From Candidatus Desulfaltia bathyphila (GTDB taxonomy: Bacteria > Desulfobacterota > Desulfobacteria > Desulfobacterales > ETH-SRB1): a stretch of DNA of 38,082 nt. This document shows, one piece after another, positions 1 to 38,082 of this stretch (position 1 is the first letter of the stretch; every line of letters starts with the position of its first letter). The stretch is from assembly GCA_014381545.1 (NCBI GenBank), contig JACNLL010000054.1:1-38082 (forward strand). Reading direction: 5' to 3'. The notes under the pieces were generated by a model, which was not told where the DNA came from, made no database searches, and was given only the letters and a program-made list of their open reading frames with translations. The translations under genes were made by a program, and so were the position numbers.

Positions 1-122
1 AAATATTATCTTAACTTTTTTGCTGGAATAAGGCTATTCTCGGACAAGCTCCTAGAGAATATACTGGACTGAAAAAGACAAATATCAGGATTTTTGATAG
101 CCTGCTGACTGAAAATGCAAAA

Positions 123-1421
123 ATGTTTAGGTTCCTTCATTCTGGGGTGATTACCAGTCTAACAACAGAGTCCCTCTCTGAAAGCGATTCAATGACTGTG
201 AAATACGACGAATGCTGTCTAACCAACGGTAATCAAACGCGATTTATTATTTTAATTCTTATCATTATAAAATTATATTTTGGGGAGGAAAAGGTAACTC
301 AAATAAAGAGCAAAGATTATAATGCTTTTATTAAGAAAGTGTTTAGTGGTTCAGAAAAAGTTATGACAATTCTTAACTTTATTAAATTTTCCAAAGTTTC
401 AGAGATTATTAGGCAAATTGAAAAAAAGGAACGATATAAAAATCGGTTCCATGAGTTGAATTTATCATCGTTTTTGAACAATCAGATTATTAGAATCCAG
501 ATTAATGTAATTAATAAGGTTATAGAAGATTTGGAAGATAAATTTGATGCTTATTCCGCGGGCACTTTAATTGCAGAAGCAAATAATGACACTCAAAAAG
601 TTACACCGGACGATATCTTTGGGAATAAAAATAAAAGTGAGTTGCAGCGGTATGTTTTTAAAGGTTTCATTGATGAATATAAAGGAAAAGTGGAAATTGA
701 ATATAGATATGGAGAAATAACAAATAGGTTTATTCCCAAGATTCACATTTTGACATTGTTGAGGCTTATTATTCCGACAGGTCTCTTAAACAGTAACAAA
801 GATATTTATAAACTCACGAATCAGCGAATGCCGATCTATAATATATTTTCTAAGCTTTTTTCCAAGATGAAGAAGAACAACCAGGATGCTCTGAATACTG
901 GACAAGCTATATCTAAATTGATCCCACTTTTATTTAAAGTAAGGAGAAAGTATATTATACCAAAACTTGAAAGTCGTAAAAGAGAATTAATACGTCAGTA
1001 CAAACAACAAGCGTTTGCCAATGAACTATCCGAAACTTTTATAGCTCAAGATATTTATGAGGCAAAGGGAGATGACAACAAAATTACAAAAATCATAAAA
1101 AGTGTTGTTAATTACAACATTGAGCATATTGTACCTGTGGTGATTTTTAGAATTCGAAATCTGTTCGCTGAAGATGATGGAAAGGTAAGACTTAACATTC
1201 CAGACGATACTATTGATAATTTTCTCGAAACTATAACTCAAGTTATATATGAGAATTATGTAAAAATTAAACTCAAAGGTTTGCCTTCTTCTCTTACTAC
1301 AGTAGTTAGAGGCCAAGACTTTTATGACGGTGGTTCAGAATCTTACACAACCTTTAATAAAAACATCCATGGTCTTGATGAAACAGATTTTATAAATAGT
1401 TACAAATATATTCTAAAATAA
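123..1421 (+). CDS. Hypothetical AT-rich protein
   Basis: An open frame of about 430 codons that I do not recognise. The protein is rich in Lys, Ile and Asn, has a hydrophobic stretch near residues 42-52 (ILILIIIKLYF) and otherwise looks soluble and helical. The start is uncertain. The only strong Shine-Dalgarno-like sequence (GGGGAGG, 282-288) lies inside the frame with no ATG, GTG or TTG just after it, so the true gene may begin later, or the first 56 codons may have been joined by an upstream change. Base composition is clearly more AT-rich than in the metabolic operons downstream, which suggests horizontal acquisition. No neighbour indicates a function. The coding call is supported only by the long open frame. 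Confidence 0.55.
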   Translation: MFRFLHSGVITSLTTESLSESDSMTVKYDECCLTNGNQTRFIILILIIIKLYFGEEKVTQIKSKDYNAFIKKVFSGSEKVMTILNFIKFSKVSEIIRQIEKKERYKNRFHELNLSSFLNNQIIRIQINVINKVIEDLEDKFDAYSAGTLIAEANNDTQKVTPDDIFGNKNKSELQRYVFKGFIDEYKGKVEIEYRYGEITNRFIPKIHILTLLRLIIPTGLLNSNKDIYKLTNQRMPIYNIFSKLFSKMKKNNQDALNTGQAISKLIPLLFKVRRKYIIPKLESRKRELIRQYKQQAFANELSETFIAQDIYEAKGDDNKITKIIKSVVNYNIEHIVPVVIFRIRNLFAEDDGKVRLNIPDDTIDNFLETITQVIYENYVKIKLKGLPSSLTTVVRGQDFYDGGSESYTTFNKNIHGLDETDFINSYKYILK

Positions 1422-1518
1422 ATATCTCTATTGGGAGCCAACCTTGATCAGTGATTTAATCTTCCTGTAAGTTTTGCTATAAACTCCTTTTTGTTTGGGG
1501 GCGCAATACGCAATGTAG

Positions 1519-1716
1519 TCCGGTGTTTTTCCCCATGTCCGGGCAGAAGCGCGGATGGTCGCGTCTGGCAAAGAACCTGAAGGCAGAGACGAGGAACTTA
1601 TTGAAACCTATCGCGGCACGATTTCGTTGCCGTTTGAGACAGGCGACAACCGGCGCGTAGCTGTAAAGATCATGGATGACTGGGGTATTGAGTCACTAAA
1701 GATTCTGGAGGTGTAA
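1519..1716 (+). pseudogene. C-terminal remnant, possibly of a DNA methyltransferase
   Basis: Downstream of an in-frame TAG at 1516-1518 the frame stays open to the TAA at 1714-1716. It encodes a plausible conserved tail containing the segments ETYRGTISLPFE and VAVKIMDDWGIESLKILEV. From memory, similar tails end some site-specific adenine methyltransferases of the type found next to helicase and nuclease cassettes, but this is not certain. The only internal ATG (1555) would give about 53 residues, and no Shine-Dalgarno precedes it. I read it as the 3' end of a gene that lost its body. The next gene follows after 2 bp, so the original operon junction seems preserved. Confidence 0.4.
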
Positions 1717-1718
1717 TA

Positions 1719-2630
1719 ATGACAGGCAAATGGAAAGAGGTGGTAAAGCTTACTTTTAAAGGGGAACGATTTCGTGACCACGCTCTGGATTTGCAAGCTC
1801 TGGGCGAATTGAGCCAATTTCAGAAGATGGTGGCAGAAACAGCCAAGACACTCTGGCGAGCAGCGAATCCTAACCGTGAACGATTACCATCCCATTTTGA
1901 GGAGAGGGTGCGTTTGTGTCTGAGAAGGATTGAGGATGGGAGCGCAACTGCACCGCTTGAGGTTTTTATTGAAGAAAATGACCAAAGAACCTTTTGGGGG
2001 CCGGAACCCGTTGAGATCAAGGAGGCTGTTAAATTGGCCCATGAGGTGTTTGAGGCGATAGGTGCAGACGCTCAGTTACCTGAGAGATTCCCGAGGGCAT
2101 TACTGTCGGAGTATGCCAAATGGGGCCAGAGTCTAGCTGATGATGAAGCAGTAGAGTTGCATGTACCTGATAAGAAGCCAGCTCGTCTGACCTTGGTGCA
2201 CAAAAAAAGGCTGGAAAAATACGTTGAAACTCCGCATGAAGATCACGTCGAAATTAGTGGAGAAGTATTTGAAGCTGATGTCAAGAAGGGTCGGTTCCAA
2301 CTGTGGTCAGGTGAAGACACCGCAGTTACGGTAGTTTTTACCCCCGAACAGGAGTACCAGGTTACAACAGCACTAAAGGAGCACAAGACAGCTCGAATGT
2401 ATGTAAAGGGTTCAGGAGAATACTCGCCGCAAGGAACACTTCTTCGAGTTTTGCAGGTAGATGAATTAAGGCTTACCACTTCCGAGACACATTACGATAA
2501 GTCGGCACGTCCAATTGAAGATTTATTGGAAGAGCTTGCCAGGGAAATTCCTCAAGAAGAATGGGATAAACTCCCCAGTGATTTGAATGATAATCTGGAT
2601 CATTACCTGTATGGGGTACCCAAACGATGA
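1719..2630 (+). CDS. Conserved hypothetical protein paired with a PIN-domain gene
   Basis: A 303-residue soluble, charged protein that I cannot assign to a named family. The N-terminal third is helical; residues about 170-255 are Val/Thr-rich and read like a small beta domain (segments VEISGEVFEADVKKGRFQLW and ARMYVKGSGEYSP). The start ATG is preceded by GGAGG (1707-1711). The stop codon overlaps the start of the next gene in an ATGA arrangement at 2627-2630, so the two are translationally coupled. Coupling to a PIN-domain RNase gene suggests that it is the cognate antitoxin or a regulatory partner. It is much longer than usual VapB antitoxins and no DNA-binding motif is obvious, so this role is inference only. 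Confidence 0.7.
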   Translation: MTGKWKEVVKLTFKGERFRDHALDLQALGELSQFQKMVAETAKTLWRAANPNRERLPSHFEERVRLCLRRIEDGSATAPLEVFIEENDQRTFWGPEPVEIKEAVKLAHEVFEAIGADAQLPERFPRALLSEYAKWGQSLADDEAVELHVPDKKPARLTLVHKKRLEKYVETPHEDHVEISGEVFEADVKKGRFQLWSGEDTAVTVVFTPEQEYQVTTALKEHKTARMYVKGSGEYSPQGTLLRVLQVDELRLTTSETHYDKSARPIEDLLEELAREIPQEEWDKLPSDLNDNLDHYLYGVPKR

Positions 2631-3040
2631 AAACCGTTTTTGCGGATTCGCATTACTGGATTGCAAGGGTGAATCCTAATGATTCATGGGCAAAGATCGC
2701 TAAAGCGGCCAGAGCATCATTGGGCGAGATATTTATAGTTACAACGGACGAAGTATTGACTGAATTCTTAGCGGCCCTTTCAAAAAGCGAGCATATGCGA
2801 AAGCAAGCAGCGAAAATGGTCCGGGCTATCCTGGAAAATCCAAATGTGAAAGTTATTCCGCAGACCCGTGAGTCTTTCTTAAAGGGGCTGGCCTTCTATG
2901 AAAATCGAAGTGACAAAGAATACAGCATGACCGATTGTATTTCTACTATGAACGTTATGAAGGCTGAATCACTGGCAGAAGTGCTTACCAATGACCGCCA
3001 TTTCGAGCAGGAAGGATTTACTGTTTTGATAAAGAAATGA
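2627..3040 (+). CDS. PIN-domain protein (VapC-like RNase toxin candidate)
   Basis: A 137-residue protein with the PIN nuclease layout: an early acidic residue in VFADSHYW (Asp7), a Glu in VLTEFLAAL (about residue 45), Asp in SMTDCIST (about 103) and Asp in VLTNDRHFEQEGF (about 122). These four carboxylates normally bind Mg2+ or Mn2+ in PIN RNases. The C-terminal TNDRHFEQ.GF signature is typical of VapC-type proteins. The length matches single-domain VapC toxins. The gene overlaps the upstream hypothetical gene by 4 nt, consistent with a two-gene toxin-antitoxin or related module. Known VapC toxins cleave tRNA or rRNA; the target here is unknown. Confidence 0.8.
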   Translation: MKTVFADSHYWIARVNPNDSWAKIAKAARASLGEIFIVTTDEVLTEFLAALSKSEHMRKQAAKMVRAILENPNVKVIPQTRESFLKGLAFYENRSDKEYSMTDCISTMNVMKAESLAEVLTNDRHFEQEGFTVLIKK

Positions 3041-3130
3041 TAACAGCAAAATCACCAAGAATATGAAAACTCATTCAAGAAATAAAATAGAAAGTGATTT
3101 GGTGTCGGAAAAACATAGGGTAGGGCTTGC

Positions 3131-3168
3131 GGAACGTCTATTTTTTGTAAATCAGTTGTCGGCTTAGG
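3131..3168 (+). repeat. Imperfect direct repeat, left copy
   Basis: This copy shares the core CAGTTGTCGGCT and flanking matches (GG..ACGTC.ATTT and GTAAA/GCAAA) with 5417-5449. The pair brackets the XRE and DUF4258/MqsA-like genes. It may be a repeated operator or terminus sequence or the trace of an insertion; this is the left copy. Confidence 0.45.
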
Positions 3169-3189
3169 ATCTTAATAATATTATAAAAT

Positions 3190-3501
3190 ATGACGCATAA
3201 TTATCCAAAACCAATTCGTAAAAAACTGCAGGAGCTGGTCGGTCTTGCGCATGAGCACGAATTGAGCAGTGCCCTGGAAACGTTGGACAGACACTTTGCT
3301 CAATGGCGCCGGCAGGAGATCGATTGTTTCGAGCTGAATGATCAAATTCACAGCTTTCATCAAAAAATATCTTGCGAGCTATGGAAAAGCTATTCTTCCA
3401 TGGAAGACGATTTTCTTGTCTGCAGAGCGGTTAAGCTGGGTTTTTTGTCCAGGGAAGAAGTTCCGGAGAAAGTGGCCGAGGCCATCAACCTTCTCCTCTG
3501 A
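3190..3501 (+). CDS. Small hypothetical protein convergent with an XRE regulator
   Basis: A 103-residue, mostly helical, His- and Glu-rich protein starting MTHNYPKPIRKKLQELVG. I do not recognise its family by name. It ends inside the 3' end of the XRE gene on the other strand (17-nt tail overlap). No good Shine-Dalgarno precedes the ATG at 3190; the upstream sequence is AT-rich. Its length, regular codons and placement among toxin-antitoxin-like genes make it a credible real gene, possibly part of an addiction or defence module. Nothing visible shows a catalytic motif. Confidence 0.6.
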   Translation: MTHNYPKPIRKKLQELVGLAHEHELSSALETLDRHFAQWRRQEIDCFELNDQIHSFHQKISCELWKSYSSMEDDFLVCRAVKLGFLSREEVPEKVAEAINLLL

Positions 3502-3847
3502 TCTTTTCGATCAGCTTTTCTATTTCCTCGGCGGTAGGCTTTTCGCTTCGAACAGTCCTGAAGAACATCGGTAATGCATTAAGGGTTTCCTGGTCAGACA
3601 GGAGATCTTTTGGGATGATTCCTGCGTCAATAGCCGCTTTATCTTTAAGTTCGTTGTAAAGCTCCGAGGTTTTCTTAATACCCAATACTTCAGCGATTTG
3701 GTCGAGTTTTTCATCACCTTGAGGCGGGGGCAAAATTCCTCTTTCAACTTTGCTCCAATTGCTTGCATCGGTAGATAGCTGACGGCAAAATTCCCTAAGG
3801 CCGATGTTTCTGTCGAGCCTGAGAGTTTTAATGAATTCTCCAAACAT
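3485..3847 (-). CDS. XRE-family HTH transcriptional regulator
   Basis: A 120-residue protein with an N-terminal helix-turn-helix of the Cro/CI (XRE) type at residues about 5-70 (LRLDRNIGLREFCRQL, then NWSKVERG, LDQIAEVLGI). The C-terminal third is a helical tail (EEIEKLIEKIRGEG) that may mediate partner contact. A purine-rich AGGAGGAGC-type Shine-Dalgarno precedes the ATG (complement of 3848-3862). About 80 bp upstream is a strong promoter overlapped by GTGGTA/TACCAC repeats, so autorepression is likely. It may be the antitoxin-type regulator of this accessory region. The convergent 103-aa gene is its nearest neighbour. Confidence 0.85.
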   Translation of the reverse strand: MFGEFIKTLRLDRNIGLREFCRQLSTDASNWSKVERGILPPPQGDEKLDQIAEVLGIKKTSELYNELKDKAAIDAGIIPKDLLSDQETLNALPMFFRTVRSEKPTAEEIEKLIEKIRGEG

Positions 3848-3907
3848 TGCTCCTCCTTCCTTTGAATTGTTTTGTTGGACCTCTTTAGTATTTAGTATTA
3901 TTTTTAT

Positions 3908-3961
3908 GTGGTAAATTTTTAACTACGTGGTAACTATAATACCACACTTAAAATATGTCAA
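3908..3961 (-). promoter_or_regulatory. Promoter with GTGGTA operator repeats for the XRE gene
   Basis: On the minus strand a -35 TTGACA (3956-3961) and a -10 TATAGT (3933-3938) are separated by exactly 17 bp. The -10 lies within the inverted repeat GTGGTA-N7-TACCAC (3927-3932 and 3940-3945). A third GTGGTA (3908-3913) lies just downstream of the predicted start point. This is the classical layout for autorepression by an XRE dimer. Confidence 0.75.
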
Positions 3962-3965
3962 GTCC

Positions 3966-4082
3966 TTTTATTTTATTATGGTTTTTTTTTTATTATATTA
4001 ATTATTAATTATTAATTAATATAATATTATTTTATTAATATTATTATTTTATTATTATTATTTATTTTATTTTAATATTAAT
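3966..4082. repeat. AT-only low-complexity tract
   Basis: About 115 bp of nearly pure A and T, made of repeated TTA, TAA and ATT units. It could be a strongly bent or easily melted segment, or a relic of replication slippage. No gene or clear stem with loop is visible in it. Confidence 0.7.
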
Positions 4083-4169
4083 ACCCCGTCTGCATGCGGT
4101 AAAGGTTCGGTGTCGCGTCTTGATTAGCGCATTAGCTGACATCTGTTTACGCAGATACATTGAAAAAAC

Positions 4170-4547
4170 ATGTCAAGGACATGGAAAATTGAGTTTAAAG
4201 ATACAGTTCCGCAATTCCAATCTTCGGAAGCTTTCCGAAAACGATATAAACACGATTCCAACCCTCAATATACCACCCTCTACAACCGACCGATTGTCCT
4301 CTTCCGAAAAAAAGTGAGGAGATTCCTCTCCGTTGCAGAAACGGCTGAGCTTCTGAACATCTTTCTCATCGTTTTAAGTGGCAGGTTTAGGCTGGAATCT
4401 ACACAAAATAGTTTCTTGGTGTCTCTTATTAGAAACTTGACGAATCTAATTTCGGTAAAAAATCTGGTTTCTTTTACTAAAAAACTACTTGACAAAATCT
4501 TCCAAAAATTTAAAAACTTGTCCCAAGATCAACTTTGTGATTTATAA
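4170..4547 (+). pseudogene. Possible degraded HTH_17/excisionase-like remnant
   Basis: The frame contains RRFLSVAETAELLNI (about residues 50-64), which matches the start of the excisionase or MerR-like HTH_17 fold. The recognition helix and the Arg/Gly wing expected next (a V-Y-R-x-I-x-x-G pattern) are not found in this frame or adjacent ones. No Shine-Dalgarno precedes the ATG. I interpret it as a frameshifted remnant. It is also possible that nothing here is translated. The rest of 4083-4554 shows no other gene. Confidence 0.25.
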
Positions 4548-4554
4548 TTAAGAC

Positions 4555-4860
4555 ATGGTATTTGACCCAATCGATGAAATATCCAATAGTAATGCCCACA
4601 AAATCATACGTGAAATTGTTACGGGTGGAACTATTATTATAAGTAGCCATGCAAAAGAAAGAATGATAGAGCGAAAATATACCGCTCATGATGTTGAATA
4701 CATTTTGTTAAATGGGGAAATCACAAAAAAAGAGTTCAATACCAAGGCGCAAAATTGGGCTTACACTATCAAGGGTGAAGGCATAGATGGTGACGATGCC
4801 GGCGTTGTAGCTGCAATAGTCAGGCGGATGTCAGCAGTTTTAATAACTGTATTGAGTTGA
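4555..4860 (+). CDS. DUF4258-type toxin candidate (MqsR-like)
   Basis: A 101-residue protein with the DUF4258 core: SSHAKERMIERKYTAHDVEYILLNGEI at residues about 30-56, followed by a beta strand with WAYTIKGEG and a C-terminal AAIVRRMSAVLITVLS strand. DUF4258 proteins belong to the RelE/BrnT/MqsR-like group of small RNases and are often toxins. The next gene is an MqsA-like zinc-finger/HTH antitoxin 13 bp away, so this is very probably a type II toxin-antitoxin pair with toxin first. TATAAT (4543-4548) lies only 7 bp from the ATG and there is no Shine-Dalgarno, so the message may be leaderless. Confidence 0.82.
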   Translation: MVFDPIDEISNSNAHKIIREIVTGGTIIISSHAKERMIERKYTAHDVEYILLNGEITKKEFNTKAQNWAYTIKGEGIDGDDAGVVAAIVRRMSAVLITVLS

Positions 4861-4873
4861 GGGGGTGGAAACA

Positions 4874-5401
4874 ATGGGGAAATGCTATTTATGTGGTAAT
4901 GACATACAAATAATCAAAGATAAACCCTACAAATACAATGAGTGCGGCCTTGATGTTACCCTTTTTGGCATAATACAATACCATTGCCAAAATTGTAACG
5001 AATCATACGCTTCAATACCCAACATGCAAAAACTGCATCGTGTTATTGGGGCTTATATTTGCGAAAAGAGAAAAGCTCTCCTAAAACCCGAAGAGATCAA
5101 ATTCTTACGAAAAGACCTTCACCTTAAAGCAAAAGATTTAGCTCAAGCTTTAGGCGTTACGGCGTCAACTGTATCGCGGTGGGAAAACGGAAAGAAAGAA
5201 ATTGGTGAAGCCCATGACCGTTTGTTACGTTCTATTTACATCATGTATACTTCTGAGCAATCCAACCACTTTATCTGCGATGGAGTTATTAATCTATTCA
5301 AAGAACTCCCGGCAAAACGCAAGAAAATCAAACAACCAGTGACAATATCGTTAAATCCCCAAGAGTGGTTAAGTTGCATGGGCGAATCCTGTCTTGCATA
5401 A
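4874..5401 (+). CDS. MqsA-like antitoxin: YgiT-type zinc finger plus XRE HTH
   Basis: Starting at the ATG at 4874 (5 nt after GGGGGTGG; the in-frame GTG at 4865 is the alternative), the protein has 175 residues. The N-terminal part is a CxxC...CxxC zinc finger (CYLCG at residues 3-7 and CQNCNESYASIP about 40 residues later). The centre is an XRE helix-turn-helix (LRKDLHLKAKDLAQALGVTASTVSRWENGKKEIG, positions about 73-106), matching the MqsA/YgiT fold order. The C-terminal 50 residues have no clear assignment. MqsA antitoxins neutralise their toxin and repress their own operon. The partner is the DUF4258 protein directly upstream. Confidence 0.85.
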   Translation: MGKCYLCGNDIQIIKDKPYKYNECGLDVTLFGIIQYHCQNCNESYASIPNMQKLHRVIGAYICEKRKALLKPEEIKFLRKDLHLKAKDLAQALGVTASTVSRWENGKKEIGEAHDRLLRSIYIMYTSEQSNHFICDGVINLFKELPAKRKKIKQPVTISLNPQEWLSCMGESCLA

Positions 5402-5416
5402 TCGGGAAGGCCGGCT

Positions 5417-5449
5417 GGACGTCCATTTGCAAACCAGTTGTCGGCTGAG
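5417..5449 (+). repeat. Imperfect direct repeat, right copy
   Basis: This is the second copy of the motif at 3131-3168, with the same CAGTTGTCGGCT core. It lies between the MqsA-like gene and the promoter of the aromatic operon and marks the right edge of the accessory genes. Confidence 0.45.
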
Positions 5450-5473
5450 TAGTTAATGGGATGCTAAAAAAAA

Positions 5474-5504
5474 TTCTTGACAAAAAATAATAATAGTATA
5501 AAAG
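5474..5504 (+). promoter_or_regulatory. Probable sigma-70 promoter of the aromatic operon
   Basis: TTGACA at 5477-5482 is followed by an AT-rich -10 region: TAAAAG at 5499-5504 with a 16-bp spacer. Alternatively, TATAAA at 5497-5502 pairs with TTCTTG at 5474. Transcription would start near 5510, about 20 nt before the leader peptide start. Confidence 0.55.
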
Positions 5505-5532
5505 AGCTAAGAAACTTAAAAAAGGTAATTAA

Positions 5533-5610
5533 ATGACGCACAAATTTTCAGGCAAATATTTTAGTTATTATTGGTATTTTTATAATACCGGTTTGCCTGA
5601 GGTGCGTTGA
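5533..5610 (+). CDS. Aromatic-rich leader peptide of the shikimate/Phe/Tyr operon
   Basis: A 25-codon ORF with ATG at 5533 and TGA at 5608-5610, preceded by AAAAAAGG (5518-5525) 7 nt upstream. Residues 9-17 read YFSYYWYFY; with Phe5 the peptide holds nine aromatic residues (five Tyr, three Phe, one Trp) within positions 5-17. Such a run is the hallmark of a ribosome-stalling control peptide, as in trpL and pheL. The aromatic codons lie inside the 1:2 hairpin of the attenuator (5548-5600). The operon that follows makes chorismate, Phe and Tyr, so regulation by charged tRNA-Tyr, tRNA-Phe and perhaps tRNA-Trp is the natural reading. The evidence is direct sequence, not homology. Confidence 0.88.
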   Translation: MTHKFSGKYFSYYWYFYNTGLPEVR

Positions 5611-5656
5611 CGCTATTTAAAAAAATAATTAAACGCAAAAAGCCGTGGCAGACCTT
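5548..5656 (+). promoter_or_regulatory. Attenuator: anti-antiterminator and antiterminator stems
   Basis: Stem 1:2 is a perfect 9-bp pairing of TCAGGCAAA (5548-5556) with TTTGCCTGA (5592-5600); a nested GGTAT/ATACC hairpin (5573-5577 and 5585-5589) sits inside. The competing 2:3 stem pairs GGTTTGCC (5590-5597) with GGCAGACC (5647-5654), 8 bp with one G-U, and encloses TGCGTT/AACGCA (5603-5608 and 5632-5637). Stem 2:3 occupies the end of the terminator 5' arm, so it excludes termination. Stalling in the aromatic codons would free strand 2 and favour read-through. Confidence 0.8.
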
Positions 5657-5674
5657 AAACGCCGCGGCTTTTTT
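5637..5674 (+). terminator. Attenuator terminator (3:4 hairpin)
   Basis: A rho-independent terminator. The GCCGTGGC arm (5642-5649) pairs with GCCGCGGC (5661-5668) with one U-G, extended by five A-U pairs on the outside. The loop is about 11 nt and is followed by a U run. It lies 63 bp before the first structural gene and directly after the aromatic leader peptide. Confidence 0.88.
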
Positions 5675-5736
5675 GTTTTAAAAGGCCGTGGAGAATAAAA
5701 TGCTTCATGGCCTTTTTGCACAAAAGGAGGTATGTT

Positions 5737-6534
5737 ATGACAATTTTAGGCAAACGGATTAGGTTGGAACGTATAGTTAACCGGGATACAGGCAAAACAG
5801 TAATTGTTCCAATGGATCACGGCATTTCGGTTGGCCCTATTGACGGGCTGCTGGACATGAAGGAAACAATACAAAAGGTGGCAAGTGGAGGAGCCAATGC
5901 CATCGTGGAGCATAAGGGTCTTGTCGGTGAAGGCCATCGCGGGGGTGGGATAGATATAGGATTAATTTTACATTTGTCCGCATCAACCAGTCTTTCGCCA
6001 TATCCCAATGCCAAAACTCTGGTTTGTTCGGTTGAAGAGGCGATAAAATTGGGCGCTGACGGTGTATCTATACACGTAAATTTAGGAAATGGCGGTGAAA
6101 AAGAGATGTTAAATGATTTTGGAAAGGTAAGCTATGAGGCCCGCACATGGGGCATGCCGCTTCTTGCCATGATTTATCCACGTGGCGAGAAGATCAAGGA
6201 TGAGTATGATGTTAAGGTAATAAAGCATGCGGCACGTGTTGGAAGTGAAATGGGAGCCGATATTGTTAAGGTTTCATACACAGGCTCTGTAGAGACCTTT
6301 AGAGAGGTTGTCGCGGGCTGTTCAGTTCCCGTGGTAATTGCAGGCGGCGCTAAAATGGATTCAGACAGGGAGATATTGGAAATGGTAAAGGGTGCAATTG
6401 ATGCAGGCGGCGGCGGTGTTTCCATCGGCCGCAACGTCTTTCAGCACAAACATCCAGATCGAATAGTAAGGGCTATTTCAGGCATTGTTAATGACGGCAT
6501 CAGCGTGGAAGAAGGCCTGAAAATTTTAGAATAA
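5737..6534 (+). CDS. aroA': 2-amino-3,7-dideoxy-D-threo-hept-6-ulosonate (ADTH) synthase
   Basis: A class I aldolase of the DhnA/FbaB type (COG1830), 265 residues. It contains [11 protein letters not shown] near residues 28-38, the substrate Asp in GLLDM, the Schiff-base lysine in [10 protein letters not shown] (about residue 174) and the phosphate-binding [13 protein letters not shown] near 226. In methanogens this enzyme condenses a 6-deoxy-5-ketofructose-1-phosphate-type donor with aspartate semialdehyde. It thereby replaces DAHP synthase at the start of the shikimate pathway. The start ATG 5737 follows AAAAGGAGG at 5722-5730. It is the first gene of an eight-gene operon behind an aromatic attenuator and is paired with DHQ synthase II, as expected. 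A plain fructose-bisphosphate aldolase is the alternative, but context argues against it. Confidence 0.9.
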
Positions 6535-6547
6535 GAGGATTAATACA

Positions 6548-7540
6548 ATGAAAAAAATCTGGGTAAAGGTGGACCCCTGGAATAAGAAAATTGTAACAAC
6601 CGCTCTTGAAGGTGGAGCGGACGGCATAATGGTTCCAAAGGGATATAGCAAAAAGGTCAAGGAGCTTGGCGTAATACAAACAATTTCAGAAGACGGCGAC
6701 TTAAAGCCTGGTAAGGATGTTCTCTTTTTTACAATAAAAAGCGGAAAGGACGAAGAAGAGATTGTTAAGCTCTGCAAGAATAAAAAGGTAATTCTTCAGT
6801 GCAGCGACTGGACGGTGATTCCTCTTGAAAATCTGATAGCAAAAGGGGCTGATGTAATAGCGCAGGTTCATAATTTTAAAGAAGCGCAGACAGCTCTCGG
6901 TATTCTGGAAAAGGGGGTAAACCATATACTGTTTCATACCACCAGCGTAATTGAGCTGAAAAAAACCCTTTCCATGATTAAAGCAGTTGAGGATAAAACC
7001 GCTCTTGAGGAGGCCGAGATTGTTGAAATAACTCCTGTTGGAATGGGGGACAGGGTGTGCGTGGACACATGCACATCAATGGATTCAGGCCAGGGGATTC
7101 TGGTTGGCAACAGCAGCAGCGCCTTATTTCTGGTTCATGCTGAAACTGTTTCCAATCCTTATGTTGCTCCAAGGCCGTTCAGAATAAATGCAGGGCCGGT
7201 TCATGCATACACAAGGGTTCCCGGCGGAAAGACCAGATACCTTTCAGAACTTTCAGCAGGAGATCACGTGTTAATTGTTGATTTTCAAGGAAATACATCT
7301 GTTGGCACTGTGGGGCGCTTAAAGATCGAAAAACGTCCTTTAATGCTGATAAGGGCGGTTGTCGGCGACCTGAAGATAACAACCATCCTTCAAAATGCGG
7401 AAACAATTCGGCTGACAAACCCAAAAGGCAAACCGGTATCGGTCGTCAGCCTTTTGCCGGGCGATAAGGTTCTCGTAGCAGTTGAGGAATGCGGCAGGCA
7501 CTTCGGTCACAAGATAGATGAAACTATAACGGAAAAGTAA
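6548..7540 (+). CDS. aroB': 3-dehydroquinate synthase II
   Basis: A 330-residue protein matching the archaeal-type DHQ synthase II (COG1465, PF01959). The N-terminal MKKIWVKVDPWNKKIVTTALEGGADGIMVP, the central VGMGDRVCVDTCTSMDSGQGILVG (about residues 164-187) and the RPFRINAGPVHAYTRVPGGKTRYLSEL block (about 215-241) are all family signatures. The enzyme oxidatively deaminates and cyclises ADTH to 3-dehydroquinate using NAD. It follows ADTH synthase by 13 bp and precedes pheA by 9 bp, so the two act consecutively in one operon. Length is normal for the family. It is unrelated to bacterial AroB. Confidence 0.93.
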   Translation: MKKIWVKVDPWNKKIVTTALEGGADGIMVPKGYSKKVKELGVIQTISEDGDLKPGKDVLFFTIKSGKDEEEIVKLCKNKKVILQCSDWTVIPLENLIAKGADVIAQVHNFKEAQTALGILEKGVNHILFHTTSVIELKKTLSMIKAVEDKTALEEAEIVEITPVGMGDRVCVDTCTSMDSGQGILVGNSSSALFLVHAETVSNPYVAPRPFRINAGPVHAYTRVPGGKTRYLSELSAGDHVLIVDFQGNTSVGTVGRLKIEKRPLMLIRAVVGDLKITTILQNAETIRLTNPKGKPVSVVSLLPGDKVLVAVEECGRHFGHKIDETITEK

Positions 7541-7549
7541 TGAAATATT

Positions 7550-8656
7550 ATGACAAATCCTGAAACAATAAAAACAGATGACTTAAATTTCGATATTGAT
7601 TCGATGAGAGCTTCTATAGATGAAATCGATACAGAACTTCTTGATTTAATTAACAAGAGGCTTTTACTTGCAAAGCAGATAGGGATAATCAAAAAGCAGA
7701 AAGGTGAAAAGGTTTTAGACACAGCTCGTGAAAGCAATATAATAAACAGGCTTTTAAGTTTAAACAAAGGCCCGTTGAGCAAGAAAGCGCTACATCATAT
7801 CTTTGCAGAGATAATCGCTTCATCCCGCGAAGTTCAAAAAAAGGAGATTATAACATACCTTGGCCCGGAAGCTACATTTACGCACATTGCGGCTGTGAAT
7901 CATTTTGGGCATACGGTTTCCTTTGTCCCGCAGGCCACCATCCGTGATATATTCGGCGAGGTGGAAAAAGGCGCCTGCGCTTACGGAGTCGTTCCTGTTG
8001 AGAATTCAATTGAAGGCACTGTCAATTATACTCTGGATCTTTTTTTTGAATCTGATCTAAAGATTTGCGCAGAGATATACCATGCAATTTTTCATGATCT
8101 GTTATCAAAAACAGATAGCTTGAAAGATATTACAAAAGTCTATTCCCATCCTCATGCATTTGCCCAGTGCCGCAGATGGATCGGAAAACATCTCCCTGAG
8201 GCTATACTTGAGGAATGCAACAGCACAGCTCGCGCTGCACAAAAAGCATCGGAAAATCCAGAATCGGCCGCAATCGCCTCCAGTGAAGCGGCGCAGATGT
8301 ACGGCCTGAATGTGGTTGCTTCCAGGATCGAGGATTTCTCAAGGAATGTAACAAGGTTTCTTGTTATCGGGCATGATGATATACACAGAACAGGAAATGA
8401 CAAGACCTCGATTATGTTTGTCACGGCTCATGTCCCGGGAGCGCTGTACAAAGTTTTAGAGCCTATAGCAGAATCCGGTATCAACATGGTAAAACTTGAA
8501 TCCAGGCCGACAAAATATGAAAACTGGAACTACTTTTTCTTTGTTGACATTGAAGGACATATCGAGGATCCCAATGTAAAAGAGACTGTGGAGAGGATGA
8601 AAAGACTTTGTATGTATATTAAGCATCTTGGTTCATATCCAAGGGCAAAGGGATAG
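7550..8656 (+). CDS. pheA: Bifunctional chorismate mutase/prephenate dehydratase
   Basis: A 368-residue P-protein. Residues about 15-95 form an AroQ-type chorismate mutase helix bundle (MRASIDEIDTELLDLINKR; LLAKQIGIIKKQKGE). Residues about 102-280 form the prephenate dehydratase domain (YLGPEATFTHIAA; VENSIEGTVNYTLDLF; NVTRFLVIG carrying the catalytic Thr-Arg pair). Residues about 285-365 form an ACT domain with GALYKVLEP and ESRP, the Phe-binding motifs for feedback inhibition. It converts chorismate to phenylpyruvate. It lies third in the aromatic operon; a 130-bp purine-rich repeat tract separates it from aroE. Confidence 0.95.
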   Translation: MTNPETIKTDDLNFDIDSMRASIDEIDTELLDLINKRLLLAKQIGIIKKQKGEKVLDTARESNIINRLLSLNKGPLSKKALHHIFAEIIASSREVQKKEIITYLGPEATFTHIAAVNHFGHTVSFVPQATIRDIFGEVEKGACAYGVVPVENSIEGTVNYTLDLFFESDLKICAEIYHAIFHDLLSKTDSLKDITKVYSHPHAFAQCRRWIGKHLPEAILEECNSTARAAQKASENPESAAIASSEAAQMYGLNVVASRIEDFSRNVTRFLVIGHDDIHRTGNDKTSIMFVTAHVPGALYKVLEPIAESGINMVKLESRPTKYENWNYFFFVDIEGHIEDPNVKETVERMKRLCMYIKHLGSYPRAKG

Positions 8657-8788
8657 AGGCCGGAGGACAGAGATCAGAAGTCAGAGGTCGGAAATCAGAG
8701 GTCAGAAGACAGAAGTCAGAAAACAGAAGACAGAAGTCAGAAAACAGAAAACAGAAGTCAGAAGTCAGAAGTCAGAGAACCGTGAACT
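8657..8788 (+). repeat. Degenerate 7-bp tandem repeats (CAGAAGT family)
   Basis: About 120 bp of variants of CAGAAGT, CAGAGGT and CAGAAAA repeated in register at 7-bp spacing, all purine-rich on the plus strand. It fills the pheA-aroE gap without a terminator. Repeats of this style are frequent in Desulfobacterales intergenic DNA (recollection). It may vary in copy number. Confidence 0.8.
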
Positions 8789-8809
8789 TTGAACCTGGAG
8801 AACATGCGA

Positions 8810-9628
8810 ATGATTGATTCAAATACATCTTTATATGCAGTGCTTGGAGACCCTGTATCTCACAGCTTAAGCCCTGTCATGCATAATAGCGCTTTTGTTC
8901 ACATAGGCTGCAACGGAGTATATCTTGCATTTAATGTAAAAGGCAGAGATCTGGCTTCTGCAATCAGTGGAATAAAGGCACTTGGCATAAAGGGCGCCAG
9001 CATCACAATACCTCATAAGGTAGAAGTGATGAAATTTCTTGATAATATAGATGAAAAAGCCGCAAAGATCGGCGCGGTTAACACCATCGTTAACAGGGCC
9101 GGCAAACTTTTCGGCTATAATACAGATTGTCTCGGCGCTACAAATGCATTATTGGAAAAGACAGGCATTAAAGATAAGGATGTGGTTATTTTAGGTTCTG
9201 GTGGGGCTGCGCGTGCAATAGGCTTTGGAATAGTATCAGAAGGTGGAAGATTGACGATATTAGGCGTTTTAAAAGATGAAGGAGAAAATCTGGCAAATGA
9301 CCTTGGGGTTAATTATTACCATCCTTCAGAGCTCAGGAATATTGATTGCAGTATACTGATTAATGCGACTCCTGTTGGTATGACACCAAACACAAAAGCA
9401 ATGCCAGTACAAAGAGAAGACTTAAACAAAGAGATGGTTGTCATGGATATTGTTTATAATCCAATAAAAACCTGTCTGTTAAAAGAGGCCGAGGACCTTG
9501 GCTGCATTACAGTAGACGGCGCTTCAATGTTTGTATATCAGGGAGCTGCTCAGTTTGAAATGTGGACCGGAGAAAAAGCGCCTGTCGATATAATGAGAAG
9601 GACTGTGCTGGATGTGCTCGGAAAATGA
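8810..9628 (+). CDS. aroE: Shikimate dehydrogenase
   Basis: NADP-dependent reduction of 3-dehydroshikimate to shikimate. Visible motifs are the substrate site SHSLSPVMHN near residue 16, SITIPHK with the catalytic Lys at about 65, NTDCLGA with the catalytic Asp at about 100, the nucleotide-binding VVILGSGGAARAIG at about 122-135, and NATPVGM near 184. Three starts are possible: TTG 8789, ATG 8804 and ATG 8810. The GGAG at 8797-8800 is best spaced (9 nt) for ATG 8810, giving 272 residues, a normal AroE length. The stop overlaps the aroA start (ATGA). Upstream lies the repeat tract. Confidence 0.95.
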   Translation: MIDSNTSLYAVLGDPVSHSLSPVMHNSAFVHIGCNGVYLAFNVKGRDLASAISGIKALGIKGASITIPHKVEVMKFLDNIDEKAAKIGAVNTIVNRAGKLFGYNTDCLGATNALLEKTGIKDKDVVILGSGGAARAIGFGIVSEGGRLTILGVLKDEGENLANDLGVNYYHPSELRNIDCSILINATPVGMTPNTKAMPVQREDLNKEMVVMDIVYNPIKTCLLKEAEDLGCITVDGASMFVYQGAAQFEMWTGEKAPVDIMRRTVLDVLGK

Positions 9629-10887
9629 TCAACATAAAATTGCAAAAGATAAAAAAGAGTGTTGAAGTCGCAGTTCCTGGATCAAAGAGCTATACCCACA
9701 GGATTCTTATTGCCGCAGCTCTTTCTGATGGAATCTGCACTCTGCAGAACTGCTTGAAAAGCAAAGATACTTTACTTACCCTGAACGCTCTCAGGCAACT
9801 TGGCGTCAAGGTAGAAGAACGTGATAACAGGCTAATGGTGCATGGGACAAATGGGGTGTTAAAGCCGTGCAGCTGTCCTGTTTATCTTGGAAACTCCGGA
9901 ACATCCATGCGTTTTTTAACCGGAGTGGCCGCGCTTGGAGATGGCATGTATACGCTTACAGGCACAGAGCGCATGTTTGAAAGACCTATTCAGGATCTTA
10001 TAGACGGTTTGAACCAGATCGGAGTTTTTGCCAGCAGCATTAACAAGAATGGATGCCCTCCTGTTGAGATAAGAGGGGGAAGAGTAAAGGGCGGCGCTTT
10101 ATCTCTGAAATGCAAAATAAGCAGCCAGTATCTTTCTTCGCTTCTTTTAATAGCGCCATATACACAGGAGGGCCTTGAAATAACGGTTACAGACGGACTT
10201 GTTTCCAAACCATATGTGGATATGACCATTGATATAATGACAAGGCTCGGAGTTAAGGTTGCGCGTGATGGATACAGGCGTTTTACTATCCATGGCCGGC
10301 AGGCATACCGGGCAGGTTCGTATGTGGTGGAACCGGATTGCTCGCAGGCAGGATATTTCTGGGCTGCTGCTGCTATAACCGGCTCAAGGATCAAGGTTAA
10401 AGGAATTACAAAGGCATCACGGCAGGGTGATGTCCGTTTTACAAAAATACTTGAAGCAATGGGGTGTAAGATATTTCACGAAAAGGACGGAATTGCCGTT
10501 TCCGGCGTGTCGCTTTCTGCTGTTGAGGTTGATATGGCGGACATGCCCGATATAGTTCCGACCCTGGCTGTTGTTGCGGCTTTTGCCAAAGGAACAACTC
10601 TTATAAAGAATGTTGCTCATTTGAAGGCAAAGGAGAGTGATCGCCTGGCCGCTGTGGTTAATGAGCTTTCAAAGATGGATATCAAAGCAAGCCCTACTGA
10701 TACCGGTTTAGCCATCAAGGGTGGCAGACCTTGCGGCGCCGTGATTGATACTTATGGCGACCATCGGATAGCCATGAGTTTTGCGATCGCGGGGCTCAGG
10801 GTTCCCGGCATTGTCATTAAAGACGAAAAATGCGTTGAAAAGTCTTTTCCTGATTTCTGGAATGTTTTTGAAGGCCTATATCTATGA
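9625..10887 (+). CDS. aroA: 3-phosphoshikimate 1-carboxyvinyltransferase (EPSP synthase)
   Basis: A 420-residue EPSP synthase. The start is chosen at ATG 9625, which overlaps the aroE stop (ATGA); the longer upstream frame would read through aroE. Motifs are VPGSKSYTHRILIAAAL at residues about 17-33 (PEP and shikimate-3-phosphate binding), LGNSGTSMRFLTG at about 91-103, ECSQAGYF-like PDCSQAGYFWAAA in the middle, KAKESDRLAAV near 333 and TYGDHRIAMSFAIAGL near 375. It adds the enolpyruvyl group to shikimate-3-phosphate. Tyr in KSYTHR replaces the usual Leu, Ala or Asn; other residues fit the family. The stop overlaps aroK (ATGA at 10884). Confidence 0.95.
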   Translation: MINIKLQKIKKSVEVAVPGSKSYTHRILIAAALSDGICTLQNCLKSKDTLLTLNALRQLGVKVEERDNRLMVHGTNGVLKPCSCPVYLGNSGTSMRFLTGVAALGDGMYTLTGTERMFERPIQDLIDGLNQIGVFASSINKNGCPPVEIRGGRVKGGALSLKCKISSQYLSSLLLIAPYTQEGLEITVTDGLVSKPYVDMTIDIMTRLGVKVARDGYRRFTIHGRQAYRAGSYVVEPDCSQAGYFWAAAAITGSRIKVKGITKASRQGDVRFTKILEAMGCKIFHEKDGIAVSGVSLSAVEVDMADMPDIVPTLAVVAAFAKGTTLIKNVAHLKAKESDRLAAVVNELSKMDIKASPTDTGLAIKGGRPCGAVIDTYGDHRIAMSFAIAGLRVPGIVIKDEKCVEKSFPDFWNVFEGLYL

Positions 10888-11399
10888 ACATATTTTTAAT
10901 AGGATATAGATGTACAGGCAAAACTTGTGTGGGAAAATTTCTTGCCAAGGCCCTTGGATGGTCATTTCTTGACGCTGATTTGGAACTGGTTGATAAGCAT
11001 GGTATGACAATCTCTGAAATTGTATCCAAAGAGGGATGGAGTTCGTTTCGCGAAAAGGAAAAAGCTATTGTAAAGAGGCTGAGCGTTCTTGATAAACATG
11101 TGATAGCAACAGGAGGCGGTGTAATCCTCGATATTGAGAATGTAGAGCAGATGAAAAAGAGCGGAACGATTGTCTGGTTGAAAGCAACGCCTGAGACTAT
11201 TAAAGAAAGGATTTTGCAGGATCAAAATACAGAAGAACTGCGTCCATCTTTAACATCAAAAGGCCTGGTTGAAGAGATCGAAGAGATTCTTTTGGACCGG
11301 AAGCCACTTTATGAAAGCGCAATGGATTTTTCTGTTGATACCGACAATCGCAGTATAGATGATATATGCAGGAGGATCATGGAGAAGTTGGGGGAGTAA
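10884..11399 (+). CDS. aroK: Shikimate kinase
   Basis: A 171-residue P-loop kinase. Walker A is GYRCTGKTCVGK (residues about 7-18), in which Cys-Thr replaces the usual Gly-Ser or Gly-Ala. The shikimate-binding Asp lies in SFLDADLELV (about 32) and Arg in FREKEKAIVKRL. VIATGGGVIL (about 73-82) is the Walker B-like shikimate contact, and RPSLTSKG carries the lid Arg. It phosphorylates shikimate with ATP. Its start overlaps the aroA stop by 4 nt and aroC follows 2 nt after its stop, so it is translationally tied into the operon. Confidence 0.94.
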   Translation: MNIFLIGYRCTGKTCVGKFLAKALGWSFLDADLELVDKHGMTISEIVSKEGWSSFREKEKAIVKRLSVLDKHVIATGGGVILDIENVEQMKKSGTIVWLKATPETIKERILQDQNTEELRPSLTSKGLVEEIEEILLDRKPLYESAMDFSVDTDNRSIDDICRRIMEKLGE

Positions 11400-11401
11400 A
11401 C

Positions 11402-12454
11402 ATGCCTGGAAACAGTTTTGGAAAATTATTTAGAATAACTACATGGGGCGAGTCGCATGGAAAAGGCGTCGGGGTTGTCGTTGACGGATGTCCGCCGAAG
11501 ATACCGCTTGATGAGGAGATCATCCAGAATATGCTTGACCGCAGGCGACCCGGCAGTTCGCCGGCCAGTACCGGCAGAAAAGAGCCGGACAGAGCTATTA
11601 TCATGTCCGGCCTGTTTGAAGGCGTGACAACCGGCACCCCTATAATGATTATGATTTACAATAAAGACGCGGATTCAAGAGCTTATGAGAAGTATGCGGA
11701 GCTTTTTCGGCCTGGTCACGGTGATATAACATATATGGCTAAATATGGAATACGGGACTGGCGAGGAGGCGGGAGGGCGTCTGCGCGGGAAACCGTGGCA
11801 AGGGTGGCTGCCGGAGCTGTTGCAAGGGCTATTCTTGACAGGGGAAAAATTAAGGTTGTTGCTTATACTATTGAGCTTGGCGAAGTAAAGGCTAAAAAGC
11901 GGGATCTTGGCGTGATTGACCGAAACATGTTTTGCTCTCCTGATATGGCTGCTGCTGAAAAGATGGAAAAACGGGTTATAAGCGTAAAAAAAGAGGGGGA
12001 TTCAATAGGGGGAATTGTGGAAATCCTGGTAAAAGGTAGCCCGCATGGTTTGGGAGAGCCGGTATTTGACAAGCTTGACGCAGACCTGGCAAAGGCTCTT
12101 ATGAGCATCGGCGCTGTCAAGGGGGTGGAAATCGGTTCCGGTTTTAAAGCCGCGGCAATGAAGGGTTCTGAAAATAATGACCCCATAACTCCCCGAGGCT
12201 TTTCCACAAACAATGCCGGCGGTATTCTGGCAGGCATATCCAATGGAGATGATATTATAATACGCGTTTCCGTTAAACCGATACCTTCTATCAGGATTGA
12301 GCAGGGTACAATCGACCGGTCAGGAAATCCAACAACCATTTCAACAAAAGGGAGGCATGATATTTCAGCAATACCGCGTATTAATGTTGTATGCGAGGCA
12401 ATGGTATCACTTGTGCTTGCCGATCATCTGCTAAGACAAAGGGCTATCCAATGA
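11402..12454 (+). CDS. aroC: Chorismate synthase
   Basis: A 350-residue chorismate synthase that eliminates phosphate from EPSP using reduced FMN. The start ATG 11402 follows GGGGGAG (11392-11398) and gives the standard N-terminus MPGNSFGKLFRITTWGESHGKGVGVVVDGCPP. Other signatures are the FMN and phosphate residues in DRRRPGSSPASTGRKEPD, HGDITYMAKYGIRDWRGGGRASARET (about 112-137) and GRHDISAIPRI near the C-terminus. No separate flavin reductase lies in the operon. Its stop overlaps the tyrA start (ATGA at 12451). Confidence 0.96.
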   Translation: MPGNSFGKLFRITTWGESHGKGVGVVVDGCPPKIPLDEEIIQNMLDRRRPGSSPASTGRKEPDRAIIMSGLFEGVTTGTPIMIMIYNKDADSRAYEKYAELFRPGHGDITYMAKYGIRDWRGGGRASARETVARVAAGAVARAILDRGKIKVVAYTIELGEVKAKKRDLGVIDRNMFCSPDMAAAEKMEKRVISVKKEGDSIGGIVEILVKGSPHGLGEPVFDKLDADLAKALMSIGAVKGVEIGSGFKAAAMKGSENNDPITPRGFSTNNAGGILAGISNGDDIIIRVSVKPIPSIRIEQGTIDRSGNPTTISTKGRHDISAIPRINVVCEAMVSLVLADHLLRQRAIQ

Positions 12455-13266
12455 GCAATATTACTATAGGCATAATAGGCGGGACCGGCAATATGGGTCG
12501 TTGGTTTAAGGATTTTTTTTCAAGGGCAGGGCATACTGTTTTGGTTACAGGGAGAAAAACGCCGGTTTCACCGTTGGATACAGCAAAAAAGAGCGATGTT
12601 GTGATCCTGAGTGTGCCCCTTGATGTTGCTATACGCCTTTCAGAGGAGATCGGGCCGATTTTAAGCCAGGATCAGCTTTTGATGGATTTATGCTCTCTCA
12701 AAGAAACTATTTTAAAAAGCATGCTGCGTTTTACGCAGGCTCAGGTTGTTGGAACACATCCTTTGTTCGGCCCTTTTACAGATTCGATAAAAGGGCAGAA
12801 TGTTATTGTATGCCCCGGCAGGGGAACCGGATGGCTCAAATGGCTGGAAGATGAGCTGCAGGCAAAAGGGGCCGTGGTTACCCGCATGGATCCGGTTACA
12901 CACGACAGGAATATGGCTGTTGTCCAGGGGCTTACCCATCTTTTAACTGTTTGCATGGCAAGAACTCTTCAGAAGATGAAAATGTTTCCTGATGAGCTGA
13001 TGTCCTGTTCAACCCCTGTTTTCAGGCTGAAAATCAATCTGATAGGTCGTCTTTTTTCGCAGGATCCAAGCCTTTATGCAACCTTGATCGGCGAAAACAG
13101 GCATGTTGAAGATGTGCTGGCAACCTTTGTGTCTGCCATGGACGAGGCAAAGGAATCACTTCTGTCTGGCCAGGAGGGCGGGGCCGTGGCTTTTCTGGAT
13201 GATATTCACGGCTTTCTTGGGGAGTTTTGTCAGGATGGCCTTAAAGAGAGCAATAAAATCTTGTAA
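12451..13266 (+). CDS. tyrA: Prephenate (or arogenate) dehydrogenase
   Basis: A 271-residue TyrA-family enzyme. The Rossmann motif IGIIGGTGNMGRWF (residues about 5-18), DVVILSVPLDVA (about 50-61), DLCSLKE (about 79), GTHPLFGP with the catalytic His (about 99-106) and VVQGLTHLLT (about 156-165) are all visible. It converts prephenate or arogenate towards tyrosine with NAD(P). It is the last gene of the operon: its start overlaps aroC and a terminator lies directly after its stop. No ACT domain is present, so transcription attenuation may be the main control of the Tyr branch. The sequence does not settle which substrate is used. Confidence 0.92.
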   Translation: MSNITIGIIGGTGNMGRWFKDFFSRAGHTVLVTGRKTPVSPLDTAKKSDVVILSVPLDVAIRLSEEIGPILSQDQLLMDLCSLKETILKSMLRFTQAQVVGTHPLFGPFTDSIKGQNVIVCPGRGTGWLKWLEDELQAKGAVVTRMDPVTHDRNMAVVQGLTHLLTVCMARTLQKMKMFPDELMSCSTPVFRLKINLIGRLFSQDPSLYATLIGENRHVEDVLATFVSAMDEAKESLLSGQEGGAVAFLDDIHGFLGEFCQDGLKESNKIL

Positions 13267-13286
13267 CCGTAAACGGTTACGTTTTT
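13263..13286. terminator. Terminator of the aromatic operon
   Basis: GTAACC (13263-13268) pairs with GGTTAC (13275-13280) across a 6-nt loop, followed by GTTTTT. It overlaps the tyrA stop and the stop of the small minus-strand gene. On the plus strand it ends the aroA'-tyrA operon. Confidence 0.75.
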
Positions 13287-13483
13287 CTCACATAACCCTC
13301 AAAGTCTTTTTCTAAAAGAAAACAAGATACCATTTCACTTACCTTGTCTGCAGTGTCGATACGATAAATCCCCTTTGCGTCACGGCCAGCCTTTTCTTTT
13401 GCCTTTTCAACAATCATCTCAAGGGATGCTGTCGTCATTTCAATATTAACGCGAACGGTAATGGTATCCTTTGATTCAGCCAT
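13277..13483 (-). CDS. Small conserved-looking protein downstream of glnD
   Basis: A 68-residue acidic/basic protein starting MAESKDTITVRVNIEMT, with a predicted beta-alpha-beta-alpha arrangement (TVRVNIEM; SLEMIVEKAKEKA; KGIYRID; VSEMVSCFLLEKDFE). I do not recognise a named family. A GAGAGGATAA-type Shine-Dalgarno (complement of about 13488-13497) precedes the ATG. It begins 21 bp after glnD ends on the same strand, so it is probably co-transcribed with glnD. This placement suggests, without proof, a link to nitrogen-signal processing. Confidence 0.65.
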   Translation of the reverse strand: MAESKDTITVRVNIEMTTASLEMIVEKAKEKAGRDAKGIYRIDTADKVSEMVSCFLLEKDFEGYVRKT

Positions 13484-13504
13484 TTTGTTATCCTCTCAGA
13501 ACTG

Positions 13505-16195
13505 TCATGTTTTTATTAACACCTTTTCAATAGCGGCTTTTATTGCATTTATCTGATCGACGGAGTCTATCTTTTGTCCCTCAAAATCCCTGACATAAAA
13601 GACATCCACTACCTGATCGACCTTGGTTGCGATTTTGGCAACCCGGATGTCGAGTCCGCACCTGTAAAGAGTATCTGTAATCTTAAATAAAAGCCCGGGG
13701 AAATCATAGGTAAACACCTCGATAATGGTAAAAAAACTGGAGCTTTTATTGTCCACATTGATTCGATGCGGTCTTGCCAGGGCATGTGGTTTTGAGGCTC
13801 TATAGTAAGAGATTTTTTTATCGAGAGCTTCCCCGAGATTTAACTTTCCTGACAGAGCGGCTTCAAGGTTTTTCTTTGCTTTTATCCACTTTTCATCCTC
13901 AAAAATCTGATCAGGCGGAGGCTTTACTTTAAAAATATCAAGAGCGATATTGTTTTTCCATGTGTATGCCTGTGTGTCGAGAATGTCGAGGCTGTTTAAG
14001 GTAAAAATTCCTGCGATCCTTGAAAAAAGTCCGGGACGGTCTTTAGCGCAGATTGTGACCGTTCTGGTGTTTGAATCATGAGCTTTGATTACATTCCAGA
14101 CAAAATCGGCTTTTCCCAGACTTTTGTAAAGCCTGATATGTTCCAGCATATCCTGCGTTGGTGTATACAGAAGGTATCTTGGCGACATCAGATTAAACAG
14201 CGCCTCCAGATCCTGACGGGGCAGCAGTGTAGAGGTTAAAACAAAAAGCTCCTTTTTTTTCTTTTCAATAAGTTCGATTGTCTCTTCTGTTGCCAGTTCA
14301 CCTTTTTCCAGGATACGATTGATCTCAAGAAAAAGATTTTTTAAAAGCGTCGAAGTCCAACCGGACCATGCCTTTGGCCCGGTTGAGATGGAGTCGGCAA
14401 CTGTCAGAAGGTAGAGCATTTTGAGACGTTTTACATCCTTAATCTTTCTGGCGCAGTTAATTGCGGTTTGCTCATCATTAATATCCCTTCTGGTTGCAGT
14501 TTTGATTAGAAGGAGATGGTTCTCCACTAAAAATACAACTGTTTCAATATCCTTGGGCTTTAAATGTTTTGCAGTTAGTATAGACCGGACGATTATAGCG
14601 CCTCTATGTGAATGACCCGCGCCAGGTTCCCTTTTCCCGACATCGTGAAGAAGAGCCGCCCACAGCATTAATTTTTTGCCGGCTAATTGTTTATACAGCT
14701 CGCCGTATAATGGGTCATTAGAGGTGTCCTTTGATGTGCCGAAATTTTTTATTGTCTGAACCGTGCGCAGCATGTGTTTGTCTACAGGATACAGATGATA
14801 CTCATCGTACTGAAAACGATTAACTATTCCTTTGATTTCAGGTATAAACCGTACAAGAAAACCGGTGCTCAACATTTCATCTAAAACATTAAGTGTTGGA
14901 GCATAAGTTGTTAGAATCTTTTGAAATAATTTTACGGCAACAGCCGAGGATCTGAAATCATCATCAATTAGATATGCAAAATCCTTTACAAGCCGTTTGG
15001 CCTCAGCGCCAAGCGGTATATTCAGGCGCGCGCTTTCCTCAAATATCTTTATCAGCAGATCAGGAGAGCTCAGAATATCCTCCGGAGTTCTAAAATTTAA
15101 TCTGTTTCTGATAATACTTAGCCCATTTGCCTTGACCTGTTTTGTCGGTTTTGTTTTGAGCCTCGACCTTTTTGTATAACTCTGTTCATAAAGAAACATC
15201 AAAAGCTGTTCTTTTAACGGTTCCATCCGGCTGTGGAGTGCGCCTAAAAATCTTTCTACCGGTTCCTGTCCATTCCCCCTTTTAAAATGAAGATCTTTGG
15301 CCAGTTTTATCTGGTATTCAAAATACAGGTGATCGCATTTTCTGCCGGCTAAATGTTGCAAACGGTTTCTAACATTCCATATAAATGAAAGGGCGTTTGT
15401 TAAAGCGTTATACTCTTCATGGGACAGGTAACCATAATACTCAAGATCTCTTGGCTGTTTAATATCGGATTTAATCTTGGCGATCCACAGCATTGTATGA
15501 TAATCTCTCAGCCCTCCGAGACCTTCCTTTAAGTTTGGTTCAAGAAGATATGTAGAGTCTCCGAAGCGTTGGTGACGCTTCCTGTTGTTTTCGATAAGCT
15601 GGCGCGTTATTTTTTGGGATTGTTTTAACAGTATCTTTTTACGGACCAGTTCCATGAGCTCGGAATACAAAGAAGAGATTCCGCATATAAAACGGGCATC
15701 CAGAAGAGAGGTCAGGACCTCAATATCTTTTTTTGCCAGGCGCACACATTCCTTCAACGATCTGGCAGAATAACCGATATCAAGGCCAATATCCCATAGC
15801 GGGTAGAGAATCTCTCTAATAAGATTATCAGCTATGTCAGGGATTTCTTTGTTAAAAAGGAAAAGAAGGTCTATGTCTGAATGGATGTATTGTTCCTGTC
15901 TGCCATAACCGCCGACGGCAATTATTGCGTAAGGATTTTTAATGGCGCCAATTTCCGCACCGATTAAGCTTGTTTCATAACCTTCGCGGAAATATTCGTC
16001 TAAAATTCTGGCATGCTGTTCAAGAAAAGCCGGTTCTTTACCCTTTAAGAAGTTTGAAATTAAACTTTTTCTCTTTTGCTGAAGGCTTTTTGAAGCGTGT
16101 TTGAATTTTTTCATAAATTTTAAATAGGTTAGTTTTATTTTTTCGGATTTAGATCTCAATAAATAGTGTCTGAACGAAAACTCTTTTTTTGTCAT
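13505..16195 (-). CDS. glnD: Bifunctional PII uridylyltransferase/uridylyl-removing enzyme
   Basis: An 896-residue GlnD with full domain order. The nucleotidyltransferase has GGYGRQEQYIHSDIDLLFLF (residues about 95-114, Asp pair for metal binding), then the GlnD helical domain with EPNLKEGLGGLRDYHTMLW. The HD domain carries HDVGKREPGAGHSHRGA. Two ACT domains follow (TVTICAKDRPGLFSRIAGIF and IEVFTYDFPGLLFKITDTLY). It senses glutamine and uridylylates PII, whose gene lies at 33089. Residues 1-12 are encoded by the terminal inverted repeat of a MITE-like element (16164-16297). The ancestral start may be Met28 (16112-16114). Neither start has a clear Shine-Dalgarno, so the N-terminus is uncertain. 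Confidence 0.93.
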   Translation of the reverse strand: MTKKEFSFRHYLLRSKSEKIKLTYLKFMKKFKHASKSLQQKRKSLISNFLKGKEPAFLEQHARILDEYFREGYETSLIGAEIGAIKNPYAIIAVGGYGRQEQYIHSDIDLLFLFNKEIPDIADNLIREILYPLWDIGLDIGYSARSLKECVRLAKKDIEVLTSLLDARFICGISSLYSELMELVRKKILLKQSQKITRQLIENNRKRHQRFGDSTYLLEPNLKEGLGGLRDYHTMLWIAKIKSDIKQPRDLEYYGYLSHEEYNALTNALSFIWNVRNRLQHLAGRKCDHLYFEYQIKLAKDLHFKRGNGQEPVERFLGALHSRMEPLKEQLLMFLYEQSYTKRSRLKTKPTKQVKANGLSIIRNRLNFRTPEDILSSPDLLIKIFEESARLNIPLGAEAKRLVKDFAYLIDDDFRSSAVAVKLFQKILTTYAPTLNVLDEMLSTGFLVRFIPEIKGIVNRFQYDEYHLYPVDKHMLRTVQTIKNFGTSKDTSNDPLYGELYKQLAGKKLMLWAALLHDVGKREPGAGHSHRGAIIVRSILTAKHLKPKDIETVVFLVENHLLLIKTATRRDINDEQTAINCARKIKDVKRLKMLYLLTVADSISTGPKAWSGWTSTLLKNLFLEINRILEKGELATEETIELIEKKKKELFVLTSTLLPRQDLEALFNLMSPRYLLYTPTQDMLEHIRLYKSLGKADFVWNVIKAHDSNTRTVTICAKDRPGLFSRIAGIFTLNSLDILDTQAYTWKNNIALDIFKVKPPPDQIFEDEKWIKAKKNLEAALSGKLNLGEALDKKISYYRASKPHALARPHRINVDNKSSSFFTIIEVFTYDFPGLLFKITDTLYRCGLDIRVAKIATKVDQVVDVFYVRDFEGQKIDSVDQINAIKAAIEKVLIKT

Positions 16196-16297
16196 TTCGA
16201 CCGCAGGGAGAAATCTTTAACCTCTGTGTTTTAAGTATAATAAGATTTCTCGCTTTGCTCGAAATGACAGCTTTGCTTAGTTTTCGTTCAGACACTA
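16164..16297. mobile_element. MITE-like element with 19-bp perfect terminal inverted repeats
   Basis: The ends 16164-16182 and 16279-16297 are exact inverted copies starting TAGTGTCTGAACG. Inside are further inverted segments, 16191-16217 and 16242-16268, sharing GTCATTTCGA at the ends. Length is 134 bp with no coding capacity. The TA at both outer ends fits the TA target duplication of IS630/Tc1-type elements. It overlaps the start of glnD. Confidence 0.75.
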
Positions 16298-16435
16298 AAT
16301 ATGCATCAGATGATAATTAAGTAAAGAAAAAAACAGATAAATTTGACACAAAACTTCAATGTTGATAATTATTAATTAATACTGGTGGCCTTTCGTTTAC
16401 GAAACCCAACAAAAACTGTAAGGAGGAAAAAATTT

Positions 16436-16897
16436 ATGGCGCTTTTTCTCGTGCAGCATGGCAAGAGTCTGCCAAAAGATAAAGATCCTGAAAAAGGTCT
16501 TTCCGATGAAGGAATCATTGATGTTAAGCGTATAACGGATGCAGCTAAGAAATACGGCGTTAATATATCATGCATTAAGCACAGCGGTAAAAAAAGGGCG
16601 TGGCAGACCGCCGATATATTTGCATCTGCCCTGCAACCTGAACTTGGTGTTCAGAAGATTAGCGGAATAAATCCATTGGATGATGTTGCAAGCTTTGCCG
16701 ATAACATAAGCAGCGGAGAAGATTTAATGCTTGTAGGTCATTTGCCTTTTATGGAAAAATTGGTCTCTTTTCTGATAACCGGGTCTATTGCTAAGCCGGT
16801 TATAAAATTTCAAAATGGAGGCATTGTGTGTTTGGACGAGGATATGGATATCCATTGCTGGGTGATAAAATGGACGCTTATGCCGGCAATTAGATAG
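16436..16897 (+). CDS. SixA-like histidine phosphatase family protein
   Basis: A 153-residue short branch-1 histidine phosphatase. The start ATG 16436 follows AGGAGG at 16421-16426. The N-terminal motif reads LVQHGKS, where the family usually has RHG; the second His lies in MLVGHLPFMEKL (about residue 103). A conserved Lys-His-Ser segment (CIKHSGKKRAWQTA) supplies the other phosphate-pocket residues. SixA dephosphorylates phosphohistidine on HPt domains or PTS proteins. The Arg-to-Gln change at the first motif could reduce activity, though I recall VQHG in several anaerobe homologues. It is followed 33 bp later by the GAF-ANTAR gene. Confidence 0.8.
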   Translation: MALFLVQHGKSLPKDKDPEKGLSDEGIIDVKRITDAAKKYGVNISCIKHSGKKRAWQTADIFASALQPELGVQKISGINPLDDVASFADNISSGEDLMLVGHLPFMEKLVSFLITGSIAKPVIKFQNGGIVCLDEDMDIHCWVIKWTLMPAIR

Positions 16898-16930
16898 TAA
16901 CCACCGGATCCTTAACCCTATATTTAAAGC

Positions 16931-17644
16931 ATGGAAAGAATCATATCAAAAACTCAGGATAAATACATCAAAGCTTTAATGGACATCAGCAAGGCAATAA
17001 CCTCCGATCTTTACCTTGAAGATATTCTTAGGCTGATCGTGATGGTTACCGCAAGGGTTACCGGTGTTGAAATTTGTTCTTTATGGCTTATTGACGAAAC
17101 AGTCAGCCCTCCAATGATTCGGCTTAAGGCTTCTCAGTCGATTGATTCCCATTATGTGCGTGACAGATCTTTAAACCTGGATGAAGGCGTGGTCGGCTAT
17201 GTTGCCACACATAAATGCCCGCTTATTATTAAGGATGTCTTGAATGAGCCAAAGTTCAAGGAAAAAGAGATGGCCGAAAAGCTTGGGCTTGTATCAATGC
17301 TAAGTGTTCCGCTTCAGGTAAAGGATGAAAAGGTGATCGGTGTGTTTAACTGTTTTACGGCGCACCCTCATATATTCTCCGAAACAGAAGTGAACCTGAT
17401 AACAACTGTTGCGAATCAGGCGGCTCTGGCAATACTTAATACTGAGTTAATGGTTAAAAGCAAGGTTGTCCAGGAAGAGCTGGAGACGCGCAAGTTGGTT
17501 GAGCGGGCCAAGGAAGTACTGATGCTTCGCCGTAATAAAACCGGGGAAGAGGCATATTCTTGGATTAGAAAACGGAGCATGGATACACGCAAATCCATGC
17601 GCTGCGTAGCCGAAGCAATCCTGCTTTCAGAAGAGCTCGAATAG
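16931..17644 (+). CDS. GAF-ANTAR antitermination regulator
   Basis: A 237-residue protein. Residues about 10-165 form a GAF sensor domain (LRLIVMVTARVTGVEICSLW; DEGVVGYVATHKCPLIIKDV; SVPLQVKDEKVIGVFNC). Residues about 178-237 form an ANTAR RNA-binding domain (ETRKLVERAKEVLMLR; EEAYSWIRKRSMDTRKSMRCVAEAIL) with the usual three-helix pattern. ANTAR proteins bind paired hexaloop hairpins in leader RNAs and prevent termination. Just such a leader lies 70 bp downstream of the stop codon, before a glutamate-synthase-like gene, so its target is probably local. The GAF ligand cannot be inferred. No kinase or receiver domain is fused. Confidence 0.92.
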   Translation: MERIISKTQDKYIKALMDISKAITSDLYLEDILRLIVMVTARVTGVEICSLWLIDETVSPPMIRLKASQSIDSHYVRDRSLNLDEGVVGYVATHKCPLIIKDVLNEPKFKEKEMAEKLGLVSMLSVPLQVKDEKVIGVFNCFTAHPHIFSETEVNLITTVANQAALAILNTELMVKSKVVQEELETRKLVERAKEVLMLRRNKTGEEAYSWIRKRSMDTRKSMRCVAEAILLSEELE

Positions 17645-17660
17645 ATTTGCAAGAAATATC

Positions 17661-17707
17661 TTGACATATTTGCTATGGTTGACTTAAAAACTCAAGTTAA
17701 TAATTTT
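17661..17707 (+). promoter_or_regulatory. Probable promoter of the ANTAR-controlled leader
   Basis: TTGACA (17661-17666) with TTAAAA or TAAAAA 17-18 bp later, and alternatively TTGACT (17679-17684) with TAATTT at 17701-17706. Either would start a leader transcript shortly before the first hexaloop hairpin at 17715. Confidence 0.5.
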
Positions 17708-17714
17708 ACGAAAA

Positions 17715-17771
17715 CTCTGTACAATGGTGTGCAGAGATTTTTTTTGAATATGGAAGACAAAGGCGTCTTTT
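17715..17771 (+). promoter_or_regulatory. ANTAR dual hexaloop antiterminator RNA
   Basis: P1: an 8-bp stem (17715-17722 with 17729-17736) closes the hexaloop AAUGGU (17723-17728). P2: GAAGAC (17753-17758) pairs with GUCUUU (17765-17770) around the hexaloop AAAGGC (17759-17764). Both loops carry A at position 1 and G at position 4, the established ANTAR recognition rule. The P2 3' arm is part of the following terminator 5' arm, so the two structures exclude each other. Confidence 0.88.
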
Positions 17772-17805
17772 CCCTGTAAGAGGGTAGACGTCTTTTTTAT
17801 TTTTA
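17759..17805 (+). terminator. Leader terminator opposed by the ANTAR P2 hairpin
   Basis: A 10-bp stem (17759-17768 with 17786-17795, one G-U) with a further CCCU/AGGG pairing inside (17772-17775 and 17781-17784), then a U-rich tail to 17805. It lies 27 bp before the glutamate-synthase-like gene. Termination is expected when the ANTAR protein does not hold P2. Confidence 0.88.
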
Positions 17806-17832
17806 TAACTATTTGGGTAAGGAGGGTAAGTT

Positions 17833-19398
17833 ATGTCATTTAGTAAACCAAACCGAAGCGCTGCCACAGTTAGTTTAACACGGGTTGATCCAGCTCCCGG
17901 GTCAGGCATTTGTGTAACCTGTCTTGATGGTTGTGAGGGACCGTGTGAGATAGGACGCTCTGCCTTGAAGGGACGGGAGATGATTTATCCGCAGCCTTTT
18001 GGAAAGATTACATCAGGTTCGGAAAAGGATTATCCGATCGATTTTTCCCATTTTAATATTCAGGGTACCTGTGTAGGGGCTGTTGGTGTGGATGCCGATC
18101 CTGATGTTGCCACCTTTTCTGCAGTTGACTGTTCAACAGCCGTAGGAAAAGATAGCTCTATAAAACTTGATTTTCCTGTATTTACGGGAGCTGTTGGATC
18201 AACCGAAATAGCCAGAGTCAATTGGGAAGAGATGGCTATTGGCGCAGCCATATCCGGCATTATTGTGGTAGCCGGAGAGAATATATGCGGAATGGATCCA
18301 CAGGCTGAATTTAAAAATGGTAAAATCAGCAAGTCTCCTGAGATGGAGCGTCGGATAGAAGCCTTTAAAAGATGGTATGACGGCAAGGGCGGCATCATCA
18401 TTCAAGCTAACGTTGAAGATACAAAGCTCGGTGTGCCGGAATATGTTATCGAAAAACTCGGAATAGAAATATTTGAACTCAAATGGGGACAGGGAGCCAA
18501 AGATATTGGCGGTGAGGTGAAACTGCCAAGCCTTGAGAGAGCGTTGGAGCTAAAAAAACGCGGATATATCGTTCTGCCCGACCCGACCAATCCAGCTGCC
18601 CAGGAGGCCTTTAAGGCAGGTGGAATCACTGAATTTGAAAGACACTCAAGGCTTGGTATGGTTGATGAGGAGTCTTTTTATAAAGCTGTTGAATATCTTC
18701 GCGGCGTTGGCGCAAAATATGTTACTCTTAAAACCGGAGCTTATCGTCCGGCCGATCTTGCAAGAGCCATTAAATATTCTTCAGAAGCCAAGATAGACAT
18801 GTTGACTATTGACGGCGCCGGAGGCGGCACAGGCATGAGTCCCTGGAGAATGATGAATGAATGGGGTATTCCTACTGTTGAGCTCGAATGTTTGGCTTAC
18901 CGGATGTGTGAACGTCTAAAAGCAAAGGGCGCCTATATTCCGCCTATTGCTATAGCAGGCGGTCTTTCACTGGAAGATCATATATTTAAGGCCATTGCCC
19001 TTGGAGCGCCCTATGTAAAAGCGATCTGTCTGGGAAGAGCAATGATGGCTGCAGCTATGGTTGCCAAGACCCATGGCAAATTAATGGCAGAAAAAATGGA
19101 GCTGGAAGGCGAGGACATTGAAACAGGATACATCAAACTGTTTGCGGTCGGCGCACAATTAAAAGAACGTTTTGGCGCTGATTTCAGCAAACTTCCGGCC
19201 GGCGCTATAGGAATGTACTCTTATGTAGACCGACTGCGCCAGGGCCTGCAGCAGTTTATGGCTGGTGCAAGAAAATTTGCTATTAAGTATATGGATAGAA
19301 ACGATCTCGTTGCTTTGACAAGAGATGCGGCTGATATATCAGGCATCCCGTATGTTATGGAATCGGATCAGAAGGAAATTGACAAAATACTGGGATAA
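17833..19398 (+). CDS. Glutamate-synthase-like FMN-binding domain protein
   Basis: A 521-residue stand-alone version of the glutamate synthase central/FMN domain (PF01645 type). Key segments are TIDGAGGGTGMSPWRMMNEWGIP (about residues 325-347), PIAIAGGLSLEDHIFKAIALGA and YVKAICLGRAMM. The N-terminus has a CxxCxxxCxxxC motif at Cys27, 30, 34 and 38, a possible iron-sulfur ligand set. It lacks the glutaminase domain; such archaeal-type proteins work with separate amidotransferase and ferredoxin subunits. A candidate amidotransferase starts at 37355. The ATG follows AAGGAGGG (17819-17826). It is controlled by the ANTAR leader. Whether it makes glutamate or serves the AOR operon downstream is not decided by sequence. 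Confidence 0.85.
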   Translation: MSFSKPNRSAATVSLTRVDPAPGSGICVTCLDGCEGPCEIGRSALKGREMIYPQPFGKITSGSEKDYPIDFSHFNIQGTCVGAVGVDADPDVATFSAVDCSTAVGKDSSIKLDFPVFTGAVGSTEIARVNWEEMAIGAAISGIIVVAGENICGMDPQAEFKNGKISKSPEMERRIEAFKRWYDGKGGIIIQANVEDTKLGVPEYVIEKLGIEIFELKWGQGAKDIGGEVKLPSLERALELKKRGYIVLPDPTNPAAQEAFKAGGITEFERHSRLGMVDEESFYKAVEYLRGVGAKYVTLKTGAYRPADLARAIKYSSEAKIDMLTIDGAGGGTGMSPWRMMNEWGIPTVELECLAYRMCERLKAKGAYIPPIAIAGGLSLEDHIFKAIALGAPYVKAICLGRAMMAAAMVAKTHGKLMAEKMELEGEDIETGYIKLFAVGAQLKERFGADFSKLPAGAIGMYSYVDRLRQGLQQFMAGARKFAIKYMDRNDLVALTRDAADISGIPYVMESDQKEIDKILG

Positions 19399-19417
19399 TT
19401 TTTGACTACTCGACCAC

Positions 19418-19563
19418 TTGAGACCTTTGAAAAATGCTCAATTTTGTTCAAGTTCAAGGAAGGCGAAAATTTTAAACGTAGGAATACATTGAGTATTTCG
19501 AGGCTTAAAATTTGAGCCTGACGCCGAAATTGGGCAAAAGGGGGCGTTTTGCAAAGGTCTCAA
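19418..19563. repeat. Palindromic element with TTGAGACCTTTG ends
   Basis: The ends TTGAGACCTTTG (19418-19429) and CAAAGGTCTCAA (19552-19563) are exact inverted copies. The interior holds further inverted segments (GGCGAAAATTTTAA against TTAAAATTTGAGCC). It is about 146 bp and non-coding. Elements with these ends recur, in my recollection, in Desulfobacterales genomes. It lies between the glutamate-synthase-like gene and the ferredoxin gene. Confidence 0.7.
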
Positions 19564-19590
19564 CTTGACGAGGTCTGAAAGGAGATAAAA

Positions 19591-19800
19591 ATGCTCAATA
19601 TAATCTGTAAACATAACTGCAAGGATTGCTATGCCCTTAGAATTTGTGCAGTACAGGCCATAAAAGATCAGCAGAGTTCAATCTATGTGGAAACTGATGA
19701 TTGCATCGGCTGTGGCGCTTGCCGCAGAGCGTGCGTTGTTTTCAGTTACGATCAGGCTCTGAAGGAAAAAACCGTAGAGTGGCTCAAAGGCGCTGCGTAA
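19591..19800 (+). CDS. Small Cys-rich ferredoxin-like protein
   Basis: A 69-residue protein with eight Cys. The first four are C7, C11, C14 and C19 (CKHNCKDCYALRIC), an unusual spacing. The last four are in DDCIGCGACRRACVVF (CxxCxxCxxxC), a standard [4Fe-4S] site. AAAGGAG (19577-19583) precedes the ATG. It lies 58 bp before the AOR gene on the same strand and probably serves as an electron carrier or subunit for it. A glutamate synthase role is also possible because that gene is upstream. Confidence 0.8.
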   Translation: MLNIICKHNCKDCYALRICAVQAIKDQQSSIYVETDDCIGCGACRRACVVFSYDQALKEKTVEWLKGAA

Positions 19801-19858
19801 CCGATTTGGTGATTTCGGAATCCCGAAATCCGAAACTAAAAAATAGGGAGAATAAGAG

Positions 19859-21700
19859 ATGTACGGTTGGACTGGTCGGTGTTTGAGGGTTAACCTGACT
19901 AAAAATGATTTTCAGCTTGAAGAAATCTCTCAGGAACTCATGAATAAATTTTTAGGCGGGCGCGGGCTTGGGGTTAAAATTCTTTATGATGAAATTGATC
20001 CCACAGTTGATTCATTATCTCCTGACAATAAGCTTATATTTGTTTCAGGCCCGCTTGTAGGAACAGGCGCTGTAACCGGAGCATCATGCAATGTGATAAC
20101 AAAAAGCGCTCTTTCAGGGACAATTGCGTGCGCAAAATTGCGAGGGCATTTCGGCGCGGAATTGAAATACTCGGGTCTGGATATGATTATTGTAGAGGGG
20201 AAGGCCGAATTTCCCGTTATTCTTTCCATTATGGATGATAAAATTGTCATCCAGCCTGCTCTCGAGTATTGGGGCCGTACCACCTCCGAAACGGAGAATA
20301 TGTTTAAAAACAGCCTGAGCGATAAATGGGCGGCTTGTGACACTTATCTGTTATCCATCGGTTCTGCCGGAGAGAAACTTGTGCCCTTGGCTAATGTTAT
20401 TAACGATGGTTTTTTGTCGGTTGGGGCCGCTGGTATCGGCGCTGTAATGGGCTCTAAAAATCTTAAGGCAATTGCAGTCAAGGGTAATCACTCAGTGACA
20501 GTAGCTGACGGAAACCGTTTTGTGCAGGTTGTAACAACTTTGATCAACAAACTAAACAGCGCGTCGCTGACCTCTCAATCTATGTCTTCCTGGGGCTCTG
20601 CTTTTTTAGTAGGTCTTTGTAATCAAAAGGGGATATTGCCTTTTAAGAATTTTCAGCGTTCTTCATTTGAGGAATCAAAACAGATTGGAACAGAAGCTCT
20701 GTCCAGCGCTTTTGCGCTTAGAAGCAGGGGCTGTTTTGCGTGTCCGATTGCTTGCATAAAAAAAACCGATGTCAACAACCCGATTTTCAAGGGCAAAGGA
20801 ATGGCTCCGACCTACCTGGCTATCGGCGCTTTGGGGCTAAATTGCGGCATTACCGATCTTACCGACATCGGAATGGCCAACATGATTTGCGCTGAGATGG
20901 GCCTGGATCCTATTGCATCAGGCGGAACTATCGCCACTGCTATGGAATTTAGTGAAAAAGGCCTTCTCTCAAAAGACTCTATAAAGCTTGATTTGCGGTT
21001 TGGTCATGGAAAAGATCTGATCCATGCGCTGACCCTTATAGCGACAAAAAAAGGGCATGCTATAAGAATAGGGCAGGGAGCAAAGGCAATTTCAGAGGAA
21101 TATGGGCATCCGGAACTCTTTATGGGTGTAAAAAATATACCCCTTGCCCCCTTTGATCCCCGTGCGATTCAGGGAATGGGACTTCACTTTGCAACTTCTA
21201 ATTATGGCCCACACCACCTGTATGCATACACTTTTATTGATGAAGTGCTGAACGTCCATGAGAAACTGGAACCATGGACTATTGAAGGAAAGCCTGAATT
21301 GGTAAAGCGATTCCAGGATATAACAGCAGTGATGGATTCGCTGGGGCTCTGCAATTGGTCGTTAATGGGGCTTAAATTCAATAGTTTTGTACCCATGATT
21401 AATAGCTGCTTAGGCACAAGCTACAAGGCTGAAGATCTACTTCAGACAGGTGAGAGGATCTGGAATCTGGAGAGACTGTTCAATATGCGAGCCGGATTTA
21501 ATCGAAGTCATGATATCCTGCCTGAGAGATTTTACAATGAGCACATTGCAGATGGGCCGGCAAAGGGGCAAATCAGCAAGGCCAATGAAATGCTGGATGA
21601 CTACTATGGATTTCGTGGTTGGGATAACAAAGGTCAGCCGTCCGCAAAGATCTTAAAGGCATTAGAATTGGAGGAAATATATGGCGAGGATAAAAATTGA
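19859..21700 (+). CDS. Aldehyde:ferredoxin oxidoreductase family W-bispterin enzyme
   Basis: A 613-residue AOR-family protein. The N-terminal FLGGRGLGVKILYDEIDP (residues 31-48) and the pterin-binding regions are normal. The [4Fe-4S] ligands are Cys292, 295 and 299 (GCFACPIACIK) and Cys498 in DSLGLC, the family's second signature. At the place where classic AORs have an EYET motif this protein reads APTYLAIGALGLN (316-328), so the usual acid residues are missing. The next gene overlaps its end by 20 nt and encodes a multi-cluster ferredoxin. With the Hdr-, Mvh- and Nuo-like genes that follow, the enzyme may reduce a carboxylic acid or a low-potential substrate such as an aryl-CoA. Overall sequence seems closer to AOR than to BamB. 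Confidence 0.87.
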   Translation: MYGWTGRCLRVNLTKNDFQLEEISQELMNKFLGGRGLGVKILYDEIDPTVDSLSPDNKLIFVSGPLVGTGAVTGASCNVITKSALSGTIACAKLRGHFGAELKYSGLDMIIVEGKAEFPVILSIMDDKIVIQPALEYWGRTTSETENMFKNSLSDKWAACDTYLLSIGSAGEKLVPLANVINDGFLSVGAAGIGAVMGSKNLKAIAVKGNHSVTVADGNRFVQVVTTLINKLNSASLTSQSMSSWGSAFLVGLCNQKGILPFKNFQRSSFEESKQIGTEALSSAFALRSRGCFACPIACIKKTDVNNPIFKGKGMAPTYLAIGALGLNCGITDLTDIGMANMICAEMGLDPIASGGTIATAMEFSEKGLLSKDSIKLDLRFGHGKDLIHALTLIATKKGHAIRIGQGAKAISEEYGHPELFMGVKNIPLAPFDPRAIQGMGLHFATSNYGPHHLYAYTFIDEVLNVHEKLEPWTIEGKPELVKRFQDITAVMDSLGLCNWSLMGLKFNSFVPMINSCLGTSYKAEDLLQTGERIWNLERLFNMRAGFNRSHDILPERFYNEHIADGPAKGQISKANEMLDDYYGFRGWDNKGQPSAKILKALELEEIYGEDKN

Positions 21701-22055
21701 TCATACCAAGTGCACCGGTTGCAGACATTGCGAAATCGCCTGTTCTCTTAATCATGTGGCCGGAGTTGCCAATCCGAGAAGAGCCAGGATCAGAGTTTTC
21801 AGAGAAGGTACCACCTATTTTCCGACTATTGCCGGCCCTTTTGTGGATGCTGCCTGCACGTCAAAAAATGATCTGATTATCGGTGATCAAACTTATAATA
21901 TGTGTCTCATCTGCAGGGCATCATGTCCTGAGAAGCCATTTTTTATTGAAGCCGAAACAGGTATCCCCTTAAAATGTGATTTTTGCGGTATCCCGCCGAG
22001 TCCTTCTTGCGTTACATGGTGCAATAGCGGGGCATTGGAGCTTGTAGAAGATTAA
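21681..22055 (+). CDS. Multi-cluster ferredoxin subunit (AorA/BamC-like)
   Basis: A 124-residue protein with 12 Cys: [11 protein letters not shown] at residues 11-21, then Cys59, 75, 78 and 82 (CLICRASC), 98 and 101 (CDFC), 109 and 113. This pattern resembles the polyferredoxin small subunits that accompany AOR-family enzymes, such as AorA of Aromatoleum and BamC of the Bam complex. It would pass electrons between the tungsten subunit and the Hdr module. Its start lies inside the AOR gene (20-nt overlap; GGAGG at 21669-21673), which ties its translation to AOR. A repeat palindrome follows before hdrA. Confidence 0.88.
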
Positions 22056-22061
22056 ACATAT

Positions 22062-22093
22062 GGTCGAGTAGTCAACCACTTGACCACTCGACC
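22062..22093. repeat. Palindromic repeat of GGTCGAGT/ACTCGACC
   Basis: GGTCGAGT (22062-22069) and ACTCGACC (22086-22093) are exact inverted copies; AGTCAA and TTGACC between them also nearly pair, closing on CCAC. Related sequence occurs at 19404-19421. It is an intergenic repeat within the operon. Confidence 0.65.
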
Positions 22094-22102
22094 AATATCA
22101 AA

Positions 22103-25100
22103 ATGAAAACTGATACCTCACATAATCTCGTTGGCGCTGTAATGGTTGTTGGGGGTGGAATTGCCGGAATTCAGGCAGCCATGGATCTGGCTGATGCCGG
22201 CTTTTATGTCTATCTGATCGAACGCTCATCGGCCATAGGCGGTATTATGGCCGGTCTGGACAAGACCTTTCCAACCAACGACTGTGCCATTTGAATACTG
22301 GCGCCCAAGCTGGTGGAGGCCGGTCGGTCTCCTAACATAGAGATCATTGCAAACGCTGAGCTTCAAGAAGTTTCCGGCAGCGCCGGGGACTTTCGTGTAA
22401 AGATATTGCGACGGCCCCGTTATGTGGATGTAACAAAATGTACAGGATGCGGAGTATGCAGCCAGTATTGCCCTGTTATCATACCCGATCCCCATGATCA
22501 GAACTTGTCCGGCAAAAAAGCTATTGATATCCTTTATACGCAAGCAGTGCCTTCCGCCTATTTCGTTGATTCCGATTATTGCCTTTTTTTGAACAAACAA
22601 GAGTGCAAGCAATGTACACGGGCATGCCAGATCGGGGCTGTTAATTTTGATCAAAAACCGGAAGTTGTCGACTACCAGGTTGGCGCTATTATTCTGACTA
22701 CAGGCTTTAAGGAGTTTGATCCGGACCGCATCAGCGCTTACCACTACAATGACTCTCCCAATATCGTTACCGGCCTTGAATTTGAGCGTATATCAAGTGC
22801 GTCCGGTCCATATATGGGAAAGATTCAAAGGCCGTCGGATTTAAAAAAACCGGAAAGGATCGCCTTTATTCTATGCGCGGGTTCCCGTTCCAGTGTTTCG
22901 GGCAACAGCTACTGCTCATCGGTTTGTTGCAAGTACGCTGTTAAAGACGCTATAGTCGCTCTGGAACATGAGCCGGATCTTGATATTACGATATTTTTTA
23001 TAGATATGCGGATGCACGGCAAGGGGCTGGAGAATTTTTATGAACGGGCAAAGGAATCCGGGGTGAAATTCATTCGCTCCAGAGTTTCCGATGTCAAACC
23101 TGATTCACATACAGAGGATATCACCGTAAAATATATTGCTGAGGATAGTTCATTACAAGAAGAAACATTTAACCTGATTATACTTCCCATGGGTCTGGAA
23201 GCTTCTCACGGAAATTTTGCCCTGGCCAGGGCAACAGGTATCGATCTCAATCAATACGGTTTTTGCCGAACCGGTCTGTTTCATCCTCTTTCGTGCACAA
23301 GAGAGGGGATATATGTTGCAGGTGGATTTCGAGGGCCTATGGCCCTTCCTGATACTGTTACGCAAGCAAGCGGCGCTGCTGTATGTGCGGCCGAACTCCT
23401 CTTTCCGGCTCGTCGGACACTCATCTCGGAAAAACAATTCCCGGAGGAACGTTCTGTTGAAGAGGAAAATTTACGGATTGGGGTGTTTGTTTGTAACTGC
23501 GGGAAGAATATCAACGGAGTTGTGGATGTGCCGGAAGTCAAAAAATATGCCGCCAGACTTACCGATGTTGTCATGAGCGCTGACAATCTTTACTCATGCT
23601 CCGAAGATGCCCAGAGGTTGATCAAGGAAACCATTGTCAGGGAAAAACTAAACCGTGTTGTTATTGCAGCCTGTACTCCGAGGACTCATGAACCACTATT
23701 TCAAGAAACTACAAGAGAGGCGGGATTGAACAAATGTCTCGTTGAAATGGTAAATATCCGCGATCAATGCTCCTGGGTCCATGCCCATGAAAAGGCAGAG
23801 GCTACAAAAAAGGCAAAAGACCTGGTGCGAATGGCTGTTGCAAAGGCGAGGCTGATTCAGGCGCTTGATGAGCCTGTCATAGATGTTGTTCCAAAGGGTC
23901 TTATTATCGGTGGCGGGCTTGCCGGTATGACCGCTGCGCTCTCATTGGCCGACCAGGGTTTTGAATCCTTTCTAATTGAGAAAACAGGACAATTAGGAGG
24001 GAATCTCCATAATATACATTATACTCTGGAGGGGGAGGACCCTCAGGATTATCTCAAACAGGTTGTCGATCTGGTAAGGGAACATAAGCTTATTCAGGTT
24101 TTTACCGAAGCCGAGATTGAAAGCGTCAACGGGTTCGTGGGTAACTTCCAGACAGCGATAAATACCCTGCAGGGTTCTGAAAAGAAAATCGTGGAGTTGC
24201 AGCATGGCATCATCATTATTGCCACCGGAGCTGTTTCCTTTAGACCGGATGAATATATGTACGGGAAAAACGACCATGTAATGCTGCAGCATGAACTGGA
24301 AGGACAGTTGGCCTCCAGCCGGTTTGTCCCGGGTGACAAAGACTCCGTTGTCATGATTCAGTGTGTCGGTTCCCGGGATGATAAGCATCGGTATTGCAGC
24401 AGTATCTGCTGCAGTATGGCGGTCAAAAACGCACTGAAAATTAAAGAAATCAATCCTTCAACCAATGTATATATCCTTTACAGGGATATGAGAACATACG
24501 GATTTCATGAAGATTATTACGTACAGGCCAGAAAGCAGGGAGTTGTATTTATCCGGTATGACAGGAATTACAAACCGGAAGTTGCTGAAGTTGATGGAAG
24601 ATTGCAGGTGACCGTAAGAGACCTGCTTATTAACAAGGATGTAGTTGTTGATGCAAGGCTCCTCGCTCTAAGTACAGCAATTGTTCCGCAGAAAGATGAT
24701 ATATTAGAACGGGCATTGCCGGTGCCCCGATCAGAAGACGGCTTTTTCCTGGAGTCACATGTCCAGTTAAAGCCGGTCGATTCATACCTTGACGGGATTT
24801 ACATATGCGGCATGGCTCAGTTTCCAAAAACCATTGACGAAGCAATTGCCCAGGCTAAAGCCGCGGCATCCAAAGCCGGAATTCTTCTTGCCAGAGGATA
24901 TGTAAAGGCTGAACCGGTTATCTCATCATGTGATCCAGATATATGCGTTGGCTGCGGTATTTGTGAATATTTTTGCCCCTACAATGCCATCAAGATGAAA
25001 AAGGTAGGGAAACGGAAAAAGGCGGAAATCATTACTGCTGCGTGTAAAGGTTGCGGGGTTTGCGCTTCATATTGTCCGACCAGGGCTATTAGTATGGGCA

Positions 25101-25180
25101 GGTTTACAGACGATCAGATTGTCGCCCAAATCGAGGCTTTTGGGGAAACAGTTATGGTTAAGGAACAAAAGGCATGGTGA
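22103..25180 (+). CDS. Selenocysteine-containing HdrA-like flavoprotein (BamE-like)
   Basis: A 1025-residue HdrA-type protein read through an in-frame TGA at 22292-22294 as Sec64. The context TNDCAI[13 protein letters not shown] aligns with the HdrA site where most members have Cys. The upstream part has the FAD motif [19 protein letters not shown]. After the Sec come one ferredoxin-like segment ([21 protein letters not shown]), the HdrA core ([26 protein letters not shown]), a second FAD motif ([19 protein letters not shown]) and a C-terminal 2x[4Fe-4S] unit ([24 protein letters not shown]). The double length fits large HdrA proteins of sulfate reducers and BamE. The 3' end overlaps mvhD by 7 nt. 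A single-base error could mimic a stop, but the flanking identity and stem support Sec. Confidence 0.9.
22292..22324 (+). other. UGA Sec codon with candidate SECIS stem (HdrA)
   Basis: The TGA at 22292-22294 is followed at once by a hairpin: ACTGGC (22297-22302) pairs with GCCGGT (22319-22324), and the apex can form CCA/UGG (22305-22307 and 22311-22313). Bacterial SECIS elements lie directly after UGA and present a G-U-containing loop, which fits. selA, selB and selC are not in this window. Confidence 0.7.
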
Positions 25181-25887
25181 ATGAACCTAAAATACTTGGT
25201 TTTTTATGCCACTGGTGCTGTTATGCGGCGGCAGATGCAGCAGGCGTGGCCCGGTTTCAATATCCGCCCAATATTCGTGTCATCAGGGTGATGTGTGCCG
25301 GAAGGATAGACCCTCTCTTCATTCTGGATGGATTTCTCAATGGAGCAGACGGAATATTTGTGGGCGGGTGACACCTTGGGGAGTGTCATTACCGGTCCGG
25401 TAATTACGAAGCCATAAACAGAATTGCGCTTATCAGAATCATCCTCGAAAACCTTCGGGTCAACACAACAAGGGTCGCTTTAGAATGGGTATCCGCGGCT
25501 GAAGCCCCCCGTTTTACGCAGGCAATCACGGAATTTACCGACCGTATCCGGAGTCTTGGCGCCATGGGGGATAGTGAAGGTTTAGACCATCAAATATTAA
25601 TGCACAAGATAAGAGCGGCCCGGATGTCTCTGGAGAGGATGAAGCTGCGGATGGCTTTTGCAAAGCAGGCAAAACAGATGAAAAAAGAGGGGACATATGG
25701 TCGGTTTCCCTCTGAAGAAAAATTAACAACAACCCTCATGAATGAAATGACCCTTTATGAGGCATTCTTGTATTTGGAAGAAGGAAAACGCTCGGCCTCG
25801 GAGTTATCTGAACTGCTCAATGTTTCTGAGGATCGGGTAGCGTCCTGTATCGAGACCCTGAGAAAGAAAAAAATCTGGCAGGGATAG
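25174..25887 (+). CDS. Selenocysteine-containing MvhD-like subunit (BamF-like)
   Basis: A 237-residue protein read through TGA 25369-25371 as Sec66. The N-terminal [34 protein letters not shown] and GADGIFVGG-Sec-HLGECHY follow the MvhD/VhuD family, in which this position is Cys or, in Methanococcales VhuD, Sec. The family carries a [2Fe-2S] cluster between Hdr and its electron partner. After a 130-residue MvhD core there is a C-terminal extension of about 105 residues. It is helical and ends with a winged-helix-like segment ([27 protein letters not shown]). The gene overlaps hdrA by 7 nt and hdrC starts 8 bp later. Without read-through the two halves are useless fragments, which also argues for Sec. 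Confidence 0.9.
25369..25388 (+). other. UGA Sec codon with candidate SECIS stem (MvhD)
   Basis: GACAC (25370-25374) pairs exactly with GTGTC (25383-25387) around the loop CTTGGGGA; GGT before and ACC after can extend the stem with a small bulge. The UGA forms the base of the stem, as in fdhF-type bacterial SECIS elements. Confidence 0.72.
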
Positions 25888-25895
25888 GGTAGTGT

Positions 25896-26363
25896 ATGGA
25901 GAAAGTTTTTTTACAAAAAGCAGATCCGAATTTCAAAGACGAGATAGCCAAAAAGATAGGACTGGAGGAGATTAAACCGTGCTATTCATGCGGTTCGTGT
26001 ACTGGTGTCTGTCCGGTACACGAGGTTATAGATGATTTTGATCCACGGCGTATCATACATATGATAGTTCTTGGAATGAGAAGGGAAGTTCTTTCGTCTG
26101 ATCTGATCTGGTTTTGCTGTCTCTGTAATTCCTGTTATTTTGTCTGCCCTCAAGGCATACGGTTTAGCAGGATATCCACTGAACTGCAGAAAATGGCTTT
26201 GGCTGAAGGATATGTGGACGAAGAATTTTTAAAAGGTCTTTTGCCTGTTAACGATTTTTTGCAGGATTTATGTCGCAGAACACTGTTTCAGAAGGTAAAA
26301 GAAGGCTTTCACGGATCTCATGTGATGCCCTGCTGGCGGAAATATACAGTAAAAAACGGTTAA
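25896..26363 (+). CDS. HdrC-like iron-sulfur subunit
   Basis: A 155-residue protein with two [4Fe-4S] motifs typical of HdrC: CYSCGSCTGVCPVHE (residues about 29-43) and CCLCNSCYFVCPQGI (about 71-85). The segment DFDPRRIIHMIVLGMR between them is a family hallmark. HdrC normally joins HdrA to HdrB, the CCG-domain disulfide reductase, but no HdrB lies here. The partner is therefore more likely the AOR module, as BamD-type subunits are in Bam complexes. It follows mvhD by 8 bp. About 170 bp of repeat-rich DNA separates it from nuoE. Confidence 0.88.
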   Translation: MEKVFLQKADPNFKDEIAKKIGLEEIKPCYSCGSCTGVCPVHEVIDDFDPRRIIHMIVLGMRREVLSSDLIWFCCLCNSCYFVCPQGIRFSRISTELQKMALAEGYVDEEFLKGLLPVNDFLQDLCRRTLFQKVKEGFHGSHVMPCWRKYTVKNG

Positions 26364-26365
26364 CA

Positions 26366-26494
26366 GTTCACGGTTCACAGTTTTTTTAATGAATTTTGTA
26401 ATGATTGAAGCATGGCAACTACTCAGCTTCACGGTTTACAGTTAACAGTTTTATGTTTTGATCAGCCGTGAACCGTGAACTGTGAACCGTGAAC
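26366..26494. repeat. Inverted GTTCACGGTTCACAG repeats
   Basis: GTTCACGGTTCACAG (26366-26380) and its exact complement (26480-26494) flank about 100 bp that contain more partial copies in both directions. The left copy is followed by seven T. The hdrC-nuoE gap may thus hold a weak terminator-like or messenger-stabilising structure. A related short copy occurs at 8779-8786. Confidence 0.7.
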
Positions 26495-26534
26495 GGTCAC
26501 AAATGTATAATGCTTTATCTGATAGGGCTTAACT

Positions 26535-27002
26535 ATGGATATTGAAAAGGTTGACCGCATTTTAGAAGAACATGAATACAGGCATTCAGCAATAATTGGT
26601 ATCATGCAGGATGTACAGGACATTGAGAACTATCTGCCTGAAGAGACCCTTCGTTATATTTCTGATAAGCTGGAACTGAACCTGACCAAGATCTTTGATG
26701 TTGCTACCTTTTACAAGGCGTTCAGTCTTGTGCCGAGGGGACGTCATACTATCAAGGTTTGTTGCGGAACTGCGTGTCATCTTGCCGGAGCAGCGCGTAA
26801 TCTCGATCAGGTAGAGAGAACGTTGCATATCAAAGCGGAGGAAACAACGGATGACCGGATGTTCTCAATAGAAACAGTCAACTGTCTTGGGGCTTGCGCT
26901 CTGGCGCCTGTTGTAGTGGTGGACGAGGATTATTATGATGCGGTAAAGCCTGGAAAGATAGAAAAGATTTTATCATATTACCGCTCAGAGTCAGAGAGGT
27001 AA
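26535..27002 (+). CDS. NuoE-like [2Fe-2S] subunit
   Basis: A 155-residue thioredoxin-fold ferredoxin of the NuoE/HndA type. The cluster ligands are visible as CCGTACH (CxxxxC) near residue 76 and NCLGACALAPVVVVDEDYY (CxxxC) near 117. The N-terminal helices (HSAIIGIMQDVQDIENYLPEETLRYI) match the family. It passes electrons to or from the NADH:flavin subunit encoded next door, 4 bp downstream. In Bam clusters the equivalent is BamG. The ATG lacks a strong Shine-Dalgarno. Confidence 0.92.
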   Translation: MDIEKVDRILEEHEYRHSAIIGIMQDVQDIENYLPEETLRYISDKLELNLTKIFDVATFYKAFSLVPRGRHTIKVCCGTACHLAGAARNLDQVERTLHIKAEETTDDRMFSIETVNCLGACALAPVVVVDEDYYDAVKPGKIEKILSYYRSESER

Positions 27003-27006
27003 AAGG

Positions 27007-28860
27007 TTGCAGAAGATTAGAACCATATCGGATTTAGAGGATATAAGGGAATCAATTCTTCAAGACAAGGATTCCGAAAAGACGATAATTAGGCTATGCC
27101 TCAGCACTGGTTGCCGTGCACAAAAGTCTTTAAAGGTTAATGAGGCTCTTGAGAATGAGATCAAAAAATATGGTTTGCAGAACAAAATAGAGATCAAAAA
27201 GACCGGTTGCCACGGTTTTTGTGAGATGGGTCCGATTATGGTTATAGAGCCGGCCAATATTTTCTATTGCAATGTCAAACCCAAATATGCCGGAGATATT
27301 ATATCGGAAACGGTTTTAAATGGAAATGTTATAAACAGGCTGTTGTGGAAGGATCCGCTCACGAAGGAATTAACAAAGACCGAAAAAGATTTTCCGGTAT
27401 ACAGAAAACAGAGAAAGAATGTTTTTTATAACAGCGGCAAGATTGACCCGACAGATATAGATGACTATATCGCAGCCGGTGGATATTCTGCCCTCGGTAA
27501 AGCGTTGGCTACGATGACCCCGCCAGAAATCGTGAAAACGGTTGTTGACTCCGGCTTGCGAGGACGAGGCGGTGGCGGATTTCCAACAGGAATAAAATGG
27601 AGGATTTGCAGCGCTGCTCCCGGTGATATCAAGTATATTATTGCCAATGGTGATGAAGGAGACCCAGGCGCTTTTATGGACCGGAGCCTCATGGAAGGCG
27701 ACCCGCACGCTATTATTGAGGGAATGATAATAGCCGCCTTTGCAATCGGGGCAAATCAGGGATTTATCTATATCAGAAAGGAATATCCTATAGCAATCGA
27801 TCACTTATCGATTGCTATCAAACAGGCGGAAGAATGCGGCCTTCTCGGAAACGATATTCTGGGCACCGGTTTTAATTTTACAATCAAGATAGATAGAGGG
27901 GCAGGCGCATTTGTATGCGGTGAAGAGACCGCCCTTATGATTTCGATCGAGGGTAGAAGCGGCATTCCGAGATCCAGGCCTCCTTACCCGGCATTTGAAG
28001 GATTGTGGGGGAAACCGACGGTTATTAACAATGTGGAGACCTTTGCCAACATTCCCAAGATAATATTAAAAGGGGCTGATTGGTATAGTAGTATTGGAAC
28101 ATCTACCAGCAAAGGGACAAAAATATTTTCACTTGTCGGCAAGGTTAGAAATACCGGTTTGATCGAAGTGGAGATGGGAACCACTCTTCGCGAAATTATT
28201 TTTGATATAGGAGGAGGTGTTAGAAAGGGAAAGCGTTTCAAGGCTGTCCAAACCGGCGGTCCATCTGGTGGGTGTATCCCCATCAGCAGGATAGATATGC
28301 CGATCGATTATGACAGCCTGAAAGATGCGGGCGCCATCATGGGTTCGGGGGGCATGATCGTGATGGATGAAACATCCTGTATGGTCGATGTTGCCAGGTA
28401 TTTTATTAACTTCTTGTTGTTTGAATCATGCGGAAAGTGTATCCCGTGCAGGGAAGGGCTGAAGCAGATGCATCATATCCTTACGAATATTTGCGAGGGC
28501 CTGGGAGAAAAGGGAGATATTGAAAGGCTTGAGGAGCTTGCGCATTTTATGATGGCCACCTCTTTGTGCGGGCTGGGCGGAACTGCGCCAAACCCTGTGT
28601 TAAGCACTATCCGTTATTTTCGTGATGAATATGATGCCCATATATATGATAAGAAATGCTCGGCAGGTGTATGTAAGAACCTGTTTGAATACGTTATTGA
28701 TGCGGAATTATGCAATGGTTGCACTATTTGTAAATTGAAATGTCCGGAAAAGGCGATTTCGGGTGAAAAGAAAAAGCCGCACAGTATAAATCCCCTGCTT
28801 TGTATTAAGTGTGGTATCTGTTTTAATCTATGTAAACGAGAAGCAATTCGAGTCAAATAG
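27007..28860 (+). CDS. NuoF-like NADH-binding subunit with extra ferredoxin domains
   Basis: A 617-residue NuoF/HydB/BamH-type protein starting at TTG 27007 (AGAGAGG upstream). Domains in order are a thioredoxin-like [2Fe-2S] module (CLSTGCRAQKS; GCHGFCEMGPIMVIEP, residues about 30-85), the NADH/FMN core (GLRGRGGGGFPTGIKW near 190; GDEGDPGAFMDRSLMEGDPHAIIEG near 215), the SLBB region, the [4Fe-4S] ligands SCGKCIPCREG (about 477-487) and C-terminal 2x[4Fe-4S] (CNGCTICKLKCP; CIKCGICFNLCK). The FMN can bifurcate or simply exchange electrons with NAD(H). It is translationally near nuoE, and nuoG-like follows 23 bp later. Confidence 0.94.
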   Translation: MQKIRTISDLEDIRESILQDKDSEKTIIRLCLSTGCRAQKSLKVNEALENEIKKYGLQNKIEIKKTGCHGFCEMGPIMVIEPANIFYCNVKPKYAGDIISETVLNGNVINRLLWKDPLTKELTKTEKDFPVYRKQRKNVFYNSGKIDPTDIDDYIAAGGYSALGKALATMTPPEIVKTVVDSGLRGRGGGGFPTGIKWRICSAAPGDIKYIIANGDEGDPGAFMDRSLMEGDPHAIIEGMIIAAFAIGANQGFIYIRKEYPIAIDHLSIAIKQAEECGLLGNDILGTGFNFTIKIDRGAGAFVCGEETALMISIEGRSGIPRSRPPYPAFEGLWGKPTVINNVETFANIPKIILKGADWYSSIGTSTSKGTKIFSLVGKVRNTGLIEVEMGTTLREIIFDIGGGVRKGKRFKAVQTGGPSGGCIPISRIDMPIDYDSLKDAGAIMGSGGMIVMDETSCMVDVARYFINFLLFESCGKCIPCREGLKQMHHILTNICEGLGEKGDIERLEELAHFMMATSLCGLGGTAPNPVLSTIRYFRDEYDAHIYDKKCSAGVCKNLFEYVIDAELCNGCTICKLKCPEKAISGEKKKPHSINPLLCIKCGICFNLCKREAIRVK

Positions 28861-28883
28861 TCATAGCTTACGGAGAGTGATCA

Positions 28884-29594
28884 GTGAAAGTGTCAGTAAT
28901 AATTGATGGACAGATGGTCCAGATCGAGCAGGGAGCGCCGATCATCGATGCAGCCAAGAAAGCCGGCATTTTTATTCCTACGTTATGCTACCACGAAGCC
29001 CTGAAGCCATACGGCTCCTGTTGTCTCTGTATAGTTGAAGTCATTCAAGACGGACAGCGAAGGTTGGTGACGTCCTGTAATTTTCCCGCTGCAGTAGGCA
29101 TGGAAATTTTTACCAATACCGCCAGAGTCAGGCAGAGCAGAAGGATGATTGTGGAACTGTTGCTTGTCCGGTGTCCTGATGTCCCGTTGTTACAGACTAT
29201 GGCTAAGCAGATGGGAACAGGGTTATCCAGATTTAAAACAAGAGAGGCAAACGAATGCATTTTGTGCGGCCTCTGCGTCCGTTTTTGTGAGGAGGTAGTC
29301 GGAGTCGGTGCAATAGGGCTTGCCAATCGAGGTGTTGATCGTGAGGTGGCAACACCATTTAAGATGGCATCGGATGTCTGCATAGGATGTGGTTCCTGTA
29401 CATATATATGTCCAACTGGCTGTATCAAGATGGTATCCGACAGGAAAACTCCAAACCTGCGCAGCTTGAAAATGGGAAATTGCTCCTTAGTTCCCTGCCC
29501 AAATTCTTATCAGTGCGAAACGTGTCAGATAGAGCAGGAATTCTTCAAAGATATCAAACGCGTTATTGCCGAATTTCGAAGTAAGGGACAATGA
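28884..29594 (+). CDS. NuoG-like N-terminal iron-sulfur subunit (HoxU/BamI-like)
   Basis: A 236-residue protein beginning at GTG 28884 (GGAGAG 6 nt upstream). It has an N-terminal plant-type [2Fe-2S] domain (PTLCYHEALKPYGSCCLCIVEV), then the NuoG-type His/Cys region and two [4Fe-4S] motifs (CILCGLCVRFCEEV; CIGCGSCTYICPTGCI). The C-terminal 55 residues carry more Cys (NCSLVPCPNSYQCETCQIEQEFF). It lacks the molybdopterin-like domain of full NuoG, as HoxU and BamI do. It is the last gene of the electron-transfer operon. No clear terminator follows. Confidence 0.92.
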   Translation: MKVSVIIDGQMVQIEQGAPIIDAAKKAGIFIPTLCYHEALKPYGSCCLCIVEVIQDGQRRLVTSCNFPAAVGMEIFTNTARVRQSRRMIVELLLVRCPDVPLLQTMAKQMGTGLSRFKTREANECILCGLCVRFCEEVVGVGAIGLANRGVDREVATPFKMASDVCIGCGSCTYICPTGCIKMVSDRKTPNLRSLKMGNCSLVPCPNSYQCETCQIEQEFFKDIKRVIAEFRSKGQ

Positions 29595-29787
29595 CAAATT
29601 TTCGCTTATAACAGGCCGGAAGGGAAGCTGAGCCACGGCAGGACTTCACTTTGCTCGCAATGACGTGTTTTTCGAGTTGATAAATTCTATAATGCCCCAA
29701 CTTTTGGGGTAGTACCTTCTTGAACCCGTGTTTTACCGCGGCGGATCTTGACAAGCGGAAAATCGATAGCTGCTTTTTGGGAATAGT

Positions 29788-30105
29788 CTAATTCCTTCCT
29801 GTCAATAAGGCTATAAGCAAACCCTCTTCGCGACAGCGACCTTCATGAGCACATTTCATTCGAGTTTTTTCAAAGTAATTAAGGGGCGCAAGGCAGTTGA
29901 ATGCACTGGCATTTACGCTATCTTCCGAATGAGCCATACCATCGTAAACCAGCTTCTTTTTCTTTCGCAGTATTTCTACCCCCAGGGCAAGATCGGGGCA
30001 ATCATCCTTAAATCTGGGGCATGAAAAGCAGCGCTCATAAAATTTCAGAGGGGCCTGACAGTCAAATTCGATGGCATGGATTATTCCTGACCTGGCATTT
30101 TTCAT
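29788..30105 (-). CDS. Cys-rich hypothetical protein with internal repeat
   Basis: A 105-residue protein made of two related halves: FDCQAPLKFYERC (residues about 14-26) and FNCLAPLNYFEK (about 69-80), each followed by spaced Cys (C..C..C). Nine Cys in total suggest zinc or iron-sulfur binding, or a set of structural disulfides. I do not recognise the family. AAAAAGGATG (complement of about 30109-30118) is a fair Shine-Dalgarno. It lies downstream of the RecA-like/XRE/cupin regulator gene on the same strand, 182 bp away. The 29595-29787 gap holds only a CCCCAA/TTGGGG hairpin (29695-29709) and low-complexity remnants. Confidence 0.7.
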   Translation of the reverse strand: MKNARSGIIHAIEFDCQAPLKFYERCFSCPRFKDDCPDLALGVEILRKKKKLVYDGMAHSEDSVNASAFNCLAPLNYFEKTRMKCAHEGRCREEGLLIALLTGRN

Positions 30106-30287
30106 AATTCATCCTTTTTTAGTTCGATATTGGTGTTTATACATACAAAATAATATTATTTCTACTAAATTTTATTAATATATGTTAGCGATACTAATTG
30201 TCAAGTTATTATTAATTCTGTAGTCGTTCATGGCTTGAAACTTGAAATTGGAAATTTGGAAGAGATGAAACGAGGTTTCGTGAACGC

Positions 30288-31589
30288 TTACTTGATCTTT
30301 ATCCAGAGTAACCTGGCTAAAGCAGGCCCGGGATTTTTCCACTGGGTAGGTATATCGGAGGATAGATAGATAACATCACGCGCACGAACTGTGTATACAG
30401 CCTTATCTAATTTAAGCTGCAATTTGCCTGATAATAAATAACCGATCTCTTCGCCTTTATGGATGAAGAAATGGGAAGGCAGGGTTTTTTGAGGCGGAAT
30501 TTTAATCATATATGGTATTGCTTTGGGCATAAAGTCCACAGGGGTTAACAGGCTTGCATAAATACTTCCATCCGGCATGTCGGGAAAGTTTACATCAACG
30601 GCTTCAGCGTAGGGAAAAATCACCCTGTTTGTCATATCTGCTGATTTTTGGAAAAATGAGCCTACTTCGACGCCAAGAACTTCTGCTATTTTAAGCAGCC
30701 CGGGCAACGAAGGATAAATTAAATTGCTTTCAATTTGAGAAATCGAACTCGGTGTCACACCTGTGAGTTTTGCCAGCTCTGTTTGACTCAAGCCTCGCTT
30801 TATGCGGAATTCTCTCAAGCGCAATCCAAGATCAAACCATCCTGTTGAAGGCTTTTCCGAATCAAAGGTAATTCTCAAATCTTTGCTCCGGTAATTAACC
30901 GGTTTATTCAGGGCGTCAAGATCGCGTTTTTCAGCCTTTAAAATTGTCAAAGAGGTTTTGCCTTTTCTGGCCGAAAGCTCGATGGCGACCTGTGCAATCT
31001 GATTGATCTTGGCCCTGAGACGTGGAGTATGAGCTTTCTTTTCCATCACCCAGTAGGCAATAGTATTCAGTTCGTATAATAACGGACAGGAGTGGGAATA
31101 AAAATTAATGATATATTCCTCCCCGCCCCATAATTCCTGCATGCCGGTCAGGCTTTCGAAAACCAACCGAACATCGTCTGTCATTGTTTTATGGATTTCA
31201 AAAAAGGCATCTAACATGCTATCTACTTTTCGAGGGTCATTCAAACTAATAATTTGGCATGAGTATTTAACGCTGTATTTCTCATAGAAATTTAGAAAAA
31301 CATCGGAGCCCCCTCCTTTGCCATGAGTAAAGCAGTCAACAATGGTTAACCGCTTATAATCAGCCAGCCGTCCGAGCTTTTCCAGAAGATTTTTCGGGGA
31401 ACGGTCGAAACTGAAGTAGATGATTGATTTGTTTTGCGCCTGGGAGGCCTGGATAAAGTTCAGGCAAAATACAGATGCCAGGCTGCCGGCATCATCTTGC
31501 CATACCACGTTGTCACCGATATAAAGTCCTCCAAGAAGGCGATCAAGATGGCTTACTCCGGAAGCCACTCTTATTTTTTCTGAAACCAT
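30288..31589 (-). CDS. RecA/KaiC-like-XRE-cupin fusion regulator
   Basis: A 433-residue protein. Residues about 1-235 look like a KaiC/RadA-type RecA fold (VSHLDRLLGGLYIGDNVVWQ; IIYFSFDRSPKNLLEKL; DDVRLVFESLTG), but the Walker A motif (GxxxxGKT) is degraded to GDNVVWQDDAGS, so ATP hydrolysis is doubtful. Residues about 257-315 are an XRE helix-turn-helix (LREFRIKRGLSQTELAKLTGVTPSSISQIE). Residues about 360-433 form a cupin (HFFIHKGEEIGYLLSGKLQLKL). The fusion would sense one small ligand in the cupin and perhaps another in the RecA-like part. It lies 58 bp after glnA and may be its co-transcribed regulator. GAGGG precedes the ATG. Confidence 0.85.
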   Translation of the reverse strand: MVSEKIRVASGVSHLDRLLGGLYIGDNVVWQDDAGSLASVFCLNFIQASQAQNKSIIYFSFDRSPKNLLEKLGRLADYKRLTIVDCFTHGKGGGSDVFLNFYEKYSVKYSCQIISLNDPRKVDSMLDAFFEIHKTMTDDVRLVFESLTGMQELWGGEEYIINFYSHSCPLLYELNTIAYWVMEKKAHTPRLRAKINQIAQVAIELSARKGKTSLTILKAEKRDLDALNKPVNYRSKDLRITFDSEKPSTGWFDLGLRLREFRIKRGLSQTELAKLTGVTPSSISQIESNLIYPSLPGLLKIAEVLGVEVGSFFQKSADMTNRVIFPYAEAVDVNFPDMPDGSIYASLLTPVDFMPKAIPYMIKIPPQKTLPSHFFIHKGEEIGYLLSGKLQLKLDKAVYTVRARDVIYLSSDIPTQWKNPGPALARLLWIKIK

Positions 31590-31647
31590 TGAACCCTCAT
31601 ATTTAATATGATGAAAGTCTTTTCGGTTTTTTCATAAAATATTCGGT

Positions 31648-33060
31648 CTATATGTCAAAGTAAAGAAAGAATTCATGTGGATGTGGACGAAGTTTAATAG
31701 GATTTACTTCGTTTTCAGTCTTGTATTCAATCCACGTATCAATAACATCCTGTGTAAAAACATCACCTTTTAGCAGGAAGGCGTGGTCTTCCTTTAAAGC
31801 GGCAAGCGCCTCTTCCAGAGAGCCTGGAGCAGATGGTATGTTGGCAAGCTCTTCCGGCGGAAGGCTGTATATGTCTTTGTCCAGCGGTTCACCAGGGTCT
31901 ATCCTGTTTTCGATGCCGTCTAATACAGCCATTAGAATTGCTGAAAAGGCCAGGTAACCGTTACAGGATGGATCAGGGGTTCTGAATTCAAGCCGTTTTG
32001 CCTTTGGCGCCGCAGAGTACATCGGGATGCGAATCGCCGCGCTCCGGTTGCGGCTTGAGTATGCCAGATTTACAGGCGCTTCAAAGCCCGGGACAAGCCG
32101 CTTGTAAGAATTGGTGGTCGGGTTGGTAAAGGCACACAGCGCCCTGCAGTGTTTTAATATTCCTCCAATTCCATAAAGGGCTTCCTGAGAAACACCGGCA
32201 TATTGATCACCTGCAAAGATTGGTTCTCCATCTTTCCATATGCTGATATGTATATGCATGCCTGTGCCGTTATCTTCAAAAAGGGGTTTTGGCATAAATG
32301 TAACCGTGCGATTATCTTCTTGGGCAACGTTCTTTAGCACATACTTAAACCACATGAGCTGGTCACCCATTTGTAGAAGCGGTTTAAAGCGCATATCTAT
32401 CTCTGCCTGGCCGGCCGTTGCGACTTCATGGTGTTGACATTCAACATCTATACCCAGTTTTTCAAGGGTAAGAAGCATGTCGGTTCGAAGATCCTGGAAC
32501 TTGTCGGTGGGCGGAACAGGAAAGTATCCCTGCTTATGCCTTGGTTTATAGCCAAGGTTCGGGGATTCTTCTTTGCCGGTGTTCCAGATTCCTTCGATAG
32601 AGTCGATCTCATAAAATGCCCTGTTTGTTGAGGATTCAAAGCGGACATCATCGAAAATAAAAAATTCTGCTTCAGGACCAATATATACTGTGTCTCCGAT
32701 TCCACTGCCTTTCAGGTATAGTTCAGCCTTTTTGGCAATATAGCGCGGGTCGCGAGAATAAGGTTCCCGTGTTAGGGGGTCAGCTATATCTCCGATAAGA
32801 ACCAGAGTCGGAACTTCAAAGAATGGATCCATCTTTGTGGTCGCAGGGTCGGGTATCACAAGCATGTCGCTGGCATGAATCGGCTGCCACCCCCTGATGC
32901 TTGAACCGTCAAACCCGAAACCGTCTTCAAAGCTCGATTCATCAAGTTCGCATATAGGCACGGTAAAATGCTGCCATACACCTGGAAAGTCCAGAAAACG
33001 TATATCAACAACCTTGGCCTCATTTTCTTTTGCCATTTCCAGTACCTGTTTTGGTGTCAT
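31648..33060 (-). CDS. glnA: Glutamine synthetase type I
   Basis: A 470-residue GSI. The start is set at the ATG complement of 33058-33060, preceded by AAGGAG, which gives [19 protein letters not shown]. Motifs are DGSSIRGW near residue 50, [10 protein letters not shown] with catalytic Glu (about 132), [16 protein letters not shown] (about 212-227), [10 protein letters not shown] (about 265-274), [16 protein letters not shown] (about 317-332) and RSAAIRIP. The C-terminal DIYSLPPEE carries the Tyr that GlnE adenylylates in the beta subtype. It makes glutamine from glutamate and ammonium. It is 28 bp behind the PII gene in the sigma-54-controlled amt operon. Confidence 0.97.
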
Positions 33061-33088
33061 GATTTGAATCTCCTTATTATAGAAATTG

Positions 33089-33565
<477 letters not shown>

Positions 33566-33655
33566 CTGTTGCAGTTCAATTTTGATACATTATTATTGAT
33601 TACATATAGTAATGACCATGTGAAAAGTCCAGCTTTAATTAATTATAAATCACTT

Positions 33656-34954
33656 TTAAAATGTAATCTCAAAACCCCTCTCACCATGTAGTGAACTGTC
33701 AAGGCCATTTATTTCATCTTCTGGCTCTACCCTGATGCCTCCGGTAATAAAACGTGTTATATACACGACGATGAGCGTTCCAACTGCTGTAAAAGATGCG
33801 GTTGCAAGAATTGAAACAAGCTGAATCCAAAGCTGTTTCGGGTTTCCATAAAACAGGCCGGCCGCCCCTTCGGTTATAGCAGGATTTGCAAAAAGACCTG
33901 TTGCAAGAGCGCCCCAAAGTCCGCATATTCCATGCACTCCGAATGCATCCAGTGAATCATCATAACCAATTTTTTTCTTAACTATTGCAACACAGTAAAA
34001 ACCAAAGATTCCTGCAACCAATCCAATAATCAGGGATGCCGGTAAATTTACAAATCCGGCTGCAGGTGTAATTGCAACAAGACCGGCAACCACTCCGGAA
34101 GCGATCCCCAGGAGTGTCGGCTTCTTATTGACATACCATTCAGCAAACATCCATGAAAGCGCCCCCATTGCTGCAGAGGTATTTGTCACTAAGAATGCTG
34201 ATCCGGAAACACCGTCAGCAGCAAGTTGACTTCCGGCATTAAAACCAAACCATCCAAACCATAAGAGAGCAGCGCCAAGAGCGGTTAATGTAATACTTGA
34301 GGGAAACATCGCCTCCTTACCATAACCTGACCGTTTTCCAAGAACCTGGGCGAGCACAAGACCTGCTACACCGGCATTTATATGCACAACAGTTCCACCG
34401 GCGAAATCAAGAGCGCCCATCTTTCCCATCCATCCCCCGCCCCATACCCAGTGGGCAATGGGACAATATATAAAGGTAACCCATAGAGCTGCAAAGACAA
34501 TCCATGAAGAAAATTTCATTCTGTCAACTATAGAACCGAGAACAAGCGCAACGGTGATGCAGGCAAATGTCATCTGAAAAAGAACAAACACATAAGTTGG
34601 AATGGTTCCTGACAGGCTATTCACGCTAATTCCATTTAAGAACAGGTGGTTCAGCCCTCCTATAATACCCGCATTATCTGTTCCAAAGGCAAATGTATAT
34701 CCCCACATCATCCATATTACACTTGCAATGCAGTATGAGATAAAAGTCATTGCAATGGTATTTAAAAGGTTTTTATACCTTGACATTCCACCGTAAAAGA
34801 GGGCAAGACCAGCAGGCGTCATAACCATAACCAGTGCTGTCGCAACTATTATCCAGGCGGTGTCGCCAGAATTCAATGCTTCTTCTCCAGCAAAGGCTGA
34901 CGAAAATGGGATAAGAGAAACAATGGCTGTAATAAATAAGCTTTTTGTTTTCAT
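33656..34954 (-). CDS. amt: Ammonium transporter
   Basis: A 432-residue Amt/MEP/Rh channel. The N-terminal MKTKSLFITAIVSLIPFSSAFA is a signal peptide, followed by about 11 membrane segments. Signatures include AGLALFYGGMSRYKN (residues about 48-62), DFAGGTVVHINAGVAGLV with the pore His (about 183-200), GFNAGSQLAADG (about 238-249) and DDSLDAFGVHGICGLWGAL with the second pore His (about 335-353). It conducts ammonium across the cytoplasmic membrane and is blocked by PII. It is the first gene after the sigma-54 promoter at 35162-35177; GGAGGTG precedes the ATG. Confidence 0.96.
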   Translation of the reverse strand: MKTKSLFITAIVSLIPFSSAFAGEEALNSGDTAWIIVATALVMVMTPAGLALFYGGMSRYKNLLNTIAMTFISYCIASVIWMMWGYTFAFGTDNAGIIGGLNHLFLNGISVNSLSGTIPTYVFVLFQMTFACITVALVLGSIVDRMKFSSWIVFAALWVTFIYCPIAHWVWGGGWMGKMGALDFAGGTVVHINAGVAGLVLAQVLGKRSGYGKEAMFPSSITLTALGAALLWFGWFGFNAGSQLAADGVSGSAFLVTNTSAAMGALSWMFAEWYVNKKPTLLGIASGVVAGLVAITPAAGFVNLPASLIIGLVAGIFGFYCVAIVKKKIGYDDSLDAFGVHGICGLWGALATGLFANPAITEGAAGLFYGNPKQLWIQLVSILATASFTAVGTLIVVYITRFITGGIRVEPEDEINGLDSSLHGERGFEITF

Positions 34955-34975
34955 TTCTGTAATACACCTCCGTGA

Positions 34976-35065
34976 TTAGTTAAACATAGAGTTTGCCAGA
35001 ACCTTCTCAATCGACTGCTTGATTCTGTTAACCTGATCAGGAGAATCGATTTTTGGGCCGTCAAA
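34976..35065 (-). pseudogene. Fragment related to the GlnD C-terminus in the amt leader
   Basis: On the minus strand the frame ending at TAA 34976-34978 reads PKIDSPDQVNRIKQSIEKVL near its end. This matches the GlnD C-terminus in this window (QKIDSVDQINAIKAAIEKVL) at 14 of 19 positions from the Lys. No start codon in frame precedes it within the transcript. It looks like the 3' tail left from a second glnD copy or a recombination event, 21 bp before amt. Confidence 0.6.
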
Positions 35066-35161
35066 TTTTTGCTTGAGCCTCTTTGGGGCATGTTCGTATT
35101 TATTTTGCACGGCAGATTTATAAATCTTATTTTGTTTATAATATAATCTGAAGAATGAATC

Positions 35162-35177
35162 AGCAATAGATGTGCCA
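35162..35177 (-). promoter_or_regulatory. Sigma-54 promoter of the amt-glnB-glnA operon
   Basis: On the minus strand TGGCAC-N5-TTGCT matches the RpoN consensus (TGGCACN5TTGCW) at every fixed position. Transcription would start about 12 bp further, near 35150, leading towards amt with a leader of about 195 nt. Candidate activator sites lie upstream at 35241-35256. Confidence 0.9.
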
Positions 35178-35240
35178 AAAAATATAACTGAGTTATATTA
35201 GTTAGATAGGCGTTTTAAAGCGAGGAGGCAAAATAGAAAT

Positions 35241-35290
35241 ATTACAATGATGTAATATGTCAATGTAATAATTGACAAGCTTGTAATTTT
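35241..35290. promoter_or_regulatory. Candidate activator site upstream of amt
   Basis: ATTACAATGATGTAAT (35241-35256) is an inverted repeat of type TTACA-N4-TGTAA about 100 bp upstream of the sigma-54 start. Next to it are two more TGTAAT half-sites and a TGTCAAT-N6-ATTGACA palindrome. A TTACA-N4-TGTAA site recurs before the second sigma-54 promoter. Confidence 0.55.
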
Positions 35291-35505
35291 GATTGTTTAA
35301 CACCGGACAGCCTTAGCCTGAATATTTGCGTAGTAGCAACTAAAGCGCTGACAGAGGGATGTTTTACTGCCTTTACCGAGAATTGCTGTTTAATAATTTG
35401 ACACCGGTTATCAATATCGATATTAATAAAATACAATTTCAGACTTATAACCGTGCATCGGCACAAGGCGATGCCTTTTTTACCTTTCAAAATATCAGAG
35501 TTAGA

Positions 35506-37029
35506 ATGAAACGTATAGAAGAAGTTACCCTGCTTTATGAGATCAGCAAGGCTTTAAACAGGCACCTTGATCTTAGAAAGAGCCTGTATGATGTTTTGGA
35601 TATTTTATCCAGTTCAATGGAGATGGTGCGCGGCACAATTACGATATTACATCCATTGCAGAATGAAATTTCTATAGAGGTTGCGCACGATCTTTCTAAA
35701 AGCACTATTAAAAGAGTGAAATACAAACTGGGCGAGGGGATTACCGGCAGAGTAATTCAGACCGGCAGGGCGGTTGCGATTCCGAAAATCGGTGAGGAAC
35801 CTCTGTTTCTTAATCGCACAGCCTCCAGAAAAAGCAGAAAGGATCGGGAATTTTCCTTTATATGTGTGCCGGTAATGAAGGGAAGCAAGGTGATTGGAGC
35901 AATCAGCGTTGATAAACCCTTTGACGAATCTTATTCTTTAAAGCAAGGGAAAAAGCTCATGTCTGTTGTTGCGACCATGGTTGCAAGGCATGTTATCAAT
36001 CTGGAAACAATCCGCCTTGAAAAGGAGCGCTTAAGAGAGGAGAACCAAAGGCTTAGAAACGAACTGGGAAATAAATATTGTATTACCGGTATCATAGGAA
36101 ACAGCAACAAGATGCGGGAAGTCTTTCAGATGATATCCCAGGTTTCCAGAAGCAATGCCACAGTGCTTATTCGCGGAGAGAGCGGAACAGGCAAAGAGCT
36201 GGTGGCAAACTCGATACATTATAACAGCCTGAGGGCAAAGAGACCCTGTGTTAAAGTAAATTGCGCGGCGCTTCCTTCAGACCTCATAGAAAGCGAACTG
36301 TTTGGGCATGAAAAGGGTGCGTTTACCGGCGCCATAAAGCAAAAGTTGGGGAAATTTGAGCTGGCTAATAAGGGAACGATATTCCTTGATGAAATTGGCT
36401 CCGTTGGTCTTGACGTTCAGACAAAACTCCTTCGCGTTTTGCAGGAAAAGGAATTTGAACGTGTAGGAGGTCAGAGGACAATTAAAACCGATGTTCGAAT
36501 AATCGCTGCAACCAACAAGAATCTTGAACAGGGAGTAGAGGAGGAAACCTTCAGGGGCGATCTGTATTATCGTTTGAATGTTTTTCCGATATATTTGCCT
36601 CCGCTGAGAGAACGCAAGACAGATATTTTACTTTTGGCCGATCATTTTCTTGAAAGATATACAAAGGAAAACAGCAAGGATATCCGGCGGTTTTCAACAC
36701 CTGCCATAGACATGCTTATGGATTACCACTGGCCCGGAAATGTCAGAGAACTGGAAAACTGTATAGAGCGTGCAGTTCTTTTATGTGAAGAGGGAGTGAT
36801 ACATAGCTACCATCTTCCTCCTACACTGCAGACAGGTACGGAATCAGACACTTTGCCTGCCCTGTCCATGGACGACGCGGTGGAAAATCTGGAAAGGGAT
36901 ATGATAATTGACTCTCTAAAGAATTCACGGGGAAATATCACCCTGGCTGCAAAAATAGTCAAAACAACTGTAAGAAAGTTCGCTTACAAATTAAAAAAAT
37001 GCGGCATTGACTATCGTCTGTATCGATGA
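35506..37029 (+). CDS. NifA-like sigma-54-dependent activator
   Basis: From Met at 35506 the protein has 507 residues; an open frame continues 49 codons upstream but looks non-coding. Residues about 5-175 are a GAF domain ([43 protein letters not shown]). Residues about 195-420 are the AAA+ core with Walker A ([12 protein letters not shown]), the GAFTGA loop ([13 protein letters not shown]) and Walker B (GTIFLDEIG), which are needed to open sigma-54 promoters. The C-terminus has a Fis-type helix-turn-helix ([26 protein letters not shown]) of the NifA style. It is divergent from amt. Its targets are probably the sigma-54 promoters in this window. No nif genes are seen, so NifA itself is not claimed. 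Confidence 0.9.
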
Positions 37030-37053
37030 GGCCCTTATATACTCAAAGCAAGC

Positions 37054-37067
37054 TTACATATATGTAA
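37054..37067. promoter_or_regulatory. Candidate activator site upstream of the amidotransferase gene
   Basis: TTACATATATGTAA is a perfect 14-bp palindrome of the same TTACA-N4-TGTAA type as the site upstream of amt. It lies about 225 bp before the -24 element at 37281. A further TGTAAT half-site is present near 37095. Confidence 0.5.
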
Positions 37068-37166
37068 TAAGTTTGACATTAAAATAACAAAAATGTAATG
37101 CTTGATTTGTCGTGAACGTCTCCCTATAAATATATCATTCCGAAATCATTTTTACTTTATATATTT

Positions 37167-37270
37167 ACCCCGTTAGAAAGCCACGCCATTTATAGCGGGG
37201 ATGAAATAAATAAAGATTTAATTCCTTATAGAAAGGGCGGGGTATAAAGCCCCGTCCTTTCTAACGGGGT
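37167..37270. repeat. Nested GC-rich palindrome with 14-bp inverted ends
   Basis: ACCCCGTTAGAAAG (37167-37180) and CTTTCTAACGGGGT (37257-37270) are exact inverted copies. Inside, GGGCGGGG (37235-37242) pairs with CCCCGTCC (37250-37257), and the left half can close CCCCG with CGGGG (37168-37172 and 37196-37200). It resembles a REP or an IS200/IS605-derived miniature element, and it sits between the activator gene and the amidotransferase promoter. Confidence 0.65.
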
Positions 37271-37280
37271 TTACCAATTA

Positions 37281-37296
37281 TGGCCTAAATATTGCT
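37281..37296 (+). promoter_or_regulatory. Probable sigma-54 promoter of the amidotransferase gene
   Basis: TGGCCTAAATATTGCT has the invariant GG and GC with 10-bp spacing and the full TTGCT of the -12 element; only the AC after TGGC is altered. The predicted start point is about 47 bp before ATG 37355. The only other content of 37030-37354 is the two elements listed above and AT-rich DNA. Confidence 0.7.
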
Positions 37297-37354
37297 TAAT
37301 ATCTATATGCTTTAATTATACAGCAAGTGTAAGCTCTTAGATAAGGAGAAAGAA

Positions 37355-38082
37355 TATGTGCCGATTAATTGCGCTAACCAGCGAAGAACCCCTGTCACCA
37401 ATGATAGCATTAAGGGCGCTGGATGTTATGAGGGAAGGGCATGATGGTTCTGGTGTGGGGCTTTTGTTGCGTGATCTGGCAGGTCCTTTTGAAAAGATGA
37501 AAAATGCGCCGATTTTGTCAGGAATTTTCAGCGAAAGAGGCTTAAAGCGTCTGGACAGGTTCATGATGGATGTCGGATTCATGACCAAATACAGGATGTC
37601 GGTTAAGCCCCCAAAAACTCCACCGCCTGGTGTGCCAAGACGTGATGTGTATCTTGTGCGGGCATATGAGTATCCGGAAGAGTGGGAAAATCTGAGCAGC
37701 GGTGAGTTATATAGCAGATTGCTGATACTGCGCCTTGAGCTTCAAAAAATGGGAGAAGAAAAAGGGGATATGATCGTGTTTTCTTTTTGGCCGGATACGA
37801 TCATGATCAAAGAGATAGGGGAACCTCTGGAATTAGCTGAGCATTTAAATATTGACCGGATGGACCTTGGCGCCCGGGTCATCATGGCGCAGGGAAGACA
37901 GAACACCAACTATGAAATAAATCTTTACGCGTGCCATCCTTTTTTTATCCAGGGGTTTTCCACCATGACAAACGGAGAAAATACCGCCTTTATTCCTATC
38001 AGGGAGTATCTGATGTCACGTGGATTTCAAGGATACACAGGGTACCAGTCAGACTCGGAAGTATTCACACATATTCTGCATT
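37355..38082 (+). CDS. Class II glutamine amidotransferase, glutamate-synthase type (partial)
   Basis: An open frame from ATG 37355 (AAGGAG 7 nt upstream) to the window end: 242 residues, 3' end missing. The N-terminus MCRLIAL exposes Cys2, the nucleophile of class II (Ntn) amidotransferases after Met removal. It continues with HDGSGVGLLL, the GATase_2 Gly-rich strand. Archaeal-type glutamate synthases use such a separate subunit to release ammonia from glutamine for the FMN subunit. A matching FMN-type protein is encoded at 17833-19398, and another might follow beyond the window. The sigma-54-type promoter fits nitrogen control. Confidence 0.85.

Follow-up and report, generated by a model that had tools for sequence, protein, structure and literature searches.

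A probable ribosome-mediated attenuator with two terminators ahead of the common aromatic pathway operon in Desulfobacterales

The operon studied here lies in a 38,082-nucleotide (nt) stretch of Candidatus Desulfaltia bathyphila DNA (contig JACNLL010000054.1), the whole of which is called the window below; the operon and its leader region are on the forward strand. The first structural gene (5737 to 6534) encodes ADTH synthase (TIGR01949, 370.5 bits; cut-off, 299.45) and is preceded by the Shine-Dalgarno sequence AAAAGGAGG at 5722 to 5730. It is followed by the gene for 3-dehydroquinate synthase II (DHQ synthase II) at 6548 to 7540 (NF002627, 499.7 bits; cut-off, 392). Further NCBIfam matches identified chorismate mutase/prephenate dehydratase, aroE, aroA, shikimate kinase, aroC, and a tyrA-type prephenate dehydrogenase between 7550 and 13266. 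These matches bear out the original prediction, which placed ADTH synthase and DHQ synthase II at the start of the operon and tyrA at its end. All of these genes are on the same strand and are presumably co-transcribed.

A likely promoter, conserved in the genus, was found at 5477 to 5502 and consists of TTGACA (5477 to 5482) and TATAAA (5497 to 5502); the spacer of 14 nt is short, and the assignment of the −10 element is uncertain. Directly upstream of it, positions 4555 to 5401 hold an MqsA-family antitoxin-like gene (TIGR03830) and a small open reading frame (ORF), probably a toxin-antitoxin pair. Downstream of the promoter lies a leader ORF at 5533 to 5610, which encodes MTHKFSGKYFSYYWYFYNTGLPEVR and ends at a stop codon; AAAGG at 5521 to 5525, 7 nt from the ATG at 5533, is its putative Shine-Dalgarno sequence. 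The control codons of this ORF span 5545 to 5583, where 5 Tyr, 3 Phe, and 1 Trp occupy the 13 positions from F5 to Y17. The leader is thus the one predicted originally, with 25 codons and nine Tyr, Phe, and Trp codons in a run of 13.

RNA folding of the window sequence yielded five helices that can be formed by six segments. Segment 1 (5536 to 5557), which encodes conserved SGK/SGR residues, pairs with 5591 to 5607 to give helix 1:2 (−25.7 kcal/mol). Segment 2 (5590 to 5608), which codes for GLPxxR and extends to the stop codon, provides the 3′ arm of helix 1:2 and is also the 5′ arm of the antiterminator 2:3, formed with segment 3 at 5632 to 5654 (−20.9 kcal/mol). Within segment 3, positions 5638 to 5649 are the 5′ arm of terminator 1 (3:4), paired with 5661 to 5672 (−19.2 kcal/mol) and followed by a U-tract; segment 4 together with this U-tract covers 5661 to 5676. 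Positions 5662 to 5673 of segment 4 can alternatively pair with 5680 to 5691 (helix 4:5, −18.3 kcal/mol) in segment 5 (5680 to 5693). Segment 5 is in turn the 5′ arm of a second terminator-like hairpin (5:6; 5681 to 5716), in which 5681 to 5693 pair with 5703 to 5715 (−18.2 kcal/mol), U's follow, and segment 6 with its U-tract occupies 5703 to 5716. This hairpin, absent from the original prediction, sits between terminator 1 and the Shine-Dalgarno sequence of the ADTH synthase gene. The RNA of 5500 to 5700 was more stable than all 200 shuffled sequences (z = −3.65), so the folding proposed as a check of the prediction yielded its helices 1:2, 2:3, and 3:4 in a region stable beyond chance. A generic scan of the window for sigma-70 promoters and terminators reported neither the promoter nor the terminators; we set these negatives aside because the terminator loop exceeds the limit of the scan and the promoter spacing is short.

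Conservation of the leader was examined in 136 distinct regions upstream of ADTH synthase. These came from 80 named contigs and from 291 genomes of the order Desulfobacterales, 148 of which have DHQ synthase II. A leader was defined as an ORF with at least 6 Phe, Trp, or Tyr (F/W/Y) in 13 codons, and the definition was applied to the 132 regions with enough sequence. Such leaders were present in 88.6% of the regions; the reverse strand gave 15.2%, and dinucleotide shuffles gave 6.4%. At least 9 F/W/Y in 13 codons were found in 52% of the 132 regions and in none of the reverse-strand and shuffle controls. The 119 leaders obtained average 26 residues, of which 4.7 are Tyr, 3.8 Phe, and 0.77 Trp. 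Their control codons are also strongly biased: at 117 loci, TTT (0.91) and TAT (0.82) were favoured over their synonyms far more than in the adjacent gene (0.58 and 0.68). Some ADTH synthase genes are without any leader. The ADTH synthase on contig VMTK01000058.1 (L059), which is labelled Candidatus Falkowbacteria, is 86% identical to that of the window, and this contig is probably mis-binned.

The original prediction suggested that the leader senses all three aromatic amino acids, mostly Tyr. Tyr codons are indeed the most abundant, but the composition of the leaders points mainly to Tyr and Phe. Trp codons occur in 82 of the 119 leaders and are missing from 37; to judge from the codons, sensing of Trp is not universal among them. 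As to the transcript, 95 of 118 leaders have TTGACA at a distance of 15 to 110 nt on their upstream side, a feature seen in 2.6% of shuffles; its presence ahead of most leaders suggests that the whole leader is transcribed. Two observations had been named in advance as counting against the prediction: a lack of conservation of the peptide or stems in close relatives, and a transcript start downstream of 5610. The first is not the case, since both the peptide and the stems are conserved, and the position of TTGACA, in the window as in most relatives, speaks against the second as far as sequence alone can show.

The conservation of the stems was assessed by comparing the pairing of each sequence's own partner arms with that of arms permuted among sequences. 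Own arms outperformed permuted ones for 1:2, 2:3, 3:4, 5:6, and 4:5 (0/1,000 permutations each), and this covariation involves every one of the six segments. Three unrelated pairs served as negative controls (1:4, 1:6, and 2:5), and in these own arms were no better than permuted arms. A further control, 3:6, has the same repeat relationship as 4:5 and no role in the model, and it was near background (62/1,000). When only the 48 sequences less than 60% identical were retained, the z values were −6.3 (1:2), −9.2 (2:3), −9.3 (3:4), and −10.8 (5:6), while 4:5 gave −6.8 versus −2.3 for 3:6.

Changes on both sides of a pair were then counted as alignment cells in 60 sequences (alignment A1), observed versus shuffled: 39 versus 16 for 1:2, 47 versus 24 for 2:3, 51 versus 14.5 for 3:4, and 57 versus 16 for 5:6. 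For 4:5, 23 such changes were observed against 9.0 expected (0/500 shuffles); the corresponding figures for the control 3:6 were 12 and 8.5 (51/500). The inner part of 2:3 (columns 113 to 118) is paired in just 57 to 63% of cells. With stem cores only and permutation within GC classes, 4:5 was not reached in any of 5,000 permutations, versus 273/5,000 for 3:6. We considered whether the 4:5 complementarity is a mere by-product of the resemblance between segments 3 and 5. This was rejected, since 3:6 would be an equal by-product and covaries far less, and direct selection on 4:5 is therefore the preferred explanation. Conservation and compensatory changes across Desulfobacterales thus support the complete 1:2/2:3/3:4 attenuator that had been proposed from the window.

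Covariance model R1, built for the element, matched 57 of 58 relatives, and the second-best match in the window's own genome precedes trpE. This trpE attenuator (L297; G000:C10:15023-15209, minus strand) has the leader MKTIENHKIKDQLSIFWWWRAYINEFACGTSPT with the Trp run FWWWR and the same pair of hairpins. Sixty additional R1 matches were fetched; NCBIfam identified the downstream genes of representatives, and BLAST against references identified those of the others. All except one precede genes of aromatic metabolism: 12 DAHP synthase I-alpha, 5 DAHP synthase I-beta, 3 ADTH synthase, 26 trpE, 2 trpD, 1 trpC, 7 phenylacetate-CoA ligase (paaK), 2 chorismate mutase/prephenate dehydratase, and 1 aroE; the remaining match has no recognised gene downstream. 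These data indicated that the element is not confined to the ADTH pathway and also stands before trp genes, paaK, and the gene for ordinary DAHP synthase. The copies before DAHP synthase I-alpha (L315 to L321, L323 to L325, L329, and L332) are in genomes without detected DHQ synthase II, so that the same attenuator precedes either of two unrelated first enzymes.

The control codons track the downstream pathway. Common-pathway leaders contain on average 4.4 Tyr, 3.6 Phe, and 0.7 Trp per 13-codon run, paaK leaders have a mean of 5.9 Phe, and trp leaders have a mean of 3.0 Trp, a value biased somewhat upward because the choice of leader ORF for the additional matches favoured WW runs. Covariation of 4:5 was found again in the paralogous sets, at 8/5,000 versus 357/5,000 for 3:6 in the trp set and 1/5,000 versus 4,583/5,000 in the paaK set. 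Phe-rich leaders (e.g., MKIRFFYFCFFRFFSGFYFKKSTHGRAI) with tandem hairpins lie before paaK at nine loci (L301, L302, L303, L304, L334, L359, L361, L362, and L371), a hint that phenylacetate-CoA ligase may serve Phe synthesis (aryl-acid salvage) and not breakdown in these bacteria.

Several matches depart from the common arrangement. The window's own genome carries the hairpins before a phenylacetate-CoA ligase gene (L305; G000:C6:1608-1818, minus strand), where the leader ORF has apparently been deleted; TTGACA is directly ahead of 3:4 there, unlike in the congener L303, and the loss may be genuine or due to faulty assembly. At L337, the tandem hairpins are intact, a long palindrome replaces the leader, and no trpE is present downstream, possibly as a result of a rearrangement or an assembly artefact. 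The low-scoring covariance-model matches L306 and L312 were rejected as false, and some others proved to be antisense; like L337, they support none of our conclusions.

These comparisons bear on two accounts in which the leader is not a sensor. The ORF could encode a small functional protein or be a translation-coupling upstream ORF (uORF), the hairpins being a constitutive terminator or an RNA stabiliser, and the conservation of the peptide residues SGx...TGLPxxR could be taken in its favour. Those residues lie outside the aromatic run and coincide with arms 1 and 2, whose covariation is at the nucleotide level, and SG and GLP were therefore dismissed as a sign of a functional peptide. The run itself varies in order and length among leaders, and paralogous leaders exchange Tyr/Phe for Trp or for Phe according to the pathway downstream, all of which makes this account very improbable. 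Regulated terminators of similar size exist among riboswitch, T-box, and protein-binding classes, and the leader ORF could be incidental to an attenuator of one of these kinds. An Rfam search of the window and its paralogues found no family at the gathering threshold, including Phe_leader (RF01859), Trp_leader (RF00513), the his leader (RF00514), and the T-box (RF00230); Phe_leader reached 22.1 bits, where 55 is the gathering score. Moreover, the aromatic codons are located exactly in the 1:2 loop and follow pathway identity in the paralogues, so that an incidental ORF appears even slightly less probable than a functional peptide. We classed the element as an attenuator at the sequence level because the leader codons match the pathway product, the mutually exclusive helices 1:2/2:3/3:4 covary, and a terminator stands before the first gene. 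For this ordinary part of the mechanism, the reading is almost certainly correct.

The occurrence of the element was also surveyed in a sample of 247 genomes of the phylum Desulfobacterota, 78 of which have ADTH synthase. An aromatic-rich leader and a matching hairpin are located upstream of many of these ADTH synthase genes outside Desulfobacterales, and several families, such as the one with L259 to L262, are without an aromatic leader. A conserved ORF of 27 residues (about MKYEEALKYADSPTYLNELLKVRGAYK) replaces the aromatic leader before ADTH synthase at L259, L260, L261, L262, L264, L268, and L272. Genus g43 (L208 to L212) also has ADTH synthase without an aromatic leader; in one g43 genome (L360), it is the type I-beta DAHP synthase that has an aromatic leader, FFYYYYYWY. 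On balance, the sequences favour, by some way short of certainty, a phylum-wide attenuator family of Desulfobacterota in which one ribosome would decide two successive terminators, the same RNA would precede DAHP or ADTH synthase, and the control codons would have been adapted (Tyr/Phe, Trp, Phe) to the paralogous operons.

Sequence comparison establishes the parts of the element, their conservation and compensatory changes, the fit of the control codons to the pathway downstream, and the lineages that keep 3:4 without its U-tract; use of the promoter, pausing, stalling of the ribosome, termination, and the order of folding are inferred in the model that follows. Transcription would start near 5509, and RNA polymerase would pause after hairpin 1:2 as a ribosome translates the leader. 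Uncharged Tyr-, Phe-, or Trp-tRNA would stall this ribosome on the aromatic run in the 1:2 loop, where it would mask segment 1. The antiterminator 2:3 could then form and leave segment 4 free to pair with segment 5 as it emerges; neither 3:4 nor 5:6 would be made, and the operon would be transcribed. With enough charged tRNA, the ribosome would run on to the stop codon that closes segment 2 and prevent 2:3, so that 3:4 would terminate transcription; polymerases reading through terminator 1 would then encounter 5:6. When the leader was masked to 5588 in folding calculations, as by a stalled ribosome, the window RNA as far as segment 3 folded into 2:3. Once segment 4 was added, the equilibrium preferred 3:4 and 5:6 even with the region of the stalled ribosome masked, and antitermination must therefore depend on folding order, as in other attenuators.

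The link between the two terminators was examined through partial losses. By simple U-tract and stem criteria, which are crude and leave a handful of sequences borderline, both terminators are present in 89 of 120 sequences. In about 13, the U-tract after 3:4 is clearly missing, yet the 3:4 hairpin and 4:5 are both kept; about 10 have no usable 5:6 and retain the leader and 3:4. Outside the order, L224, L226, L229, L231, and L232 also have 3:4 without a U-tract.

An ordinary single-terminator attenuator, with 5:6 as a fail-safe or processing hairpin unlinked to the leader, would accommodate the sequences without usable 5:6. It would also agree with the result at the most stringent identity cut (22 sequences), where 4:5 was weak and barely above the control (z = −2.2 versus −1.4 for 3:6). 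However, 4:5 coevolves beyond 3:6 in the aro, trp, and paaK copies, and a terminator ahead of the first gene would permanently cap expression if it were unlinked. In addition, the sequences lacking a U-tract after 3:4 can terminate only at 5:6, so that stalling could act there only if 2:3 frees segment 4 and 4:5 disrupts 5:6; otherwise, 2:3 would be without effect. These lineages are our main reason for preferring the relay to an unlinked fail-safe hairpin, which we regard as unlikely, though far less so than the two accounts dismissed above. Thus, a six-segment relay by which one leader controls two terminators is probable. Taken together, the sequence data suggest, with high confidence, that a ribosome-mediated transcription attenuator, the two-terminator relay included, governs the operon for the common aromatic pathway and for Phe and Tyr synthesis.

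If so, the elements form, on one RNA scaffold, a natural series of codon swaps (Tyr/Phe, Trp, Phe), and a conserved attenuator before two unrelated first enzymes would offer a clean case of how regulation survives enzyme replacement. The relay, together with the lineages missing one or the other U-tract, would make a design question of trp and his attenuators, basal leakage versus sensitivity (PMC1183508), directly testable. TrpR and TyrR regulons have been reconstructed in gammaproteobacterial lineages by a regulon survey (PMC5343134). A 2013 survey of RNA motifs, which included ten Desulfovibrionales genomes, suggested that amino acid attenuators may originate in gammaproteobacteria, with little transfer (PMC3766115); a separate and diverse attenuator family in another phylum would change that picture. 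The open-access literature contained no report of attenuation for ADTH-pathway genes and, for Desulfovibrio or deltaproteobacteria, none of aromatic attenuation. To our knowledge, this is the first such regulatory hypothesis for bacterial ADTH-pathway genes.

Among known systems, the Phe leader (pheA/pheST) and the Trp leader (trpL) of gammaproteobacteria share with the element its control codons, the 1:2/2:3/3:4 alternatives, and a U-tract terminator, and the mechanism is likely the same. Unlike them, the leader described here mixes three amino acids, targets ADTH synthase, and has a second, linked hairpin. T-box RNAs of aromatic genes in Firmicutes likewise sense tRNA charging and control terminators, binding uncharged tRNA directly and without a leader peptide; no T-box match was obtained for our sequences. 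The uORFC-13-1 motif is a proposed uORF attenuator with Phe codons upstream of aroF in Acholeplasma, and it too is placed before the first enzyme of the shikimate pathway (PMC8632094). Compared by its published description, it is confined to Acholeplasma and environmental sequences, concerns an ordinary DAHP synthase, has at least 1 Phe codon where our leaders have a long aromatic run, and has no six-segment relay (PMC8632094). Closer in architecture is the his leader, whose segments A to F form A:B, C:D, and E:F versus alternatives such as D:E (PMC10989985), just as 1:2, 3:4, and 5:6 alternate with 2:3 and 4:5 here. In his, only the last hairpin has a U-tract, whereas most members of the present family, the window included, have one after both 3:4 and 5:6; the sequences without a U-tract after 3:4 resemble his in terminating only at the last hairpin. 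An attenuator model for his holds that an extra hairpin lowers basal readthrough (PMC1183508). Finally, the tandem attenuators of Salmonella mgtCBR also make more than one attenuation decision per leader RNA; they involve two short ORFs (PMC3641672), whereas in our case both terminators appear to be governed by one leader ORF.

Follow-up and report, generated by a model that had tools for sequence, protein, structure and literature searches.

The class of dual-hexaloop leader RNAs that work with ANTAR-domain proteins has been described by Ramesh et al. 2012 (PMC3369931), who also predicted members at glutamate synthase genes in Desulfotomaculum and at nitrogenase genes in Pelobacter. In the eut leaders of Enterococcus faecalis, the RNAs of EutV/EutW (PMC3369931; Walshe 2022, PMC8934654), two hexaloops with A at the first and G at the fourth position (A1/G4) are combined with a terminator that overlaps the second stem, P2. 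The nasF leader of Klebsiella belongs to a nitrogen operon and is served by NasR, a one-component ANTAR protein with its own sensor domain (PMC7496416, PMC3369931). Of the one-component ANTAR subclass, which is large and includes GAF-ANTAR proteins, two members had been characterised by 2020, NasR with a NIT domain and PAL with a PAS/LOV domain (PMC7496416). Literature searches for ANTAR together with Desulfobacter or Geobacter returned nothing specific.

Here, we analysed a window of 38,082 nucleotides (the whole stretch examined, contig JACNLL010000054.1) from Candidatus Desulfaltia bathyphila of Eth-SRB1, a lineage reported to be sister to the seep partner Seep-SRB1a (PMC10553843). The features relevant to the present analysis are the following.

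16931..17644, + strand: GAF-ANTAR regulator gene, 237 aa (Pfam GAF 1.1e-18, ANTAR 3.9e-18)
17661..17689, + strand: putative promoter TTGACA-17-TTAAAA, 5' of P1 (TTGACA conserved; -10 weak, inferred)
17715..17736, + strand: P1 hairpin, 8 bp, hexaloop AAUGGU (stem 17715-17722/17729-17736, loop 17723-17728)
17752..17771, + strand: P2 hairpin (antiterminator), hexaloop AAAGGC (stem 17752-17758/17765-17771, loop 17759-17764)
17759..17798, + strand: intrinsic terminator, mutually exclusive with P2 (fold -18.6 kcal/mol)
17833..19398, + strand: predicted controlled gene, glutamate-synthase-like protein, 521 aa (partial PF01645 match)
19420..19562, + strand: imperfect palindrome of 143 bp separating target and AOR operon (a multi-copy repeat of this genome)
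19591..19800, + strand: small ferredoxin-like gene, first of the AOR cluster (homologous gene in genomes G007, G009, G010 and G012)
19859..21700, + strand: aldehyde ferredoxin oxidoreductase (AOR), possible read-through target (AFOR N and C domains)

The leader, located between the GAF-ANTAR gene and the glutamate-synthase-like gene, shares with the eut leaders the A1/G4 dual hexaloop and the overlap of P2 with the terminator. The two systems differ in that EutV is a phosphorylated response regulator whereas the present regulator is a single GAF-ANTAR protein, and in that the eut leaders precede ethanolamine genes while the targets here belong to nitrogen assimilation. In its one-component organization the regulator resembles NasR, which, however, senses nitrate by its NIT domain, whereas the present protein has a GAF domain. 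Motif type, nitrogen theme and glutamate synthase targets are common to our element and to the Desulfotomaculum and Pelobacter RNAs. Measured against the portion of the 2012 paper drawn on here, what is added to the known class is a specific GAF-ANTAR partner, the order-wide pairing of this orthologue with the element, and a target set in which the usual gene product is a short, divergent glutamate-synthase-like protein.

A first-pass annotation made from the sequence had proposed two stems obeying the A1/G4 rule, the second of them overlapping a strong terminator, next to a gene for a GAF-ANTAR protein, and our analysis bears out this architecture in all parts. Both hexaloops, AAUGGU in P1 and AAAGGC in P2, follow the A1/G4 pattern. 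The 5' arm of the terminator begins within the P2 loop, positions 17759-17768 being paired with 17786-17795 (10 bp, plus CCCT/AGGG) ahead of a T-rich tail, and folding shows the two structures to be mutually exclusive. The region 17700-17805 folds with -33.2 kcal/mol (z -4.5); without protein, the predicted default fold is the terminator, and P2 is formed only if the terminator 3' arm is omitted. A dual A1/G4 hexaloop with overlapping terminator occurs once in the window, compared to none in 25 dinucleotide shuffles (both strands). A covariance model derived from 15 loci, including that of the window, yielded 96 bits at the element. The single further match in the same genome at E<=1 (G000:C89, 21.7 bits) was rejected as an ANTAR element, since by eye it reads as a TPP riboswitch with terminator 5' of a thiD/thiE-like gene. 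The pattern GACAAWGRCGTC has two more 12-base matches in the genome (contigs C7 and C65), and a reversed control pattern matched more often. The leader has no Rfam match at the gathering threshold; ranked by E-value, sub-threshold matches appear, such as Pseudomonas sRNA P11 with 28.5 bits, where the cut-off is 70. The leader is confirmed as a real ANTAR-type dual-hexaloop element.

The product of the adjacent gene possesses both predicted domains (Pfam, E 1e-18 for GAF and 4e-18 for ANTAR) and is the sole match to the ANTAR domain in its genome (2.07 Mb, 97% complete). Orthologues with 65-92% identity are present in 28 of 38 genomes, that of Candidatus Desulfaltia bathyphila included. Alignment to EutV, for which the RNA contacts have been determined (PMC8934654), revealed that seven of eleven contact residues are identical (R142, K143, K149, Y164, R168, M172 and R175) and that K147 is replaced by R, while E160G, N173D and R177S differ. 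As judged from this alignment, the RNA-contact residues of the ANTAR domain appear to be mostly retained. The best NCBIfam match of the GAF region is NifA, at 53 bits far below the family cut-off, which is a weak hint at nitrogen sensing.

Very probably, the element functions as an ANTAR-type transcription-antitermination leader for the glutamate-synthase-like gene. In the mode of action that we infer, the RNA would start just 5' of P1, P1 would fold, and the terminator would then form by default so that transcription stops. The active GAF-ANTAR protein encoded by the neighbouring gene, probably acting as a dimer under the control of a GAF-domain ligand, would bind the hexaloops of P1 and P2; P2 would thereby be held, the 3' arm of the terminator left unpaired, and transcription would continue. 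The signal perceived by the GAF domain is most likely a metabolite reporting nitrogen status, e.g. 2-oxoglutarate. Read-through into the AOR operon may occur but would not represent the conserved function.

The nature of the target genes was assessed at homologous elements. Covariance searches recovered the element in 201 of the 389 genomes of the class, a count obtained for a small element with models built on its own relatives. The gene following these elements is usually of the 521-aa glutamate-synthase-like type. The same kind of gene follows most of the 25 loci read at the phylum level, one of which precedes a full-length GltB. Alternative downstream genes, identified by Pfam on representatives, encode glutamate dehydrogenase (G001, G028, G016) or full-length GltB (G018), and an operon of FlpD/MvhD, MetV-like and MetF genes lies downstream of the element in some relatives. 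Operons with a MetV-like gene follow the element at loci L065, L085, L086, L105, L133, L170 and L214, in some cases with MvhD/FlpD and MetF, which suggests one-carbon metabolism as an additional ANTAR target. At L083 and L084, before full-length GltB and glutamate dehydrogenase, the leader contains three A1/G4 hexaloops.

Two genomes are informative with respect to the role of the element. In G001, of the same genus, a genome search for PF01645 proteins found none, and the element precedes a glutamate dehydrogenase gene, followed by what by eye is a GltD C-terminal-like remnant before carA. In G027, which is devoid of the regulator orthologue, the terminator is kept 5' of the same glutamate-synthase-like gene while the hexaloops are degenerate. 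The glutamate dehydrogenase target of G001 and the broken loops of G027 support a role in nitrogen assimilation. In the window, glnD is located upstream and glnA/glnB/amtB downstream. The conserved target theme is glutamate and nitrogen assimilation rather than AOR, and, judged by its gene neighbours, the element looks like a control device for nitrogen assimilation.

The designation of the target as glutamate-synthase-like holds in part. The 521-aa protein matches PF01645 with 56 bits, yet the match covers positions 185-310 of 369, and of the features of a canonical glutamate synthase (glutaminase, FMN synthase and GXGXG domains) this partial match is all that was found. An invariant CxxCxxxCxxxC motif lies close to its N terminus. 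About 18 kb downstream (contig positions 37356-40046), another protein is encoded that matches PF01645 more fully and has an upstream ORF resembling class II amidotransferases by eye, and the presence of this separate split glutamate synthase renders the enzymatic role of the target uncertain.

The AOR-Hdr-Nuo genes announced by the first-pass annotation are present after the target, and it had further been suggested that read-through might bring them under ANTAR control. If so, the switch would govern every gene from the glutamate-synthase-like one to the end of the AOR-Hdr-Nuo operon, an extension of the antitermination reading that we regard as possible but rather doubtful. Read-through itself is conceivable: all these genes share one strand, a scan of the gap at 19399-19590 yielded no + strand intrinsic terminator, and in G007 target and ferredoxin gene are separated by about 36 bp only. 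The order target-ferredoxin-AOR is preserved in five genomes of the same family (that of the window, G007, G009, G010 and G012). However, AOR is absent beside the target in G002 and G005 of the same genus and in the loci of other families examined, and the gap in the window holds the 143-bp palindrome (gap fold -74 kcal/mol), other palindromic sequence being present in G010 and G012. AOR adjacency, found in five genomes of one family, does not amount to a conserved ANTAR regulon. Only tentatively might it be proposed that in this family the switch has come to govern, through transcription continuing beyond the target gene, a tungsten AOR - HdrA(Sec) - MvhD(Sec) - NuoEFG complex; if true, nitrogen status would be tied to a low-potential electron-transfer complex in relatives of the seep sulfate reducers.

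Some additional features of this region were noted. The genome contains about 16 copies of the 143-bp repeat that are nearly full-length and at least 89% identical. The best PDB match of the AOR (19859-21700) is 1aor with 521 bits, and identity as a BamB-type enzyme (139 bits) was rejected. The HdrA-like gene (22103-25180, + strand) has an in-frame TGA at 22292 that likely specifies selenocysteine; the corresponding position is also an in-frame stop in G007, G009 and G010. The MvhD-like gene (25174-25887, + strand; family assigned by eye) similarly contains an in-frame TGA at 25369 in the context FVGG-U-HLGECHY, so that its product is likely a second selenoprotein of the operon.

Comparison among relatives also bears on whether the leader is regulated at all. 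P1 and P2 might be ordinary, unregulated terminators of the GAF-ANTAR transcript, with the promoter of the target located further on; the T run after P1 and the terminator-like score of this hairpin would fit such an arrangement. However, the alignment shows the P1 T run to be restricted to close relatives, and exact TTGACA occurs within 130 nt 5' of P1, and thus ahead of both hairpins, in 69 of 84 distinct homologous elements, compared to 4.5% of control windows. In the same 84 elements the A1/G4 rule is near-invariant in both loops, with few exceptions; loss of the hexaloops in relatives had been named beforehand as the outcome that would speak against an ANTAR switch. In an alignment of 15 leaders P1 covaries and P2 is almost invariant, and 94.7% of the cells of the 10-bp outer terminator stem are paired in the 15 relatives. 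A second alignment of 29 matches has 48 two-sided P1 cells versus 13.4 after shuffling, with two-sided changes in six of eight P1 pairs; as P2 hardly varies, covariation supports P1 only. Together with the occurrence of the same element before other genes distant from the ANTAR gene, and with its co-occurrence with the ANTAR protein, these data make simple termination highly improbable.

Among the 389 genomes of the class, 165 have both the element and the ANTAR orthologue, 32 the orthologue only, 36 the RNA only and 156 neither (Fisher p 2e-40, with shared ancestry ignored). Omission of the genomes that had contributed to the model leaves 142, 32, 35 and 156, respectively (p 9e-36, with the same proviso). 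The 68 discordant genomes may be due in part to incomplete assemblies, strict filters or other ANTAR proteins. In 38 of 80 loci from genome contigs the element is situated 63-857 nt 3' of the ANTAR gene. A search at the level of the phylum gave matches in 76 of 395 genomes at E<=1e-4; weak opposite-strand matches (L094, L099, L100 and L101) were attributed to terminator palindromes and disregarded. The pair of element and GAF-ANTAR protein is conserved across the Desulfobacterales, and elements detected by the same model occur elsewhere in the phylum. G002 (L003/L111), whose ANTAR protein shares 92% identity, has an insert between P1 and P2 and retains P2 and the terminator. Desulfocicer vacuolatum DSM 3385 (L137) encodes the orthologue, and no element was found near it. 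That the leader is real but bound by another regulator, the neighbouring GAF-ANTAR protein acting elsewhere, is just as implausible as simple termination, as the 36 genomes with the RNA and without this orthologue (at the cut-off used) are set against the strong co-occurrence of the two, the lack of a second ANTAR domain in the search of the window's own genome, and the standing of the element as the only strong covariance match there.

Antitermination by the neighbouring GAF-ANTAR protein is therefore the reading that we favour. Cultured Desulfosarcina widdelii and D. alkanivorans both carry the orthologue with the element just 3' of it, which renders the system testable. By this analysis, a GAF-ANTAR protein gains a specific predicted RNA partner and predicted target genes, conserved across the Desulfobacterales.
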